From an uncultured Flavobacteriaceae bacterium (GTDB lineage: Bacteria > Bacteroidota > Bacteroidia > Flavobacteriales > Flavobacteriaceae): a stretch of DNA of 64,000 bases. Shown in pieces: positions 1 through 64,000 of the stretch. Under the pieces are notes generated by a model, which made no database searches, was not told the DNA's origin, and saw nothing but the letters and a program-made list of their open reading frames with translations. Position numbers and translations under genes: made by a program. The stretch spans positions 1-64,000 of the forward strand of contig CANMXP010000010.1 in NCBI GenBank assembly GCA_947501845.1, in the 5' to 3' direction. Every line of letters begins with the position of its first letter. The first letter of the stretch is position 1.

Positions 1-1
1 G

Positions 2-226
2 GAAACGGGTTCGGTTACTAATATGGCAAGCATGTTTAATCGTGCTACCAATTTTAACCAACCTTTAAATGATTGGGAAACGGGTTCGGTTACTAATATG
101 GCAAGCATGTTTAATCGTGCTACCAATTTTAACCAACCTTTAAATGATTGGGCTCTTGGAAATGTTACCAATATGAGCAATATGCTAGATCGTACAGCAT
201 TAACAAGAGAAAATTACGATACCACT
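2..226 (+). repeat. 75-bp BspA-like tandem repeats
   Basis: Two directly adjacent units of 75 bp (2-76 and 77-151) look identical base for base. A third, diverged unit starts at 152 (ALGNVTNMSNML). Each encodes 25 residues of the DUF285/BspA leucine-rich-like type. Identity at synonymous sites implies recent duplication or gene conversion. The array runs off the left edge, so copy number is unknown. Confidence 0.92.
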
Positions 227-3049
227 TTAATAGCTTGGTCAGGACAAACACTCATCAATAGAGTTACATTAGGTGCCCGAGGGGTACCATATTGCAATGC
301 ATTGAATGAAAGACAGTCTATAATTGACACTTATGGTTGGTATATTTTTAGTGATGTTTTTGATTGCCCTGTTTCTCCTAGCTGTACGGCTCTGTCGACA
401 CCAATAAACGGAAGCACAGATGTGGTCGTGGGGACGGACCTCAGCTGGAACGCAGCCGCAGGTGCCACGGGATACAGGATCAGCGTCGGGACATCTTCGG
501 GAGGGACCGAAATAATAAACGACCAGGACGTAGGCAATGACACCTCCCTAGACCCCACCTCAGACCTGCCAGAAAACAGAACCATATACGTGACCGTTAC
601 ACCTTACAATACCGTGGGAGACGCCACGGGATGCACACAGGAATCCTTCACCACGGAGACCCTGCCAACAGTGCCCGGGTGCACAACACTATCAGCACCG
701 CTAAACGGCGGTACCGATGTGGCCGTGGGAACGGACATCAGCTGGAACGCAGCCGCAGGTGCCACGGGATACAGGATCAGCATCGGGACATCTTCGGGAG
801 GAACCGAAATAATAAACGACCAGGACGTAGGCAACGACACGTCCCTAGCCCCGACCTCCAACCTGCCAGAAAACAGAACCATATACGTGACCGTTACACC
901 TTACAATACCGTGGGAGACGCCACGGGATGCACACAGGAATCCTTCACCACGGAGACCCTGCCAACAGTGCCAGCGTGTACGGCTCTATCAGCTCCGCTA
1001 AACGGCGGTACCGATGTGGCCGTGGGAACGGACATCAGCTGGAACGCAGCCGCAGGTGCCACGGGATACAGGATCAGCATCGGGACATCTTCGGGAGGGA
1101 CCGAAATAATAAACGACCAGGACGTAGGCAATGACACCTCCCTAGACCCCACCTCTGACCTGCCAGAAAACAGAACCATATACGTGACCGTTACACCTTA
1201 CAATACCGTGGGAGACGCCACGGGATGCACACAGGAATCCTTCACCACGGAGACCCTGCCAACAGTGCCAGCTTGTACGGCTCTATCAGCTCCGCTAAAC
1301 GGCGGTACCGATGTGGCCGTGGGAACGGACATCAGCTGGAACGCAGCCGCAGGTGCCACGGGATACAGGATCAGCGTAGGGACATCTTCGGGAGGAACCG
1401 AAATAATAAACGACCAGGACGTCAGCATTGCTACGACCCTAGACCCGACCTCCAACCTGCCAGAAAACAGAACGATATACGTGACCGTTACACCTTACAA
1501 TACCGTGGGGGACGCCACGGGATGCACACAGGAATCCTTCACCACGGAGACCCTCCCAATGGTGCCAGCGTGTACGGCTCTATCAGCACCGCTAAACGGC
1601 GGTACCGATGTGGCCGTGGGAACGGACATCAGCTGGAACGCAGCCGCAGGTGCCACGGGATACAGGATCAGCATCGGGACATCTTCGGGAGGGACCGAAA
1701 TAATAAACGACCAGGACGTAGGCAATGACACGTCCCTAGACCCCACCTCAGACCTGCCAGAAAACAGAACCATATACGTGACCGTTACACCTTACAATAC
1801 CGTGGGGGACGCCACGGGATGTACACAGGAATCCTTCACCACGGAGACCCTGCCAACAGTGCCAGCTTGTACGGCTCTATCAGCTCCGCTAAACGGCGGT
1901 ACCGATGTGACCGTGGGAACGGACATCAGCTGGAACGCAGCCGCAGGTGCCACGGGATACAGGATCAGCGTAGGGACATCTTCGGGAGGAACCGAAATAA
2001 TAAACGACCAGGACGTCAGCATTGCTACGACCCTAGACCCGACCTCCAACCTGCCAGAAAACAGAACGATATACGTGACCGTTACACCTTACAATGCCGT
2101 GGGGGACGCCACGGGATGCACACAGGAATCCTTCACCACGGAGACCCTCCCAACTGTACCTGGGTGCACAACACTATCAGCACCGCTAAACGGCGGTACC
2201 GATGTGGCCGTGGGAACGGACATCAGCTGGAACGCAGCCGCAGGTGCCACGAGATACAGGATCAGCGTAGGGACATCTTCGGGAGGAACCGAAATAATAA
2301 ACGACCAGGACGTCAGCATTGCTACGACCCTAGACCCGACCTCCAACCTGCCAGAGAACACAACCATATACGTGACCGTTACACCTTACAATGCCGTGGG
2401 GGACGCCACGGGATGTACACAGGAATCCTTCACCACGGAGACCCTCCCAACTGTACCTGGGTGTACTATCTTAGCTGGTCCCTTAAATATGTCTAATAAT
2501 GTAGCGGTAGACACTGATCTTAGTTGGAATTCTGTCGCCAATGCCACAGGCTACAGAATCAATGTGGGAACCTCATCTGGCATCTCAGATATTTTAAATA
2601 ATGAGGATATCGGTGATACCACGACCATAGATCTGCTATCGGATCTACCTGAAAATACAACAATATATGTAACCATAACACCTTACAACGCCGAAGGGGA
2701 TGCTACGGGCTGCACCGAGGAATCATTTACTACCGAAGAAATAATAGAGCCTTTAGTAGAATCAAAATATGGTTTTTCACCTAATGGCGACGGAATTAAT
2801 GATTTTTGGGAGATAAGAAGTATAGAAAATAGTCCACAGAATACCGTAGACATCTATAACAGGTGGGGAGATTTAGTTTTTTCAATCTCAAATTACAATA
2901 ATACTTCTAATGTATTTAGAGGTGAGGCAAACAACCTTAACAATATGGGAGCAAATACATTACCTAACGGAACCTATTTCTTTGATATCAAAATATCAGG
3001 AACCCATAACCTGAAAAAATTAAAAGGATTTTTAGTAATAAAGCGCTAA
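2..3049 (+). CDS. Giant surface adhesin (3' part): BspA-like repeats, FnIII-like repeats, type B T9SS sorting domain
   Basis: The reading frame is open to the left edge, so the N-terminus and signal peptide lie outside the window; the ATG at 23 is internal to a repeat and is not the start. In order: 25-residue BspA/DUF285-type repeats (NMASMFNRATNFNQPLNDW) and their usual capping segment up to about nt 380; eight Ig/fibronectin-III-like repeats of 99 residues (nt 383-2758), each with two Cys; then a gliding-motility-associated C-terminal domain (FSPNGDGINDFWEI, YNRWGDLVF, LPNGTYFF, ending VIKR), the type B type IX secretion signal. Family knowledge: such proteins are exported by T9SS and attached to or released from the cell surface, as with SprB. 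The PorP/SprF gene follows after 4 bp, as expected for a substrate/partner pair. Repeats 1-7 are strikingly GC-rich, unlike the flanks. The ligand is unknown; an adhesion role is inferred. Confidence 0.93.
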   Translation, partial: ETGSVTNMASMFNRATNFNQPLNDWETGSVTNMASMFNRATNFNQPLNDWALGNVTNMSNMLDRTALTRENYDTTLIAWSGQTLINRVTLGARGVPYCNALNERQSIIDTYGWYIFSDVFDCPVSPSCTALSTPINGSTDVVVGTDLSWNAAAGATGYRISVGTSSGGTEIINDQDVGNDTSLDPTSDLPENRTIYVTVTPYNTVGDATGCTQESFTTETLPTVPGCTTLSAPLNGGTDVAVGTDISWNAAAGATGYRISIGTSSGGTEIINDQDVGNDTSLAPTSNLPENRTIYVTVTPYNTVGDATGCTQESFTTETLPTVPACTALSAPLNGGTDVAVGTDISWNAAAGATGYRISIGTSSGGTEIINDQDVGNDTSLDPTSDLPENRTIYVTVTPYNTVGDATGCTQESFTTETLPTVPACTALSAPLNGGTDVAVGTDISWNAAAGATGYRISVGTSSGGTEIINDQDVSIATTLDPTSNLPENRTIYVTVTPYNTVGDATGCTQESFTTETLPMVPACTALSAPLNGGTDVAVGTDISWNAAAGATGYRISIGTSSGGTEIINDQDVGNDTSLDPTSDLPENRTIYVTVTPYNTVGDATGCTQESFTTETLPTVPACTALSAPLNGGTDVTVGTDISWNAAAGATGYRISVGTSSGGTEIINDQDVSIATTLDPTSNLPENRTIYVTVTPYNAVGDATGCTQESFTTETLPTVPGCTTLSAPLNGGTDVAVGTDISWNAAAGATRYRISVGTSSGGTEIINDQDVSIATTLDPTSNLPENTTIYVTVTPYNAVGDATGCTQESFTTETLPTVPGCTILAGPLNMSNNVAVDTDLSWNSVANATGYRINVGTSSGISDILNNEDIGDTTTIDLLSDLPENTTIYVTITPYNAEGDATGCTEESFTTEEIIEPLVESKYGFSPNGDGINDFWEIRSIENSPQNTVDIYNRWGDLVFSISNYNNTSNVFRGEANNLNNMGANTLPNGTYFFDIKISGTHNLKKLKGFLVIKR
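383..2758 (+). repeat. Eight 297-bp tandem FnIII-like repeats, seven GC-rich
   Basis: Units begin at the first Cys codon at 383, 680, 977, 1274, 1571, 1868, 2165 and 2462, an exact 297-bp (99-codon) period. Units 1-7 are nearly identical in DNA and use GC-ending codons (ATC, AGC, GAC, ACC, CTG, AGG, GCC). Unit 8 encodes a similar protein with the AT-rich codons of the rest of the gene. Units 1, 2, 3 and 5 carry a VGNDTSL variant; units 4, 6 and 7 carry VSIATTL. The 3-4 and 5-6 pairs suggest duplication of a two-unit block. Confidence 0.95.
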
Positions 3050-3053
3050 TCTA

Positions 3054-3989
3054 ATGACTAGAAAAAATAACTTTTCCGCTTATGCGGGAATCATCATACT
3101 ACTTTTTATTTTAAAAAGCAGCATTAGTGCTGGTCAGCAAACACCAACATTTTCTGAATACAATTATAATCCATTTATTATAAATTCGGCATATGCTGGT
3201 CTGAGCCCGAGTGCCGAAATGTCTATAAGTAATTCTGGTCATTTTAATCAGTTTGAAGGCAGTCCAAAAACCTTCTCTCTTAGTGGCCACACTCCTTTAA
3301 ATAGAGGAAAAATGGGTGTTGGCGCTGGCATTATTAGAGATGAAATTGGTGTAACAACCTCCACTAATTTTTTTGGAGCTTACTCTTATAAAATATTCTT
3401 CGATTTAGAAAATAATCGACCTTACTGGCAACATTATTACCCAGGCGTACTCTCCTTTGGTATTACCGCTGGTTTACAACAATATCAAGATAACCTATTA
3501 GAGCTGGGAATTACAAATGATCCTAATTTTTCTGAAAACATTAATGCTTCCATCCCTACATTGGGTTTTAGCTTCTTGTTTAATCATGCATCATTTTATG
3601 TTGGGTTTTCAACTCCAAACATTTTGGGAGAATCTTTAGCTTCTGATGATAATTTAAATCTAGCGACTCCCTATTACGGTTATATTGGATATCGTTTTTT
3701 TAGTAACCGCTACCAAGAAGTGATGATAAAACCCAATTTGCTTATAAAACATGAAGGCGGAGCACCATTGCAGGCCGATATAAACTTAGCTATAAGTTTT
3801 AAAAACAAGTTTGAAATAGGAACTGGATATAGGACAAAATCTTCACTAAATTTTTTGGCGGGAATTTATCTATTTAAAAATGCACGTTTTATATACAACT
3901 ATAATGCTACAAATAACAATTCTCCATTAGGCAACACCCATGGTTTTGTTTTAAATTATAAGTTTGGAGATGGCTATAGAATAGATTAA
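3054..3989 (+). CDS. PorP/SprF family type IX secretion system membrane protein
   Basis: 311 residues with an N-terminal hydrophobic segment ending SISAGQQ, a probable signal peptide. The mature start is typical of the PorP/SprF family (QTPTFSEYNYNPFIINSAYAGL; later GVGAGIIRDEIG, FGAYSYKI), followed by alternating amphipathic strands of an outer-membrane beta-barrel ending YKFGDGYRID. Family knowledge: SprF-like proteins are needed for secretion of the type B substrate encoded beside them (SprF for SprB). The gene starts 4 bp after the adhesin stop, so co-transcription and a dedicated partnership are likely. A strong hairpin terminator follows at 4015. The assignment is firm; the substrate specificity is inferred from position. 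Confidence 0.93.
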   Translation: MTRKNNFSAYAGIIILLFILKSSISAGQQTPTFSEYNYNPFIINSAYAGLSPSAEMSISNSGHFNQFEGSPKTFSLSGHTPLNRGKMGVGAGIIRDEIGVTTSTNFFGAYSYKIFFDLENNRPYWQHYYPGVLSFGITAGLQQYQDNLLELGITNDPNFSENINASIPTLGFSFLFNHASFYVGFSTPNILGESLASDDNLNLATPYYGYIGYRFFSNRYQEVMIKPNLLIKHEGGAPLQADINLAISFKNKFEIGTGYRTKSSLNFLAGIYLFKNARFIYNYNATNNNSPLGNTHGFVLNYKFGDGYRID

Positions 3990-4014
3990 AAAAAACAGAT
4001 CAAAATAAAAAATG

Positions 4015-4084
4015 AAAAAGGTGGACGAGTGTCCACCTTTTTGCCCCAAATCTACCATGAACTTAACCTACTTATGTTATGGTG
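4015..4084 (+). ncRNA. Hairpin plus conserved 44-nt trailer, copy 1
   Basis: A perfect 12-bp stem (AAAAAGGTGGAC / GTCCACCTTTTT) with a 4-nt GAGT loop spans 4015-4042 and ends in a T run, so it can act as the porP terminator. It runs into a 44-nt trailer (4041-4084, starting TTGCCCCAAATC, ending GTTATGGTG) that recurs identically at 4267. The trailer has its own imperfect inverted ends (ACCATGAAC / GTTATGGT). Structured RNA or processing-site function is inferred; the terminator role is the safer reading. Confidence 0.6.
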
Positions 4085-4236
4085 GTTCAAATATATGTTC
4101 TTTGTAAAGATTGATGAAATATTTTAGTTAAACTGCTTATATATTGGCTTAAACGGTCTTTTGAAAATTATTATAAAATTAAAAGGGAGAAAAAAACAAT
4201 TTTTGAAAATGGGCTTAAAAAGAAACTAAATTGCAT

Positions 4237-4310
4237 AAAAAAAGGCGAACAGTTGTTCACCTTTTTTTGCCCCAAATCTACCATGAACTTAACCTACTTA
4301 TGTTATGGTG
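4237..4310 (+). ncRNA. Hairpin plus conserved 44-nt trailer, copy 2
   Basis: A second hairpin (4237-4268; stem AAAAAAAGGCGAAC / GTTCACCTTTTTTT, loop AGTT, one C-A mismatch) precedes an exact copy of the 44-nt trailer (4267-4310). Relative to copy 1, one G-C pair has become A-T with pairing kept, a compensatory change, while the trailer is unchanged. Here the hairpin does not directly follow a gene, so it is not simply that gene's terminator. Confidence 0.6.
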
Positions 4311-4424
4311 AGACCAAGGTATGTGTATTTTAGATATTCTGATTATTTTTTAGATAAACAGCGTATTTTTTGGATTAAGTGTATTTTATCCCAGATTAAG
4401 TGGAAAGATCTAATAATTCAACAA

Positions 4425-6323
4425 TTAATAGGCACGCTCATTATTGCCTTCATAAAAGTTAATAAATGCTCTATTTACAACTCTATTCCCTCCTACAGTT
4501 GGATAGTTTCCTGTAAAGTACCAATCACCTAAATGGTCAGGACACGCTTTATGCAGGTTTTCTACAGATTGAAAGATAATTTTAACTTCTGCATTGATAC
4601 TTACATCACTTAATAGTTCTGAAATCTTATCCGATATTTCTTCATCAGTAAAAGGATCGTAAATCTCTTTTACAAAATTCTGTACATGCTTATCATCTAA
4701 ATCTGTTTGACTAATACACTTCTTGTATACATCTTCTACAATATGATATTTATTTGCATCCTTTAATAAACTTAAAGCTGCTCTAAAAGCAACCAAACCT
4801 TCAAGGTTGGCCATGTCTATACCGTAACAATCTGGATATCTAATTTGTGGTGCGGAAGAGACCACAATAATTTTTTTAGGATTTAGGCGATCGAGCATTT
4901 TTAAAATACTCATTTTTAATGTTGTGCCCCTAACTATACTATCATCAATAATAACAAGATTATCCTCTGGTTTTATAACACCATAAGTAACATCATAAAC
5001 GTGAGCGACTAAATCGTCGCGGCTACTATCTTCTGTAATAAATGTTCTAAGCTTAACATCTTTGATAGCAATCTTTTCAATTCGCGCACGCTCGGATAAT
5101 ATTTCTGTTACTTTTTCGGCAGACAATGAGCGTTGCCCACTTAAAATAGTACTGGTCTTCTTTTTGTTTATATATGCTTCAGCAGTTTCAATCATTCCAA
5201 AAAACGAAGTCTCAGCTGTATTTGGGATATACGAGAAAACCGTATTCTTAGTATCATTATTAATAGCATCAAGAACTTTTGGCATTAATAGCTTACCAAG
5301 CATTTTACGTTCTTGATAGATCTCAGCATCACTTCCTCTAGAAAAATAAATACGTTCAAATGAACAAGATTTCCTTTCTAAAGGTTCTAATATTTGTTTA
5401 AAACGAACTTCTCCAGATTTTTTAATAATGATGGCCTGTCCTGGATCCAATTCTTTAACACTTTCAAAGTTTACATTAAATACGGTTTGAATAACTGGCC
5501 GTTCTGATGCTACAACAACTATTTCATCATCTTTGTAATAGTATGCTGGACGAATACCTGCAGGGTCTCTTAAAACAAAAGAATCTCCATGACCAATAAG
5601 TCCAGCCATAGCATAACCTCCATCCCAGTTTTTTGCGGCACGCCTTAATATTTTGCCAACCTTTAATCGCTCTGCAATAAGAGGAGATGCCTCTCTTTTA
5701 TTATAACCCTCCTTTTTTAGGTCTTTATAAATCTTACTTACTGCATCATCTAAAAAATGACCGATTTTCTCCATAATAGTTATGGTATCGGTATATTCTT
5801 TTGGGTGCTGCCCTAACTGAATTAGGTTAGCAAAAAGTTCTTTAACATTTGTCATGTTAAAGTTTCCTGCCATTATTAAGTTTCTATGCATCCAATTATT
5901 TTGTCTTAAAAATGGATGCACACTTTCTACACTATTTTTCCCGAAAGTCCCGTAGCGGACATGGCCTAGTAAAAGCTCTCCTATATAAGGAATATGTCGC
6001 TTTTGTAAAGCAACATTATTAGCATACTCGGGGTGCTCTGTTAATTCCTTATTTATTCTTTCGTTTATCTGACCAAAAATATCCTGAATAGGCTGTTGTG
6101 CTACAGAACGCACTCTACTAATATAACGCTCACCAGGTTTTGTATCTAATTTAATACTTGCAAATCCAGCACCATCTTGCCCACGGTTGTGCTGCTTTTC
6201 CATCATAAGGTACATTTTATTTACCCCATAAAATGCACTTCCGTATTTTTCCTTATAATATTCCAGTGGTTTTAAAAGTCTAATAACTGCTATTCCACAT
6301 TCGTGTTTTAAGACATCACTCAT
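4425..6323 (-). CDS. purF: Amidophosphoribosyltransferase (glutamine PRPP amidotransferase)
   Basis: Catalyses the first committed step of purine synthesis, PRPP plus glutamine to phosphoribosylamine. The protein (632 residues from the ATG at 6323) begins MSDVLKHECGIA. The Cys is the expected N-terminal glutaminase nucleophile after removal of a short propeptide, so this ATG is preferred over the TTG at 6329. The Ntn glutaminase half carries NRGQDGAGFA and GHVRYGTFG. The phosphoribosyltransferase half carries the PRPP loop VIIDDSIVRGTT and the YPDCYGIDMAN segment. It is longer than the roughly 500-residue enterobacterial enzyme, as usual for the flavobacterial form. A 9-2-9 palindrome lies 47 bp upstream (6370-6389), and a terminator (6406-6437) separates it from the upstream kinase gene, so it probably has its own promoter. 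Confidence 0.93.
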   Translation of the reverse strand: MSDVLKHECGIAVIRLLKPLEYYKEKYGSAFYGVNKMYLMMEKQHNRGQDGAGFASIKLDTKPGERYISRVRSVAQQPIQDIFGQINERINKELTEHPEYANNVALQKRHIPYIGELLLGHVRYGTFGKNSVESVHPFLRQNNWMHRNLIMAGNFNMTNVKELFANLIQLGQHPKEYTDTITIMEKIGHFLDDAVSKIYKDLKKEGYNKREASPLIAERLKVGKILRRAAKNWDGGYAMAGLIGHGDSFVLRDPAGIRPAYYYKDDEIVVVASERPVIQTVFNVNFESVKELDPGQAIIIKKSGEVRFKQILEPLERKSCSFERIYFSRGSDAEIYQERKMLGKLLMPKVLDAINNDTKNTVFSYIPNTAETSFFGMIETAEAYINKKKTSTILSGQRSLSAEKVTEILSERARIEKIAIKDVKLRTFITEDSSRDDLVAHVYDVTYGVIKPEDNLVIIDDSIVRGTTLKMSILKMLDRLNPKKIIVVSSAPQIRYPDCYGIDMANLEGLVAFRAALSLLKDANKYHIVEDVYKKCISQTDLDDKHVQNFVKEIYDPFTDEEISDKISELLSDVSINAEVKIIFQSVENLHKACPDHLGDWYFTGNYPTVGGNRVVNRAFINFYEGNNERAY

Positions 6324-6369
6324 ATACAATTTTTTTCGCTTTCGCGGAAATCATAACTATTTATAGATT

Positions 6370-6389
6370 CCAAAATAATTTTATTTTGG
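6370..6389. promoter_or_regulatory. Operator-like palindrome upstream of purF
   Basis: Perfect inverted repeat CCAAAATAA-TT-TTATTTTGG centred about 57 bp upstream of the purF ATG, in the short gap between the pfkB terminator and purF. The symmetry and position fit a dimeric regulator site or part of the promoter. No regulator is visible, so function is inferred. Confidence 0.4.
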
Positions 6390-6405
6390 CGTTTTATTTT
6401 TAATT

Positions 6406-6437
6406 AAAAACGCGCTCTATTTTTAGAGCGCGTTTTT
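6406..6437 (-). terminator. Intrinsic terminator after pfkB-family gene
   Basis: A perfect 14-bp stem (AAAAACGCGCTCTA / TAGAGCGCGTTTTT) with a TTTT loop starts directly after the kinase stop codon. A and T tracts on the two sides make it functional in either direction. It separates the kinase transcript from purF. Confidence 0.85.
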
Positions 6438-6438
6438 A

Positions 6439-7365
6439 CTATGTTAATTCTATTTCAAACTGCGTTAGTTCCTTAAACTGCAATAAACGCTGATGCACCT
6501 CTTCACTTAATAAATCTTGCATGCGCTCAGTTCCAAATTTCTCTACACAAAATGATGCTAAGGTAGAACCATAAATAACCGCATTTTTCATACTTTCAAA
6601 AGAGGTATCTCCTATTTTTGCAAGGTACCCGGCAAAACCTCCTGCAAAAGTATCTCCAGCCCCTGTTGGATCGAAAACTTCTTCTAAAGGTAAAGCAGGA
6701 GCATAAAACACACTGTCATTATGAAATAATAAAGCGCCATGCTCTCCTTTTTTAATAACGACATACTTAGGACCCAAGTCATGAATCCTCCTAGCAGCAA
6801 CAACCAAAGAATATTCTCCTGTTAATTGTCTCGCCTCTTCATCGTTAATGGTAATAACATCTACATTTTTAATAACATTCAGCAAATCTTCCAGAGCACA
6901 ATCCATCCAAAAATTCATAGTATCCAAAACAACCAATTTAGGTTTTGTTTCCATTTGATCTAAAACACTTTGCTGTACTAAAGGATGCAAATTTCCTAGC
7001 ATAACAATTTCAGCATCACGATAATTTTCTGGAACTACAGGTTTAAAGTCGGCAAGCGTATTTAGTTCTGTAACTAAAGTATCTCGCGAATTCATATCGT
7101 TATGGTAGCGCCCACTCCAAAAAAACGTTTTTCCTTCTTCAACGATTTCAATCCCTGAAATGTCAATATTGTTATTTGATAATAAATCTAAATATTCTTG
7201 TGGAAAGTCGCCTCCAGCAATTGACACTATTGCTGAATCTACATTAAATTGTGAAGCAGATAAACCAATGTAAGTTGCGGCACCACCTAGAATTTTATCG
7301 GTTTTACCGAAAGGCGTTTCAATAGCATCAAATGCTACTGTGCCAACTATTACTAATTTACTCAT
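6439..7365 (-). CDS. PfkB family carbohydrate/nucleoside kinase
   Basis: 308 residues. PfkB/ribokinase fold: N-terminal MSKLVIVGTVAFDAI, glycine-rich GGAATYIGLSAS near residue 28, and the C-terminal signature FDPTGAGDTFAGGF with the catalytic base Asp238. Transfers phosphate from ATP to a sugar or nucleoside hydroxyl; the substrate cannot be read from sequence. It lies just upstream of purF on the same strand, which makes a nucleoside such as adenosine or inosine thinkable, but a strong terminator separates the two genes. A promoter with TTG and TATCTTTG elements lies 24-53 bp upstream. Family assignment is firm, substrate is open. Confidence 0.88.
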   Translation of the reverse strand: MSKLVIVGTVAFDAIETPFGKTDKILGGAATYIGLSASQFNVDSAIVSIAGGDFPQEYLDLLSNNNIDISGIEIVEEGKTFFWSGRYHNDMNSRDTLVTELNTLADFKPVVPENYRDAEIVMLGNLHPLVQQSVLDQMETKPKLVVLDTMNFWMDCALEDLLNVIKNVDVITINDEEARQLTGEYSLVVAARRIHDLGPKYVVIKKGEHGALLFHNDSVFYAPALPLEEVFDPTGAGDTFAGGFAGYLAKIGDTSFESMKNAVIYGSTLASFCVEKFGTERMQDLLSEEVHQRLLQFKELTQFEIELT

Positions 7366-7388
7366 AAAAGAGACCTGATAATTTTCTG

Positions 7389-7418
7389 CAAAGATAAGCC
7401 TTTTAAATACTAATTCAA
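7389..7418 (-). promoter_or_regulatory. Bacteroidetes-type promoter of pfkB gene
   Basis: On the minus strand a -7 element TATCTTTG (7396-7389, matching TAnnTTTG) lies 19 bp downstream of a TTG -33 element (7418-7416). This is the spacing described for Bacteroidetes sigma-ABfr promoters, and it sits 24 bp before the ATG. Confidence 0.6.
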
Positions 7419-7478
7419 GAATATTTTTTTTGAATATACTTAGTCTATTCTATTATAAGATAATGTTTAAAAATCAGG

Positions 7479-8120
7479 TTATTTTCTTCCGAAATCTGCA
7501 GGAATTTCTCCCCATGCCTTAGTTTCCCATTTTACAATAACCGTTTTGTAAGTGTTACTTTTTAACCAATCAATAGCCCTATCAATTAATTCAAAAAGCG
7601 CTTCATTTTTATTATTTCGTTCTAATTTAGTATTACAATTTTTCTTTTTCACCCAACTCATCGCTGTTCTGGAATCTGTATATAAAATACGGTCACTATT
7701 GTTTTTTTTAAGTAAAGCCAGACCATGTACAATAGCTAAAAACTCACCTATATTATTTGTTCCTTCTTCAAAAGGTCCTTGTATAAAAAGTTGCTTTTTT
7801 GTTTTAGTATCTACACCACGATATTCCATTTTTCCTGGGTTTCCACTCGAAGCTGCATCAACCGAAATAGAATTATAATTGGGTTGCCCTATTTTTTTTA
7901 GTTGTTCTTTTGAAAGCTCACTTTTAAACTTTGAAGCTTTTCCAATATAATCTTTATAGTTCCCTTTTAAAGCTTTCTTTGCAGCTTCAAATGTTGTAAA
8001 CGACTTATATTGTGCGCCTTGAAAATCTTTTATTTGTGCTTTACAAGCATTCCAAGATTCAAAAACACCCGTATGATGCCCTTTCCAAACCGTATAATAT
8101 TTCTTCTTTTTCTTTGACAT
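7479..8120 (-). CDS. Ribonuclease H with N-terminal viroplasmin (hybrid-binding) domain
   Basis: 213 residues. Residues 8-60 (YYTVWKGHHTGVFESWNACK... FTTFEAAKKAL) are the viroplasmin/RNase HI N-terminal RNA:DNA-hybrid-binding domain. Residues 85-213 are an RNase H fold with the four acidic catalytic residues in place: Asp88 (SVDAASSGNPG), Glu126 (NIGEFLAI), Asp149 (YTDSRTA) and Asp209 (IPADFGRK). It cleaves RNA in RNA:DNA hybrids such as R-loops and primers. A basic MSKKKKK tail opens the protein. It is downstream of purN on the same strand, with a 44-bp gap containing a dispersed repeat. Confidence 0.9.
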   Translation of the reverse strand: MSKKKKKYYTVWKGHHTGVFESWNACKAQIKDFQGAQYKSFTTFEAAKKALKGNYKDYIGKASKFKSELSKEQLKKIGQPNYNSISVDAASSGNPGKMEYRGVDTKTKKQLFIQGPFEEGTNNIGEFLAIVHGLALLKKNNSDRILYTDSRTAMSWVKKKNCNTKLERNNKNEALFELIDRAIDWLKSNTYKTVIVKWETKAWGEIPADFGRK

Positions 8121-8124
8121 TTTT

Positions 8125-8160
8125 TGTCATTCCCGTGAAGATGGGAACCTCATCAATTTA
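8125..8160. repeat. Dispersed GTCATTCC-type intergenic repeat
   Basis: The sequence TGTCATTCCCGTGAAGATGG with a short hairpin (TTCCC / GGGAA) fills the gap between purN and the RNase H gene. Related sequences occur at 14728 and 36464 in this window (..AAGGCAGGAATCT..). This is a small palindromic intergenic repeat family. Confidence 0.65.
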
Positions 8161-8164
8161 AATT

Positions 8165-8737
8165 CTAATTATTTTCAACCAACAACCCTTCAACAACTTT
8201 AGGAAAATGTTCCATTTCTAATTCATGAATTTTCGCGGCAACATCTTCAGCTGTATCAGACGTACTAACATCACATTTAGCTTGAAAAATAATTGCTCCT
8301 TCGTCATAATGTTCGTTTACATAATGAATGGTAATGCCAGTTTCAGCTTCATTATTAGCAACAACGGCTTCATGCACATGCATACCATACATGCCTTTGC
8401 CTCCATATTTTGGCAATAGGGCTGGATGTACATTAATAACTTTATTAGGAAAGGCATTCAATATAGGTTCTGGGAATTTCCATAAAAACCCAGCTAGGAC
8501 AATTAAATCTGGTTGGGATGCCTTTAAGATATTTAATACATCATCTGTTTTTGTAAACGCTGTTTTATTAAAGGATAGTGCACTCACCTTTAAATTTTTG
8601 GCGCGATCTAAAACTTTGGCATGAGGATTGTTAGTAAGTATTTGAATAACAGACGCATTATCGCTGTTGTGAAAAAACTTAATTAAATTTTCAGCATTAG
8701 TACCACTTCCAGACGCAAAAATTACGATACGTTTCAT
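8165..8737 (-). CDS. purN: Phosphoribosylglycinamide formyltransferase
   Basis: 190 residues, a typical PurN length. Transfers a formyl group from 10-formyltetrahydrofolate to GAR in purine synthesis. The Rossmann start MKRIVIFASGSGTNAENLI, the catalytic motif INVHPALLP (Asn102, His104), GGKGMYGMHVHEAV, and YDEGAI (Asp145) are all present. It is divergent from acpP, with a 276-bp shared upstream region. The RNase H gene follows on the same strand. Confidence 0.95.
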   Translation of the reverse strand: MKRIVIFASGSGTNAENLIKFFHNSDNASVIQILTNNPHAKVLDRAKNLKVSALSFNKTAFTKTDDVLNILKASQPDLIVLAGFLWKFPEPILNAFPNKVINVHPALLPKYGGKGMYGMHVHEAVVANNEAETGITIHYVNEHYDEGAIIFQAKCDVSTSDTAEDVAAKIHELEMEHFPKVVEGLLVENN

Positions 8738-8951
8738 CTGTTGGTTTTTATTTTAAAATTAATGTCAGATGCAATTTGTAAATCGAATTTACAACAATGT
8801 TCAGCAAAATTCTCAAGCTCATTTCATTTTACAGATTATAATGTTAAAATTATTCGGACAAAAAAAAGAATAATTATTAACAATTTGAAGGTAAAACATA
8901 AATACTTAAAACTAATTTTAGTAAATTACAAACACATTTTTATACTAAAGA

Positions 8952-8982
8952 TGTGTTTTAAAAATAAAGTTTTTTATTTTTG
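8952..8982 (+). promoter_or_regulatory. Probable acpP promoter
   Basis: TATTTTTG (8975-8982) matches the TAnnTTTG -7 element. TGTG (8952-8955), 19 bp upstream, is a near match to the TTTG -33 element. The -7 ends 31 bp before the acpP ATG. The rest of the divergent purN/acpP region (8738-9013) is AT-rich with no further element recognised. Confidence 0.55.
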
Positions 8983-9013
8983 CCAACTAATTAAAATTTA
9001 AAATTAAAATATT

Positions 9014-9247
9014 ATGTCAGACATTGCATCAAGAGTAAAAGCGATTATCGTAGACAAATTGGGAGTTGATGAGAACGAAGTTGTAACAGAAGCAAGCTTC
9101 ACAAACGATTTAGGAGCGGACTCATTAGATACTGTTGAATTAATAATGGAATTCGAAAAAGAATTCGATATTCAAATACCAGACGATCAAGCTGAAAACA
9201 TTGCGACAGTTGGTCAAGCTATTTCTTATATAGAAGAAGCAAAATAA
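9014..9247 (+). CDS. acpP: Acyl carrier protein
   Basis: 77 residues, acidic, with the phosphopantetheine attachment motif [10 protein letters not shown] (Ser37). Carries acyl intermediates in type II fatty acid synthesis in the cytoplasm. fabF begins 12 bp downstream, the usual acpP-fabF pair. Full length and unmistakable. Confidence 0.97.
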
Positions 9248-9259
9248 GCATTACACTTT

Positions 9260-10510
9260 ATGGAACTAAAGCGAGTTGTAGTCACAGGATTAGGGGCTTT
9301 AACACCTATAGGTAATACCAAAGATGAATTTTGGGAAGGACTTGTTAGTGGTAAAAGCGGTGCTGCGCCTATAACATATTATGATACCGAAAAGTTTAAA
9401 ACCAAATTCGCTTGCGAGGTTAAAAACTTTAACGCTACCGATTTTCTAGATAGAAAAGAAGCTCGTAAGATGGATAAGTTTGCGCAGTACGCAATGGTAG
9501 CTTCAGATGAAGCTATTGCTGATGCTAAATTAAATCTGGACGAGGTAAATAAGTTGCGTGTAGGTGTTATATGGGGAGCAGGAATTGGAGGTTTAGAAAC
9601 TTTTCAGCAAGAAGTTTTAGGTTTTGCTAATGGTGACGGAACTCCAAGGTTTAATCCTTTCTTTATTCCGAAAATGATCGCAGATATTGCCCCTGCAAAT
9701 ATTTCCATAAAACATGGGTTCATGGGGCCTAATTACACAACAGTTTCTGCATGTGCTTCTTCTGCGAATGCTATGTTTGATGCTTTAAACTCAATACGTT
9801 TAGGGTATTGTGACGTAGTTGTTACAGGAGGAAGTGAAGCTGCAGTTACTATTGCTGGAATGGGTGGTTTTAATGCCATGCATGCATTATCTACTAGAAA
9901 CGAAAGTCCAGAAACAGCTTCAAGACCATTTGACGGAACCAGAGATGGTTTTGTTTTAGGTGAAGGAGCAGGGGCTTTAATATTAGAAGAATATGAGCAT
10001 GCAAAAGCAAGAGGAGCCAAAATATATGCTGAAGTTGCAGGAGGAGGATTATCTTCAGATGCTCATCATATGACAGCGCCACACCCAGAAGGTATCGGTG
10101 TTGTTGAAGTCATGAAAAATTGTTTAGAAAATGCCAACCTAAAGCCAGAAGACGTAGACCATATAAATACTCATGGTACGTCTACGCCTTTAGGTGATGT
10201 GGCAGAACTTAAAGCTATTTCTAAAGTTTTTGGAGATCATGCAAAGCATATAAATATTAATTCAACAAAATCAATGACAGGGCACTTATTGGGTGCTGCT
10301 GGAGCTATTGAAGCTATTTCGGTTATATTGGCAATGGAACGCGGTATTGTGCCTCCAACAATTAACCATACTACAGTAGATGAGAAAATTGACCCTGAAT
10401 TAAATTTAACCCTAAACAAAGCTCAAAAGCGCGATGTAAAAGTAGCAATGAGTAATACATTTGGATTTGGTGGACATAACGCTTGTGTAGTATTCAAAAA
10501 AATAGATTAA
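9260..10510 (+). CDS. fabF: Beta-ketoacyl-ACP synthase II
   Basis: 416 residues. Elongating condensing enzyme of fatty acid synthesis. The Cys-His-His catalytic triad is visible: Cys165 (TVSACASSANAM), His305 (HINTHGTSTPLGD) and His342 (KSMTGHLLGAAG). The two-His triad with a conserved Lys nearby (STKSMTG) identifies a FabF/FabB-type enzyme rather than FabH. It directly follows acpP and is probably co-transcribed; rnc follows after 99 bp. Confidence 0.96.
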   Translation: MELKRVVVTGLGALTPIGNTKDEFWEGLVSGKSGAAPITYYDTEKFKTKFACEVKNFNATDFLDRKEARKMDKFAQYAMVASDEAIADAKLNLDEVNKLRVGVIWGAGIGGLETFQQEVLGFANGDGTPRFNPFFIPKMIADIAPANISIKHGFMGPNYTTVSACASSANAMFDALNSIRLGYCDVVVTGGSEAAVTIAGMGGFNAMHALSTRNESPETASRPFDGTRDGFVLGEGAGALILEEYEHAKARGAKIYAEVAGGGLSSDAHHMTAPHPEGIGVVEVMKNCLENANLKPEDVDHINTHGTSTPLGDVAELKAISKVFGDHAKHININSTKSMTGHLLGAAGAIEAISVILAMERGIVPPTINHTTVDEKIDPELNLTLNKAQKRDVKVAMSNTFGFGGHNACVVFKKID

Positions 10511-10522
10511 AATCCTGAATGA

Positions 10523-10575
10523 AATAAACCATAACGATAAATTAAATTTTACAGTAAAATGAAGCATGGTTTATT
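10523..10575 (+). other. Nested inverted repeat between fabF and rnc
   Basis: A 10-bp perfect inverted repeat (AATAAACCAT at 10523, ATGGTTTATT at 10566) encloses a second one (ATTTTAC at 10546, GTAAAAT at 10554). The RNA could form one long imperfect stem just upstream of rnc. No T run follows, so it is not a standard terminator. A processing site is possible, since RNase III often controls its own message. Confidence 0.45.
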
Positions 10576-10609
10576 ATATCTGACATTAAAATAAACTATT
10601 AATTATCAG

Positions 10610-11350
10610 ATGAAAAGCATTCGAAACATACTAAATTCCCGTTCTAAACGCAACGGGAATTTTTTTATGCAATTATCTAAAATTCTCGGGTTTAAGCCTA
10701 AACATATTAAATTTTATCAAACGGCGTTCACTCACCGATCTATGAATTTAAAGGATAGCAAAGGAAATGCTATTAATTATGAGCGGTTAGAATTTTTGGG
10801 AGACGCTACATTAAGTGCCGTCATTGCATCACACTTATATTTGGAAGTACCAAGTGGCGATGAAGGGTATTTAACTAAAATGCGCTCTAAAATTGTAAGT
10901 AGAGAACATTTAAACGAACTAGGAAAAGATTTAAATTTAATAGACCTCGTAGAAAGTAAAATTCCTTCTGGACAATTTGGAGACAATATTCATGGTAATA
11001 TTTTTGAAGCCTTAATTGGTGCTATTTTTCTTGATAGGGGGTATAAGTTTTGTGAGAAGTTTATATACAAACGTGTTATTATTCCCTATGTAGATATTGA
11101 AACCTTAGAAGGGAAAGTTATAAGTTATAAAAGTTTACTTATTGAATGGTGCCAAAAAGAAAAGAAAACATTTGGCTATAATGTATATGAAGATACGGGT
11201 AATGATGATGTTCGTCATTTTTCGGTAAAATTATCTATTGATAAAAAAATTGTTGCAAAAGCACGAGCAACATCAAAGAAAAAAGCAGAAGAAAAAGCTT
11301 CAAAACGTGCTTTTTTTGCATTTCAAAGCAAGATGTCTAAAATGATTTAA
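10610..11350 (+). CDS. rnc: Ribonuclease III
   Basis: 246 residues. Cleaves double-stranded RNA (rRNA precursors, structured mRNAs). The RNase III signature ERLEFLGDA is at residues 58-66 (Asp65 catalytic), with EALIGAIFLDRGY from Glu133, and a C-terminal dsRNA-binding domain (KSLLIEWCQKEKKTFGYNV ... KAEEKASKRAFFAF). The residue aligned with the second catalytic Asp of the E. coli enzyme appears to be Asn130 (GNIFEAL). I kept the first ATG because the N-terminal RNILNSRS...GNFF segment looks like that of other flavobacterial RNase III proteins. The alternative is Met20. A terminator-like hairpin overlaps codons 8-18. Confidence 0.93.
   Translation: MKSIRNILNSRSKRNGNFFMQLSKILGFKPKHIKFYQTAFTHRSMNLKDSKGNAINYERLEFLGDATLSAVIASHLYLEVPSGDEGYLTKMRSKIVSREHLNELGKDLNLIDLVESKIPSGQFGDNIHGNIFEALIGAIFLDRGYKFCEKFIYKRVIIPYVDIETLEGKVISYKSLLIEWCQKEKKTFGYNVYEDTGNDDVRHFSVKLSIDKKIVAKARATSKKKAEEKASKRAFFAFQSKMSKMI
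10633..10667 (+). terminator. Terminator-like hairpin inside rnc
   Basis: A perfect 11-bp stem (AAATTCCCGTT at 10633, AACGGGAATTT at 10652) with an 8-nt loop is followed by an uninterrupted T tract to 10666. This is the textbook form of an intrinsic terminator, but it lies within codons 8-20 of rnc. It may attenuate read-through from acpP-fabF or be an RNase III autoregulatory site. Confidence 0.55.
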
Positions 11351-11470
11351 TTCATTTTAGTTAAAAGACCCCAACTATAACGTTTTCGTTTGTTTTCTTA
11401 ATAAGATATAGGTTAAACGTATTCCGATTGACTGTTTTTAATATTATATTTACCGCGATTAATATAAGTT

Positions 11471-11956
11471 ATGGCTGTACACAAACTTATTCTAGATAAT
11501 ATTTTTGAAGAAGATTTATATACTTTAATAGCGATTCATTGTACACTTGAAGATTATCGTTTAGCATATCTTTTAAATAAATATTTAGGAATAAGTCTTA
11601 TTAGAAAACCATTAGATTTAGATTATCAAAATGGAAAATCGACCTACTCAATTTTCGAATGGGAAGATAACAAACAGCAAACCATTTGGAGTTTAGTATC
11701 TAATGTATGTAAAACAGAAGCCTATAGGCAAAGAAGCAATGTGTCATTATTTGATTCTGAAGAAAAAATAACGAGGACAACATATTTAATACCAGAATAT
11801 AAAACGGTCAACTATTTTTTAAAAATAGATAATGAAATCCATTTTAGTAAAGAGAAATATGTTCTGAACAATGTATTAAAGGTGCCTCAAATTGCCACAG
11901 CTTACGGTATTGATATCGATCAATTAAAATCTAAAGACAATTTAATTTTCAACTAA
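11471..11956 (+). CDS. IPExxxVDY family protein
   Basis: 161 residues. A small conserved Bacteroidetes protein of unknown function, usually found between rnc and pyk, as here. It is named for a motif that appears in this copy as IPEYKTVNY (residues 107-115), with Asn114 where the name-giving motif has Asp. It has no signal peptide or membrane segment and is probably cytoplasmic. Its stop codon overlaps the pyk start (TAATG), so the two are translationally coupled. A TATATTTA element at 11445 could be the -7 of its promoter. The conserved link to pyruvate kinase is the only clue to its role. Confidence 0.85.
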   Translation: MAVHKLILDNIFEEDLYTLIAIHCTLEDYRLAYLLNKYLGISLIRKPLDLDYQNGKSTYSIFEWEDNKQQTIWSLVSNVCKTEAYRQRSNVSLFDSEEKITRTTYLIPEYKTVNYFLKIDNEIHFSKEKYVLNNVLKVPQIATAYGIDIDQLKSKDNLIFN

Positions 11957-13398
11957 TGTCAACAACAAAAAAAACCAAGATAGTAGCAACATTAGGACCT
12001 GCTACAAGTACAAAAGAAGTTTTAAAAGGAATGCTTGAAGAAGGCGTTAACGTGTTTAGAATAAACTTTTCCCATGCCGATTACAGCGATGTTACCCAGC
12101 GTATTGAAATGATACGAGAGCTAAATGAAGAGTTTGGTTTTACCGCTGCTATTTTAGCAGATTTACAAGGTCCTAAACTTCGTGTTGGTGTTATGAAAGA
12201 AGAAGTTGTTGTGCACCCTGATGATGAAATTGTATTTGCTACTGGCGAACGTTTTGAAGGCACTAAAGAACGTGTTTATATGACATACGAAAGGTTTCCG
12301 CAAGATGCAAAACCTGGAGAACGTATTCTTTTAGATGATGGGAAATTAATTTTTGAAGTTGCCTCAACGAACCAAAAAGACGAGGTTGTTGCCCGCGTTA
12401 TTCAAGGAGGCCCACTTAAATCTAAAAAGGGGGTAAATCTTCCTAATACAAATATTTCGCAACCTGCTCTAACCGAAAAGGATATTGAAGATGCCATTTT
12501 TGCTATTAGCCTAAATGTAGATTGGATTGCTTTGTCATTTGTACGTCATGCAGAAGATTTAATGCAATTACGCGATTTAATAAATAAACACAGCGATTAT
12601 AAAATACCAATTATAGCTAAAATTGAAAAGCCAGAAGCTGTAGAGAATATTGATAAAATTGTTACGCATTGTGATGGTCTTATGGTAGCTCGTGGCGATT
12701 TAGGTGTAGAGGTTCCTGCCGAGGAGGTTCCCCTTATCCAAAAACAATTGGTATTGCGTGCTAAAAAAGCGAGAATTCCAGTAATTATAGCTACTCAAAT
12801 GATGGAGACTATGATTTCTAGCTTAACACCTACACGAGCAGAGGTAAACGACGTTGCCAACTCGGTTATGGATGGTGCTGATGCCGTTATGTTATCTGGA
12901 GAAACATCTGTTGGTAGTTATCCTGTACAAGTAATTAAACAAATGTCTGACATTCTTAAAAGTGTAGAAAATTCAAGTTTAATTAAAGTACCACAATTAC
13001 CACCTCATATTCGTACAAACCGCTATATAACAAAATCTATTTGTTATCATGCTGCAAATATGGCCAATGAAATTAGCGCAAAAGCCATTTCAACATTAAC
13101 AAATAGTGGGTATACGGCATTCCAAATTTCAGCATGGAGACCGTCCTGTCATATTTTAGTTTTTACATCGAATAAGCGTATATTAACACGCCTTAGCTTA
13201 CTTTGGGGTGTTCGTGCTTTTTACTACGATAAATTTGTAAGTACAGACGAAACTATAGAAGATGTAAACACCATTGCCTGCAAAATGGGATATCTAGAAG
13301 AAGGCGATATGCTTATTAGCTTAGCAGCCATGCCTATTAAAGATAGAGGAATGGTAAATACACTACGTGTTACCGAAATAGAGACTTGTAATTTTTAA
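11956..13398 (+). CDS. pyk: Pyruvate kinase
   Basis: 480 residues. Converts phosphoenolpyruvate and ADP to pyruvate and ATP, the last step of glycolysis. Motifs: KIVATLGPATS at the N-terminus, VFRINFSHA, IIAKIEKPEAVENID with the catalytic Lys and Mg-binding Glu, VARGDLGVEVP, MMETMISSLTPTRAEVNDVANSVMDGADAVMLSGETSVGSYP. The shorter, divergent C-terminal domain is usual for Bacteroidetes. It overlaps the preceding gene by 1 bp. Confidence 0.96.
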   Translation: MSTTKKTKIVATLGPATSTKEVLKGMLEEGVNVFRINFSHADYSDVTQRIEMIRELNEEFGFTAAILADLQGPKLRVGVMKEEVVVHPDDEIVFATGERFEGTKERVYMTYERFPQDAKPGERILLDDGKLIFEVASTNQKDEVVARVIQGGPLKSKKGVNLPNTNISQPALTEKDIEDAIFAISLNVDWIALSFVRHAEDLMQLRDLINKHSDYKIPIIAKIEKPEAVENIDKIVTHCDGLMVARGDLGVEVPAEEVPLIQKQLVLRAKKARIPVIIATQMMETMISSLTPTRAEVNDVANSVMDGADAVMLSGETSVGSYPVQVIKQMSDILKSVENSSLIKVPQLPPHIRTNRYITKSICYHAANMANEISAKAISTLTNSGYTAFQISAWRPSCHILVFTSNKRILTRLSLLWGVRAFYYDKFVSTDETIEDVNTIACKMGYLEEGDMLISLAAMPIKDRGMVNTLRVTEIETCNF

Positions 13399-13614
13399 TA
13401 AAAATACAGTATTTAAAATAACGTCCGTTTTGACTTAAATAAGATATCTTATTTAAGTCAAAACCTTAATTATTATAATTTTGTTATTTCTGTAGAGGTT
13501 AAGTAAATCACATAAAGTTGATTTTATTCTTTAAGAAGTGCAACTGAAAAATTAATTGATTACTTTTTTTGCATTGAGTAAAATCGAGCACAAAAAACCA
13601 TATTTACCACTCTA
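13399..13614. other. pyk/dinB intergenic region with 36-bp perfect palindrome
   Basis: The 216-bp gap between convergent pyk and dinB. It holds a perfect palindrome of 36 bp (13428-13463; arms TTTTGACTTAAATAAGAT and its complement, no spacer). The terminal A and T runs and the location 30 bp after pyk fit a bidirectional terminator, but the zero-length spacer is unusual. Nothing else was seen in the remainder. Confidence 0.7.
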
Positions 13615-14712
13615 TTAAAACTTAAACTTCAATTGGACACTGACACTTTTCTGCTCAGGTTTTTTTTTGGTTTCGGTATTTAAATTCGATATTGAAATAC
13701 CCAATAAACGCACCGAATTATTTAGCTTTTCCTGATACAACAAATCCTTAGCAGTTTCTAAAACAACACTCTTATCACTTATAAAATATTGTAGCGTTTT
13801 GCTTCTGGTTTGCAATGTAAAGTCGCTATATTTTATTTTTAGCGTAACAGTTTTTCCTGCTACTTGACTCTTATTTAAACGTCGTGAAACTTCCTCGGCA
13901 ATATGATCTAGTTTTTCAAGCATGAATACTTCACTCGATAAATTTTCACGAAAAGTACGTTCGGCAGCCAACGATTTTCTTATTCTGTTAGGTTTAACCT
14001 CACTATTATGAATCCCTCTAACCACATAGTAATAATAACGTCCCGACTTCCCAAAATTCTTATCAAGGTACTCCAGTGATTTCTTTTTTAAATCTAATCC
14101 AGTAAAAATACCCTTTTGGTACATTTTTTCGGCAGTTACCTTCCCTACTCCATAAAATTTTCTAATATCTAATTGTTCTAAAAATGCTATGACTTCTTCT
14201 GGGTTGATCGTTTTTTGTCCATTAGGCTTATTATAATCGCTTGCTACTTTCGCAATAAATTTATTAATAGAAATACCCGCCGAAGCTGTTATCCCAACTT
14301 CCTTAAAAATACGTTCACGAATTTCTTCAGCAATTAAGGAAGCACTCGGGTTCCCTTTTTTATTTTTGGTAACATCTAAATAAGCCTCGTCCAGTGAAAG
14401 CGGTTCTACCAAATCGGTATAGTCATAAAAAATTTGCTTAATTTTTTTAGAAATTTCGCTATATCTATCAAAACGCGGTCTTACAAAAATTAAATCTGGA
14501 CATAATTTAGAAGCTAGATTACCAGCCATAGCACTTTTAACACCAAATTTTCTAGCTTCATAACTAGCAGCACTAACCACCCCTCGTTTACCTCCACCAC
14601 CAACAGCAATGGCCTTTCCCTTAAGCTCGGGGTTATCCATTTGCTCAACAGAAGCATAAAATGCATCCATATCTACGTGTATTATTTTTCGTATTGGTAA
14701 ATCGCCAGACAT
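13615..14712 (-). CDS. dinB: DNA polymerase IV (Y family)
   Basis: 365 residues. Error-prone translesion polymerase. Catalytic acids: Asp14 and Asp16 in HVDMDAFYASVE, Asp108 and Glu109 in SLDEAYLD. Tyr19 sits at the steric-gate position. YEARKFGVKSAM and GISINKFIAKVASDYNKPNG follow, then thumb and little-finger domains. The C-terminus (SVQLKFKF) resembles a sliding-clamp-binding peptide. It stands alone, convergent to pyk and divergent from the CYTH gene, with no visible SOS-box homologue. Confidence 0.95.
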   Translation of the reverse strand: MSGDLPIRKIIHVDMDAFYASVEQMDNPELKGKAIAVGGGGKRGVVSAASYEARKFGVKSAMAGNLASKLCPDLIFVRPRFDRYSEISKKIKQIFYDYTDLVEPLSLDEAYLDVTKNKKGNPSASLIAEEIRERIFKEVGITASAGISINKFIAKVASDYNKPNGQKTINPEEVIAFLEQLDIRKFYGVGKVTAEKMYQKGIFTGLDLKKKSLEYLDKNFGKSGRYYYYVVRGIHNSEVKPNRIRKSLAAERTFRENLSSEVFMLEKLDHIAEEVSRRLNKSQVAGKTVTLKIKYSDFTLQTRSKTLQYFISDKSVVLETAKDLLYQEKLNNSVRLLGISISNLNTETKKKPEQKSVSVQLKFKF

Positions 14713-14727
14713 ACTGTAAATTTATGA

Positions 14728-14766
14728 ATTCCTGAGAAGGCAGGAATCTCAATTGATGAGATTTGA
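14728..14766. repeat. Dispersed CAGGAATCTC-type repeat
   Basis: Between divergent dinB and the CYTH gene. ATTCCTG-AGAAGG-CAGGAAT forms one hairpin, and AATCTCA ... TGAGATT forms an overlapping second one. The AAGGCAGGAATCT core recurs at 36471 and, more diverged, at 8131. Confidence 0.65.
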
Positions 14767-14804
14767 ATAAATTTAATAAGACACCTACTTTTTGGGGTAT
14801 TGTA

Positions 14805-15290
14805 ATGATAGAAATAGAGCGTAAATTTTTAGTAACATCTGCTGCTTATAAAAACGAAGCATTCAAGAGTACCAGAATCGTCCAAGGGTTTTTAAATACT
14901 CATAAAAAACGTACGGTACGTGTTAGGCTAAAAGGCGATATTGGCTATATAACGGTTAAAGGGCAATCAACAAAAGATGGACTATCGCGATTTGAATGGG
15001 AAAAAGAAATTCCTAAAACTGAAGCAGAATCGCTTTTAAACATTTGTGAATCAGGAGTTATTGACAAAATTCGTTATGAAGTAAAGATTAAAAATCATAT
15101 TTTTGAAATAGATGAATTTTTCGGCATCAATGAAGGTTTAGTCATTGCAGAAGTTGAACTAACAGATGAAAATGAAACTTTTGAAAAGCCGTCTTGGTTA
15201 GGTGAAGAAGTCACTGGAAACATAAAATATTATAATTCTCAATTAAGTAAACAGCCATATAAAACTTGGCATTCATTTAAAAAGCTGTAA
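14805..15290 (+). CDS. CYTH domain protein (triphosphate tunnel metalloenzyme)
   Basis: 161 residues from the ATG at 14805. The frame opens upstream at a TTG (14763), but MIEIERKFLV is the canonical CYTH start and the ExExK motif (Glu3, Glu5, Lys7) lies within it. Further tunnel residues are TVRVRLKGD, GYITVKGQS, RFEWEKEIP and EIDEFFG. Related bacterial enzymes hydrolyse inorganic triphosphate, or rarely act as class IV adenylate cyclases. It is followed after 2 bp by a lipoprotein gene and then an EEP hydrolase gene, probably one transcript. Confidence 0.88.
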   Translation: MIEIERKFLVTSAAYKNEAFKSTRIVQGFLNTHKKRTVRVRLKGDIGYITVKGQSTKDGLSRFEWEKEIPKTEAESLLNICESGVIDKIRYEVKIKNHIFEIDEFFGINEGLVIAEVELTDENETFEKPSWLGEEVTGNIKYYNSQLSKQPYKTWHSFKKL

Positions 15291-15292
15291 TA

Positions 15293-15838
15293 ATGAAAAA
15301 TTTAATCATACCCATATGCGTAGTGTTTATCCTTTTCTCTTGCAAACAAGGAGCTAAGGCATCTGTTTCAGACATTAAAGAAAACACTTCAGAAGTCATA
15401 GAAGAAAAAACCGATTCAATAATAGAGGTTGTACAAGAGCCTATTAAAAAAACAACACAGCAGATTAAGGAGGAGCTTACTTCAAAAGGCTTTAAAGTAT
15501 TTGATTATGTTGATGAAAAAACACAAGATACGGTTTTAATGCAGCAATATTTTATGGCGTTTTTAAAAACAGGGCCTATTAGAGGACAAAACGAAGAAGA
15601 AACCGCTTTATTACAAAAAGAACATTTAGCACATTTATCTAAAATGTACGAGCTGGGCTATGCAGACATTTCTGGTCCTTTTGGAGATGAGGGAACTATT
15701 CGGGGCATTACCATTTATAATGTTCCCACATTAAAAATGGCAGATAGTTTGGCAAATGCAGACCCTATGGTAAAAGCTGGACGCCTGGAAATTGAAATAC
15801 ACCCCTGGTGGGCTGGAAAAGGGTTTCCTTTACGATAA
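15293..15838 (+). CDS. YCII-related domain lipoprotein
   Basis: 181 residues. The signal peptide has a lipobox (IFLFSC region, lipidated Cys17), then a spacer rich in Glu/Lys/Ser up to about residue 75. A YciI-like domain follows (QYFMAFLKTGPIRG, LLQKEHLAHLSKMYELGYADISGPFGDEG, MADSLANADPMVKAGRLEIEIHPWW). YCII domains are ferredoxin-like folds with a conserved His-Asp pair; the function is unclear. An envelope location is unusual for a domain most often cytoplasmic. It is tightly spaced between the CYTH and EEP genes (2 and 3 bp). Confidence 0.8.
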   Translation: MKNLIIPICVVFILFSCKQGAKASVSDIKENTSEVIEEKTDSIIEVVQEPIKKTTQQIKEELTSKGFKVFDYVDEKTQDTVLMQQYFMAFLKTGPIRGQNEEETALLQKEHLAHLSKMYELGYADISGPFGDEGTIRGITIYNVPTLKMADSLANADPMVKAGRLEIEIHPWWAGKGFPLR

Positions 15839-15841
15839 TAA

Positions 15842-16714
15842 ATGTTAAGATTTTTAAAGTGCTTGTTTAGTATCATCAATGTTGCAATAATATTAGCATT
15901 ATTGATTATTCATTTTGTTTTAAAAGAAAGCAGTTACCAAGCGTCTTTATATTTCTATACGTTTCCCTTACCTATAATTATCCTCATCGTTTTAATACTT
16001 TCTGTTTTTTTAAAAAAAAGAAAGTACCATCTCATTTTAGCTGGGGTTTTATTACTTATATGGCTAGGGAGAAGTTTTAGAATTCATATTGCCGAGGATA
16101 TTGAAGAAACAGACATAGAAGTCGTTTTTTGGAATGCAACACACGAGAGAAATTTTGAAGACGCTTTCAATACCAACAACGGTATACCAGACGTACTTGT
16201 TCTAGTGGAACACGGTAAATTTAAGGTAAAAGAATTTCAACAAAAATACCCTGATTATAATTTTTATAGATCGATTAGAGGAATCAGTATTTTTTCAAGA
16301 ACACCTTTAAAAATTATAAATGAAACAACATCAAATTACAAATCCAACTTTATAAATTTTGAAACTCAGGACATTAATTTTTACGCTGTAGATGTGTCGG
16401 CAAGTATGGACGTCCCTCGCGAATGGGAACTAGGTTTTGTAAATGCTTTAATTCAAGAAACTAATAATACGGTGATTCTTGGGGATTTTAATGTGCCTTA
16501 TGAGTCGATGTATTTAGACACTATTAAAACGAATTTTAATCATGCTTTCTCAGAAAAAGGAAACGGTTTTAGAGAAACCTGGTTTTGGAACATACCTTTA
16601 TTGTCTTTAGATCATATCTGGGTATCTAAAGATTTAGACATTCTTAAAACTGAAAAGGTGGCGACCTTTAAATCGGATCATAGCATGGTGAAAACGTTTA
16701 TAAAAAAGAATTAG
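15842..16714 (+). CDS. Endonuclease/exonuclease/phosphatase family membrane protein
   Basis: 290 residues. Three hydrophobic N-terminal segments (about residues 8-85) precede an EEP-fold domain with the typical catalytic stretches VVFWNATHE (Asn), VLVLVEHG (Glu), VILGDFNVPYES (Asp/Asn), LDHIWVS and KSDHSMV (Asp-His). Such proteins hydrolyse phosphodiester or phosphate-ester bonds; with the active domain after the membrane segments, a periplasmic lipid or sugar phosphate is as likely as DNA. Its last bases overlap the stop of the convergent pbpC by 3 bp, leaving no room for a terminator. Confidence 0.82.
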   Translation: MLRFLKCLFSIINVAIILALLIIHFVLKESSYQASLYFYTFPLPIIILIVLILSVFLKKRKYHLILAGVLLLIWLGRSFRIHIAEDIEETDIEVVFWNATHERNFEDAFNTNNGIPDVLVLVEHGKFKVKEFQQKYPDYNFYRSIRGISIFSRTPLKIINETTSNYKSNFINFETQDINFYAVDVSASMDVPREWELGFVNALIQETNNTVILGDFNVPYESMYLDTIKTNFNHAFSEKGNGFRETWFWNIPLLSLDHIWVSKDLDILKTEKVATFKSDHSMVKTFIKKN

Positions 16715-19062
16715 TCTGAAATTGTAATTTTTCGTTTCACCTCATTCCCAAATTCATCCACTACAGTAATCATATGAATTCCTTGCTTTGGTAAAATTGC
16801 TATATCATGGATATCTTTAGTGCTCCCTACAAAAGTATTATCAACATACCAAAACAATGTACTTTCTGGCTTAGAATGCGCTATTTTTAAAATAAGATCA
16901 TTGGTCTTTCCATCAAAATCCTTTGGTAGAAAAATAGCATTATTTTCTTTTGGATAAATAAACTCCATTGAAACGGTATGTGCCCCCAAACAATCACTTC
17001 TATATTTAGGCAGCGATTTGTAAAACGGGTTTTTAGTTTTGTAATAGTATGCCATTAAAGGCGGTAGAACAAACCATGATTTGTGGGTGATGTTACTTAA
17101 ATCTTCACAAGAGGCATTCACTTGAAACGATTCATTACGATCCACATGGATTAATATATGATAGGGGCAGGGTTTTGTTTTTAAGCCGTTTACTTGAATA
17201 AATTTTTGCTCAATAGTACTACAATTTGGGGAAGCCCTGTGTCCACTTTGTTTACAAATAGCTACTTCTTGCATTTCGTCAAAAGGCTGAGAAAACCAGT
17301 TACTATTTGGTAATAGGTCGAACACATCAAACAAAATTGGTGCTGCTGTTTGTACACCTACCAAGCCTGGCCTTCCTTCCCCGTCGGCATTACCAACCCA
17401 AACCCCAACAACATAATCTTTTGTCGTACCTATAGCCCAGGCATCTCGAAATCCAAAACTGGTACCTGTTTTCCATGCAATCTGTTTAGAACCATCAAAA
17501 AACTCCCAACTTTCATCACCCTCTGGCCTGTTCACCTCTTTTAAACTTTCATAAGTTAAATAAATAGATGCCGCATCAAAGAGTGTTTTGTCTGTAGTTT
17601 TATCTCCGAAATCAAGTTTATCTGAAGCTAAAAAGGTGGGTTCACAAAATTCATTTGTAAAATATTCACTTGAGTTTGCAGAAAAATGATTTAGCGTTGA
17701 AGAGAGTGCCGCATAACTCTTGCACAAATCCCAAAGGTTACTTTCTGCACCTCCTAGAATGAGTGACAACCCATAATGATTGGCATTATATTTTAAGTCT
17801 TTTAATTGCAATGCTTTCAAATAATGATAAAATCGATCTAAGCCAAAATCTTGAAGCATTCTTACTGCAGGAACATTTAAAGAACGTGATAAAGCTCTAC
17901 TTGCTGGAACAGCCCCATCATAGGTTTTATCGTAATTTTCAGGATTATAACTACCAAATTGCGTAGGCACATCGGCTACCAACGTATTGGGCAACAAATC
18001 TCCAGAATCTAACATCGCGGCGTATAAAAAAGGCTTTAAAATACTCCCAGTACTTCTTGGTTTATCAACAATATCGACATCTTTTTGATGGGCTTTATCT
18101 GTTGGCGTATTACCTACATAAGCTAAAACTTTTCGGGTTTTTACATCTAAAACCAACACCGCAGCATTATAAATTTCATTCTGACTTAATTGGTTATAAT
18201 GGCTTTTTATAATGTAGTTTACCCGTTGCTGAAGTTTAGCATCGACCGTTGTTTTTATGCGTTTTCCGTGATTTGATTTGGATACTTTTTGTAATAAATG
18301 AGGTGCTATTTGAGGTAAAGGATATGGTTTTTGCGGCAACCTTTCTGCAATTGATAGCTGATAGGTTAAAGAGTCTATAATGGTTTTTTCTAGGAGTTTT
18401 TTTAAAAGGCGGTCTCGCTTTTTTAATAATCGGTTTTGGTTTTTACCAGGGTAAATTAAACTAGGTGCATTTGGCAAAACAGCAAGTGTTGCGCTTTCTG
18501 CCCAAGATAACTGGTTCGCATTTCTATTAAAATAACGCCATGAAGCAGCATCTAATCCAACTACATTTCCACCAAAAGGGGCATAGCTACTGTAGTAGGA
18601 CAATATGTTGTTTTTTGATTCTCGAAATTCTAATCGAGTTGCCAAAATAATTTCTTTTAGCTTTTCGAAATACGTTCTAGATGGCCCCTTTCGGGATAAT
18701 CGAATCACTTGTTGCGTAATAGTACTTCCGCCTCGTTTTACCGTACCAGATTTTAGATTGTCTCTTAAGGCTTTAAATATAGATATTGGGTTAAAACCAG
18801 GATGCTTATAAAAATATTCATCCTCAAATTGAATAATACAGGTTTTAAATTTTTCGGGAATACTATCGTTCTGTGGAAATCGCCATTGGCCATCTTTAGC
18901 AATTTGAGCGCCTAATAATTCATTTTTTGAACTTGTAATAACAGTTGCTGTTGGGTCTTTAAAGAGTTGTTTTGGCAAACAGAAATAATAGGCAATTAGT
19001 AATACAAATAGTATTGCCGATTTAACTTTATGACGCTTTATGTAGGTTATTATTTTGTTCAT
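16711..19062 (-). CDS. pbpC: Penicillin-binding protein 1C (bifunctional transglycosylase/transpeptidase)
   Basis: 783 residues. One N-terminal membrane anchor (residues 15-28). The GT51 glycosyltransferase has catalytic Glu80 (QFEDEYFYKHPG) and RGGSTITQQVIRL. The penicillin-binding domain has Ser340-x-x-Lys343 (TGSILKPF), Ser394-Leu-Asn396 and Lys531-Thr-Gly (KTGTSFGFRDAW). The C-terminal biPBP_C domain (from about residue 695) is diagnostic for PBP1C. It polymerises and cross-links peptidoglycan in the periplasm. In Enterobacteria pbpC adjoins the alpha-2-macroglobulin gene yfhM; here an alpha-2-macroglobulin gene lies about 2.9 kb away on the same strand, with two genes between. Confidence 0.95.
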   Translation of the reverse strand: MNKIITYIKRHKVKSAILFVLLIAYYFCLPKQLFKDPTATVITSSKNELLGAQIAKDGQWRFPQNDSIPEKFKTCIIQFEDEYFYKHPGFNPISIFKALRDNLKSGTVKRGGSTITQQVIRLSRKGPSRTYFEKLKEIILATRLEFRESKNNILSYYSSYAPFGGNVVGLDAASWRYFNRNANQLSWAESATLAVLPNAPSLIYPGKNQNRLLKKRDRLLKKLLEKTIIDSLTYQLSIAERLPQKPYPLPQIAPHLLQKVSKSNHGKRIKTTVDAKLQQRVNYIIKSHYNQLSQNEIYNAAVLVLDVKTRKVLAYVGNTPTDKAHQKDVDIVDKPRSTGSILKPFLYAAMLDSGDLLPNTLVADVPTQFGSYNPENYDKTYDGAVPASRALSRSLNVPAVRMLQDFGLDRFYHYLKALQLKDLKYNANHYGLSLILGGAESNLWDLCKSYAALSSTLNHFSANSSEYFTNEFCEPTFLASDKLDFGDKTTDKTLFDAASIYLTYESLKEVNRPEGDESWEFFDGSKQIAWKTGTSFGFRDAWAIGTTKDYVVGVWVGNADGEGRPGLVGVQTAAPILFDVFDLLPNSNWFSQPFDEMQEVAICKQSGHRASPNCSTIEQKFIQVNGLKTKPCPYHILIHVDRNESFQVNASCEDLSNITHKSWFVLPPLMAYYYKTKNPFYKSLPKYRSDCLGAHTVSMEFIYPKENNAIFLPKDFDGKTNDLILKIAHSKPESTLFWYVDNTFVGSTKDIHDIAILPKQGIHMITVVDEFGNEVKRKITISD

Positions 19063-19129
19063 TTGTGTTTGACCCTTCCGTTCTAGGTTTCTTTATTGAA
19101 ATTAAATCCACCTTTTCTTTCTATGAGTA

Positions 19130-19147
19130 AAAGTTGTTCCCAACTTT
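19130..19147 (-). terminator. Weak hairpin after DUF2071 gene
   Basis: A 7-bp stem (AAAGTTG / CAACTTT) with a TTCC loop, 26 bp past the DUF2071 stop on the minus strand. The T run is short, so this is a weak terminator at best. Confidence 0.35.
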
Positions 19148-19173
19148 AATTTAAACTTTTAGTTCTTTCATAA

Positions 19174-19890
19174 TCATAATTTCCTCTTGTCCCAAGTTAA
19201 TACTTGCACTCCGCTAGAATAGTGTATTTTATCTGGTTGATTATTTATTAAATGGCTAAACCTTGGGTAATTTATTTCTAAATTTTTTACGGTTATATTT
19301 TGCATGGGCCATTCAACATGATGAACGTCGTATTCAATAATATATTTTTTATAATCCTGGAAAACAGCATAACGTTCTGTAAGCCACAAATCGGTTTCAT
19401 CTTTTTGAACTGGTTTATTATCTAACTTATATGAAACTTGAAAAAAATCATCAAAAACCGAGTTTTGGGACATGAAATCAGTTTCATTTCTATCCATTTT
19501 CGAAAAACGATACGGAAATTTAGATAACTTTTTTAAAAGAGAGCAAGAAGCTTGTTTACTGCCTTCCATACTTAAAAAATAAACACTTGGTTTATTATTG
19601 TAAATAATATAAACACGAATATTGATTTCTTGAAAATCTGAGATATATGGAATCTTAGGGAGGTTTTTTATCCCTATATTATTCATATCAAACGCCACTA
19701 AACTTAGCCATGTTTTTCCATTAACAACATCTAATTTAATACCACTAGGCAGATAAGGTTCTATAAGTTTAGGATTTACTTCCCAATGCAAAAAAATAGC
19801 TTTATTCCACTCTTGGTAATATTTCCATTTTCGATTTGGATATTTAAAAGACCTGTGCTTTTCTTGTTTTAAAATTTCTTTTGTATCCAT
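19174..19890 (-). CDS. DUF2071 (YqjF-like) family protein
   Basis: 238 residues, with no signal peptide or membrane segment. The N-terminal pattern WNKAIFLHWEVNPKLIEPYLPSGIKLDVVNGKTWLSLVAFDM is typical of DUF2071/YqjF, followed by INIRVYIIYNNKPSVYFLSMEG. The family has an acetoacetate-decarboxylase-like beta fold; its reaction is not established. It lies between pbpC and a divergent T9SS-sorted protein gene, with no evident functional link. Confidence 0.82.
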   Translation of the reverse strand: MDTKEILKQEKHRSFKYPNRKWKYYQEWNKAIFLHWEVNPKLIEPYLPSGIKLDVVNGKTWLSLVAFDMNNIGIKNLPKIPYISDFQEINIRVYIIYNNKPSVYFLSMEGSKQASCSLLKKLSKFPYRFSKMDRNETDFMSQNSVFDDFFQVSYKLDNKPVQKDETDLWLTERYAVFQDYKKYIIEYDVHHVEWPMQNITVKNLEINYPRFSHLINNQPDKIHYSSGVQVLTWDKRKL

Positions 19891-19992
19891 ACAAATTAGG
19901 TATAAAACGCTTCTTGTTTAGTTATTGTGCAGTTAATCAATAATAGTTGTTTAGATAAAAATACTAATATAGCTATTTGAAAATTATATTTT

Positions 19993-21918
19993 TTGAATTC
20001 AAAATTTAAGTATAAAATATTATTGGTATTGATAGCCTTTGTATTTACAAAGGAATCTTATGCCCAGTTAGGAGCCTGTTCTGGGAATTCTGGAGACCCT
20101 ATATTTACTGAGGATTTTGGTACTGCTCCAAGTTCTGCTACTCAACATGTTACTTTACCAGCACCTGGGTTTACTACATATAGTTTTTTAGGTAATCCTC
20201 CAGCAATATTTGCAGATGGTTTATATACCGTATCTAACATGAACTATCAACAGTGGAACTGGTTTAATGAAGATGATCATACTGCTGGAGATTCCAACGG
20301 TAGAATGTTAGTCGTTAATGCAAGCTTTACTCCTGGAGAGTTTTACAGGTTACCTGTAACTGGACTATGTGAAAATACAACCTACACATTTTCTTCCTGG
20401 ATTAAGAATTTAACACCTAGAGATTTATTAGTTGGAGGAAGTACCCCGAACCCATGTAATGTTAGATTTGAAATTTGGGATAGTACTGATACTACTTTGC
20501 TTAGTTCTGAAGACACGGGCGATTTTTTTGGAGCTTTAAGCTCTGAAAATGGCGAATGGCTTGAATTTGCATTTTCCTTTCAAACAAACGCGGGCGAGAA
20601 TTCGGTTATATTAAAAATGGTAAATAATGGTATTGGCGGCTATGGCAACGATTTAGCTATTGACGATATTGTTTTTCAAAGTTGTGGTGACCGTATTACT
20701 GTTGAAGATGCTTCAAATAATAATAGTGTCGATGTATGCAGTAGTCAGACGCCTTATGCAACGACTTTAACCGCTGTTCCAGATCATAGCGTATTTAGCT
20801 CACATTTTTACCAATGGCAAGAAAGCACCAACGGAACTGTTTGGAACGATCTCTTGGGAGAAACCAATCCAACCATATCGGTAACAGGAATTAACACGAC
20901 ATCCTATTATAGATCGAAAGTTGCCGAGTCTGCCGTTAATGTCAATAATGCCTCATGTAATACGGTTTCAGATATTTTTGAAATTAATATTATTCCGGCA
21001 CCTGCACAGCCTTTAACTGAATGTTGGGAAACAGCAACATTTAATAGTACCACTTGCTCTTGGGATATTACAGGAACGCAGCCCCCTCAACCCACCGTAG
21101 CCTGTTGGGAAACTTCAACATTTAACACAATAACTTGTACCTGGGATGTTACGGGAACTCAAGCTCCAATGCCAACTGGATTAGAATGTTGGGAAACTGC
21201 TGTGTTTAATAATACAAGTTGCAGTTGGGACATTACAGGAAGCAGATCTGGGCAGGTCTTTAATGAAGAGGTTACTTTTTGTAATGGAAGTGTGCCACCA
21301 CCATTAGAACCAAACACAAATATTCCAAATCCCATATATCTATGGAGTACTGGAGAAACATCAAATGGTATAACGGTGCCTTCCTCTGGGATGTTCTCTG
21401 TTGAAATAAGTAGCTCGACTAACTGTATTTTTGAAACAAGACATTTTAATGTTACAAACATTGAAGCTCCAGTTATAGAAAGTGTTGTTTCAGATGGGAA
21501 TGACATTATAGTTAACACCACAAATCCTGGTGACTTTTTGTATTCCTTAAATGGAAATATTTTTCAATCAAATAATGTCTTTAGGGATGTTCCAGGAGGT
21601 CAATACGGAATATTAGTTAGAGGAAGAAATTGCAATGATGTGGTGTTTACGACTCATTTACATTTTTATATTCCTAAATTTTTCACACCTAATAACGATG
21701 GTTATCACGATACATTTCATTTAGGCGGCATAGAATACTTTAATAGTTCTCAGGTTTCTATTTTTGACAGATATGGTAAACTATTAAAAAATGCTGTAAA
21801 CACACCTTTTTCATGGAATGGTACATTTAATAACGAATTACTTCCAACTGGCGATTATTGGTATGTGATTATTGTAGATAACCAAAAATTCACAGGGCAT
21901 TTTACTTTGAAAAGATAA
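19993..21918 (+). CDS. T9SS type B sorted surface protein
   Basis: 641 residues. The start is TTG at 19993: an in-frame stop lies at 19978 and no ATG precedes the signal peptide (KYKILLVLIAFVFTKESYAQ). The mature protein begins with a region like a carbohydrate-binding or adhesion domain (PIFTEDFGTAPSS, FSSWIKNLTP, LAIDDIVFQSCGD, residues 30-230). Three CWETATFN...C-WDITGTQ repeats with Cys codons at 21022, 21103 and 21187 follow. A gliding-motility-associated C-terminal sorting domain (FFTPNNDGYHDTF, IFDRYGKLLK, LPTGDYWYVI, ending LKR) closes it. Secretion by T9SS is well supported, but no PorP/SprF gene adjoins it, so its partner must be elsewhere. The ligand is unknown. Confidence 0.88.
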   Translation: MNSKFKYKILLVLIAFVFTKESYAQLGACSGNSGDPIFTEDFGTAPSSATQHVTLPAPGFTTYSFLGNPPAIFADGLYTVSNMNYQQWNWFNEDDHTAGDSNGRMLVVNASFTPGEFYRLPVTGLCENTTYTFSSWIKNLTPRDLLVGGSTPNPCNVRFEIWDSTDTTLLSSEDTGDFFGALSSENGEWLEFAFSFQTNAGENSVILKMVNNGIGGYGNDLAIDDIVFQSCGDRITVEDASNNNSVDVCSSQTPYATTLTAVPDHSVFSSHFYQWQESTNGTVWNDLLGETNPTISVTGINTTSYYRSKVAESAVNVNNASCNTVSDIFEINIIPAPAQPLTECWETATFNSTTCSWDITGTQPPQPTVACWETSTFNTITCTWDVTGTQAPMPTGLECWETAVFNNTSCSWDITGSRSGQVFNEEVTFCNGSVPPPLEPNTNIPNPIYLWSTGETSNGITVPSSGMFSVEISSSTNCIFETRHFNVTNIEAPVIESVVSDGNDIIVNTTNPGDFLYSLNGNIFQSNNVFRDVPGGQYGILVRGRNCNDVVFTTHLHFYIPKFFTPNNDGYHDTFHLGGIEYFNSSQVSIFDRYGKLLKNAVNTPFSWNGTFNNELLPTGDYWYVIIVDNQKFTGHFTLKR

Positions 21919-21955
21919 CCTCCTTGAAAAGCAATATTTATGTTTTCAAGGAGGT
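21918..21955. terminator. Bidirectional terminator
   Basis: A perfect 13-bp stem (ACCTCCTTGAAAA / TTTTCAAGGAGGT) with a 12-nt loop, between the convergent type B protein gene and the macroglobulin gene and serving both. The right flank on the plus strand (AGGCTTCTTTTC) is only moderately T-rich. Confidence 0.75.
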
Positions 21956-21974
21956 AGGCTTCTTTTCTAAAAAG

Positions 21975-24900
21975 TTATTTGTTAACAGTCACCCATTTCC
22001 CCTTGGTTCTTACCAAATACTCATTATCATACATGGCTTCAGCCTGAACACCTGGCAAATAGTAAGTACCTAAATATGATGCATTCAGCATCACATTAAA
22101 GGCTTTGGTGCTTTGTCTTCCTTTTCGTTGTAAATCGAAATAGAAATTAACACGATCGTCTCTAATATCTGTAAATCTTGCCTGGCTGTTTGTGGTATTC
22201 CCAAATTCTGTAAAACGAGTATTCACAATTTCCCAACCTGAAGGAAAGATTTGCGTTAATGCCACATCATTGACAGCTTCATTTTTAAGGTTACTAACTT
22301 TTACAGTAGCTACAAAATCCTGACCTTGCTGTAGTTCGGAGACATTAATTGTATTGCCTCTTAAATCCTTGTATTGTATAGAAACACTCAATCCGCGTTG
22401 TTCTGCCAATTCTTGGCCTAAAGGTAGTTTTCCAGAATTTAAAACACGTACGTAAACAATATTGTCTTTATTATTAGTAAAAGTTAAGGCATTTTCTCCA
22501 TCAATGACGTTTAATTCACGCTGTGCTATCGCACTTTTAGAATTTATGGTTTCTGCTTTTCCGTTTATATTATAAGTAACATTAAGGGCTTTACCTCCAT
22601 TGGCATTTACCATTTTCGCTATAGCCAATAAGCTATAAGCTGTTGTTTGGGTACTCATCCAACGGTTACTTGATAAATCTTTTGCTATATATTGAGACAA
22701 TTCACGTCTTTTAGAATCTTTAGTAAGCACCATTGTTTCTAAAGCCATAGCACGATTTCTATCAACAGATCCATATGTGTAATAATTATAACGGACAGGC
22801 TTAAAGTTAATATTTGCCGATTTCGAAATAGCTTCACTAGCCTCTTTTTGCCCAGCAAGTGCATATGCTGCTGCCAGTCGCCATTTAGCTTCATTCGATA
22901 TTTCACTAAATTCACGTAATCTGTTCATGGCCGCTAAGTCTGCTTGCCCCACTAAGGCTAATGTATACAGCCTATAAGCTTGTGCTAAATCGGAATTATA
23001 AGATCGATAACTTGGTCTCCAATCTCTAGCCGCCTGCTGTTGGTATTTAATCCAATTACTTTTAAAGGTGAGCGGCAAAACAAAACCTTTCTTTTCGGCT
23101 TCAATCATAAAATGACCAGCATAACTGGTTCCCCAATCGTTAGCATTGTTCTCCCCCATCCAATAACTTAAACCACCATTTGGTCTTTGAAAATGACCTA
23201 AACGCTTGATACCTTTTTCAATATTATCTTTGATTTTTTGTTTTTTATCATGCGTTAAATCAAAAATATCATTTAAAAATAACTGCGGAAACACACTAGA
23301 TGTTGTTTGTTCTACACATCCATGTGGATATCTAATCAAGTATTGCAGTCTACGTGAAAAATCCATAGGAGGCATAGTAGAAAACTCTAGAGTAGCCGAA
23401 TTTGTTCCATAAACTCCAAATGTTGAAAATGCCATCGACTCTGATGCATTTGCTTCTAAAAGTTGATCTATTGGTTTTGATGTTACTGGGTTTGGATTCA
23501 TAACATCCAGTTCTACTTTATAAGTTGATTTTTCACCATTCCCAGAGGCAATTACCTCAACAGTATTAAACCCTTTTGCTTTACTAACATCCAATTCAAA
23601 GTATGCCATTTGTTCGTCTGGATTATCAAAAGTGAGCGTTTTTGATTTTTCGCCAACTATAGAAATTCCATTGCTTAGTTTCAAGCTAATATTTACATTT
23701 TTCACTTTAGGCTCCATAGCAAAAACGGTCACTGGTAGTGTTACCTTTTCACCTGGACTTAACTTCCGCGGAAGTGATGCCAATACCATTAATGGTTTTT
23801 TAACCTCAACCGATTTGTCTGTACTTCCATAAGCTTCGGTTGTATTATTTCCAGCAACCACCATCGTTCTTACGGCACCAATATAATTTGGCATTTTTAT
23901 CTTGTGGGTTTTACGACTACCAGCTTCTAAAGTAAAAGGGCCTAAATAAGTCACTACAGGCTTAAAGCGGTTTGCTTTTTTATTTTTCCCTCCAGTAGCA
24001 CTTCCATCACCACCTATTGCAAACACTTGATCGATACTACCTGAATAAGCACCAATAACATCATCAAAAACATCCCAGGTTTTTACACCTAAAGCCTCGC
24101 GGGCATAAAAGGAACTCCATGCATTAGGTGTTTTAAATCGGGTTAAATCCAATAGACCTTCTTCAACCATAGCAATGGTATAGGTCATAGGTTTTTTGTT
24201 TTTTTCTGAAACAGTCACTTCAAATTCTTGCTCCGGACGTAATTTTTCTGGCATTTTTAATACAGGCTCTAATTTGGTATTTGGATCTTCTACCAATATA
24301 GGAATAACACCAAATAAACGAATTGGTAAATCGTTGGCCGAAATGGCATGGGGCTGTAATAATGAAATGTTAATAAATACGTTAGGAGCCATTTCAGACG
24401 TTACTGGAATATCAACTACCGTTTCTCCTGGTTTTGTTTTTACCCATTTGTAATCTAACACTTCTGTACCGTTTTCGATACTTACTAATGCTCGCCCTTC
24501 ACTTCCCGACTGAAAAGTGATCTTAGCCGTTTCTCCTACATTATACTTTTCTTTATCTGCCGAAAAAACAAGCATTTTCGCAGCACCTTTATCACCAGAA
24601 GATGAATTTTGCCACCAGTTTTTATAAAAATAGGCTGTTCTTCCTGTAGCATGACCACTTACTGGATCTTTAATTCTTATAAGGTAACGACCGCGCTCAT
24701 TGTCTGGAATATTTATGTTTAATGTTGCTTTTCCATTAGCATCTGTATTTATTTTAGAACTTAAATAAGGTCTGTGGTAACTACTGGACACATAACTTGA
24801 TAAGTTATCGTAAGACGAATTCCACCACCAACGCCATTCAATTTTATAGACTTTAACTTCTAAGTTGTTTCTTTTTACTGGCTTTCCTTTGTCATCTACA

Positions 24901-27545
24901 ACCACTAGATCAAAGCTTTGGTTTTCATCTGTATAATAAGAACCATAGGCATTACCTTTTGGTGAACGTAAGCCCACAAAAGACTCGTAAGGTGCATATT
25001 TTTTTGTAAAAGCATCTAATGAAAAGTCACCCCCGTTTTCGAAAGCACGCACTAAAAATTGCACGTTTAACATCCCTGGAGCATTCTTTCCTACTGCTAT
25101 TTTATTGGTGATATTAGCTTGACCTAACTCGTTTACTTTCCCTTCAAAAACATTAATTTCTTCGGTATTAAATTGACGCGTGGGGTCATTGAATATATAA
25201 CCTTTATATTTTTTAAAACCATAATTTGTACTACTAAATTTTGCCTTTATTTCGGCCTTTAAGTTTTTTCCTGGCGCACCATGAAGCCATTTAACATCAA
25301 GAGTGCCTTTTAAAGGTTCTTTACTTGTAAGGACATCGTTTTCAAAATCAACTTTAATTTTTAATCGGTTAGGCTTTACGGTTTCTATTTTTAAGCCTTT
25401 GTGAAATGTGGCACCACCAACAGAGACTTTAGCATTATAATTTCCTGTTTTATCTTCTGAAGCTGTAGGAACCGTAAACTTGAAAAAATTATTGATATTA
25501 TCTCTACTAACTTCTTTAAAAACTAATTTCCCGTTAGGGTCGGTAATTTCAAGCTTTACAGGGTGTTGTTTTGGGAGACTATTGGCTACATCATTCAACA
25601 TAAAGGTTAAGTGCAAGGTATCGCCTGGTCGCCAAACACCTCTTTCACCATAAATGTACCCTTTAAGACCGCGTTGCAGCCTATTTCCAGAAACATCAAA
25701 CTTACTTAGAGATAATGAGTTACCATCATGAAGTTTTACATAACTTACATTATTGCCTTTAGATACAATAGCGAAAGATGCATGTTTTTCGGCATCAATA
25801 AGAGCCAGGCCATCTTTACCAGTAATTGCTTCTTCCAATTTTTGTTGTTGGAAATTATAAAGAGATACTGTTGCATTAGCTTCAGGGTTAGTATTCAAAA
25901 TATTAGTTACCGCAAAATAATACGAGTTATTGGCCCCTCGTTTTGCAATGACCCCCAAGTTTGAAGCTATTAGGTTTTGAGATACAATACGGCTTTCATT
26001 ATAATAGGCATTATGACACGGATTTTCCTGCTCGCGCCAGTTATATGAATAGTTTCGGTATCTGTAGTTTAAATTATTCCAATAGGCTTCTTCCCTTAAT
26101 TCTTCGTCTTCAATAGTTTCTTCACTACCATAATCTTCTTCATAGTATTCCTCTTCATAATAATCATCACCGTTTTCAACATTATTCACATGAGCAACAG
26201 CATCACAATCATACAATGAATAGTTTTTATTAAAGCTAACTTCCACACGGTAAATAGCACCAGGATCTGCTTTAAAAAACTTTGACAAATCAATACTATA
26301 AGCTTTCCATTTTCCTGTGTTTTCAGCCTCGGACACCAAAGGAATGGTTTGTTTTGCAATACGGCGTCCTACTTTTTTTATCTCGTAACTGTTATTACTG
26401 CCCATGCTATTATCTTGCAAAAATTGAAGAATATTATCTTCAAAAATTTTGATGACCCTAACATCTACGGCACTCAGATTTACAGCTTCGAAATTGAATT
26501 TTAATTGTTCAGAATTTGGTAAAATAGTACCATTACTAATTAAACGTACCTGTGGTTTTAGTTCTTCAAAAGCTATAATCTCTGAAAATGGTTTTTTTAG
26601 TTTTATACCATCGGCATTTTTAATACCTTGGAAGACATCTACTTGAATATTCCCCACCAACTTCGTGCCTGGATATACTTTTAGTACATTACCATCAACT
26701 ATATACTTAGGGTTTTTCACGTTTTGAAGTACGACTAAACCATCAAAGTTTTGTTGCTTTTTTAACGGGTCTGAAAAATTGAGCAATAAATGTTGTTCTG
26801 GTGATTGAATAACACCAGTTTTTGTAACCGTAAAGTTGTTTATCCCTGGGATTATAAGCTCGTTTTCTCCTTCATTATCTGCACCAATAGCTTTTCCTTT
26901 CCAGGAAACAAGAATATTACTATCGTCTGTCAAACGATTAATACTATCTATTTTAAAATCAAAAATCTTGCTTTTTTCATTAGCTTCGTTAAATACAATA
27001 CTCAAGTTTTTTCCATTTTGTGAAGCCTCTACCAATTGTTTGGCATTGTCTAAAGAAATAATATCTGCCGATTTAATAACGCCTTCTAAATATTGCCACT
27101 TCTTACTATATGATTGAAGGTTATTTGTCACAATATTAAAACTAGGCGTAATGGTTTTAAATTGAAAAGTATAGGTTTTAAAATCTTTAGGAATATCTTT
27201 ATAAATGTCGTCGAGCTTAACCGTAACAACATATTCTGTAGCTGGTTGAAGCGGTTCATCTGGAGTAAACAATAAAGCATGTTTATTAGCTACCATTAAT
27301 TTTCCTTGTACATGCGGACTTATAGAAACAATAGGTTCCGTAATTTCCTGACCCATTTCCCAACCTTCAACATCTTCTGTTAAATTTATTTCAATCGGGC
27401 TCATCACTGAGGTTAAACCAGATGATGTGTAGCTTATATAATCCTTAAACTTAAAAAGATTATCCGTTTCAACGACTTTCTTTTTACAGGACGTTGCCAA
27501 TGTAATAAGTATTACTACAAAAGCAAATAGTTTTTTTGATAGCAT
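21975..27545 (-). CDS. Alpha-2-macroglobulin family lipoprotein
   Basis: 1856 residues. SpII signal peptide with lipidated Cys20 (ITLATSCKKK), so membrane-anchored in the envelope. Multiple macroglobulin (MG) beta-sandwich domains, including the typical GYIYGERGVWRPGDTLHL segment. An acidic Tyr/Glu/Asp-rich linker lies near residues 460-485. The thioester motif is intact: Cys1410-Val-Glu-Gln1413 (PHGCVEQTTS), followed by the helical thioester domain (GLSYWMGENNANDWGTSYAGHF). Bacterial homologues are thought to trap foreign proteases in the periplasm and often work with PBP1C to guard or repair peptidoglycan; pbpC is on the same strand nearby. The first ATG with lipobox is a clear start. Confidence 0.93.
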   Translation of the reverse strand: MLSKKLFAFVVILITLATSCKKKVVETDNLFKFKDYISYTSSGLTSVMSPIEINLTEDVEGWEMGQEITEPIVSISPHVQGKLMVANKHALLFTPDEPLQPATEYVVTVKLDDIYKDIPKDFKTYTFQFKTITPSFNIVTNNLQSYSKKWQYLEGVIKSADIISLDNAKQLVEASQNGKNLSIVFNEANEKSKIFDFKIDSINRLTDDSNILVSWKGKAIGADNEGENELIIPGINNFTVTKTGVIQSPEQHLLLNFSDPLKKQQNFDGLVVLQNVKNPKYIVDGNVLKVYPGTKLVGNIQVDVFQGIKNADGIKLKKPFSEIIAFEELKPQVRLISNGTILPNSEQLKFNFEAVNLSAVDVRVIKIFEDNILQFLQDNSMGSNNSYEIKKVGRRIAKQTIPLVSEAENTGKWKAYSIDLSKFFKADPGAIYRVEVSFNKNYSLYDCDAVAHVNNVENGDDYYEEEYYEEDYGSEETIEDEELREEAYWNNLNYRYRNYSYNWREQENPCHNAYYNESRIVSQNLIASNLGVIAKRGANNSYYFAVTNILNTNPEANATVSLYNFQQQKLEEAITGKDGLALIDAEKHASFAIVSKGNNVSYVKLHDGNSLSLSKFDVSGNRLQRGLKGYIYGERGVWRPGDTLHLTFMLNDVANSLPKQHPVKLEITDPNGKLVFKEVSRDNINNFFKFTVPTASEDKTGNYNAKVSVGGATFHKGLKIETVKPNRLKIKVDFENDVLTSKEPLKGTLDVKWLHGAPGKNLKAEIKAKFSSTNYGFKKYKGYIFNDPTRQFNTEEINVFEGKVNELGQANITNKIAVGKNAPGMLNVQFLVRAFENGGDFSLDAFTKKYAPYESFVGLRSPKGNAYGSYYTDENQSFDLVVVDDKGKPVKRNNLEVKVYKIEWRWWWNSSYDNLSSYVSSSYHRPYLSSKINTDANGKATLNINIPDNERGRYLIRIKDPVSGHATGRTAYFYKNWWQNSSSGDKGAAKMLVFSADKEKYNVGETAKITFQSGSEGRALVSIENGTEVLDYKWVKTKPGETVVDIPVTSEMAPNVFINISLLQPHAISANDLPIRLFGVIPILVEDPNTKLEPVLKMPEKLRPEQEFEVTVSEKNKKPMTYTIAMVEEGLLDLTRFKTPNAWSSFYAREALGVKTWDVFDDVIGAYSGSIDQVFAIGGDGSATGGKNKKANRFKPVVTYLGPFTLEAGSRKTHKIKMPNYIGAVRTMVVAGNNTTEAYGSTDKSVEVKKPLMVLASLPRKLSPGEKVTLPVTVFAMEPKVKNVNISLKLSNGISIVGEKSKTLTFDNPDEQMAYFELDVSKAKGFNTVEVIASGNGEKSTYKVELDVMNPNPVTSKPIDQLLEANASESMAFSTFGVYGTNSATLEFSTMPPMDFSRRLQYLIRYPHGCVEQTTSSVFPQLFLNDIFDLTHDKKQKIKDNIEKGIKRLGHFQRPNGGLSYWMGENNANDWGTSYAGHFMIEAEKKGFVLPLTFKSNWIKYQQQAARDWRPSYRSYNSDLAQAYRLYTLALVGQADLAAMNRLREFSEISNEAKWRLAAAYALAGQKEASEAISKSANINFKPVRYNYYTYGSVDRNRAMALETMVLTKDSKRRELSQYIAKDLSSNRWMSTQTTAYSLLAIAKMVNANGGKALNVTYNINGKAETINSKSAIAQRELNVIDGENALTFTNNKDNIVYVRVLNSGKLPLGQELAEQRGLSVSIQYKDLRGNTINVSELQQGQDFVATVKVSNLKNEAVNDVALTQIFPSGWEIVNTRFTEFGNTTNSQARFTDIRDDRVNFYFDLQRKGRQSTKAFNVMLNASYLGTYYLPGVQAEAMYDNEYLVRTKGKWVTVNK

Positions 27546-27661
27546 AAAATGATGGTTTTAGATAAACTTAAAAAAGAAGCGTAGGTGGTTTCTTGTTAAA
27601 CTAATTACGTTCAAATTTTGTTCTTTAGATTATAGGTTATTGTTAAATTGTTCTTAAAAGC

Positions 27662-28723
27662 TTAGTCTTTATAAATACCGATTGATAATTCGCCTTTGTC
27701 ATTCATAGTTGCTCTATACATCCCTGCCGTATTAAATTCGGCAACCATATTCCCTTTTTTATCGATGCCAACTATACCTCCTGTTCCTCCTAAATTTGTT
27801 AGTTTATTTTGAATGACTTCTTTAGCAGCTTCCTGAAGCGATAAATTTTTATATGCCATAAGAGCTGAAATATCGTGGGCTACCATAGCACGGATAAAAT
27901 ACTCGCCCCAACCTGTACTGGATATCGCACAGGTGTTATTATTTGCATAAGTACCTGCCCCAATAATAGGCGAATCTCCAATGCGTCCCCAGCGTTTATT
28001 GCTCATCCCCCCTGTTGATGTTCCTGCTGCTAGATTTCCATTTTTATCGAGTGCTGCACAACCAACAGTTCCAAATTTGAAGTTTTTAATGTCTTCATCA
28101 TAGAAGTAGGCCGTTTTATCGTCGTGATCTAATTCAAGTTTCTCAGATTCTTTTATTTTTTCGAGTGATTTATAGCGTTTTTCGGTATAAAAATATTCAG
28201 GTTCCACAATTTGCAAACCTTGCTCTTTAGCAAAGGTATTAGCACCGTTTCCAGATAACATAACATGAGGAGAATTGTTCATAATAGTTCTGGCCAGGTT
28301 TATGGGGTTTTTTACCACGGTTGTTCCTGCCGAAGCCCCTGCATTTAAGGTTTGTCCGTCCATAATGGAAGCATCATGCTCGTTGGTTCCTGCATTAGTA
28401 AAAACAGCGCCTTTGCCTGCATTAAATAGCGGAGAGTCTTCCATAACATTAATCGTTTTTTGTACGGCATCTAGACTGGATCCGCCACTTTTTAAAATGT
28501 TGTATCCAACCTTAATAGCTTCTTCTAATTTGGCTTTATAAGCCACTTCCTTTTCAGGAGACATATTCTCTTTTAAAATTGTCCCTGCTCCTCCGTGAAT
28601 TATTATTGAAAATTCTTGCTTTGTCTGACTTTGTTTTACATTCTCAATTGCTAGCTTAGATTCTTTTTTACAGGAACTAAATATTAATAAAACGACAGTT
28701 AAATAAATACATTTTTTCATCAT
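27662..28723 (-). CDS. Isoaspartyl peptidase/L-asparaginase (Ntn hydrolase), lipoprotein
   Basis: 353 residues. Plant-type asparaginase: FSIIIHGGAGTI near residue 40, NAGKGAVFTNAGTNEHDASIMDG, and the autocleavage site FGTVGCAALD with nucleophile Thr219. Substrate-binding STGGMSNKRWGRIGDSPIIGAGTYANN follows. It self-cleaves into alpha and beta chains and hydrolyses isoaspartyl dipeptides or asparagine. A lipobox (LIFSSCKK, Cys18) puts it in the envelope, unlike the cytoplasmic E. coli IaaA. It starts MM; either Met could be used. It lies upstream of the macroglobulin gene on the same strand with a 116-bp gap. Confidence 0.92.
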   Translation of the reverse strand: MMKKCIYLTVVLLIFSSCKKESKLAIENVKQSQTKQEFSIIIHGGAGTILKENMSPEKEVAYKAKLEEAIKVGYNILKSGGSSLDAVQKTINVMEDSPLFNAGKGAVFTNAGTNEHDASIMDGQTLNAGASAGTTVVKNPINLARTIMNNSPHVMLSGNGANTFAKEQGLQIVEPEYFYTEKRYKSLEKIKESEKLELDHDDKTAYFYDEDIKNFKFGTVGCAALDKNGNLAAGTSTGGMSNKRWGRIGDSPIIGAGTYANNNTCAISSTGWGEYFIRAMVAHDISALMAYKNLSLQEAAKEVIQNKLTNLGGTGGIVGIDKKGNMVAEFNTAGMYRATMNDKGELSIGIYKD

Positions 28724-29149
28724 TTAGGACTAATGTTTTTAAGAGCAATAAAGTTAATCGTTTTATTATGAACTTTTCGTTATTTGTCTTAAAACCATCT
28801 TTTCTTTATCGTATTTTAGTTTTCATAAACAAAAATAAATACACTGTTCTATTTTTACATCCCTGTATTCAGTGAAATATGCCCTTAATAACGATACCAT
28901 GATGTACCCAAAAGACTTCGTGTAGAAACATTTTTAAACAAATTATAATTCAATAGCCAATAATAAATAATGGCCATTGGTTTTAGTGCAGACTAAGCGC
29001 TTTAGAACCTGTTTGAGGTACTAAAAAGGAAAAACAGAGATCTATTTTGGATTTTTGTTATATGTTAAACCAGCCATGAAATTTAAAGTCGCATATAAAC
29101 CATAAAGTTAAATAGAACGTATATTTGAATACCCCAAATCACATTATTC
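28724..29149. other. 426-bp intergenic region
   Basis: Divergent region between the asparaginase and CAP genes. Apart from the -7 element at 29120 and an AATGGCCATT palindrome near 28970, no gene, RNA or terminator was recognised. ORFs here are short and lack family features. Confidence 0.55.
29120..29127 (+). promoter_or_regulatory. -7 element of CAP gene
   Basis: TATATTTG matches TAnnTTTG and lies 22 bp before the ATG. No clear TTTG -33 element is seen at the expected distance. Confidence 0.45.
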
Positions 29150-29635
29150 ATGAAAAACTTTTTATTAAAAACAGGACTTACATTAACATTTTTAATCATA
29201 TTAACCTGCAATACAGGATGTTCAAAAGACGATTCGGTTGTCGATACCGAAAAGGAAATGACTACTGATATAGCTAATGATATCCTAAGATTAGTAAATG
29301 AACATAGGTCTAGTATCGGAAAACAAATTTTAGAGACAAGTACCTTAGCCGAAGACTTAGCTGAAGAGCACAATATATTCATGATTAGTCAAGGAAACAT
29401 TGGGCATGAAAATTTTGATTCTCGAGCAAAACGACTATTTGATGAAGAGAATGCTAAAAGCGTAGGTGAAAATGTAGCGTTTAAACAGGTTTCAGCCCAA
29501 CAAGTTATGACTGCTTGGTTAAATAGTAATGACCATCGTGAAAATATTGAAGGCAACTTTTCTCATATAGGTATTAGTATTGTTAAAAGTGAATCAGGAA
29601 TTTATTATTTCACTCAACTTTTCTTTAAGAAATAA
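29150..29635 (+). CDS. CAP domain-containing lipoprotein
   Basis: 161 residues. Signal peptide with a lipobox-like end (LTCNTGCSKDD; lipidated Cys20 or Cys24). A CAP/SCP domain follows: DILRLVNEHRSSIG, LAEDLAEEHNIFMISQGNIGHENF, VGENVAFKQVSAQQVMTAWLNSNDHRENIEGNFSHIGISIV, YYFTQLF. The His/Glu pairs of the CAP cavity are present. Bacterial CAP proteins are secreted or anchored, with unknown biochemical activity. It is monocistronic. Confidence 0.87.
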   Translation: MKNFLLKTGLTLTFLIILTCNTGCSKDDSVVDTEKEMTTDIANDILRLVNEHRSSIGKQILETSTLAEDLAEEHNIFMISQGNIGHENFDSRAKRLFDEENAKSVGENVAFKQVSAQQVMTAWLNSNDHRENIEGNFSHIGISIVKSESGIYYFTQLFFKK

Positions 29636-29827
29636 ACAGGCATACCATATAAATTTACTGCTCTTTTTTTTCTTTATATTACTTATCAGACAGTTAAGTT
29701 TCATAAAAAAGATGAGGAGCTTTTTTATTTCTATTAACTTGAAAATTTTATAATAAAAATTGAGATTTAAAATAAACTTTATAAGTATCTTGCAAAAAAT
29801 TAAATAATTCGTAAAAAATCAATACAT

Positions 29828-31381
29828 ATGAGCTTAATTTCTGCTGATTTCGGAATAAATAATGCTTTAACACGGTTAGATGTTAAAGATTTAAATGAAG
29901 GAAGTTCAACAGGCTCCAATAATTTCTCTCATGGAGATATTATTGAAAGCTATTCACCTGTTGATGGACAATTAATTGGTAGCGTGAAAACGACTACAAA
30001 AGAAGATTATGAAAAGGTGATGGAAAGTGCAACAAGTGCTTTTAAAATATGGAGAACGATACCTGCCCCGCAAAGAGGTGAAATTGTCCGTCAGTTTGGT
30101 GAAAAATTAAGAGAAAAGAAAGAAGCTTTAGGCAAATTGGTTTCATACGAAATGGGCAAATCTTACCAAGAAGGATTGGGTGAAGTTCAGGAAATGATAG
30201 ACATCTGTGATTTTGCAGTTGGACTCTCACGCCAGCTACATGGTTTAACCATGCATTCGGAGCGCCCAGGACATAGAATGTACGAGCAATATCACCCATT
30301 AGGTGTTGTTGGTATTATTTCTGCATTCAATTTCCCAGTGGCCGTTTGGGCATGGAATACAGCACTTGCCTGGGTTTGTGGTGATGTTTGTATCTGGAAG
30401 CCATCTGAAAAAACACCGATGTGTGGTGTCGCTTGTCAAAATATTGCAGCCGAAGTTTTTAAAGAAAATAATCTGCCCGAAGGCATTTGTAATTTAATTA
30501 ATGGTGATTATAAAGTAGGCGAGTTTATGACTAAGGACTCCCGTATTCCATTAATTTCTGCAACGGGCTCTACCAGAATGGGTAAAATTGTAGCACGGGA
30601 AGTGGCCGCACGCTTAGGAAAAAGCTTATTAGAGTTAGGCGGTAATAACGCTATTATTGTAACGCCAGATGCCGATATTAAAATGACAGTTATTGGTGCT
30701 GTTTTTGGAGCCGTAGGAACTGCAGGACAACGCTGTACTTCAACCCGACGTTTAATTATTCACGACAGCATTTACGATCAGGTTAAAAATGCGATTGTTG
30801 ATGCGTATAAGCAATTACGTATTGGAAACCCATTGGACGAAAACAATCATGTAGGACCATTAATTGATACAGATGCTGTAAAAATGTATGAAAATGCCTT
30901 GGCTAAAGTTGTTGAAGAAGGTGGTAATATTATTGTTGAAGGCGGTGTACTTTCTGGTGACGGTTACGAAAGTGGTTGCTATGTAAAACCAGCTATTGCT
31001 GAAGCACAACCACATTTTGAAATTGTACAGCACGAGACTTTTGCTCCTGTTTTATATTTACTAAAATATTCGGGAGATGTTGAAAATGCCATTGAAATTC
31101 AAAATCAAGTAGCACAAGGATTAAGTTCTGCTATTATGACCAATAACCTTAGAGAAGCTGAGCGTTTCTTATCTGTCGCTGGTTCCGACTGTGGCATCGC
31201 CAATGTGAATATAGGAACTTCGGGAGCTGAAATTGGAGGGGCTTTTGGAGGCGAAAAAGAAACTGGTGGTGGTCGCGAATCTGGATCTGATGCCTGGAAA
31301 GTTTATATGAGACGTCAAACCAATACTATTAATTACACTACAGAATTACCTTTAGCACAAGGTATTAAGTTTGATTTATAA
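29828..31381 (+). CDS. amaB: Aldehyde dehydrogenase, ALDH7 / aminoadipate-semialdehyde dehydrogenase type
   Basis: 517 residues. NAD-dependent ALDH fold: FNFPVAVWAWNTALAWVCGDVCIWKPSEKTP, STRMGKIVAREVAARLGKSLLELGGNNAIIV (catalytic Glu), and FGAVGTAGQRCTSTRR (catalytic Cys). The ELGGNNAII and GTAGQRCTSTRR forms point to the ALDH7A1/AmaB subfamily, which oxidises alpha-aminoadipate semialdehyde (in equilibrium with piperideine-6-carboxylate) in lysine breakdown. No other lysine catabolic gene adjoins it. The ALDH family is certain; the subfamily is likely. Confidence 0.85.
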   Translation: MSLISADFGINNALTRLDVKDLNEGSSTGSNNFSHGDIIESYSPVDGQLIGSVKTTTKEDYEKVMESATSAFKIWRTIPAPQRGEIVRQFGEKLREKKEALGKLVSYEMGKSYQEGLGEVQEMIDICDFAVGLSRQLHGLTMHSERPGHRMYEQYHPLGVVGIISAFNFPVAVWAWNTALAWVCGDVCIWKPSEKTPMCGVACQNIAAEVFKENNLPEGICNLINGDYKVGEFMTKDSRIPLISATGSTRMGKIVAREVAARLGKSLLELGGNNAIIVTPDADIKMTVIGAVFGAVGTAGQRCTSTRRLIIHDSIYDQVKNAIVDAYKQLRIGNPLDENNHVGPLIDTDAVKMYENALAKVVEEGGNIIVEGGVLSGDGYESGCYVKPAIAEAQPHFEIVQHETFAPVLYLLKYSGDVENAIEIQNQVAQGLSSAIMTNNLREAERFLSVAGSDCGIANVNIGTSGAEIGGAFGGEKETGGGRESGSDAWKVYMRRQTNTINYTTELPLAQGIKFDL

Positions 31382-31758
31382 ACCAACATAAAGTATACAG
31401 TTTAAAAGAGCTTGTCTAAAAAGTGTCATTCAGAACGTAGTGAAGAATCTTTTAAAAATTTAAACATTTGTCTGTCAGAATGTTGAGATTTTTCAGCTGT
31501 ACTCAAAATGACAAGGTTAATCACTTTTAAGACCTCTTTTTTGTATCTCAAATTAACGTTAAAATTTGAGATTGTATAGTTCAATCAAGATAAAATATCA
31601 TAGAGTGAGCGACCTGACAGATTTTTAAAACCTGTCAAGTCTCTCACAAATACAGATTATGTTAAATTATTATGATTTAGCTATATAAGATTAAACTTTT
31701 TTAACTTATTCAAGTCAAAGCAAGTATACATCCCTTATAATACTTTAATCTGAGTTAT
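31382..31758. repeat. Composite dispersed repeat filling a 377-bp intergenic gap
   Basis: Contains CTTGTCTAAAAAGTGTCATT (31411) with a partial inverted partner AAAATGACAAGG (31506). Next is a 10-bp hairpin (ATCTCAAATT at 31545, AATTTGAGAT at 31563). Then comes a long hairpin (31605-31647) around GACCTGACAG ... CCTGTCAAGTC, followed by a TTATGTTAAATTATTATGAT tail. The same order of motifs recurs at 54850-55035. This is a mobile-like or MITE-like intergenic repeat; no coding sequence was seen. Confidence 0.7.
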
Positions 31759-33138
31759 ATGAAAATTAGGCATATTCAGCATTTATATTGGCGCGTTGGT
31801 TTTGGAATCTTACCAATAGAACTCAAAAAACTTTCTAAAAAAAGTAAAAAAGCTGTGGTTAATAACCTTATTAATGCTTCTAAACAAGTAACTCCTTTAA
31901 AATTGGACACTTCCGAACTTGATGATTTATTGAGTGGTTCATACGAAAAAAACAAGGAGAATATCAGGAAAGTTCAAACCATGAGTCGACAAAAAACCAA
32001 GGAACTGAATGTGGCATGGATAGATAGACTTACAAATACCGAAGAATTATTACGAGAAAAAATGACCCTGTTTTGGGCAAATCATTTTGTATGTAAAGAC
32101 AATAATTATGTATATAGTCAACAGTTTCATAATACGTTACGAAGCCATGCTTTAGGAAATTTTAAAGATTTTGTAATAGCCATTTCTAAAGAAGCGGCCA
32201 TGACCAAATACTTAAATACCAAGCAAAACCGCAAACGAAAACCTAATGAGAATTTTGCACGTGAACTCATGGAACTATTTACTTTAGGCGTTGGAAATTA
32301 TACCGAAAAAGATATTAAAGAAAGTGCCAGAGCATTTACAGGCTACAGTCATAATTTACAAGGACAGTTTGTTTTTAAAAAACGTCAGCATGATGAAGGC
32401 ATCAAAACTTTTTTTGGCAAATCGGGGAATTTTAATGGAGATGATATTATTAGCATAATTCTAGAAGATAAGCAGTGTGCAAAGTTTATCTGTGGAAAAA
32501 TTTATCGGTATTTTGTTAATGATATTATAGACGAAAACCATGTAAATGATATGACAGAAGTGTTTTATGCCGATTACAACATCGAGAAAGTTATGCGTTA
32601 TATGATGCTTTCAGATTGGTTTTATGATGAAAAAAACATAGGCAATAAAATAAAATCACCTATTGAGTTTTTAGTAGGCATAAAAAATGTAGTGCCTGTA
32701 GATTTTAAAAAACCGAAACAACTCCTGTACATTCAAAAATTACTAGGTCAAATTTTGTTAAACCCACCAAATGTGGCAGGCTGGAAAGGCGGCAGGAACT
32801 GGATTGATAGCAATACCATTGTTATGCGCTTAAAGCTACCATCACTTATTTTAAATAACGCCTATATCTCTAAAGCTAAAGAGGGCACATCTGATGCGAC
32901 AATGGAAGCAAAAAAACAGGTCTTCAAAAAGCATTATGGCAAGCACTTTAAAACAGAAAGCCATTGGAACTATTTTAACAGTCAGTTTAAAAATGTAGAT
33001 ATAAACGATTTGGAAAATTACATACTTGCTTGTAACATGAACAAAGCCGCAAATACATATTTAAAATCGTTAAGCAAAGTATCGAAACAGGAGCATTGTG
33101 TGCAACTCATGTCATTACCAGAATATCAAATGTGTTAA
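31759..33138 (+). CDS. DUF1800 family protein
   Basis: 459 residues. Begins MKIRHIQHLYWRVGFGILP (the usual HLLRRAGFG-like start), then LREKMTLFWANHFV, NENFARELMELFTLGVGNYTEKDIKESARAFTGY, HDEGIKTFFGKSGNFNGDDII, NPPNVAGWKGGRNWIDS. These are hallmarks of DUF1800, a widespread family of unknown biochemical role. No clear signal peptide is visible. It is almost always followed by a DUF1501 gene, as here after 2 bp, implying a joint function, possibly export or handling of a secreted polymer or protein. Confidence 0.9.
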   Translation: MKIRHIQHLYWRVGFGILPIELKKLSKKSKKAVVNNLINASKQVTPLKLDTSELDDLLSGSYEKNKENIRKVQTMSRQKTKELNVAWIDRLTNTEELLREKMTLFWANHFVCKDNNYVYSQQFHNTLRSHALGNFKDFVIAISKEAAMTKYLNTKQNRKRKPNENFARELMELFTLGVGNYTEKDIKESARAFTGYSHNLQGQFVFKKRQHDEGIKTFFGKSGNFNGDDIISIILEDKQCAKFICGKIYRYFVNDIIDENHVNDMTEVFYADYNIEKVMRYMMLSDWFYDEKNIGNKIKSPIEFLVGIKNVVPVDFKKPKQLLYIQKLLGQILLNPPNVAGWKGGRNWIDSNTIVMRLKLPSLILNNAYISKAKEGTSDATMEAKKQVFKKHYGKHFKTESHWNYFNSQFKNVDINDLENYILACNMNKAANTYLKSLSKVSKQEHCVQLMSLPEYQMC

Positions 33139-33140
33139 TT

Positions 33141-34331
33141 ATGGACAGAAGAAAATTTTTGAAACAGTCATCGTTAGCGAGCAGTTTATTTTTTGTACCA
33201 AGCTTCGTAAAGGCTTTTGAGCAAGTGAGTAGTAATAGCTTAGGTTATAAAAGATTAGTGATTATACAATTATCTGGTGGAAATGACGGTTTAAATACTA
33301 TCATCCCGTTTAGAAATGATCTGTATTATAAAGAACGTCCCACTTTGGCAATTCCTAAAAGTGAGATTATAAAACTTAATGATGATATTGGATTACACAC
33401 AAACCTAGCACCTTTAAAACGTTTGTATGATGACGGCAATTTATCCATTATTAATAACGTGGGATATCCAAACCCTGTTAGATCGCATTTTAGATCCATG
33501 GATATTTGGCAAACAGCTACCGATTCAGATAAATATTTGCAAAGCGGCTGGTTAGGACGCTATTTGGACAACTATGGTAAACACCCATACAGCGCTATTG
33601 AAATAGATGAAAGCTTGTCATTAGCTATGAAAGGAGAAACCATGAATGCCATAGCAACACAAAACCCTAAAGCTTTTTATAACTTATCAAAAGACCCTTA
33701 TTTTAAGAACATCTATAACCATCAAAATGATGCGCACTTAAGTGAACATAATTTAGGCTATTTGTACAAGTCTATGATTGCTGCCGAATCTTCTGCTAAA
33801 TATATTTATAAAACCAGTAAAACATTTTCATCCAACAAAGAGTATCCAAATAATGCTTTTGGGAAACAGTTAAAAACAACAGCACAGTTTATCAATTCGG
33901 GTATGGACACCAAAGTATTTTACGGATCATTAAATGGTTTCGACACACACGTTAACCAATTAAATACTCAAAAGCGGTTATTAAAAACCTATGCAGACGG
34001 CATGGCAACTTTCGTTCAAGATTTAAAAGATAATGACACATTTAAAGATACTTTAATTTTAACCTTTTCTGAATTTGGGCGCCGTGTAAAACAAAATGCC
34101 AGTTTAGGTACAGATCATGGAACGGCAAATAATGTGTTTGTTATTGGAGCACACTTAAAGAAGCAAGGGCTTTACAATAATATGGCTAGTTTAAGTGATT
34201 TGGACGATAATGGTGATTTGAAATTTGAAATAGATTTTAGAACCATCTATGCAACCGTTTTAAACAAATGGCTGGAAGTGAACGATGAAAAAATATTGAA
34301 TAAATCGTTTAAGCAGTTAGATTTTATTTAA
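33141..34331 (+). CDS. DUF1501 family protein with Tat-like signal
   Basis: 396 residues from the ATG at 33141. The frame extends back to 33096, but MDRRKFLKQSSLASSLFFVPSF is a classic start with a twin-arginine-type signal. DUF1501 features are RLVIIQLSGGNDGLNTIIPF, DIGLHTNLAPLKRLYDDGNLSII, FYGSLNGFDTHVNQ, TFSEFGRRVKQNASLGTDHGTANNVFVIG: an alkaline-phosphatase/sulfatase-like fold with Asp and His metal-ligand candidates. It is the partner of the upstream DUF1800 gene and is probably periplasmic. The substrate is unknown. Confidence 0.9.
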   Translation: MDRRKFLKQSSLASSLFFVPSFVKAFEQVSSNSLGYKRLVIIQLSGGNDGLNTIIPFRNDLYYKERPTLAIPKSEIIKLNDDIGLHTNLAPLKRLYDDGNLSIINNVGYPNPVRSHFRSMDIWQTATDSDKYLQSGWLGRYLDNYGKHPYSAIEIDESLSLAMKGETMNAIATQNPKAFYNLSKDPYFKNIYNHQNDAHLSEHNLGYLYKSMIAAESSAKYIYKTSKTFSSNKEYPNNAFGKQLKTTAQFINSGMDTKVFYGSLNGFDTHVNQLNTQKRLLKTYADGMATFVQDLKDNDTFKDTLILTFSEFGRRVKQNASLGTDHGTANNVFVIGAHLKKQGLYNNMASLSDLDDNGDLKFEIDFRTIYATVLNKWLEVNDEKILNKSFKQLDFI

Positions 34332-34368
34332 TATTAAAGCTAGTGTTCGTTGCATGATAATTTAGTTA

Positions 34369-34941
34369 TTAGTTTAAAGGAAAAGATAGCCCAAAAGCCA
34401 TAGCTCCGCTAAACTGATCTACAGAAGGATGAAAATAATAGGTAAAAGCAACTTCAATATTATGTTTACGACCTATTGCCAGCCCAGCAGAGAAAGGAAT
34501 ATGCATTAATAGTCCATTCTTTTTTTTATCAACATAGGGCGTATATGTTACAAATGAACCGATAGAAGCACCAATACCTATTTCAAAATAAGGAGCAACC
34601 CAAGGGATGGGAGCACAAATTCTGGCCTTACTACCAAGTAAAAAGGCTTTAGATGTTGTTTCATATTCAGATAGATCTTGGTGCGTAGTATTTTTATTAG
34701 GTGACGTTAAAATAAGTCCTGCGTAAGGTCTTATACCAAACCATTTTGCTAAACCAATTACATATTCTCCCTGCGCATAGAAGCCAGAACCGTATATTTC
34801 TATGTCTTCATTTGGAGCACTTACTCCATAGCCTATTGATGCATTAATAAATTTACCTTTATGGGGCTGGGTATTTGCTAGATTAGAAATAAAAATGACA
34901 AAAATAGTAGTCGCTAAAGTATTACGAAAATTTAAAGGCAT
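34369..34941 (-). CDS. Outer-membrane beta-barrel protein
   Basis: 190 residues from the ATG at 34941 (MPLNFRNTLATTIFVIFISNLANTQ, a signal peptide); the frame runs further upstream without a better start. Then alternating strands: GKFINASIGYGVSAP, GFYAQGEYVIGLAKWFGIRPYAGLILTS, APYFEIGIGASIG, and FTYYFHPSVDQFSGAMAFGLSFPLN ending in an aromatic/Asn OMP-like terminus. It resembles porin-like or OmpA-barrel proteins without a peptidoglycan-binding domain. Function unknown. Confidence 0.7.
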   Translation of the reverse strand: MPLNFRNTLATTIFVIFISNLANTQPHKGKFINASIGYGVSAPNEDIEIYGSGFYAQGEYVIGLAKWFGIRPYAGLILTSPNKNTTHQDLSEYETTSKAFLLGSKARICAPIPWVAPYFEIGIGASIGSFVTYTPYVDKKKNGLLMHIPFSAGLAIGRKHNIEVAFTYYFHPSVDQFSGAMAFGLSFPLN

Positions 34942-35323
34942 ATGGCTCTTTTTTAGTTTATTATTTTTTGAATAAATCCTGTAACCCTTCCAGAACCCAC
35001 AGTCCATATAGAGATGTCTAAAAGGTTCTGCAATTTAATAATTTAAGAGAATGTACATAACATGAATATGCGCAGAAATTTACTAACTTTTATAAGATGA
35101 CATGGTTTTACTCATACGTTTAAATAATTGATTGTCTAGTCACAACATATCAGACGCTCTTCATTTAAAATCAAAGCACAAAAAAAACCTTGTCTCAATA
35201 CCGAAATATTCGGGAGAAACAAGGTTATATCTAAAAAGATTAATAGCGCTGCAAAATTAGTGATTTTTATCGCCTATCAAAATTTATATGTTAATTTATA
35301 GTTAAATAATTAACAAATGTTAA
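34942..35323. other. 382-bp intergenic region
   Basis: Upstream of the barrel gene and downstream of the AlbA_2 gene (both minus strand). It contains a TGTCTAAAAG fragment (35015), shared with the dispersed repeats at 31414, 54860 and 61064, and the terminator at 35181-35226. No gene is seen. Confidence 0.55.
35181..35226 (-). terminator. Intrinsic terminator after AlbA_2 gene
   Basis: On the minus strand AACCTTGT ... ACAAGGTT forms the stem, with an inner hairpin CCGA / TCGG, followed by a run of seven T. It lies about 100 bp after the AlbA_2 stop codon. Confidence 0.75.
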
Positions 35324-36457
35324 TTAGCTGTATTTAACTTTTCTTAGAATACGCAACGCTTCTTTGTAAAGACTATACAACGCTTTACTATGGGTTTTCA
35401 AATAAGGCCTTGACTCATTAAGCTTGTTTCTTGCTTCCTGAAATGAATTAAGAAAGCATATAAGATATGTTCCAGGTAAATTTTTCAAATCCACCTCTTC
35501 CCTTTTTGTAAGTGTAAGACCTTTTTTAAGTTTTTCTAAAATAGCATTATTGGCATTATAAATATGGTGCAATACTTTTTTGTCAAACTGAGGCGGTTGA
35601 AACAATAATTTTGTTTCAATATTATAGCTTGCATTATTTTCAAAATGAATGATTGTTTCTTCTAATTGATAGTATTTACTGGAATCTTGAAGCCCAAGAT
35701 TTACATATTCAATAATCTTAAAGCTTTTATCGTCAAATGATATAGAAACCTCATCTAAGGCAGAAAAAAATAACCGTACCTGTTCATTAATCAGCTCAAT
35801 ATCTACTCTGGAAAAGAAAACTTCATCTTTTACAATCTTTTTTTGGCCTGCCCAACATACCACAAAATACTCTTTAAAAACTTTATATTGTGCATTAAAG
35901 TCTTGACGGGTATTCATAAAATCAAAAACCCCATTAAGGGTATGTTCTATATTGTTTTGAGCATTGTTCTCAATAGCCTCAACAATTTTAGAGTTAACGT
36001 CTTTTATTTCAATATCAAATACTTTGGGCATACTCATGCTACCATCTCTAAAAAACACAGAGCCTCCATAATATTTCCAGATGTTTTTTCTAAGAGATGT
36101 TATTTTGCCTGTAGGCCTAATGGTTACCAAACCAACCACTTTATGATCGGGAAGGTGCGGAAACGGAATGTTTTCATATTGCACTATTGGCGGGTGACTT
36201 AGATAGGCATTAATAAGGTTCTGTATTTTGCTATCATCAAAAAAATCGACACCAATAATAGTATTGTCTTCATCTTCAACACCAATAACAATATAAGAGT
36301 TGTTTTTTGGATTGCTATTAGAAAGTGCACAAACATGTTTTAAAAACTTAGCTTTCCCTTCTTTATGAGTAATGTCTATTTTTCGTTTTTTATCATAAAA
36401 ACTGTTCTCATCGTTATGAGCCAGAAGGTGTTTTATAAGGAGGCGTTTGTTAATCAT
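35324..36457 (-). CDS. AlbA_2 / Schlafen-like DNA- or RNA-binding domain protein
   Basis: 377 residues. N-terminal AlbA_2 (divergent AAA_4/Schlafen-type) domain: GKAKFLKHVCALSNSNPKNNSYIVIGVEDEDNTIIGVDFFDD, PHLPDHKVVGLVTIRPTGKITSLRKNIWKYYGGSVFFRDGSMSM. The C-terminal 220 residues are alpha/beta with no recognised family. AlbA_2 proteins are often annotated as ATP-binding, yet no Walker motif is visible. Putative regulator or nucleic-acid-binding protein. Downstream of an HD hydrolase and an SDR gene on the same strand. Confidence 0.78.
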   Translation of the reverse strand: MINKRLLIKHLLAHNDENSFYDKKRKIDITHKEGKAKFLKHVCALSNSNPKNNSYIVIGVEDEDNTIIGVDFFDDSKIQNLINAYLSHPPIVQYENIPFPHLPDHKVVGLVTIRPTGKITSLRKNIWKYYGGSVFFRDGSMSMPKVFDIEIKDVNSKIVEAIENNAQNNIEHTLNGVFDFMNTRQDFNAQYKVFKEYFVVCWAGQKKIVKDEVFFSRVDIELINEQVRLFFSALDEVSISFDDKSFKIIEYVNLGLQDSSKYYQLEETIIHFENNASYNIETKLLFQPPQFDKKVLHHIYNANNAILEKLKKGLTLTKREEVDLKNLPGTYLICFLNSFQEARNKLNESRPYLKTHSKALYSLYKEALRILRKVKYS

Positions 36458-36463
36458 GGTTTT

Positions 36464-36487
36464 CTTTCTAGGAAGGCAGGAATCTTT
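36464..36487. repeat. Short dispersed AAGGCAGGAATCT repeat
   Basis: A truncated copy of the intergenic repeat at 14728 (GGAAGGCAGGAATCT) in the 30-bp gap between the HD and AlbA_2 genes, ending at the HD stop codon. Confidence 0.55.
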
Positions 36488-37117
36488 TTATAATGTTTCT
36501 AATTCTTTAGCTAAGTTTTCTCTAGCTTTAATTTCAAGTTCTGTTCGGTACTTTTCTGTAAAATATAGCGTTTTTCGATCTAGGAAGTACTGTAAAACCT
36601 GCTTTCTCCCTTTTTTGTAAATAAAACTGGGATAGATTGCATATTCCTTTCTTATGTTTTTAATATATGCTTTATAATGATCCCTAGGCGTTCCTAAAAT
36701 AGATAAATCTATATCTAATAAATAGGAATTATCGTTATTTTCAGTTAAAATAACATGATGCTTTTTTGTAGAAACAATCAATTTTCCGATTATATCTAAC
36801 AATTTCTTATCGATTTTCAATGTTTTCAGCCTATTTATGGCTAAAACAGCACTTTTCTCTTCGTTGTCCTTTTTTGTCGGTTTGTATACGATATCATGAT
36901 ACCAAATAGCAAATAAAAAAGCATCATAATTTATTATAAGAGGCCTTATTTTTCTAGCTTGAAGTAACATATCATAAATATGATTCAGCCCATGATAATA
37001 TCGGATTTTTTGGGTATATTGTTTTTCAATTTCATCCCAAAGCGAATTAATAATAGATTGATCGCTAGTGTATTTTGATACTAAACTTTTAAATTCAATT
37101 TTTAAACTTTCAATCAT
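36488..37117 (-). CDS. HD-superfamily metal-dependent phosphohydrolase-like protein
   Basis: 209 residues. The motifs YYHGLNHIYDML (first His), FAIWYHDIVYKPTKKDNEEKSA (His-Asp), STKKHH and LLDIDLSILG (Asp) fit the small predicted HD phosphohydrolases. They hydrolyse nucleotide or other phosphoesters with a divalent metal; the substrate is unknown. Its start codon overlaps the SDR stop (4-bp overlap), so the two are translationally coupled. Confidence 0.82.
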   Translation of the reverse strand: MIESLKIEFKSLVSKYTSDQSIINSLWDEIEKQYTQKIRYYHGLNHIYDMLLQARKIRPLIINYDAFLFAIWYHDIVYKPTKKDNEEKSAVLAINRLKTLKIDKKLLDIIGKLIVSTKKHHVILTENNDNSYLLDIDLSILGTPRDHYKAYIKNIRKEYAIYPSFIYKKGRKQVLQYFLDRKTLYFTEKYRTELEIKARENLAKELETL

Positions 37118-37866
37118 AAGTTCTTTTTCACAATCGTACTACTAGCCTGCGCAGTTGGAAACACTAATAAATCTGCAATATTTACATGAGGTGGCCTTGA
37201 AATAGCAAAGTAGATAATTTCAGCAATATCTTTAGCTTGTAATGCTTTAAAACCCTTATAAACAGCGTCTGCAATTTTATCGCCTTTAAAACGTACTTGA
37301 GAGAATTCGGTTTCTACTAAACCAGGGCTTACAGCTCCTACTTTTATTCCAAATGGGTTCAAATCTATACGCATACCTTCGGTTATAGCTAAAACCGCAT
37401 GTTTACTAGCACAATACACATTTCCTTTTGGATACACTTCTTTACCTGCCGATGAACCAATATTTATAATATGTCCCGATTTACGAGCTGTCATTTGTGG
37501 AATAACCGCTTTGCTCACATAGAGTAACCCTTTAACATTAATATCCATCATAGCATCCCAGTCATCCAGATCCCCTTCATTTATAGGATCTAAACCATGT
37601 GCATTACCTGCATTATTTATTAAAATATCAATGTTTTTAAAAGCTTCTGGAAGTGTCTCAATAGCTTGTAATGTTTTTGCTTTATCGCGTATATCAAAAT
37701 TTAAAATGTGAACATCAGTCAAACGCTCTAATGCTTTCTGGATCGTATTCAAACGTTCTAAGCGCCTTCCGCACAGTACTAAATTAATCCCATATTTTGC
37801 AAATTCGTAAGCAGTTGCTTCTCCAATACCACTTGTTGCTCCTGTAATGAGGGCTGTTTTTGTCAT
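37114..37866 (-). CDS. Short-chain dehydrogenase/reductase
   Basis: 250 residues. Classical SDR: TGATSGIGEATAYEFAK (nucleotide-binding glycine motif), LINNAGNAHGLDPI, GHIINIGSSAG (catalytic Ser), and YCASKHAVLAITEGMRIDL (Tyr-x-x-x-Lys). Arg residues after strand 2 (CGRRLERL) favour NADP. It resembles the YdfG-type 3-hydroxy acid/serine dehydrogenases, but the substrate is not certain. First gene of a probable SDR-HD-AlbA_2 operon. Confidence 0.9.
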   Translation of the reverse strand: MTKTALITGATSGIGEATAYEFAKYGINLVLCGRRLERLNTIQKALERLTDVHILNFDIRDKAKTLQAIETLPEAFKNIDILINNAGNAHGLDPINEGDLDDWDAMMDINVKGLLYVSKAVIPQMTARKSGHIINIGSSAGKEVYPKGNVYCASKHAVLAITEGMRIDLNPFGIKVGAVSPGLVETEFSQVRFKGDKIADAVYKGFKALQAKDIAEIIYFAISRPPHVNIADLLVFPTAQASSTIVKKNL

Positions 37867-38088
37867 TTTTCTAATTTAATTAAAAAGTCATTTTCGCATA
37901 CATTTTTACAAGTTATATGCCTTTTTTAGCAATTCATGTATAAAAATACTTAAAACAGGTTTAATATTGTATTATTGTTTTCAAATTATAATCATTCCTT
38001 AACCACAAGTTCGTTACAAGTAATTAAGAATAGTCATTTTTAATTGTACTTAAGTTTATTCTGTAGCTTTAAAATATTAGATATTGTC

Positions 38089-39186
38089 ATGAGAATCCTA
38101 AATAAAATAAAATGGCCCTTCCTTTCTCTGGTATTTCTATTTTTTATTGGGTGTAATGATTCCGAATCAAATAATACAAGCCTACAAGCACCAACAATTA
38201 CTATTAAACTGGTGGATGAGTCTGGAGACTTTGAAGCTGTAAATGTTGAAGTTGTGGATGTCATGATTAAAATGGATGATGATAATAAATGGATATCTCT
38301 CAATTCAAATCAAAAAATTATAAACTTGCTCGATCTTACAGGTGGCATCAATGAGGTTTTAGTAGATAAATTCCCGATCCCAACTGGAACCTTAAAACAA
38401 ATAAGGTTGGTATTGGGAGATCATAACACCATTGTTATCAAGAATGATTTGGATGTAGGAGAAACCCATGATTTAAAAACACCCAGCGCTCAACAATCTG
38501 GCTTAAAATTAAAAGTAGACACAGTAATAGAAGAAGGCTTTACCTATGATTTTATTTTAGATTTCGATGTTGATAAATCTGTTATTATTGCTGGAAAATC
38601 AGGAAACATTAATTTAAAACCTGTCATGAGAGTGACTACAGAAGTAAGTTCTGGAATTATAGAAGGTTCTGTATTGCCTTCTGATGAACCTGCTGTAGCA
38701 TCTGTTATAGATACTAAAGGAACACCAGAAACTGAAGATGATGAAACCATATCGGCTTATACCAATTACGCAGGGCATTTTGCTCTTTGGGGTGTGCCAA
38801 CTGGAACCTATGACGTTGCACTAACACCTGTAGATTCAAATTCTAAATATAAGATAACCACTGTTTCTAATGTAGAAGTAACCAACGGAGAAATTACAGT
38901 TATTGAGCCTGCTATAGAACTCGCTTTAAAAGTAGGAGCTATTACAGGTAAAATACTTAACAAAAATGTTGTAGTAACCGCTTCAATAATAGTAGATGGT
39001 ATTGAGTTGAAAGCTAATACCAATGAAGAAAGGGTTTTTCTTCTCGAAAATATATCAATAGGCGTGTATAAAATTACGCTAAGCCCTGCAGATGGATCCA
39101 ATCTTTCTTCAATAGAATTAAATAACGAAGAAGTGAAAGAAGATGAAACGAACGATTTAGGGGCTATTACTTTACCCAATATATAA
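38089..39186 (+). CDS. DUF4382 lipoprotein with carboxypeptidase-regulatory-like domain
   Basis: 365 residues from the ATG at 38089; the frame is open further upstream to 38044 (a TTG or other start would be needed), but MRILNKIKWPFLSLVFLFFIGC is a clear SpII signal with Cys22. DUF4382 (TITIKLVDESGDFEAVNVEVVDVMIKMDD ... PTGTLKQIRLVLGDHNTIVI ... GFTYDFILDFDVDKSVI) spans about residues 35-190. A CarboxypepD_reg-like beta-sandwich (GHFALWGVPTGTYDVALTP) follows. Ligand unknown; surface or periplasmic. Followed by a good terminator. Confidence 0.85.
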   Translation: MRILNKIKWPFLSLVFLFFIGCNDSESNNTSLQAPTITIKLVDESGDFEAVNVEVVDVMIKMDDDNKWISLNSNQKIINLLDLTGGINEVLVDKFPIPTGTLKQIRLVLGDHNTIVIKNDLDVGETHDLKTPSAQQSGLKLKVDTVIEEGFTYDFILDFDVDKSVIIAGKSGNINLKPVMRVTTEVSSGIIEGSVLPSDEPAVASVIDTKGTPETEDDETISAYTNYAGHFALWGVPTGTYDVALTPVDSNSKYKITTVSNVEVTNGEITVIEPAIELALKVGAITGKILNKNVVVTASIIVDGIELKANTNEERVFLLENISIGVYKITLSPADGSNLSSIELNNEEVKEDETNDLGAITLPNI

Positions 39187-39210
39187 ACACATTTTATTTT
39201 TAAATATTCA

Positions 39211-39240
39211 AGAGCAGTTTCTTTAGAAGCTGCTTTTTTA
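39211..39240 (+). terminator. Intrinsic terminator after DUF4382 gene
   Basis: An 8-bp stem (GCAGTTTC / GAAGCTGC, one G-U pair) extended by AGA, with a TTTA loop and a run of six T, 25 bp after the stop codon. Confidence 0.8.
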
Positions 39241-39316
39241 CTTTAACCAATTATTAACTGGGCTGACAGAATATTTTAACCTATTATTAACAGGTTTAAA
39301 AGAAAAATTTTAACAA

Positions 39317-39348
39317 TTTGCATTGCTCAAATAAGCTTATTATATTCG
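39317..39348 (+). promoter_or_regulatory. Promoter of the moxR-bat operon
   Basis: TTTG (39317-39320), 20 bp spacer, then TATATTCG (39341-39348), a one-base departure from TAnnTTTG. Both elements and the spacing fit the Bacteroidetes consensus. The -7 lies 22 bp before the moxR ATG. Confidence 0.65.
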
Positions 39349-39369
39349 GGCTTTAAAAAAATAAAGAAG

Positions 39370-40371
39370 ATGCAAGAAACTGGTACAATTGATATTAAGA
39401 CAATTAACGAGAAAATTGAGAAGGAAAGTGCTTTTGTTGATTTACTGATGTTAGAAATGAATAAAGTCATTGTAGGCCAAAAACATATGGTTGAACGATT
39501 ACTTATTGGACTATTGGGTAGGGGACATATTTTACTTGAAGGTGTTCCTGGATTGGCAAAAACTTTAGCAATAAACACTTTGGCACAAGCCGTAGATGGG
39601 AGCTTTAGTAGAATACAATTTACCCCAGATTTACTACCCGCCGACGTCACAGGAACATTAATCTATAATATGAAGGTTAACGATTTCTCAATAAAGAAAG
39701 GGCCTATATTTGCTAACTTTGTATTAGCAGATGAGATCAATAGAGCACCTGCTAAAGTACAATCAGCTTTACTTGAAGCCATGCAGGAAAAACAAGTCAC
39801 TATTGGTGACGAAACGTTTGTATTAGACAAGCCATTTTTAGTTATGGCCACACAAAACCCTGTAGAACAAGAAGGAACATATCCTTTGCCTGAAGCTCAG
39901 GTAGACCGTTTTATGTTAAAAACGGTTATTGACTATCCAAAGATTGATGAGGAACAAATGATTATGAGGGCGAATCTTAAAGGTGCTTGGGACAAAGTAA
40001 ACCCTGTGGTTTCTGTTTCTCAAATCATAAAAGCGCAAGAGGTTGTTCGTGAAGTATACATGGATGAGAAAATTGAAAAATACATTCTGGACATTATATT
40101 TGCAACACGATATCCAGAGAAATATAAACTGGCAGATTTAAAACCTCTCATTTCTTTTGGGGCATCACCACGTGGAAGTATCAATTTAGCCACTGCTGCT
40201 AAATGTTATGCCTTTATTAAACGCCGAGGCTATGTAATTCCTGAAGATGTACGTGCAGTAGTTTACGATGTATTAAGACATAGAATAGGTATTACTTATG
40301 AAGCCGAAGCTGAAAATGTAACTTCAGTAGATATCATCAACAAAATTGTAAACGAAATAGAAGTACCATAA
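39370..40371 (+). CDS. MoxR family AAA+ ATPase
   Basis: 333 residues. Walker A GVPGLAKT (58-65), Walker B VLADE (118-122) followed by INRAPAKVQSALLEAMQEKQVTIGD, sensor ATQNP, and ISFGASPRGSINLATAAK (sensor 2). MoxR ATPases act as chaperones for VWA-domain partners; here five or more such partners follow on the same strand. First gene of the bat operon. Confidence 0.95.
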   Translation: MQETGTIDIKTINEKIEKESAFVDLLMLEMNKVIVGQKHMVERLLIGLLGRGHILLEGVPGLAKTLAINTLAQAVDGSFSRIQFTPDLLPADVTGTLIYNMKVNDFSIKKGPIFANFVLADEINRAPAKVQSALLEAMQEKQVTIGDETFVLDKPFLVMATQNPVEQEGTYPLPEAQVDRFMLKTVIDYPKIDEEQMIMRANLKGAWDKVNPVVSVSQIIKAQEVVREVYMDEKIEKYILDIIFATRYPEKYKLADLKPLISFGASPRGSINLATAAKCYAFIKRRGYVIPEDVRAVVYDVLRHRIGITYEAEAENVTSVDIINKIVNEIEVP

Positions 40372-40384
40372 ATCCCATCCTAAA

Positions 40385-40473
40385 TCCTTCCCTTTAGGAA
40401 GGACTAGATTTCGATGGAGCTTAAAATTAAAAAAGCCCTCTTTCCTTTGGAGAGAGGGTTGGGAGAGAGGAAA
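40385..40473. repeat. Palindromic intergenic repeat between moxR and the DUF58 gene
   Basis: Two hairpins: TCCTTCC ... GGAAGGA (40385-40403) and CCCTCTTTCC-TTT-GGAGAGAGGG (40436-40458), then TTGGGAGAGAGG. The compact purine-rich inverted structure looks like a mobile intergenic repeat. Its end supplies a GAGAGGAAAG stretch directly before the DUF58 ATG. Confidence 0.65.
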
Positions 40474-40474
40474 G

Positions 40475-41341
40475 ATGGATACTAAAGAATTACTAAAAAA
40501 AGTACGAAAAATAGAGATTAAGACACGTCGTTTGTCTGATCATATATTTGGAGGCGAATATCATTCGACCTTTAAAGGGCGAGGTATGACTTTTAGTGAA
40601 GTACGCCAATATCAATTTGGTGACGATGTTCGAAATATAGACTGGAATGTAACGGCTCGTTATAACGAACCTTTTGTAAAAGTTTTTGAAGAAGAACGCG
40701 AACTTACCATGATGCTTATGGTAGACATCTCTGGTTCAGAATTGTTTGGAACAGTGCAGCAGTTTAAAAACGAAGTCGTTACAGAAATAGCGGCAACATT
40801 GGCATTTTCGGCAACTCAAAATAATGATAAAATAGGACTTATCTTGTTTTCAGACAACGTAGAGCTTTATATTCCGCCTAAAAAAGGACGTTCACATGTA
40901 CTTCGTATTATTCGTGAACTTATAGAATTTAAGCCAGAAAGCAAACAAACGAACCTAGCAGAAGCGCTCAAGTTTATGCAAAACGTGATGAAGAAAAAAG
41001 CCATTGTGTTTGTTTTATCTGATTTTATTGCAGACGATTATGATCAAACAATGAAAATTGTTTCAGGTAAACATGATGTTACAGGAATACGCGTTTACGA
41101 TAAGCACGAAGAAAGCATACCAAATATAGGCATGGTACAAATGGAGGATGAAGAAACGGGAGAACTTATGTTAGTGAATACATCATCCAAAAAAGTAAGG
41201 CTTAACTATAGTAAATTTTATCATGAAAAAGTAGCCTATTATAAAGAGAGCTTTACAAAATCTGGAGCAGGAGCCATTGATTGTCGGGTTGATGAAAGCT
41301 ATGTAAAAAAACTACTAGGGTATTTTAAAAGAAGAGGATAA
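40475..41341 (+). CDS. DUF58 domain protein (VWA-like) of the bat operon
   Basis: 288 residues. DUF58 signature GMTFSEVRQYQFGDDVRNIDWNVTARYNEPFVKVFEEERELTMMLMVDISGSELFG; the DISGS stretch resembles a MIDAS metal site. No membrane segment. Usual second gene of moxR clusters and a presumed MoxR client. Preceded by an unusually SD-like GAGGAAAG, derived from the repeat. Confidence 0.92.
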   Translation: MDTKELLKKVRKIEIKTRRLSDHIFGGEYHSTFKGRGMTFSEVRQYQFGDDVRNIDWNVTARYNEPFVKVFEEERELTMMLMVDISGSELFGTVQQFKNEVVTEIAATLAFSATQNNDKIGLILFSDNVELYIPPKKGRSHVLRIIRELIEFKPESKQTNLAEALKFMQNVMKKKAIVFVLSDFIADDYDQTMKIVSGKHDVTGIRVYDKHEESIPNIGMVQMEDEETGELMLVNTSSKKVRLNYSKFYHEKVAYYKESFTKSGAGAIDCRVDESYVKKLLGYFKRRG

Positions 41342-41355
41342 ATAATGTAATGTTT

Positions 41356-41376
41356 GGTCGGGCGCAGTCGAGACCT
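41356..41376. repeat. GCGCAGTCGAGACC repeat fragment
   Basis: GGTCGGGCGCAGTCGAGACC, an imperfect palindrome in the 43-bp gap between two bat-operon genes. It resembles the GAGCGCAATCGAAAGG sequence at 62903, another dispersed repeat type. Confidence 0.5.
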
Positions 41377-41384
41377 ACTTTGAA

Positions 41385-43064
41385 ATGAAGAAAACTTATT
41401 TAAATATAAAAGAATTAATAATTAATAATCAAGAATTAAGACGACCCTATCTTTTTGATAAGCGTATCTTGTCTTTTCTTTTTGTTCTTATGTCTTTTTT
41501 CTCTTTCGGTCAGGTTACCTCAGCCGTCGATTCTACATCTATAAAAATAGGCGAACAAATAACCTATCATATTCAAGTTGAAGCTGACACAACAAGTTTG
41601 GTGGTTTTCCCTGAAGGACAGACATTTTCGCCTTTAGAAATGATTGAATCTTATGAAATTGACACTTTAAAAAAGAACGACAAGTACAATCTTGTTAAAA
41701 AATATGGCCTAACGCAATTTGATTCAGGAGCCTATACCATTCCAAGGCAAAAAATAATTATTGGTGATAAAACGTTCTTTACCGATTCTTTAAAAGTTGA
41801 AGTTAACAATATCGTTGTCGATACTACAAAACAAGGACTTTACGATATTAAACCCATTATTGAGGTTAAAAAACCTTTAAGCAACTGGTGGAAATATGCT
41901 TTGCTTGCACTTTTAATTATTGGTATCATAGCATTTTTATTGTTTTGGTTTATTTGGAGAAAAAAGCCATTAACCGAAGAAGAAGAAATTGCATTACTCC
42001 CACCATACGACAGAGCAAAATTGGCGCTTAAAAAATTAGACGAAAGTCACTACCTAGAGCATGCAGAGATAAAAGAATACTATTCAGAATTAACAGGCAT
42101 CATCAGAAAATATTTAGATGAGAAAGTATACGACCATTCTTTAGAAAGCACAACCGATGAGCTTATTAACAGACTCCGATTGCTTAAAGAAGGCAACCAG
42201 ATTGATTTAAGCCCTGAGACCATTAAAAACATTGAAAGTATATTAAAACGAGCCGATTTAGTAAAATTTGCTAAATCGGCACCAGATATAGCATTGGCCG
42301 AATTAGATCGAAATACGATTGACAGCGAAATTGATCATGTAAAAGAAGTATTACCAGAACCAACAGAGGAAGAAAAACTTTTAGATGAAAAATACAGAGA
42401 AGAATTAGAACGTAAAAAGACACGAAAGAAAATTATTCTAACAGTAGCAATAAGCCTGTTTTTGTTAATAGCTACTTTTGTGGGCTTTTCAATAAAATAT
42501 GGTTTCAATTACGTAAAGGACACGATTATTGGTCACGATAGCATTGAGCTTTTGGAAGGTGATTGGGTAACCAGTGAATATGGGTTTCCTCCTATAACCA
42601 TGTCAACACCAAAAGTGCTAAAAAGAATGGATGCTGGCATACCAGAAGAACTAGCACAACAAGTTGATATGACTATGTTTGGCTATGGTAGTTTAATTGA
42701 CAAGTTTAATATTACGGTTGCCACCTCCAGATATAAAAATTTAGGTGAAAATAAAATAGATTTAAAACAATCTATAGAAGGAAACTTTAAAACGCTTGAA
42801 GCTACTGGCGCTAAAAACATAATTACTAAGAATGAAGAATTTGCCACTCCTAACGGTGCCGAAGGGCTAAAAGTTTATGGTACTTTAGATATTCCAGTAC
42901 CCAATTCGGATAAATTTGAAAAAGGGAAGTACGTTATTTTAGCGTTTACATCAGAAAATGTGGTACAACAAGTACTCCTTTTCTGGAAAGAAAGTGATGT
43001 TTATGCAGATAAAATTGTTGAGCGAATTTTAAATTCAATAGAACTTAAAAAAGCAGAAGAATAA
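41385..43064 (+). CDS. Bat-operon membrane protein (DUF4381/BatD-like)
   Basis: 559 residues. Signal peptide or first membrane segment near residues 25-43 (FDKRILSFLFVLMSFFSFGQ), then a beta domain (SIKIGEQITYHIQVEADTTSLVVFPEG ... YGLTQFDSGAYTIP). A transmembrane helix at about 170-190 and a helical stretch (PPYDRAKLALKKLDESHYLEHAEIKEYYSELTGIIRKYL) like DUF4381/BatD C-termini come next. A second helix lies at about 345-368. The last 180 residues (LLEGDWVTSEYGFPPITMSTP) are a domain I do not recognise. It sits between DUF58 and batA and overlaps batA by 1 bp. Presumed envelope partner of the Bat VWA proteins. Confidence 0.75.
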   Translation: MKKTYLNIKELIINNQELRRPYLFDKRILSFLFVLMSFFSFGQVTSAVDSTSIKIGEQITYHIQVEADTTSLVVFPEGQTFSPLEMIESYEIDTLKKNDKYNLVKKYGLTQFDSGAYTIPRQKIIIGDKTFFTDSLKVEVNNIVVDTTKQGLYDIKPIIEVKKPLSNWWKYALLALLIIGIIAFLLFWFIWRKKPLTEEEEIALLPPYDRAKLALKKLDESHYLEHAEIKEYYSELTGIIRKYLDEKVYDHSLESTTDELINRLRLLKEGNQIDLSPETIKNIESILKRADLVKFAKSAPDIALAELDRNTIDSEIDHVKEVLPEPTEEEKLLDEKYREELERKKTRKKIILTVAISLFLLIATFVGFSIKYGFNYVKDTIIGHDSIELLEGDWVTSEYGFPPITMSTPKVLKRMDAGIPEELAQQVDMTMFGYGSLIDKFNITVATSRYKNLGENKIDLKQSIEGNFKTLEATGAKNIITKNEEFATPNGAEGLKVYGTLDIPVPNSDKFEKGKYVILAFTSENVVQQVLLFWKESDVYADKIVERILNSIELKKAEE

Positions 43065-44068
43065 TGTTTGAGGGAATCGAATTTTTAAATAAAGAATTTT
43101 TCTGGTTGTTATTGGCGCTACCATTAACTATACTATGGTATATCTTTAAACACAAAAAACAAACTGCAGAACTCAAAATATCAAGTTTAAAGGGTTTTAA
43201 GATTACACATTCTTGGTTGCCCAAGTTGAAGCACTTTTTATTTGCTTTACGCATGGTAGCATTGGCTTTATTAATTACAGCCTTAGCAAGACCCCAAACG
43301 GTAGATGTCTCTACAAAAACAAAAACCACTAGAGGTATAGATATTGTTATGGCTATTGATGTCTCTGCAAGTATGCTGGCTAAAGATTTATCGCCAAATA
43401 GATTGGAAGCCCTTAAAAAAGTAGCAGCAGAATTTATTAAAGGTAGACCAAACGATAGAATTGGCTTGGTAGAATATGCTGGAGAAAGTTATACAAAAAC
43501 ACCAATAACAAGCGATAAAGCCATCGTAATACGCTCTTTAAAAAGCATAAAGTACAATAATATTATTGAGGGCGGAACGGCTATAGGAATGGGCTTGGCC
43601 ACAGCTGTAAACCGATTGAAAGATAGTAAAGCGACAAGTAAAGTTATTATTTTACTAACCGATGGGGTTAACAACTCGGGGTTTATAGATCCTAAAATAG
43701 CTAGTGAATTGGCAGTTGAATACGATATAAAAACATATACCATTGGGTTAGGAACTAACGGTATGGCATTATCTCCTGTTGGAATTCTTTCTAATGGAGC
43801 ATTTCAATACGGACGCATTCAAGTAGAGATTGACGAAGAATTGTTAAAAGAAATTGCCAATGTTACAGGTGGTAAATATTTTAGAGCTACTAACAATAGA
43901 AAGCTAGAAGAAATTTATGACGAAATTAATAAATTGGAAAAAACAGAAATAGAGGAATTTAAGTTTTATAATTATGAGGAGAAGTATCGTTCGTTAGTAC
44001 TATTTGCTGGATTATTCCTCCTTATAGAATTACTGTTACGCTTCACAGTTTTTAGAAGTTTTGTTTAG
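43064..44068 (+). CDS. batA: VWA domain membrane protein BatA
   Basis: 334 residues. N-terminal membrane helices (about 12-28 and 58-76), a VWA domain with MIDAS Asp99-x-Ser101-x-Ser103 (IDVSASM), PITSDKAIV, LLTDGVNNSG, and a C-terminal membrane helix. Bat proteins (Bacteroides aerotolerance) are linked to stress tolerance, though the direct role is unsettled. TAATG overlap with the preceding gene. Confidence 0.92.
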   Translation: MFEGIEFLNKEFFWLLLALPLTILWYIFKHKKQTAELKISSLKGFKITHSWLPKLKHFLFALRMVALALLITALARPQTVDVSTKTKTTRGIDIVMAIDVSASMLAKDLSPNRLEALKKVAAEFIKGRPNDRIGLVEYAGESYTKTPITSDKAIVIRSLKSIKYNNIIEGGTAIGMGLATAVNRLKDSKATSKVIILLTDGVNNSGFIDPKIASELAVEYDIKTYTIGLGTNGMALSPVGILSNGAFQYGRIQVEIDEELLKEIANVTGGKYFRATNNRKLEEIYDEINKLEKTEIEEFKFYNYEEKYRSLVLFAGLFLLIELLLRFTVFRSFV

Positions 44069-44093
44069 TTTAAATGTTGGAATTTAGAAGAAA

Positions 44094-45131
44094 ATGTATC
44101 AATTAGAAGAGAAAATATGGTTTTGGGCATTAGGTATTATTCCAGTAATAATACTATTCTTTTTGGTGCTTCAGTTTTGGAAATATAAAGCACAAAATAA
44201 ATTTGCTGACAAAAAACTCCTTAAAAAACTAAGCCCCAATACATCCCTGTTTAAATCAATTTTAAAGATCGCTGTTCTAAGTTTAGCCTTTGCTTGTTTA
44301 GCAATAGCATTAGTCAATCCTAAAATAGGCACAAAATTAGAAACGGTTAAACGAGAAGGCGTTGATATTGTTTTTGCTGTCGATGTTTCTAAAAGTATGC
44401 TGGCAGAGGATATAGCTCCAAATAGATTAGAAAAATCGAAACAGCTCGTCACACAAATTATAAATAATTTGGCAAGTGACCGTATTGGTATTATAGCGTA
44501 TGCAGGGAAAGCATTTCCGCAATTACCTATAACAACAGATTATGCATCGGCCAAAATGTTTTTACAAAGCATGAATACCGATATGCTGTCATCACAGGGA
44601 ACCGCTATAAACGAAGCTATTAAACTAGCAAAAACGTATTTTGATGATGAAGAACAAACCAATCGAGTACTTGTTATCATCTCAGATGGTGAAGACCATA
44701 GTGAAGAAGCAGCAGCTATAGCAGAGGAAGCTAATGAAGAAGGTATTCGAATATTCACGATAGGCGTTGGCGATATAAAAGGAGGCCCTATTCCAGAAAA
44801 GCGAAATGGCATTGTTTTAAACTATAAAAAAAATAATCAGGGAGAAACCGTTATCACACGTTTAAATGAAGAAACCCTTAAAGCAATTGCAGAAGAAGCC
44901 AATGGGGCTTATATAAACGGAAAAAACACAAACGATGTTGTAGAAAATATTCGTGAGATTTTAAACAGCATGGATAAAACAGAATTTGAAGCCAAACAGT
45001 TTGCCGATTTTAAAGATCAATTTCAATGGTTTTTAGGCTTCGGTATTTTCTTTTTGCTTATAGATATTTTCCTGTTGGAAAGAAAAACAGCCTGGTTAAA
45101 GAAATTAAATTTATTCAATGAAAACCTTTAA
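44094..45131 (+). CDS. batB: VWA domain membrane protein BatB
   Basis: 345 residues with the same layout as BatA: membrane helices at about 9-28 and 56-75, VWA domain with MIDAS Asp97-x-Ser99-x-Ser101 (VDVSKSM), LVIISDGEDHSEEA, and a final helix (FLGFGIFFLLIDIFLL). It starts 25 bp after batA. The second VWA protein of the operon; probably forms a membrane complex with BatA. Confidence 0.92.
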   Translation: MYQLEEKIWFWALGIIPVIILFFLVLQFWKYKAQNKFADKKLLKKLSPNTSLFKSILKIAVLSLAFACLAIALVNPKIGTKLETVKREGVDIVFAVDVSKSMLAEDIAPNRLEKSKQLVTQIINNLASDRIGIIAYAGKAFPQLPITTDYASAKMFLQSMNTDMLSSQGTAINEAIKLAKTYFDDEEQTNRVLVIISDGEDHSEEAAAIAEEANEEGIRIFTIGVGDIKGGPIPEKRNGIVLNYKKNNQGETVITRLNEETLKAIAEEANGAYINGKNTNDVVENIREILNSMDKTEFEAKQFADFKDQFQWFLGFGIFFLLIDIFLLERKTAWLKKLNLFNENL

Positions 45132-45218
45132 AGCAAAAAATTAAATAAGTTGATTTAAAACTTTTATAAATTTTTTAACGAACAAAAATTTAAGGTTTTC
45201 TATCTTAGAAATAAAAAA

Positions 45219-46067
45219 ATGAAGCATATAGTATTAATTTTATTAACGTGTATGGTCTCCATGTCTTTTGGCCAAGAAGATAAGGAGCAACAATTAGCAC
45301 TAAAAAAAGCTAATGGCTATGTTTATGAAGGAAATAGTTTGATAAATGAAGACGATTTTGTTTCGGGAGAAATGGCATACAGACAGGCCATTTCTAAACA
45401 ACCAAATACCGTAGCTGGAATCTATAATTTAGGGAATGCCTACTACAAAAAAGGCAACTATGAAGAAGCGTTATACCGCCATGAACAGGCAGCGAAAGCA
45501 ACCACTTCTAAGTCAGAAAAACATAAAGCCTATCACAACATTGGTAATATTTTAATGCAAAATAAAAAATGTAAGGAAGCCGTTGAAGCTTTTAAAAATG
45601 CTTTGAGAAACGACCCTACAGATGATGAAACGCGTTATAATTTAGGCTTGGCAAAGATTTGTGCCGAAGAACAGAAAGATCAGCAAGACGAAAATAAAGA
45701 CGATCAAAACAAGGACGAGAACAAAGAGGATCAAGACAAGAAAGATAACGAAGACAAAAAAGATAAAGAAAACAAGGAGGGCGACGACAAAGAAGATAAA
45801 AAGGATAAAGGCGACGAGGATAAAAAGGAAGGTGAAGATGAAAAGGATGACGAAGGAAAGCCTAAAGACGAAAAAAAGGATAAAGGCAAAGGTGATGATG
45901 ACAAGAAGAAAGAACAACAAAAGCCTAAACCTCAACCTGGACAAATGTCACCACAACAAATAAAGAATTTACTGGAAGCCATGAACAATCAAGAACAAAA
46001 AGTTCAGGAAAAAATGAATGCAGTAAAAGAAAAAGGCGTAAAAATAAAAACTGAAAAAGACTGGTAA
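45219..46067 (+). CDS. batC: TPR protein BatC with charged low-complexity tail
   Basis: 282 residues. Signal peptide (ILLTCMVSMSFGQ), TPR repeats (residues 50-150: GIYNLGNAYYKKGNYEEALYRHEQA, KAYHNIGNILMQNKKCKEAVEAF), then about 85 residues almost entirely Lys, Asp, Glu and Asn (155-240), and a PQQIKNLLEAMNNQEQKVQEKM end. TPRs suggest a protein-binding scaffold in the periplasm. The charged tail is typical for BatC. Confidence 0.9.
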   Translation: MKHIVLILLTCMVSMSFGQEDKEQQLALKKANGYVYEGNSLINEDDFVSGEMAYRQAISKQPNTVAGIYNLGNAYYKKGNYEEALYRHEQAAKATTSKSEKHKAYHNIGNILMQNKKCKEAVEAFKNALRNDPTDDETRYNLGLAKICAEEQKDQQDENKDDQNKDENKEDQDKKDNEDKKDKENKEGDDKEDKKDKGDEDKKEGEDEKDDEGKPKDEKKDKGKGDDDKKKEQQKPKPQPGQMSPQQIKNLLEAMNNQEQKVQEKMNAVKEKGVKIKTEKDW

Positions 46068-46149
46068 AAAGTGTTCAGTAGAAAAACAGTATTCAGTTAG
46101 TAATACCTTATTAAAGTTTCAAAAAACTTATAGGAATTAATAGTTTAAA

Positions 46150-47925
46150 ATGAAATTCTTAAAAAACATATCCATATTATTATTCGTACTCACGACAAGT
46201 ATTGTTGGTGCTCAGGTAAAGTTTGAAGCCAAAGTGAGCAAACAAAAATTGGGTATTAATGAACGTTTGCGTATTGACTTTGAAATGAATAAAGATGGAG
46301 ATAATTTCAATCCTCCAAGTTTTTCAAATTTTACGGTAGTAGGTGGTCCGAATCAATCTGTAAGCAACTCCTGGATTAATGGCGTGAGGACTTACAAAAA
46401 GACCTATAGTTATTTTTTAGCACCAAAAAAACGTGGCAGCTTCACTATTAAACAGGCAAGCATTACTATTGATGGAGAAACTTACAAAACATTACCCTTA
46501 AAAATTCAAGTTACAGCAGCAGTCGATAAACCAAAAGACCCAAATGATGCTAGTTATATAGCTTCAGAGAATATTCACTTAGTTGCCGAAGTTTCCAAAA
46601 CGAACCCTTACTTAAATGAAGCCATAACAGTTGTATATAAATTATATGTTTCACCTACTATAGCTGTTGACAATTGGAACGAGATTGATAGTCCGAGATA
46701 TAATGACTTCTGGAGTCAAAATATAAATACACAAGGGCAAAAAGTTCAAAATGGCACTTACAATGGCAAAGATTATCGCTTTTTAATTTTACGAAAAGCT
46801 GTATTGTATCCTCAAAAAACAGGTAAACTTAATATTGAGCCTTTAAGCCTAGACATTGCTCTAAGAGTACCCTCTAACAGACGAGATATCTTTGGAAGCC
46901 TTTTAATGACACGTGTTAACAGGACGGTTTCTGCAGGAAATAAAACTATTAACGTTAAACCTTTGCCAGAAGCAGGTAAACCAATAGATTTTGCAGGTGC
47001 TGTTGGTGATTTTAAACTAGATGTCATAGCTTCAAAAACAATATTAGATGCCTCGGAGTCATTTCAAATAAAAGTAGGCGTTAAAGGTAATGGGAACTTG
47101 AAACTTTTTAAATTGCCTAAAATATCATTACCAAGTTCTTTAGAGGTTTACGAACCCGAACATAAAGAACAGGTAAAAACAAACCTATCGGGAATGAGAG
47201 GTAGCATATCAGATAGTTACACCGTAGTACCTCAATACAAGGGTAAATATCCTATACCTAGTATTTCTTTTTCTTATTTCGATTTAAAAACTGAAACTTA
47301 TAAACGGTTATCATCCGATGAAATTGTTATTGATGTTTTAAGTGGCCCTACCAATAATGCTAGCGAAACTTCTAATGCAAATACTTTAAACAATGAGAAG
47401 CAACGTGTTGTTTTAAATAACGATCAATTTGCCTTTATTAAAACCAAGACAAATTTTATTAGTACAAAACCTATCTATTTTTTTAAAACAAATTTGTTCT
47501 GGAGTTTATTATTATTGCCGTTTTTGGCAATTCCTTTAGCTATCGTTGTCCGTAAGAAAAAAGCAAGCAGAGATGCCGATGTATACGGTAATAGAATTAG
47601 AAAAGCAGATAAGTTGGCAAAAAAATATTTAAGTAATGCCAAAAAATCACTAGGTAAAAAAGAGGCTTTTTATATTGCTTTAGAAAAAGCATTACATAAT
47701 TATTTAAAAGCGAGATTACATATTGAAACTAACGATTTAAGCAAAGACAGAATTAATAGCTTACTAAAAGAGAAGCAAGTTGATGATGAAACGATAAAAG
47801 ATTTTATCGCTATTGTAGAAAATTGTGAATTAGCGAGATATACACCCATAGATATTGTTACTATGCAGGAAGACTACGATAAAGCAGCAAAAACAATTTC
47901 TTTAATAGATAAACAAGCACGTTAA
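46150..47925 (+). CDS. batD: BatD family protein
   Basis: 591 residues. Signal peptide (ILLFVLTTSIVGAQ), several beta-sandwich repeats of the BatD type (KVSKQKLGINERLRIDFEMNKDG, SYFLAPKKRGSFTIKQASITIDG), a membrane helix near residue 450 (LFWSLLLLPFLAIPLAIVV), and a cytoplasmic helical tail (YIALEKALHNYLKARLHIETNDLSKDRI). Presumed oxygen/stress-tolerance complex member. Preceded by an 82-bp gap, with batE 1 bp downstream. Confidence 0.92.
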   Translation: MKFLKNISILLFVLTTSIVGAQVKFEAKVSKQKLGINERLRIDFEMNKDGDNFNPPSFSNFTVVGGPNQSVSNSWINGVRTYKKTYSYFLAPKKRGSFTIKQASITIDGETYKTLPLKIQVTAAVDKPKDPNDASYIASENIHLVAEVSKTNPYLNEAITVVYKLYVSPTIAVDNWNEIDSPRYNDFWSQNINTQGQKVQNGTYNGKDYRFLILRKAVLYPQKTGKLNIEPLSLDIALRVPSNRRDIFGSLLMTRVNRTVSAGNKTINVKPLPEAGKPIDFAGAVGDFKLDVIASKTILDASESFQIKVGVKGNGNLKLFKLPKISLPSSLEVYEPEHKEQVKTNLSGMRGSISDSYTVVPQYKGKYPIPSISFSYFDLKTETYKRLSSDEIVIDVLSGPTNNASETSNANTLNNEKQRVVLNNDQFAFIKTKTNFISTKPIYFFKTNLFWSLLLLPFLAIPLAIVVRKKKASRDADVYGNRIRKADKLAKKYLSNAKKSLGKKEAFYIALEKALHNYLKARLHIETNDLSKDRINSLLKEKQVDDETIKDFIAIVENCELARYTPIDIVTMQEDYDKAAKTISLIDKQAR

Positions 47926-47926
47926 G

Positions 47927-48685
47927 ATGAAAAAAGTTTTTTACATAATATCGTTTTTGTTAAGCTTAACCGCTTTTTCTCAAAACCAAACATTATTTGA
48001 AAAAGCTAATGCATTGTATAACGAAGGAAAATATGCTGAAGCAATAGATACTTATAATACCATTTTAGATACCAAAAATCATTCTGCCGATCTGTATTTC
48101 AATCTGGCCAATGCACATTATAAACTAAACAATATAGCTCCCAGTATCTATTTTTATGAAAAAGCGTTACAATTAATGCCTAATGACGATGACATTAAGA
48201 ACAATTTGTCTTTTGCTCAAAATATGACCATTGATGCTATTGATGTTATTCCTGAGGCAGGATTCGCTAAACTCATAAAAAATATTACGAATGTCATGAG
48301 TTTTGATAACTGGGCAAAAACCGCTATTGGTTTGGTATTTTGTTTTGTTGTTTTATTCCTTATTTATTATTTTGCTTATTCAACAATATACAAGCGTTTA
48401 ACTTTTATGGGAAGTGTCTTGTCTTTAATTTTATTATGTATATCGCTTGCCTTTGCATTTCATAAATATAACATAGATAAAAAAGATAATCCAGCTATTG
48501 TTTTTGTACAAGAAAGCAAGATAAGAAGTGACCCAAACTCTAAGAGTGAAGAATCCTTTAGATTACACGAAGGCACCAAAATACAAGTATTGGAATCTTA
48601 TAACAATTGGAAAAAAATTAAACTCTCCGATGGTAAAATGGGTTGGGTAAAATCAGAAGATATTAAACTGTTGAATAATATTTAA
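47927..48685 (+). CDS. batE: BatE: TPR and SH3-like protein
   Basis: 252 residues. Signal peptide (FLLSLTAFSQ), two TPRs (ALYNEGKYAEAIDTYNTIL, LYFNLANAHYKLNNIAPSIYFYEKALQ), two membrane helices (about 130-175), and a C-terminal bacterial SH3 domain (VFVQESKIRSDPNSKSEESFRLHEGTKIQVLESYNNWKKIKLSDGKMGWVKSEDI). The last gene of the bat operon and a typical architecture. Confidence 0.9.
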   Translation: MKKVFYIISFLLSLTAFSQNQTLFEKANALYNEGKYAEAIDTYNTILDTKNHSADLYFNLANAHYKLNNIAPSIYFYEKALQLMPNDDDIKNNLSFAQNMTIDAIDVIPEAGFAKLIKNITNVMSFDNWAKTAIGLVFCFVVLFLIYYFAYSTIYKRLTFMGSVLSLILLCISLAFAFHKYNIDKKDNPAIVFVQESKIRSDPNSKSEESFRLHEGTKIQVLESYNNWKKIKLSDGKMGWVKSEDIKLLNNI

Positions 48686-48737
48686 TCTTTCTTTAACAAA
48701 AAATAATATATATTTGTTTTTTAAAATTTTCAACAGA

Positions 48738-49037
48738 ATGTCTAGAAATATTATTTCTATTTGCTTTTCAATAATTTTTGTAGTGTTTTTAACGGCGCCA
48801 ACAATTATTATTATTGTAGACGATTCTGTTGATATCTCTTTCTTTTTTGATTCATCTGAAGAAGAGGAAAAAGGCAGTAAAAAAGACAAAGATGTTGAAC
48901 TTTTGTTTTTTGACCTTACCGTAAGCGAAATGGATTTTGCTTCAAACGAAACAGAAAACGACTTAGAGTATTACTTTAAAAATTACCCTAAGCCTCATTT
49001 AAATCTTATTTCTCCTCCTCCAGAATTACACATATAG
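48738..49037 (+). CDS. Small membrane protein of unknown function
   Basis: 100 residues from the ATG at 48738; an ATG at 48714 is possible (108 residues). One hydrophobic segment (ISICFSIIFVVFLTAPTIIIIV), then FFFDSSEEEEKGSKKDKDVELLFF and a Pro-rich end. No known domain. It lies between batE and a SulP gene on the same strand. Codon use and a clear membrane/acidic layout favour a real gene. Confidence 0.65.
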   Translation: MSRNIISICFSIIFVVFLTAPTIIIIVDDSVDISFFFDSSEEEEKGSKKDKDVELLFFDLTVSEMDFASNETENDLEYYFKNYPKPHLNLISPPPELHI

Positions 49038-49124
49038 TAATTCTAAATATTATTAGGCTTTTTAGCCATTATTTTAACTTAACCGCTCTTTAATTTTCAT
49101 TAAGGGGTAAAATTTTATTATTTT

Positions 49125-50687
49125 ATGTTTAAAACTATTAAGAATGACTTGCCAGCGAGTATAGTCGTGTTTTTTGTTGCACTACCATTATGTTTAGGAA
49201 TTGCATTAGCAAGTGGAGCACCACTTTTCTCAGGGTTAATTGCAGGTATTATTGGAGGTGTTGTCGTAGGTATTTTAAGTGGGTCACAAATTGGAGTAAG
49301 TGGCCCCGCAGCTGGATTAGCAGCTATCGTTTTAACTTCAATTGGAGCGCTTGGCGGCTTTGAAAACTTTTTAGTAGCCGTAGTATTAGGAGGTGTTATT
49401 CAAATAATGTTTGGTGTATTAAAAGCAGGAGTTATCGGTTATTACTTCCCGTCTTCAGTAATTAAAGGGATGTTAACAGGTATTGGTATCATAATTATTC
49501 TTAAACAGATCCCTTACTTTTTAGGCTACGTTTCAGGAAAAGGAGAAGGTACCTTTGAGCAAATTTTTAATTCTTTATCCAATATTAATTTAGGTAGTAC
49601 TATAATAGCGATAATTGGTTTAGGGATATTAATTCTTTGGAATAATGTACTTTCTAAAAAAGGCAGAATTTTTCAGTTAATACAAGGACCTTTAGTAGCA
49701 GTTGTTGTAGGTATTATTTTTTATTCGCTTTTTGGTACTTCAGATAGCTTAGCAATTAATGAAAAAAGTTTGGTAAGTGTGCCAATCCCGTCAGATGTAT
49801 CTTCTTTCCTTGGTCAGTTCACATTCCCTAATTTTGGGGTGATTTTAGAAGGAGATGTTTGGATTACGGCATTCACAATTGCATTAGTAGCAAGTTTAGA
49901 AACCTTATTATGCGTGGAGGCTACAGATAAAATAGACCCCCTTAAAAGAGTAACACCAACTAATAGAGAGCTGCTAGCACAAGGAACAGGTAATATCCTT
50001 TCTGGCTTAATAGGTGGTTTACCTATAACTCAAGTAATTGTAAGAAGTTCTGCGAATATTCAATCTGGAGGTAAATCGAAACTTTCAGCAATTATTCATG
50101 GTTTCTTTTTAATTATTTCAGTAATCGCTATACCAAAGCTACTTAACCTTATCCCACTGTCTGTACTAGCCGCTGTTTTATTAATAGTTGGTTACAAACT
50201 AGCCAAACCATCATTGTTTAAAAAGATGTATGAGTTGGGCTGGAAACAGTTTATTCCTTTTACAGTAACAGTTCTAGGTATTGTATTTATTGATTTATTA
50301 TATGGAATAGGATTAGGATTAACTGTCGGAATTATTGTTATTTTATTGAAAAGCTATCAAAACTCTCATTTCCTTCATATTGAAGATAAAAGTAACGGTA
50401 AGCACAAAATAAAAATGTCTCTGGCAGAAGAAGTAACATTTTTTAATAAAGGAGCTATTTTAAAGGAGCTTGATAGCTTACCAAGAGATACTTATTTAGA
50501 ATTGAACCTTATTAAAACCCGATTTTTAGATAATGATATTATTGAAATATTAGAAGATTTTGCATTTAAAGCAAAAGAGCGAAATATTGATATAAAATTA
50601 GTCTCTAAAAGAGGAACTGTTGAAAACCCTGATAGTTTTATTGAATTCTTTAAAACAAGACCAAAATCTAATTTAAGTTTAAGTTAA
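49125..50687 (+). CDS. SulP family anion transporter
   Basis: 520 residues. About ten to twelve membrane segments with SulP features: PASIVVFFVALPLCLGIALASGAP, SGPAAGLAAIV, VEATDKIDPLKRVTPTNRELLAQGTGNILSGLIGGLPITQVIVRSSANIQSGGKSKLSAI. A C-terminal STAS-like domain (LAEEVTFFNKGAILKELDSLPRDTYLELNLIKTRFLDND) lies near 425-500. SulP members carry sulfate, bicarbonate or other anions. Linkage to a carbonic anhydrase four genes on favours bicarbonate. The substrate is inferred. Confidence 0.88.
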   Translation: MFKTIKNDLPASIVVFFVALPLCLGIALASGAPLFSGLIAGIIGGVVVGILSGSQIGVSGPAAGLAAIVLTSIGALGGFENFLVAVVLGGVIQIMFGVLKAGVIGYYFPSSVIKGMLTGIGIIIILKQIPYFLGYVSGKGEGTFEQIFNSLSNINLGSTIIAIIGLGILILWNNVLSKKGRIFQLIQGPLVAVVVGIIFYSLFGTSDSLAINEKSLVSVPIPSDVSSFLGQFTFPNFGVILEGDVWITAFTIALVASLETLLCVEATDKIDPLKRVTPTNRELLAQGTGNILSGLIGGLPITQVIVRSSANIQSGGKSKLSAIIHGFFLIISVIAIPKLLNLIPLSVLAAVLLIVGYKLAKPSLFKKMYELGWKQFIPFTVTVLGIVFIDLLYGIGLGLTVGIIVILLKSYQNSHFLHIEDKSNGKHKIKMSLAEEVTFFNKGAILKELDSLPRDTYLELNLIKTRFLDNDIIEILEDFAFKAKERNIDIKLVSKRGTVENPDSFIEFFKTRPKSNLSLS

Positions 50688-50698
50688 AATTAAAACTT

Positions 50699-51499
50699 AT
50701 GAAAAGCAATAGATATAAAATATTAGTACTTTCAGATTTAAAGGATAGTTCTGATACCATTATGAAAACTACTGCCAATTTAGCTAAAATGATTGGTGGA
50801 GGTATTGACCTTTTACATATAAGAAAACCTGTTGACATTGTTGAAAGTGATAACCAGTTATCTTCTATGCGTGCTATAAATAGAGATTATATTGCTAGTA
50901 AAGATCATATTAAAAGTATTATAAAATCTATTGATAAAGAGTTAAACATAAACTACAGCTTAATTTATGGTAATGTGAAGCAAGAAATAGAAGAACATAT
51001 ACAGAATACCAATCCAGATATTATAGTTTTAGGCAAAAAGAGATTTAACGCCTTAAAACTTTCTGGAGACAGAGTGACTAAGTTTGTTCTAAAAAAATAT
51101 AAAGGCATTGTGCTTATTGCTTCAAACGACACTATTTTAAAGCCTAATGAGAGCTTATCTTTAGGAGTTTTTAATGGTTTTGAACATTCGACCAATGAAG
51201 AGTTAGCAAAAAGCTTAATGGCTTATACACAAAAGCCTATAAAATCATTTAAAATTCAGAAATCTTCTGAAGCTTCAAAAAAAGATGACAATAATGATGT
51301 GCTAAAAGACACCGTTGAATATGTTTTTGAATCAAATGGTAATGCAATTAACAATCTATCTAATTATGTATCAAAAAACAACATAGACTTATTATGCATT
51401 AACAGAGAAATAGAAGCTTCTAAAAAAAACAAGTTATCATCTTCTAATTTAACTAATATTATAAAGAAGCTTAATGTTTCGCTGTTACTTACAGATTAG
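50699..51499 (+). CDS. Universal stress protein family protein
   Basis: 266 residues, tandem UspA-like. KILVLSDLKDSSDTIMKTTANLAKMIGGGIDLLHI begins the first domain, and NPDIIVLGKKRF ... FVLKKYKGIVLIA ends it. The second domain is degenerate. The nucleotide-binding GxxGx9G motif is not visible, so it may not bind ATP. It is sandwiched between two SulP-linked genes, as small Usp genes often are near SulP transporters, and may regulate transport. Confidence 0.75.
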   Translation: MKSNRYKILVLSDLKDSSDTIMKTTANLAKMIGGGIDLLHIRKPVDIVESDNQLSSMRAINRDYIASKDHIKSIIKSIDKELNINYSLIYGNVKQEIEEHIQNTNPDIIVLGKKRFNALKLSGDRVTKFVLKKYKGIVLIASNDTILKPNESLSLGVFNGFEHSTNEELAKSLMAYTQKPIKSFKIQKSSEASKKDDNNDVLKDTVEYVFESNGNAINNLSNYVSKNNIDLLCINREIEASKKNKLSSSNLTNIIKKLNVSLLLTD

Positions 51500-51561
51500 T
51501 GTAATTCGGTTAAGATTGTGCATTAGACAACATGTTTAAATCTCATAGAAATTATTTCAAT

Positions 51562-52239
51562 ATGAAAAAGAAGCTATTTAAAATTCATATGGTAGCATTA
51601 ATAATAGTGTTAATGCTGCCTGTATATGCTCAAAGTCAAGATAGTAATTTTGGTAACTGGCTAATCTATATTGGGAGTAAAAAACTTAATAAAAAGTGGA
51701 ATATTCACAATGAAGTTCAATATAGAAATTATGATGCCATTGGAGATTTGGAACAATTGCTTTTAAGAACGGGGCTGGGTTATACATTTAATGAGGGCAA
51801 GAATAATGTTCTATTGGGCTATGGCTATATTCTTTCTGAGAATTATGTAGGCAATTCAGATGAAAAAGTATCTGTTAATGAGCACAGGATTTTTCAGCAA
51901 TTTATTTCTAAACAAAATATTGGAAGTGTAGGCTTAAGCCATCGTTATAGATTTGAACAACGTTTTGTTGAAAGTGATTTTAAAATGAGGTTTCGTTATT
52001 TTTTAGCTTTTAAAGTACCTTTTAAAACTAAGGAAAAAGAAAACAGTAAACTTTATTTATCGGCATACAATGAAATATTCTTAAATACCACGAGTTCTGT
52101 CTTTGATAGAAACAGGGTGTATGGTGGTTTAGGTTATACCATAAATAAAAATATAAGAGTTGAAGCTGGTTATATGAACCAATTTTTCGAAACAACAGGC
52201 AGAGATCAATTTAATATAATAACGTTTGTTAATTTTTAA
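51562..52239 (+). CDS. DUF2490 outer-membrane beta-barrel protein
   Basis: 225 residues from the ATG at 51562 (MKKKLFKIHMVALIIVLMLPVYAQSQ, signal peptide). DUF2490 features: NFGNWLIYIGSKKLNKKWNIHNEVQYRNYDAIGDLEQLLLRTGLGYTF, VNEHRIFQQFISKQ, SHRYRFEQRFVE, VYGGLGYTINKNIRVEAGYMNQF, final Phe. A predicted outer-membrane protein that could let solutes reach the SulP pumps. Function unknown. Confidence 0.82.
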   Translation: MKKKLFKIHMVALIIVLMLPVYAQSQDSNFGNWLIYIGSKKLNKKWNIHNEVQYRNYDAIGDLEQLLLRTGLGYTFNEGKNNVLLGYGYILSENYVGNSDEKVSVNEHRIFQQFISKQNIGSVGLSHRYRFEQRFVESDFKMRFRYFLAFKVPFKTKEKENSKLYLSAYNEIFLNTTSSVFDRNRVYGGLGYTINKNIRVEAGYMNQFFETTGRDQFNIITFVNF

Positions 52240-52317
52240 ATCTTTTAAAAACCTAATAAATTATTTATTATCTTATTAGTTTCTTTTCGAAGTTAAACAG
52301 TAAATAATAAATTTATC

Positions 52318-54180
52318 ATGAAAAACTTTTTTTCAAATATAAAAGGAGATGCTTTTGGTGGCATTACTGCTGGTATTGTTGCATTACCCTTAGCTTTAGC
52401 TTTTGGAGTATCTTCTGGCTTAGGTCCTAGTGCAGGACTCTATGGCGCTATTTTTATTAGTTTTTTTGCAGCGCTCTTTGGAGGAACAAACACCCAGATT
52501 TCTGGGCCAACGGCCCCAATGACAGCTGTTAGTATGGTAATTATTGCTGGTATAATAGCGGCTAATGATGGGGACGTTAATAAGGCATTACCTGCTATTC
52601 TGATTGTTTTTCTATTGGCAGGTTTCATGCAAATTGGTCTTGGTATATTAGGCCTAGGAAAGTATATCAGGTACATTCCTTATCCAGTAGTTTCTGGGTT
52701 TATGACGGCCATTGGAGTTATTATTTTAATTACGCAAATATTACCTTCAATTGGGTATTATCCAAAAGAAGATGTAGAATTTGTGAATGAATTCAAAGCA
52801 CAGGCCGAAGAAGTTATTTTAGAGAATATTCTAAAGGATGAGGCAGGCGAAGGCATCATGGTTTTGGAAAACTTCAAAGAAACTATTACTAGAGCTGAAA
52901 AAATTTCACAGGAAGACATTTTAAAAGAATCTCAAACTTTGGCTGCTAAAGAAGCTTCTGGAACAGTTGGGGCTATTAAGGTACTTCCAAGAGCTTTGAA
53001 TAGTATTAATTGGCTGGAATTAATACTTGCCTTAGGAACTATTTTTATCATTTATGGCTTTAAACGAATTACTAAAGTTGTTCCCAGTACATTGGTAGCA
53101 TTAATTGTTATGTCTGGAATAGCTGTTGGGTTTGGTTTAGACTACAGGCCTATTGAAAAAATACCCGATGGTTTACCTCAACTTCGATTAGATATTTTTA
53201 CTGGGTTTAAATTAGGTTCTGTTACACCATATTTCTTTACAGCACTTACACTGGCACTTTTAGGAGCCATAGATTCTTTGCTTACAAGTGTAGTAGCAGA
53301 TAACATGACCAAAACCAAACACAAGCCTAATAAGGAATTGGTTGGTCAGGGTATAGGTAATAGTATAGCGGCTTTATTTGGAGGAATTCCAGGAGCTGGA
53401 GCTACCATTCGTACGGTTGTTAATATTAACTCGGGAGGCAAAACAAAATTGTCTGGTATGATAGCAGGTATTCTATTATTAGTCATATTATTAGGACTTA
53501 GCGGTGTTGCTTCTCAAATCCCAGCAGCTGTATTAGCAGGTATTCTAATAACTGTTGGTATAGGTGTTATGGATTATAAAGGGCTAAAGGCCATACCAAG
53601 TATGCCTAGAGACATTAAATTAGGTCCCTTAAAATTAAGTTCTGAAGTTTTAATTATGTTAACTGTTTTAATATTGTCAGCATTTTGGGACTTGATTTTT
53701 GCTGTTGGTATAGGCTTAGTCATAGCTTCACTAATGTTCATGAAAAAAATAGGTGATTTAACCGCTGAACGTTCTGACGTAAAACCGCTAAAAGAAGAGG
53801 CCTGGGCAGATGAGGTTGATTTCCCCGACAATCTAAAAGAAGAAGTATTCATAAAACATATTAAAGGGCCTTTATTTTTTGGTTCTACGAGCGATTTTCA
53901 GCAATTGGCAGCACAAATACCTAAAACTGCCAAAACCGTAGTATTGCGTTTGGGGCGCATGCAGTATATGGATCAATCTGGATTGTATGCTTTAGAGGAT
54001 GTATTATTAGACTTAAGAAAAAATGATGTCGATTTCTTATTTGTTGATTTATTGCCTCAGCCACGGTATATGATGGAACGTATTGATATCATACCAGACT
54101 TTATACCAGAAGCGCATATATTCGAAACATTTAAAGAATGTATGACATGGATAAAAGAAAATATAGAAGATATAAGTTAA
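52318..54180 (+). CDS. SulP family transporter with STAS domain
   Basis: 620 residues. SulP membrane domain (FGGITAGIVALPLALAFGVSSGLGPSAGLYGAIFISFFAALFGGTNTQISGPTAPM, GQGIGNSIAALFGGIPGAGATIRTVVNINSGGKTKLSGM) and a C-terminal STAS domain (about 515-612; VVLRLGRMQYMDQSGLYALEDVLLDLRKNDVDFLFVD). The insert around residues 150-225 is longer and more acidic than usual. It resembles BicA-like bicarbonate transporters. A carbonic anhydrase gene follows after 25 bp. Direct bicarbonate transport is inferred. Confidence 0.9.
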   Translation: MKNFFSNIKGDAFGGITAGIVALPLALAFGVSSGLGPSAGLYGAIFISFFAALFGGTNTQISGPTAPMTAVSMVIIAGIIAANDGDVNKALPAILIVFLLAGFMQIGLGILGLGKYIRYIPYPVVSGFMTAIGVIILITQILPSIGYYPKEDVEFVNEFKAQAEEVILENILKDEAGEGIMVLENFKETITRAEKISQEDILKESQTLAAKEASGTVGAIKVLPRALNSINWLELILALGTIFIIYGFKRITKVVPSTLVALIVMSGIAVGFGLDYRPIEKIPDGLPQLRLDIFTGFKLGSVTPYFFTALTLALLGAIDSLLTSVVADNMTKTKHKPNKELVGQGIGNSIAALFGGIPGAGATIRTVVNINSGGKTKLSGMIAGILLLVILLGLSGVASQIPAAVLAGILITVGIGVMDYKGLKAIPSMPRDIKLGPLKLSSEVLIMLTVLILSAFWDLIFAVGIGLVIASLMFMKKIGDLTAERSDVKPLKEEAWADEVDFPDNLKEEVFIKHIKGPLFFGSTSDFQQLAAQIPKTAKTVVLRLGRMQYMDQSGLYALEDVLLDLRKNDVDFLFVDLLPQPRYMMERIDIIPDFIPEAHIFETFKECMTWIKENIEDIS

Positions 54181-54205
54181 TTAAAATTTAATCAGTAAAA
54201 TAATT

Positions 54206-54835
54206 ATGAAAAACGAAGCAATTACAAAAGCAGTTCAAGACACATTAACGCCTGCTAGTATTTTACAAGATTTACTAGATGGAAATAGAAGATTTGTTGA
54301 AAATAACATGCTGGCTATAGATCATTCTGCATTGGTACAACAAACAATAGGTGGTCAATTTCCTAAAGCAGTTGTGTTGTCCTGTATAGATTCTCGCGTA
54401 CCAGTAGAAACTGTATTAGACCAAGCTATTGGTGATATTTTTGTGGCTCGAGTTGCTGGGAATTTTGAGAATATAGATATTTTAGGAAGTTTAGAATATT
54501 CTTGCAAAGTTGCAGGAAGTAAGTTAATCTTAGTGCTTGGTCATGAAAGTTGTGGTGCTGTAAAAGCTGCCTGCGATGGTGTTGAACTTGGTAATATTAC
54601 AGCTTTATTGGCAAATATTGAGCCAGCTGTAAAACAATCTTCTGATGAAGTTGAAGGTGAAGCTAATTCTTCAAATCCAGAATTTGTTTCAAAAACAGTA
54701 GAAAATAATGTCAAACTTACAATTGAAAGAATTAAAGAACGAAGTCCTATTTTAAAAGACATGGAAACCGCTGGTGAAATTCAAATTGTTGGTGGCGTGT
54801 ATATGCTTTCTACAGGAAAAATAGAACTGCTTTAA
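54206..54835 (+). CDS. Beta-type carbonic anhydrase
   Basis: 209 residues. Interconverts CO2 and bicarbonate. Zn ligands Cys60 (SCIDSRVP; Asp62-Arg64 dyad), His113 and Cys116 (LGHESCGAVKAA) are all present. ARVAGNF and the overall length fit the plant-type beta class. No signal peptide, so cytoplasmic. 25 bp after sulP, probably one transcript; its product would trap or release bicarbonate moved by SulP. Confidence 0.94.
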   Translation: MKNEAITKAVQDTLTPASILQDLLDGNRRFVENNMLAIDHSALVQQTIGGQFPKAVVLSCIDSRVPVETVLDQAIGDIFVARVAGNFENIDILGSLEYSCKVAGSKLILVLGHESCGAVKAACDGVELGNITALLANIEPAVKQSSDEVEGEANSSNPEFVSKTVENNVKLTIERIKERSPILKDMETAGEIQIVGGVYMLSTGKIELL

Positions 54836-54849
54836 TAAGCATATCAATA

Positions 54850-55108
54850 AAAAAGTGACTGTCTAAAAGCAAACACAATGTCACATTGAGCTTGTTGAAA
54901 TGTTTTTAACTAACAAGCGATATTCAATATATAGTTTAATCAATATAAAATATTATAGAAGCAGACCTGACAGGTTTTAAAAACCTGTCAGGTCTCTTGA
55001 TTATGTTTATTATGATTTTACTATAGATTTAGACAAACCTGTACTGAAGGTAGCTGAAACACTTAACTAGACAAATCAAATTATAAAGGCTTTTAGACAG
55101 TCCTTTTT
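54850..55108. mobile_element. MITE-like 259-bp element with inverted ends
   Basis: The ends are inverted repeats: AAAAAGTGACTGTCTAAAAGC (left) and GCTTTTAGACAGTCCTTTTT (right, one base shorter). Inside is a 33-bp perfect palindrome (54963-54995; arms AGACCTGACAGGTTTT) and a TTATGTTTATTATGATTTTA segment matching the 31382-31758 repeat. No transposase ORF. It lies between convergent carbonic anhydrase and cvpA genes; its right end includes the cvpA stop codon. Confidence 0.65.
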
Positions 55109-55631
55109 ATGCTTCATTGTTCGTTTCTTCTGTAGATTCCTCATCACTATCACTTCCCGTGATACTCGGTAAAATAGTTGGTACTAATGATTTTACAGGT
55201 TTATAAAGTATAGACGTATCTAAAGTTTCTTTATCGGTAAATGGTATCGTACTATTCATTCTATCAAAAACAATTAATACCACGCTTAAAATCAATGCAA
55301 TTTTAAGTCCCCCAAAAAGACCTCCTAGCAGCTTATTTATAATACCAAGCGCTGCAAAATTTGCTAATTTGGTTAATGCTTTCCCTGCTAAAGCAATTGT
55401 AAAAACAATGATTACAAACGTTACCGCAAAAGCAACAATATTTATAGAGTTCTCATTCCAATCTACTTTGCTTTCTAAAAAATCACCAGCAAAATTGCTA
55501 AAATGTATGGCGCCATAAACACCAGCTACTAATGCAACCAAAGAAGCAACTTCAACAAAAAGACCTTTCATAAAACCACGAATAAGACCAAATAAAATTA
55601 AAGCGCCTAAAACAATATCAATAATACCCAT
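55107..55631 (-). CDS. CvpA family protein
   Basis: 174 residues. Four membrane helices typical of CvpA (MGIIDIVLGALILFGLIRGFMKGLFVEVASLVALVAGVYGA, FAVTFVIIVFTIALAGKALTKLANFAALGIINKLLGGLFGGLKIALILSV), then an acidic tail. CvpA-like proteins affect colicin V production and stress tolerance, with no defined activity. A TATCTTTG -7 element lies 20 bp upstream. Confidence 0.9.
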   Translation of the reverse strand: MGIIDIVLGALILFGLIRGFMKGLFVEVASLVALVAGVYGAIHFSNFAGDFLESKVDWNENSINIVAFAVTFVIIVFTIALAGKALTKLANFAALGIINKLLGGLFGGLKIALILSVVLIVFDRMNSTIPFTDKETLDTSILYKPVKSLVPTILPSITGSDSDEESTEETNNEA

Positions 55632-55650
55632 AGTTATTTTAGAATTTAAA

Positions 55651-55691
55651 CAAAGATAAAATAATAGTCACACTTAGGTTTATTAACTTTG
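55651..55691. promoter_or_regulatory. Divergent -7 elements, cvpA and adjacent gene
   Basis: Minus strand TATCTTTG (55658-55651) faces cvpA; plus strand TAACTTTG (55684-55691) faces the gene at 55708. Both match TAnnTTTG and lie 17-20 bp before the ATGs. The 76-bp gap carries no other element. Confidence 0.6.
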
Positions 55692-55707
55692 CTACTTTCA
55701 ATTTATT

Positions 55708-56064
55708 ATGTCTAGAGACGAACAATTAAAAGAGCGCTGGCAATTGGTAGTTAAAAAACTATCCAATCAATTTGCAGATGGAGAGGTTTTAGACCTCGAT
55801 GCCATTATTTACTTAATAGGCGTGCAAGAACTTGGTCAATTAGATAGAAGTTTTAAAAAAGACCAAAAGTTAGACCTCATGCATATTGCTATCTGCAAAT
55901 TGCTTACACCATATGGGTATTATGAGCTTGATTTTGTAGATCATGATGGATGGCCACATTATAAAACGCTCGAAGCACTTCCTCATTTAAGAGCTGGCGA
56001 ACAAAGTGTTTTAATGAAAGAAGCCATTGTTAACTATTTTTTAGAAACTGAATATATCAATTAG
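55708..56064 (+). CDS. Conserved hypothetical protein
   Basis: 118 residues, no signal peptide or membrane helix, hydrophilic and mostly helical (LKERWQLVVKKLSNQF, LDLDAIIYLIGVQELGQLDRSFKKDQKLDLMHIAICKLLTPYGYYE, MKEAIVNYFLETEYI). I recognise no family. It has its own -7 element and good coding character. Between cvpA and a HAD hydrolase gene. Confidence 0.75.
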   Translation: MSRDEQLKERWQLVVKKLSNQFADGEVLDLDAIIYLIGVQELGQLDRSFKKDQKLDLMHIAICKLLTPYGYYELDFVDHDGWPHYKTLEALPHLRAGEQSVLMKEAIVNYFLETEYIN

Positions 56065-56101
56065 TTTTTGGCATTACTTTTTGAAAAAACTAATAAACAG
56101 A

Positions 56102-56743
56102 ATGAAATATAAAACTCTTATTCTAGATTTTGATGGCACTTTAGCCGACACCAAGGGAAGTATTCTACAGACTATGAAATTTGTAGCACATCGTTTTAAT
56201 ATTAAAAACTTTGATGAAAGACTTATAGAGAGTTTAATAGGGCTACCACTAAAAATCACTTTCAAAAAAGCTTTTTTATTTGATGAAAAATTGATTCAAG
56301 AGGCTACTTCGATTTATCGTAAACATTATAATGACATTGTAATCGACACAATTTCTCTTTTTGATGGTGTTAAAGACACATTGTTAGATTTCCAACACAA
56401 AGGAATGAATTTGACTGTCGCTTCAAGCAAAGGAAAAGAAGCATTAGTTAAGATTCTCAAAAAGCAAAACATCTATGATATTTTTTCATTTGTAGGCGGT
56501 GAAGAAGATGCAAAAAACAAAAAACCTTCACCTTATATTGTTAATCTCATAATAGACAAACATCATTATCTCCCAAATGAATGCTTAGTTGTTGGTGATA
56601 CGATTTTTGATATTGAAATGGGACAAAGAGCCAATGTAGATACCTGTGGTGTTACATATGGCAACAATACAAGAGAAAAATTAGAAAAACAAAGACCAAA
56701 CTACATAATTGATAATTTTATAGATTTAAATAAAATTGTATAG
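56102..56743 (+). CDS. HAD family hydrolase (phosphoglycolate-phosphatase-like)
   Basis: 213 residues from the ATG at 56102; the frame runs back to a TTG at 56081. HAD motifs: I LDFDGTLAD, II TVASSKGKE, III Lys in KKPSPY, IV VVGDTIFDIEMGQRANV. A helical cap domain follows motif I. Dephosphorylates a small phosphate ester; the substrate is unknown. Starts about 37 bp after the preceding gene. Confidence 0.88.
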   Translation: MKYKTLILDFDGTLADTKGSILQTMKFVAHRFNIKNFDERLIESLIGLPLKITFKKAFLFDEKLIQEATSIYRKHYNDIVIDTISLFDGVKDTLLDFQHKGMNLTVASSKGKEALVKILKKQNIYDIFSFVGGEEDAKNKKPSPYIVNLIIDKHHYLPNECLVVGDTIFDIEMGQRANVDTCGVTYGNNTREKLEKQRPNYIIDNFIDLNKIV

Positions 56744-56818
56744 ATAAAAAACGTGTTACGACAATGTATCTTCAAGGTCAAAGGATGAAATCCTTAACGC
56801 AAATCCCGATAAATTGAT

Positions 56819-56826
56819 TAAATTTG
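56819..56826 (+). promoter_or_regulatory. -7 element of pheS
   Basis: TAAATTTG matches TAnnTTTG, 23 bp before the pheS ATG. A small AAGGAT-GAA-ATCCTT hairpin lies upstream near 56780. Confidence 0.45.
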
Positions 56827-56849
56827 CCATTCATTTTTGAAATGACACC

Positions 56850-57869
56850 ATGATAGATAAGATAAAAGAACTCATTGAAGAAGCTGAAACCTTTAAAGCT
56901 CAAACAAAAGAAGAAGTAGAGGCATTTCGTATAAAGTATCTAGGCAAAAAAGGATTACTGAATGACTTTTTTGCTGAGTTTAAAAATGTGGCAAAAGACC
57001 AGAAAAAAGAATTTGGTCAAACAATCAATAAGCTAAAAAAAACAGCAGAGGATAAAGTAAACGCCTTAAAAGAAGAGTTAGAAAGTAAAGAAGAAGTAAA
57101 AGGTATTTACGGTGATTTGTCACGTCCTGGAGAATCTATTCAAATTGGTGCGCGTCACCCTATTTCTATTGTAAAGAATCAAATTATTGAGATCTTTTCG
57201 CGTATAGGCTTTAATGTTAGTGAAGGTCCAGAAATAGAAGATGATTGGCATAATTTCACAGCCTTAAACTTACCTGAGTATCATCCAGCACGTGATATGC
57301 AGGACACATTTTTTATTCAAACAAATCCAGATATCTTATTGCGTACACATACCAGTTCTGTGCAAGTACGTTATATGGAAAATAATAAACCTCCCATCCG
57401 TACCATTTCACCAGGAAGGGTATACAGAAACGAAGCAATATCTGCTAGATCACACTGTTTTTTCCATCAATTGGAAGGTTTATACATAGATAAAGACGTA
57501 AGTTTTGCTGATTTAAAACAAACACTTCAACACTTTACCACCGAAATGTTTGGAAAATCTAAAATACGCCTACGCCCATCATATTTTCCGTTCACAGAAC
57601 CTAGTGCAGAAATAGATGTGTATTGGGGCTTAGAAACCGAAACCGATTATAAAATTACCAAAGGCACGGGGTGGCTAGAAATTGGAGGCTGCGGTATGGT
57701 AGACCCCAATGTTTTAGAAAACTGTAACATAGACCCAACAGCATATTCGGGGTTTGCGTTTGGTGTTGGTATAGATCGCATCGCTATGCTATTACATCAA
57801 ATAGGTGATATTCGTTTACTAAGCGAGAACGATGTACGTTTTCTCGAACAGTTTAAGAGTGCCCTATAA
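56850..57869 (+). CDS. pheS: Phenylalanyl-tRNA synthetase alpha subunit
   Basis: 339 residues. A long N-terminal coiled coil (residues 1-85, tRNA-binding) precedes the class II catalytic core: GARHPISIVKNQIIEIF, GPEIEDDWHNFTALNLPEYHPARDMQDTFF (motif 1/2 region), RTHTSSVQ, RVYRNEAISARSHCFFHQLEG, SAEIDVY, GFAFGVGIDRIAMLLHQI (motif 3). Charges tRNA-Phe as an alpha2beta2 enzyme with PheT, which is not in this window. Confidence 0.96.
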   Translation: MIDKIKELIEEAETFKAQTKEEVEAFRIKYLGKKGLLNDFFAEFKNVAKDQKKEFGQTINKLKKTAEDKVNALKEELESKEEVKGIYGDLSRPGESIQIGARHPISIVKNQIIEIFSRIGFNVSEGPEIEDDWHNFTALNLPEYHPARDMQDTFFIQTNPDILLRTHTSSVQVRYMENNKPPIRTISPGRVYRNEAISARSHCFFHQLEGLYIDKDVSFADLKQTLQHFTTEMFGKSKIRLRPSYFPFTEPSAEIDVYWGLETETDYKITKGTGWLEIGGCGMVDPNVLENCNIDPTAYSGFAFGVGIDRIAMLLHQIGDIRLLSENDVRFLEQFKSAL

Positions 57870-57872
57870 CTG

Positions 57873-58316
57873 TTATACACCATATGTTTTTTTTGCACTT
57901 GCTATCTGATCTTCTTCAGTAGTTTCAGGATAAAGAATATATTTAGGGGCAATTATTTTCTTAACATCATCAATAGAAATCTTGATAATATTAGAAAATG
58001 GGAACATGCCCTTGGTCATTTTTAGTATAATGGCTTCCATAGGAGCATATGCTACATCTTTTTTAGATACAATTTCTGCTTTTCCTTTAATTTGAAACCC
58101 TTTTTGCACAAAAACATCTATAAAACTTACGCATACTTTATTATTTTCCTTAATATTTTTAACCGATTGAGGAGATGCTATGTTTGCTATAATAATAGCA
58201 TTTTCTGGATAGAAAGCAAATACTTCCTTAGGGGATACATTGGGTATATTCTCTGATGAAGATGTCGCCAACCAGCACAATACACTTCTATCAATATATG
58301 TTTTTAAATCATTCAT
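57873..58316 (-). CDS. Pyridoxamine 5'-phosphate oxidase family protein
   Basis: 147 residues. FMN-binding split-barrel pattern: LCWLATSSSENIPNVSPKEVFAFYPENAIIIANIASPQSVKNIKENNKVCVSFIDVFVQKGFQIKGKAEIV. Small proteins of this family bind FMN, F420 or haem; the substrate is not assignable. Convergent with pheS (3-bp gap) and divergent from the next gene. Confidence 0.82.
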   Translation of the reverse strand: MNDLKTYIDRSVLCWLATSSSENIPNVSPKEVFAFYPENAIIIANIASPQSVKNIKENNKVCVSFIDVFVQKGFQIKGKAEIVSKKDVAYAPMEAIILKMTKGMFPFSNIIKISIDDVKKIIAPKYILYPETTEEDQIASAKKTYGV

Positions 58317-58327
58317 GGGTTCGTTTA

Positions 58328-58387
58328 CAAAAGTAAATCTAAAATAAATTTTTTAAATCACATTCTTTAAAAAAACAAGTATTTTTG
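58328..58387. promoter_or_regulatory. Divergent -7 elements
   Basis: Minus strand TACTTTTG (58335-58328) lies 11 bp upstream of the PNPOx-family gene; plus strand TATTTTTG (58380-58387) lies 21 bp upstream of the GTG-start gene. Both match TAnnTTTG. Confidence 0.55.
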
Positions 58388-58408
58388 TGCCTTTAAACAA
58401 ATATCTAA

Positions 58409-58804
58409 GTGAAAAAAGACATCCAAATTCCAAAAGTTGAAGACGTTTATGTTGCTGTTGTAAACGAATACAATGCTATTTATAAGACTCATGACTGGAA
58501 TGCCTATATAATAAACGATAAAGAGGTCGATTTAGAAATGATTCTTATTGTTACCAGTGGCTACTCGGAAGACAAGCAAACATCGGTATTCAGAAAAAAA
58601 CTGGACCTGCTTCCCAAAAAAAGCTATGCAAAAATAGAATTGATGCAAGAGGAACTCTTTACCGTAAACAATACTTTTAAAGTCTCATTTTTCGAGGGCA
58701 ATACGATGTTCGATAAAACCTATCTGTTTAGAAAGAATACCATTAATCTAAAAGCATTACAGCCACTTCCACTAATGGATGCTAAAGGAGTTTTGGTGAA
58801 ATAA
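58409..58804 (+). CDS. Conserved hypothetical protein, GTG start
   Basis: 131 residues starting at GTG 58409; the -7 element 21 bp upstream and the lack of an ATG within the first 46 codons support this start. Beta-rich, no signal peptide or helix (VYVAVVNEYNAIYKTHDWNAYIINDKEVDLEMILIVTSGY ... KKSYAKIELMQEELFTVNNTFKVSFFEGNTMFDKTYLF). No family recognised. Confidence 0.75.
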   Translation: MKKDIQIPKVEDVYVAVVNEYNAIYKTHDWNAYIINDKEVDLEMILIVTSGYSEDKQTSVFRKKLDLLPKKSYAKIELMQEELFTVNNTFKVSFFEGNTMFDKTYLFRKNTINLKALQPLPLMDAKGVLVK

Positions 58805-58814
58805 ACCGATGCCC

Positions 58815-59816
58815 CTAATCCAATTTATCAGTTAATTTTTTAAATACTTTTTTAGGGTTTTTACCTTCATATAAAACCTGGTAAACAGCATTGATAATTG
58901 GAAGCTGTGTTTTTTTAGCGTTTTTCAAATTAAGTAAATGGGCGCTTTTTGTAGCATAGTAACCCTCTGCAACCATATTCATTTCCATTTGAGCCGATTT
59001 TACAGTGTATCCCTTACCTATCATATTCCCGAACATACGATTCCTAGAAAAAACCGAATAGCCCGTTACCAATAAATCGCCTAGGTAGGCAGAGTTATTG
59101 ATGTTACGTTTCATTTTATGCATTTTTTTAATGAAACGTTTCATTTCTCTAATAGAGTTACTCATCAATACACTTTGAAAATTATCGCCATACCCCAAAC
59201 CATGAGCTATACCTGCAGCAATAGCATAAATATTTTTAAGCATGACAGCATATTCTACCCCAATAATGTCATCGCTAATTTTAGTTTTAATATAATCACT
59301 GGATAGCTTATTAGAAATTGCTTTTGCTTTTGCGGCATCCGAACATGAAATGGTTAAGTAAGATAAACGTTCTAAAGCCACCTCTTCTGCATGGCAAGGC
59401 CCCGCAATAACAGCAATATTATCATAAGGGATTTTATGAAACTCATGAAAATGCTCACCAACTAGAAGCCCCGACTCAGGCATAATACCTTTTACAGCCG
59501 AAACAATTATTTTATTAGAAATATCAATATTAAGTTTTTCTAATTCACTATATAAAAAAGCTGAGGGAATTACAAAAATTAAAACATCGGCATACGCAGC
59601 TATTTCATTAATATCGTTACTTAGTTTTAATTGTTCTAAGTGAAACTCAACAGAGCTTAAATAATTAGGATTATGCTGCTCTTTTAATAAATGCTCTTTG
59701 GTGTAAACACTTCGCATATACCACCCAACTTCATTTAAATTTTCACAAAGCATTTTTACAATAGCAGTTGCCCAACTTCCTGCTCCAAAAACTGCATATT
59801 TTAAAGGTTTATCCAT
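58815..59816 (-). CDS. gpsA: Glycerol-3-phosphate dehydrogenase [NAD(P)+]
   Basis: 333 residues from the ATG at 59816 (MDKPLKYAVFGAGSWATAI); the frame runs back to a non-ATG at 59825. Rossmann GAGSWA (11-16), VIPSAFLYSE, VSAVKGIMPESG, VIAGPCHAEEVALE, and GVEYAVMLKNIYAIAAGIAHGLGYGDN with the catalytic Lys. Makes sn-glycerol 3-phosphate from DHAP for phospholipid synthesis. Convergent with the preceding gene and monocistronic. Confidence 0.94.
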   Translation of the reverse strand: MDKPLKYAVFGAGSWATAIVKMLCENLNEVGWYMRSVYTKEHLLKEQHNPNYLSSVEFHLEQLKLSNDINEIAAYADVLIFVIPSAFLYSELEKLNIDISNKIIVSAVKGIMPESGLLVGEHFHEFHKIPYDNIAVIAGPCHAEEVALERLSYLTISCSDAAKAKAISNKLSSDYIKTKISDDIIGVEYAVMLKNIYAIAAGIAHGLGYGDNFQSVLMSNSIREMKRFIKKMHKMKRNINNSAYLGDLLVTGYSVFSRNRMFGNMIGKGYTVKSAQMEMNMVAEGYYATKSAHLLNLKNAKKTQLPIINAVYQVLYEGKNPKKVFKKLTDKLD

Positions 59817-59838
59817 AAATAACAAATCGTTTCTGCTT

Positions 59839-59846
59839 CAAAAATA
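59839..59846 (-). promoter_or_regulatory. -7 element of gpsA
   Basis: TATTTTTG on the minus strand, 22 bp before the gpsA ATG, matching TAnnTTTG. Confidence 0.5.
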
Positions 59847-59895
59847 CACAAAATAATAATCATTGTTAAGACAAGAAAAGGTTAAGAAATTGTTT

Positions 59896-59912
59896 TTGGC
59901 ACGCGTTTTGAA
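59896..59912 (+). promoter_or_regulatory. Sigma-54-type promoter upstream of lipoprotein gene
   Basis: TTGGCACGCGTTTTGAA: the -24 box TTGGCACG matches the sigma-54 consensus exactly, and the -12 box TTGA (consensus TTGC) stands with the required 10 bp between GG and the second conserved G. It lies 34 bp before the lipoprotein ATG, a normal leader length. Whether this genome encodes sigma-54 is not visible here. Confidence 0.5.
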
Positions 59913-59946
59913 AACACTAAAGTATAAAACTTAAAAATGCTTGATT

Positions 59947-60885
59947 ATGAGGACCGTAAAATTACTTTTAAGCTTTGCTTTAATCGCAACATTATTCACA
60001 TCATGTTATACTGAAGTAAATATTGATGATGATGAACCCAGAATATCTATAAATCAATTATTAAACTCGCATGAACTGTGGTATGTTGATATTAATAGTA
60101 CTAAAGGATTTGGTGAAATCCCTTTTTTACAAAAAGCATTCACGATATCTTTTAGAAACGGTGTAATCTATGCGAACAATAATATTGTTGGATTAGGTGA
60201 TAACGGCAATGGTTTTGGTATTGATATCGGGGAATATAATGCATATGATATGGTTTTAGACGTGTCTCATGATATTGATGGGTTTGACACTTTTGACGTT
60301 TTTCAAATAAACAGTAATACTATAGAACTTTATAACCCTAACAACGACACCTCCTATTTTCTAGAAGGTTACCAACGTAGTAATTTCGATTACGATTTTG
60401 TTTTCTATGACAATATTCATTATTTCTTACAAGAATATGAGGCTTGGGAAAAGATTTATACAAGCGAGTTTGGAGCTATAAACGAATTCGATAATGAAAA
60501 TTATTTACAGTTTTTAGCAGGAGGAAACGATTCAACATTTCAAAGCTCACAAGATGAAAGTGGAACTGCAGCAAATAACCTTAGATGGGATTATACAGGG
60601 CTATATGGTATTGGTGATGTTAGTGGCGATATGTATTTAAAAACTTTAACATTAGATTATGATTTCTTCAACAATGAATACTTTGAATTGAGCGTTATAA
60701 ATGACGGAAAGATAGAGTTGTTTCACCCATCATCTGAAACCGTTTATGAGTTTGAAGGCAGAGGGTATATACAATACCTGAAAAATGGAAATACGAAAGG
60801 AAAAGTAAAAACGTCGGTTGATAAGAAACGTAAGTTTAGAAAAAATAAAGTAGATAACCCAAGAGAAAATACCAGGGTTAAATAA
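59947..60885 (+). CDS. Flavobacterial lipoprotein of unknown function
   Basis: 312 residues from the ATG at 59947; the frame also opens at a TTG (59941). SpII signal (LLSFALIATLFTSCYTEV). The mature protein has two related halves with HELWYVDINSTKG ... FLQKAFTISFRNGVIYANNNIVG ... NTIELYNPNNDTSYFLEGYQRSNFDYDFVFYDNIHYFLQEYEAWEKIYTSE and later KIELFHPSSETVYEFEGRGY. From memory, relatives in databases are sometimes named nicotinic acid mononucleotide adenylyltransferase, but no HxGH or nucleotidyl-transferase motif is present; the real nadD is at 61665. The name probably spread from neighbourhood. A sigma-54-type promoter precedes it. Confidence 0.8.
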   Translation: MRTVKLLLSFALIATLFTSCYTEVNIDDDEPRISINQLLNSHELWYVDINSTKGFGEIPFLQKAFTISFRNGVIYANNNIVGLGDNGNGFGIDIGEYNAYDMVLDVSHDIDGFDTFDVFQINSNTIELYNPNNDTSYFLEGYQRSNFDYDFVFYDNIHYFLQEYEAWEKIYTSEFGAINEFDNENYLQFLAGGNDSTFQSSQDESGTAANNLRWDYTGLYGIGDVSGDMYLKTLTLDYDFFNNEYFELSVINDGKIELFHPSSETVYEFEGRGYIQYLKNGNTKGKVKTSVDKKRKFRKNKVDNPRENTRVK

Positions 60886-60898
60886 TAAAAGATATAAA

Positions 60899-60944
60899 GT
60901 GAGATTCGCTCAACTCAGTTGAGCTTATTTTCAAATAGTCTCAC
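60899..60944 (+). other. Double inverted repeat after lipoprotein gene
   Basis: An outer GTGAGA / TCTCAC pair encloses a perfect 7-bp hairpin GCTCAAC-TCA-GTTGAGC (60908-60924). No T run follows, so it may stabilise the 3' end; the true terminator is probably the next hairpin at 60973. Confidence 0.45.
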
Positions 60945-60972
60945 TAAAATTTTGGTTGGTTATTTTTAGTTT

Positions 60973-61009
60973 AGAAACCGCTTAAAGAATTATTCTTTAG
61001 GCGGTTTCT
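60973..61009 (+). terminator. Terminator after lipoprotein gene
   Basis: A 17-bp stem (AGAAACCGCTTAAAGAA / TTCTTTAGGCGGTTTCT, one G-U pair) with a short loop, ending in TTATTTCCC. Long and strong, 88 bp after the stop codon. Confidence 0.75.
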
Positions 61010-61103
61010 TATTTCCCTCAATATAAAAAAATACAAAATTATGTGACCTTATAATTTTTTGAGTGTCTAAAAAGCAGGAACCCTCAAAAAACGATTAAAC
61101 ATT

Positions 61104-61589
61104 ATGGGATTATTCTCATTTATTAAAAATGCTGGTGCTAAGATATTCGGAATTGGCACAACAGATACAGAAGATAGAGCTAAAGCTACTGTAGAAGAAC
61201 TTATATTAGAAAAAGCTGCTGCCGAAAAACTTAAAAAAATAATAGAAGACTTAAAATTAAGAATAGAAAATTTAAATATTTTTATTGATGATGACATAGC
61301 TATTGTCACAGGGTTGGCTTACGATCAGGCTACTAAAGAAAAAGTGGTTTTAGTTGTTGGAAACTCTAAAGGCATAGCACTTGTTGATGATCGAATAGAA
61401 GTAGAACACACAGAACCTGAAGCACAATTCCATACGGTGACAAGTGGTGATACTTTAGGAAAAATAGCAAAGGAGTTTTATGGCGATGCTATGAAGTATC
61501 CAGCTATTTTCGAAGCCAATAAACCAATGCTTACAGACCCTGATAAAATTTACCCAGGACAATTATTACGTATCCCTATCCTTAACTAA
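61104..61589 (+). CDS. LysM domain protein, Kbp/YgaU-like
   Basis: 161 residues. N-terminal helical and BON-like region (residues 1-100, IENLNIFIDDDIAIVTGLAYDQATKEKVVLVVGNSKGIALVDD) and C-terminal LysM (residues 108-160, HTVTSGDTLGKIAKEFYGDAMKYPAIFEANKPMLTDPDKIYPGQLLRIP). BON plus LysM without a signal peptide is the layout of E. coli Kbp (YgaU), a cytoplasmic potassium-binding protein. Function by homology only. Followed by a good terminator. Confidence 0.85.
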   Translation: MGLFSFIKNAGAKIFGIGTTDTEDRAKATVEELILEKAAAEKLKKIIEDLKLRIENLNIFIDDDIAIVTGLAYDQATKEKVVLVVGNSKGIALVDDRIEVEHTEPEAQFHTVTSGDTLGKIAKEFYGDAMKYPAIFEANKPMLTDPDKIYPGQLLRIPILN

Positions 61590-61620
61590 AATCTATTTAA
61601 TAGCATTTTATTTAGGTGAA

Positions 61621-61649
61621 GCCAACTACTATGTAGTTGGCTTTTTTAT
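61621..61649 (+). terminator. Terminator after LysM gene
   Basis: A perfect 10-bp stem (AGCCAACTAC / GTAGTTGGCT) with a TAT loop and a run of six T. It lies 31 bp after the stop codon and before the convergent nadD. Confidence 0.85.
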
Positions 61650-61664
61650 GCTTTAAATAATTTA

Positions 61665-62243
61665 TTATTTGTAAAAATTCATCTCATCTAAATACTCCCA
61701 AACATTTTGGGGGAGCATCGGCTGAATATTTTTACCTGCCTTTATAGAATTACGTATAAAAGTTGAAGATAATTCCATAATAGGCGCATTGATATGATGT
61801 ATTTTTTTATGGTCATCAAATTGTGTTTCCACGGTATCCTTAGAAATACGAGGGTAGACATAAATATGGTGATTCTCAAGAATTATCTCATAATTTTTCC
61901 ATTTATGAAAACTCTTTAAGTTGTCTTCTCCCATAATTAAAGAAAAGGCATTGTCTGGATATTTTTCTTGTAAATAAACAAGTGTATTAATAGTATAGTT
62001 AGGTTGTGGTAAGTTAAATTCTATATCGCTTGGCTTAAGCTTTGCATAGTCCTTAGTAGCTCGATAAACCATTTCTAAACGTTGATAATTGTCCAGTAAA
62101 GTTCTTTTCTTCTTAAATGGGCTATGAGGCGTTACTACAAACCAAACCTGATCTAAATCACTATTTTCTGCTAAATGATTAGCAATCACTAAATGCCCAA
62201 TATGAATAGGGTTAAAAGAACCAAAATACAAGCCAACTTTCAT
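61665..62243 (-). CDS. nadD: Nicotinate-nucleotide adenylyltransferase
   Basis: 192 residues. Transfers AMP to nicotinate mononucleotide in NAD synthesis. GLYFGSFNPIHIGHLVIANH carries the HxGH motif (His14-Ile-Gly-His17), and ELSSTFIRNSI (Ser160-Thr-Phe-Ile-Arg164) is the ISSTxIR motif. Last gene of the minus-strand yicC-gmk-nadD run, 10 bp after gmk. Confidence 0.95.
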   Translation of the reverse strand: MKVGLYFGSFNPIHIGHLVIANHLAENSDLDQVWFVVTPHSPFKKKRTLLDNYQRLEMVYRATKDYAKLKPSDIEFNLPQPNYTINTLVYLQEKYPDNAFSLIMGEDNLKSFHKWKNYEIILENHHIYVYPRISKDTVETQFDDHKKIHHINAPIMELSSTFIRNSIKAGKNIQPMLPQNVWEYLDEMNFYK

Positions 62244-62253
62244 TCTAATACTT

Positions 62254-62847
62254 TTAAGAGTTTAGAAAATCACTAACCAGTTTATGTGCATTTTCAAGAG
62301 CTTTATCTAAATCGTCATTGACAACAATAACATCAAATAAAGGTGCTGTTGCTAATTCTGCTGAAGCTTTTGCAACACGCATATTTATCTTGTCTTCACT
62401 TTCTGTTTTGCGTTTTTTTAGTCTAATTTTTAATTCGTCTATACTTGGTGGTTTTACAAAAACAGCTAGAGTTTGCTCTGGAAATTTTCGTTTTATGCGT
62501 AAACCTCCAGATACATCAATATCAAAAATAACATGTTTACCCAAGGCCCAAATACGTTCTACTTCTGTTTTTAAAGTACCATAAAAATTATCGCGGTATA
62601 CTTCTTCCCATTCTAAAAATTCATCATTTTTAATTTTGGACTTAAACGCTTTTGCCGATAAAAAATAATAATCTTTTGCATCTATTTCTTCGCCTCGTTT
62701 CTCCCTAGAGGTTGCCGATATAGAAAATTCCAAATTCAAGTCTTCAATACCTAATAGATGTTTTACAATAGTTGTTTTTCCAGAACCAGAAGGTGCAGAA
62801 AACACGATGAGTTTACCGTTATTTATATTGTTGTTTTGAGTAATCAA
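62254..62847 (-). CDS. gmk: Guanylate kinase
   Basis: 197 residues. Phosphorylates GMP to GDP. P-loop APSGSGKT (18-25); GMP-binding and lid motifs FSISATSREKRGEEIDAKDYYFLS, GTLKTEVERIWALGKHVIFDIDVSGGLRIK and VVNDDLDKALENAHKLV. No ATG is suitable: an in-frame stop lies at 62853, so TTG at 62847 (MITQNNNINNGKL) is the best start. Between yicC and nadD, a conserved Bacteroidetes order. Confidence 0.93.
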   Translation of the reverse strand: MITQNNNINNGKLIVFSAPSGSGKTTIVKHLLGIEDLNLEFSISATSREKRGEEIDAKDYYFLSAKAFKSKIKNDEFLEWEEVYRDNFYGTLKTEVERIWALGKHVIFDIDVSGGLRIKRKFPEQTLAVFVKPPSIDELKIRLKKRKTESEDKINMRVAKASAELATAPLFDVIVVNDDLDKALENAHKLVSDFLNS

Positions 62848-62900
62848 TAGTTAGAATTATTTTATAATTGATATTTAATCGCACTTCGGCTTTAGTTTAT

Positions 62901-62930
62901 CTTGAGCGCAATCGAAAGGCTCAGTGTCAT
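62901..62930. repeat. CTTGAGCGCAATCGAAAGG repeat
   Basis: CTTGAGCGCAATCGAAAGGC then TCAGTGTCAT in the 103-bp gap between yicC and gmk. The first part matches a short repeat type found scattered in intergenic DNA of many Flavobacteriia, and the fragment at 41356 is related. Confidence 0.55.
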
Positions 62931-62950
62931 ATGTTCGTAAAAAACAGTAA

Positions 62951-63808
62951 TTAAAGCACGTTTAATAATTGTTCTTTAATTTTTTCTAGCTCGTCCTTCA
63001 TTTGAACCACTAATTGCTGCATGGGGGCATAATTACTTTTAGAACCAATGGTATTTATTTCTCTACCCATTTCCTGACTAATAAACCCAAGTTTTTTACC
63101 GTTGGAATCTTTAGAGTTTATACATTCTGTAAAGTAATCCAAATGGTTTTTTAAACGCACTTTTTCTTCGGTAATATCAAACTTTTCAATATAATAAACC
63201 AACTCTTGCTCAAAACGATTTTCATCATATTTCTCTTTTAAATCCTCAACTCCTTTAAGCAAACGCTCACGTACGCCTTCAACACGTTCGGGATCCATAG
63301 CTATAACTTTCTCAAGTATATTCTCAATGGTAATAACCCGTTTGTTAAAATCCTGTTCAAGTACTTTTCCTTCATCTAACCTATGATTAATCAAGTCATC
63401 TACAGCTGTATTAATTTGTGCCTCGATAGCTTTCCACTCATCATCATCAATTTCTTCACGCACTGTATTTAATGCATCTGGAAAACGAACTGCCATTTTA
63501 AGAAGCTCAATAGAATCACCATCAACAACATGTTTTAACTGCTCTATATATTGTTTAACAACTGGTGTGTTTATTTGTGTAGAAGTGTCTTCTGCTGTAG
63601 CTTCAATATAAATAGAGAAATCTACTTTCCCTCGTTCAAGCTTTGAAGCAAGAAGTTTTCGAATGGATAGTTCTTTTTCTCTATAAATTGAGGGCATCCT
63701 CGCATTTAAATCTAAATTTTTACTGTTAAGAGACTTAAGCTCTATGGTTATTTTTTTTGTGGGTAATTGCAATACAGATTTTCCATAACCTGTCATTGAA
63801 TATATCAT
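62951..63808 (-). CDS. yicC: YicC family endoribonuclease-like protein
   Basis: 285 residues. MIYSMTGYGKSVLQLPTKKITIELKSLNSKNLDLNARMP at the start and EQELVYYIEKFDITEEKVRLKNHLDYFTECINSKDSNGKKLGFISQEMGREINTIGSKSNYAPMQQLVVQMKDELEKIKEQL at the end are the two signature regions (YicC_N and DUF1732). Relatives are reported to be endoribonucleases acting on sRNA. First gene of the yicC-gmk-nadD operon. Confidence 0.93.
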   Translation of the reverse strand: MIYSMTGYGKSVLQLPTKKITIELKSLNSKNLDLNARMPSIYREKELSIRKLLASKLERGKVDFSIYIEATAEDTSTQINTPVVKQYIEQLKHVVDGDSIELLKMAVRFPDALNTVREEIDDDEWKAIEAQINTAVDDLINHRLDEGKVLEQDFNKRVITIENILEKVIAMDPERVEGVRERLLKGVEDLKEKYDENRFEQELVYYIEKFDITEEKVRLKNHLDYFTECINSKDSNGKKLGFISQEMGREINTIGSKSNYAPMQQLVVQMKDELEKIKEQLLNVL

Positions 63809-63828
63809 AACGCTTGTATTAAGTTTTG

Positions 63829-63836
63829 CAAAGGTA
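63829..63836 (-). promoter_or_regulatory. -7 element of yicC operon
   Basis: TACCTTTG on the minus strand, 20 bp before the yicC ATG. It matches TAnnTTTG; a clear -33 is not seen. The remaining 164 bp to the window edge show no gene or RNA. Confidence 0.55.
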
Positions 63837-64000
63837 ATTAAAACCTAAGGGATAGAAAACAGATTAGTTTCTATATACTTTCTAATAATTTTAATGAACA
63901 AATAATGTACATGTAGGTATTAGCCTTTTAACTTCAATCTATTTTAATTATCTTAATAGCAAAAAGTTCTAATCCTAAAATTATTGCGTAATTGTATTCA

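Follow-up and report, generated by a model that had tools for sequence, protein, structure and literature searches.

The locus lies within the window, the 64,000-nucleotide stretch of DNA that we analyzed, from an uncultured Flavobacteriaceae bacterium with a genome of 5.37 Mb in 75 contigs. A PorP/SprF-family gene on the plus strand (3054 to 3989) and a purF-like amidophosphoribosyltransferase gene on the minus strand (4425 to 6329) enclose two copies of an element, 226 nt apart (positions 1593 and 1819 of locus L001), each with a hairpin, at about 4015-4042 and 4237-4268, and the identical GCCCCAAATCTACCATGAACTTAACCTACTTATGTTATGGTG 3' of it on the plus strand. The purF-like gene is named by resemblance, scoring 121.5 bits against TIGR01134, which has a cut-off of 350. 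Directly upstream of porP, a long plus-strand ORF (23-3049) contains many repeats of ∼99 residues (297 nt) and perhaps encodes a secreted surface protein. A first-pass annotation made from the letters of this DNA had described two hairpins, each with a T run and followed by an unchanging trailer, and in this it was right: both copies lie where it placed them, the same trailer follows both hairpins, the G-C to A-T compensatory pair between the two stems is seen, and the ends of the trailer are complementary. A 33-nt trailer pattern allowing up to three mismatches matches only these two sites in the home genome, and 0 of 100 shuffles of the window produced a 21-nt core. The duplicated elements are not chance.

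Read on the minus strand, each copy presents, in order, direct-repeat boxes, a TAnnTTTG-like box, ACCAUAACAUAAGUAGGUUAAGUUCAUGGUAGAUUUGGGGC, and a terminator, and from this sequence anatomy is most likely a compact small-RNA (sRNA) gene of ∼70 nt that would be transcribed from that strand. The body, ∼44 nt long and nearly invariant, consists of a hairpin and a UUUGGGGC linker, with an intrinsic terminator after it. Upstream of the purF-proximal copy, the double direct-repeat boxes TTAATCCAA and GTTTATCTAAAA, with a period of 20 bp, match our strict double-box pattern at 4348 to 4378, and the −7 promoter-like box TACCTTGG at 4314 to 4321 has the form TAnnTTnG, one letter off TAnnTTTG. The RNA predicted from this copy is ∼72 nt long (4238 to 4309; match to model R1, described below, at 4238-4312 with 94.9 bits), its 5' end being placed by the position of the −7 box, and the predicted fold comprises a hairpin (4309-4280), the linker, and a terminator stem at about 4268-4237. 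The distal copy is preceded by the boxes TTAAGCCAA and GTTTAACTAAAA (4122 to 4152, again a strict pattern match) and by the −7 promoter box TATATTTG at 4088 to 4095; its predicted RNA of ∼69 nt (4015 to 4083; R1 match 4015-4086, 90.2 bits) has the same body and ends in a predicted terminator at 4042-4015. The general marks of a trans-encoded bacterial sRNA, promoter signals of its own (as consensus matches), an intrinsic terminator, an intergenic place, and conservation, are found together.

Further copies, which the first-pass annotation had expected a covariance model to find if the RNA were structured, proved to be numerous, with terminator stems that covary. Using model R1, built from 52 chosen copies, at E ≤ 0.001 and with 12 candidates per genome scored, we found matches in 317 of 397 sampled genomes of the family and in 197 of 237 genera, with one to seven per genome, often in tandem arrays; 80 of the 397 gave no match, and in 5 of the 317 the best E value lies above 1e-6 and the match may not be real. 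All 12 genomes of the genus, the home genome included, carry at least two copies. In a sample of the order, 45 of 296 genomes matched, comprising 41 of 50 family members (G610 weakly) and 4 of 246 others, a split taken from the order of the list. We take the family to be the Flavobacteriaceae because, with few exceptions, the named records listed come from that family or from unspecified Bacteroidota; among the matches listed, L072 belongs to a record titled Candidatus Rokubacteria and is perhaps a misassigned contig. When the window and 34 loci were scored jointly, real copies reached at least 69 bits and everything else at most 34.2. The four matches outside the family (31 to 34 bits in 246 genomes) were judged to be chance: L211 and L212 are missing core letters, and L213 and L214 are terminators directly 3' of unrelated genes. 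The core is also missing from L216, a 32-bit second match within the family. The sole match of G610 (L215, 1620-1700, minus strand, 32.7 bits) lies between purF and sod; it is strongly diverged and has probably decayed from a former sRNA copy.

The flanks of the copies provide evidence independent of the body, whose invariance is overstated in our set of 208 unique copies since these were gathered with an exact 18-nt core and variants exist. A TAnnTTnG box begins 13 to 15 nt before the core in 182 of the 208 (at −13 in 163, −14 in 14, and −15 in 5), compared to 8, 0, 7, and 3 of 208 at four control offsets, and 88 copies have the exact TAnnTTTG, described as the flavobacterial sigma-A −7 consensus in the part of PMC9723704 that we cite. 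Further upstream, a box of the form Cn(G/T)TTYRTCTAAAA is found 53 to 55 nt before the core in 257 of 271 upstream regions, dereplicated from 333, where the first box was sought between −62 and −45 only and the second freely; 185 of the 271 have their best second box at exactly 20 bp above the first, a number that drops to 6 when the letters are shuffled. Both promoter and body also vary with position in the array: one body letter is C in 58 of the 61 first copies and T in 48 of the 66 later ones, and the −7 box is TATATTTG in 39 of those 66 and mostly TAnnTT(G/A)G in first copies.

The layout known from LytTR-type promoters, two imperfect direct repeats ∼12 bp apart upstream of a promoter, is present here, with box letters that vary: nnKTTYRTC accounts for 149 of 271, nnGTTYRTC for 74, and the exact AlgR core CCGTTCGTC for 5. 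Boxes within two letters of that core number 83 of 271, compared to 1 of 1,897 stretches at other offsets. According to the passages cited here, a LytTR site commonly consists of a pair of direct repeats 11 to 13 bp apart (AlgR, PMC4064291; HdrR/BrsR, PMC6193735), although the AlgR review also notes that AlgR's own sites need not be such direct repeats (PMC4064291). Our boxes resemble these sites in being two ∼9-bp direct repeats before a promoter with letters near CCGTTCGTC, but 11 bp separate the 9-bp boxes, where the same passages give 12 as usual and 11 or 13 as a minority. By this resemblance, the candidate class of regulator is most likely LytTR. The home genome has 22 LytTR matches and two sites of the strict double-box pattern, one before each of the two genes, a count that indicates rarity and is no proof of a dedicated regulator, since the pattern was derived from the very two sites that it matches.

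We consider it probable that the two copies are tandem paralogous sRNA genes on the minus strand that are activated by a regulator and act by base pairing in trans. Each copy would be transcribed from its own sigma-A-type promoter, with a TAnnTTTG-like −7 box and no clear −33 box; a regulator, most likely of the LytTR type, would bind the two direct repeats and activate it; and the RNA of ∼70 nt would stop at its own intrinsic terminator. The invariant loop AGUAGGUUAA and linker GAUUUGGGGC would be exposed as seeds and pair in trans with mRNA leaders, that of gldL being one candidate, while several copies would raise the dosage and perhaps permit different promoter tuning. Comparison of the sequences shows the anatomy, the strand, the conservation, the covarying terminator, and the synteny; transcription, activation, the identity of the regulator, the mode of pairing, and the targets we infer.

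The terminator varies as a paired stem should: changes on both sides occur in 8 of its 14 pairs, with 59 such cells against a mean of 17.8 after shuffling, and when the partners are slid, paired cells fall from 96.8% to 33 to 60%. In the body helix, 9 of 11 pairs show no variation at all, and covariation is therefore no proof of this helix. Since the body stem varies less than a seed alone would need, and several copies per genome would increase dosage, the main action of the RNA might instead be to bind or sequester a protein, with the hairpin and GGGG linker as the protein site. CsrB and 6S are RNAs that work in this way. We regard this explanation as unlikely, given that the variants CATTAGTAGG and CATAATTTTTAGTAGG (another genus) change the inner three stem pairs and keep the loop AGTAGGTT, which fits a single-stranded seed, and that it has no candidate partner: the home genome has no match to Hfq or RRM_1, and a search with PF00076 (RRM-1, as in RbpB) found nothing there while detecting the Bacteroides control. 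The absence of Hfq and RRM_1 matches also weighs against the pairing model that we prefer.

The first-pass annotation had read the plus strand, with hairpin and T run following porP and the trailer after them. On that strand the copies would terminate a convergent gene whose transcript has a conserved tail in its 3' UTR. A and T tracts flank the hairpin, which could terminate both ways; porP or sod is convergent on it; and the distal copy (4015-4085) folds slightly better on the plus strand (−26.9 kcal/mol, z −4.3) than on the minus strand (−25.0, z −3.3). The proximal copy (4237-4310) folds clearly better on the minus strand (−33.0 kcal/mol, z −5.2) than on the plus strand (−22.8, z −2.6), a C·A mismatch in its plus-strand stem becoming a G·U pair on the minus strand. 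Across the terminator stems of the 52-row alignment, read on the minus strand, there are 40 G·U against 8 A·C; with a cruder stem finder on the 208 copies (177 G·U, 80 A·C, and 358 other non-pairs) the strand is less clear. A simple terminator scan returned one site, in the distal copy on the minus strand, and nothing on either strand of the proximal copy. On the minus strand the promoter box and double boxes keep a constant spacing, and inner copies of arrays have no adjoining convergent gene, which together make plus-strand terminators very improbable. The original suspicion of a structured or small RNA, beyond a plain terminator, is supported by the many further copies with covarying terminator stems, but with the strand reversed: the −7 box and the direct repeats, the sequence in which the parts follow one another, and the use of G·U pairs all point to the minus strand, and by sequence what had been called the trailer is the 5' body of the RNA and the hairpin with T run its 3' terminator.

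The neighborhood of the copies is also conserved. At most assessable arrays, the sRNA genes follow purF and face sod in the order purF > sRNA(s) > < sod. Among 117 public loci listed (at least 118, minus L142, which we took to repeat the array of L012; a few have a contig in common), 99 have a same-strand purF no more than 1 kb upstream, 8 have too little DNA, and 10 have no purF there. Downstream, 134 of 157 neighbors in L034-L220 belong to one convergent protein cluster, although some of these loci overlap and not all are independent; at L219, a locus of that cluster, and at L215, the downstream gene is an Fe/Mn superoxide dismutase by Pfam. In the genus, porP stands beside the array in 8 of 12 genomes (3-kb loci), and sod lies within the 3-kb loci of genome G006 (L009, L021, and L030). 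Three Salinimicrobium loci (L083, L084, and L103) have a single copy between sod and a gene that we take to be recJ-like. Some genomes carry extra copies away from the main array (L008, L015, L028, and L033); that of L015 (31-1444) is convergent with adjoining genes for a histidine kinase and a LytTR response regulator, a possible candidate for the regulator, and by eye the ORFs closest to the copies at L008, L028, and L033 are unlike such genes. Copies in public arrays are spaced by 140 to 299 nt, or by 70 in a partial duplication. At L141 (minus strand, near 1776-2091), one sRNA copy was truncated by a tandem duplication, its body running into a second promoter region. L217 (G536, C4:179085-180128) has undergone a recent local amplification: it holds five copies 240 to 243 nt apart, and the promoters of four are almost the same.

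Because they are short, repeated, and complementary at their ends, with up to seven model matches per genome, the copies might be taken for a repeat at the DNA level, a mobile element or recombination site with no RNA gene. We find this most improbable, since the copies are mostly at a single, unscattered locus (of 109 loci that could be assessed, 99 have purF upstream), promoter and terminator are in register, and the stem changes are two-sided. That the RNA is the mRNA of a very short gene, its body ATG opening MVDLGQ in 195 of the 208 copies, is likewise most improbable: the letters are invariant in any case and so give no coding signal, one-base insertions (GGTAAGATT) yield MVRFGA in other copies, and the remaining frame falls in the variable terminator.

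Complements of the putative seeds were sought as possible target sites. The linker complement GCCCCAAAT occurs at 43 sites in the home genome including the two sRNAs (41 non-self), against 18 for the reversed control; of 30 loci examined, the 28 non-self sites are mostly antisense inside ORFs, with one leader site. At this site (L237, about position 1500), GCCCCAAAT stands immediately before the point where a probable lipoprotein gene begins; one such site is about chance level by hand estimate, and we set it aside as a target. The gene sod fared likewise, the duplex of the body with the sod start (−15.3 against −13.9 shuffled, 128 starts) being hardly better than its control. The loop complement TTAACCTACT is rarer than its reversed control, with 8 home-genome sites including the two sRNAs against 25, and from the 6 non-self sites we afterwards chose one in the gldL leader, a 12-nt perfect complement to the loop starting 44 nt before gldL. 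Both gldL and gldK score above their own NCBIfam cut-offs.

We compared gldL leaders from 50 of the 146 gldL-matching genomes, namely the 30 closest and 20 hand-picked further down, the others between being skipped. TTAACCTACTTA is found in 19 of the 30 close leaders and in 0 of the 20 more distant ones, even though the loop of the sRNA hardly varies. The mean loop-leader duplex is −13.8 against −6.2 for shuffled sequences in close genomes and −9.1 against −8.0 in distant ones. In the 95 nt before gldL (L261-L290), most leaders of close relatives have a hairpin of their own, TTAAGTA-n-TACTTAA, immediately 5' of the start codon, and by eye a change in L283 looks compensatory. This local hairpin (pattern in 21 of the 30 close leaders) overlaps the gldL site, and part of the conservation of this site may therefore have another cause. 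By sequence, the gldL leader, belonging to the type IX secretion motor, is a candidate for one target, in close relatives alone. A bolder form of the proposal, in which this is a core sRNA system of the Flavobacteriaceae, driven by a dedicated LytTR two-component system that serves this array alone and reprogramming the cell surface, including the GldKLM type IX secretion and gliding motor (in the clade of the window, by way of the gldL leader), with no recognizable Hfq, we hold to be doubtful.

Comparison with Rfam, for which the first-pass annotation had named Flavo-1 as a possible family, brought no family at the cut-off over the whole window; the region 3900-4450 gave 26 weak matches up to E 10, Flavo-1 not among them. 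The best of the 26, STnc40, reaches 26.8 bits against a cut-off of 45, and membership of FopS (RF04319) is rejected at 21.3 bits (E 0.76) against 56. In its logic, the proposed sRNA may be comparable to PrrF, LhrC, or FopS, a comparison that does not imply homology. FopS/GibS of Bacteroides (RF04319), as portrayed in the cited portions of PMC11697453, are of the same phylum and likewise multicopy sRNAs of ∼65 to 70 nt that have sigma promoters and are conserved in their 5' part, and FopS pairs near mRNA starts (PMC11697453). They differ in having 14 copies of mixed genomic context, and their partner RbpB has an RRM-1 domain (same portions of PMC11697453), for which the home genome has no RRM_1 match. 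PrrF1 and PrrF2 of Pseudomonas aeruginosa are nearly identical tandem sRNAs with sodB as a target, sod being the usual neighbor of our sRNA, but are under the control of Fur and heme, by the extracts cited from PMC7948967, and are absent from the Rfam matches here. LhrC1-5 of Listeria, by the partial account that we draw on, are several homologous sRNAs under the response regulator LisR; they belong to another phylum and are likewise absent from our Rfam matches. The seeds and the type of regulator of LhrC differ from those proposed here.

Closest in taxonomy are the Rfp RNAs of Flavobacterium psychrophilum (PMC9723704) and the F. columnare candidates (PMC5395568), which are of the same family and have the same TAnnTTTG −7 box in the cited sections of these papers; Rfp18 is described there with a third stem-loop (PMC9723704), whereas one copy here has two. 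Our sequence and locus were not found in main texts of the literature, the Rfp sequences being in supplements, and a mapped Rfp or F. columnare transcript may be this RNA. A search for the sequence string gave a 12-letter string in mammalian papers alone, and one combining purF, sRNA, and Flavobacterium gave papers unrelated by title. By these comparisons, the RNA would form a family of its own within an established class, the multicopy tandem sRNAs, with a specific candidate for its type of regulator and for a target.

The two genes probably belong to a widespread, uncharacterized gene regulator, found in about four-fifths of the sampled genomes of the family with a body almost unchanged and yet without an Rfam family. 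To our knowledge, few sRNAs have been characterized in Bacteroidota outside Bacteroides. The sections of PMC11697453, PMC9723704, and PMC5395568 cited here give the same picture. Since the locus is defined and both the activator site and the candidate target can be put to the test, the regulon could be worked out in a laboratory strain, and the finding raises the question of how sRNAs pair in this lineage, in which the one genome tested had neither Hfq nor an RRM protein.
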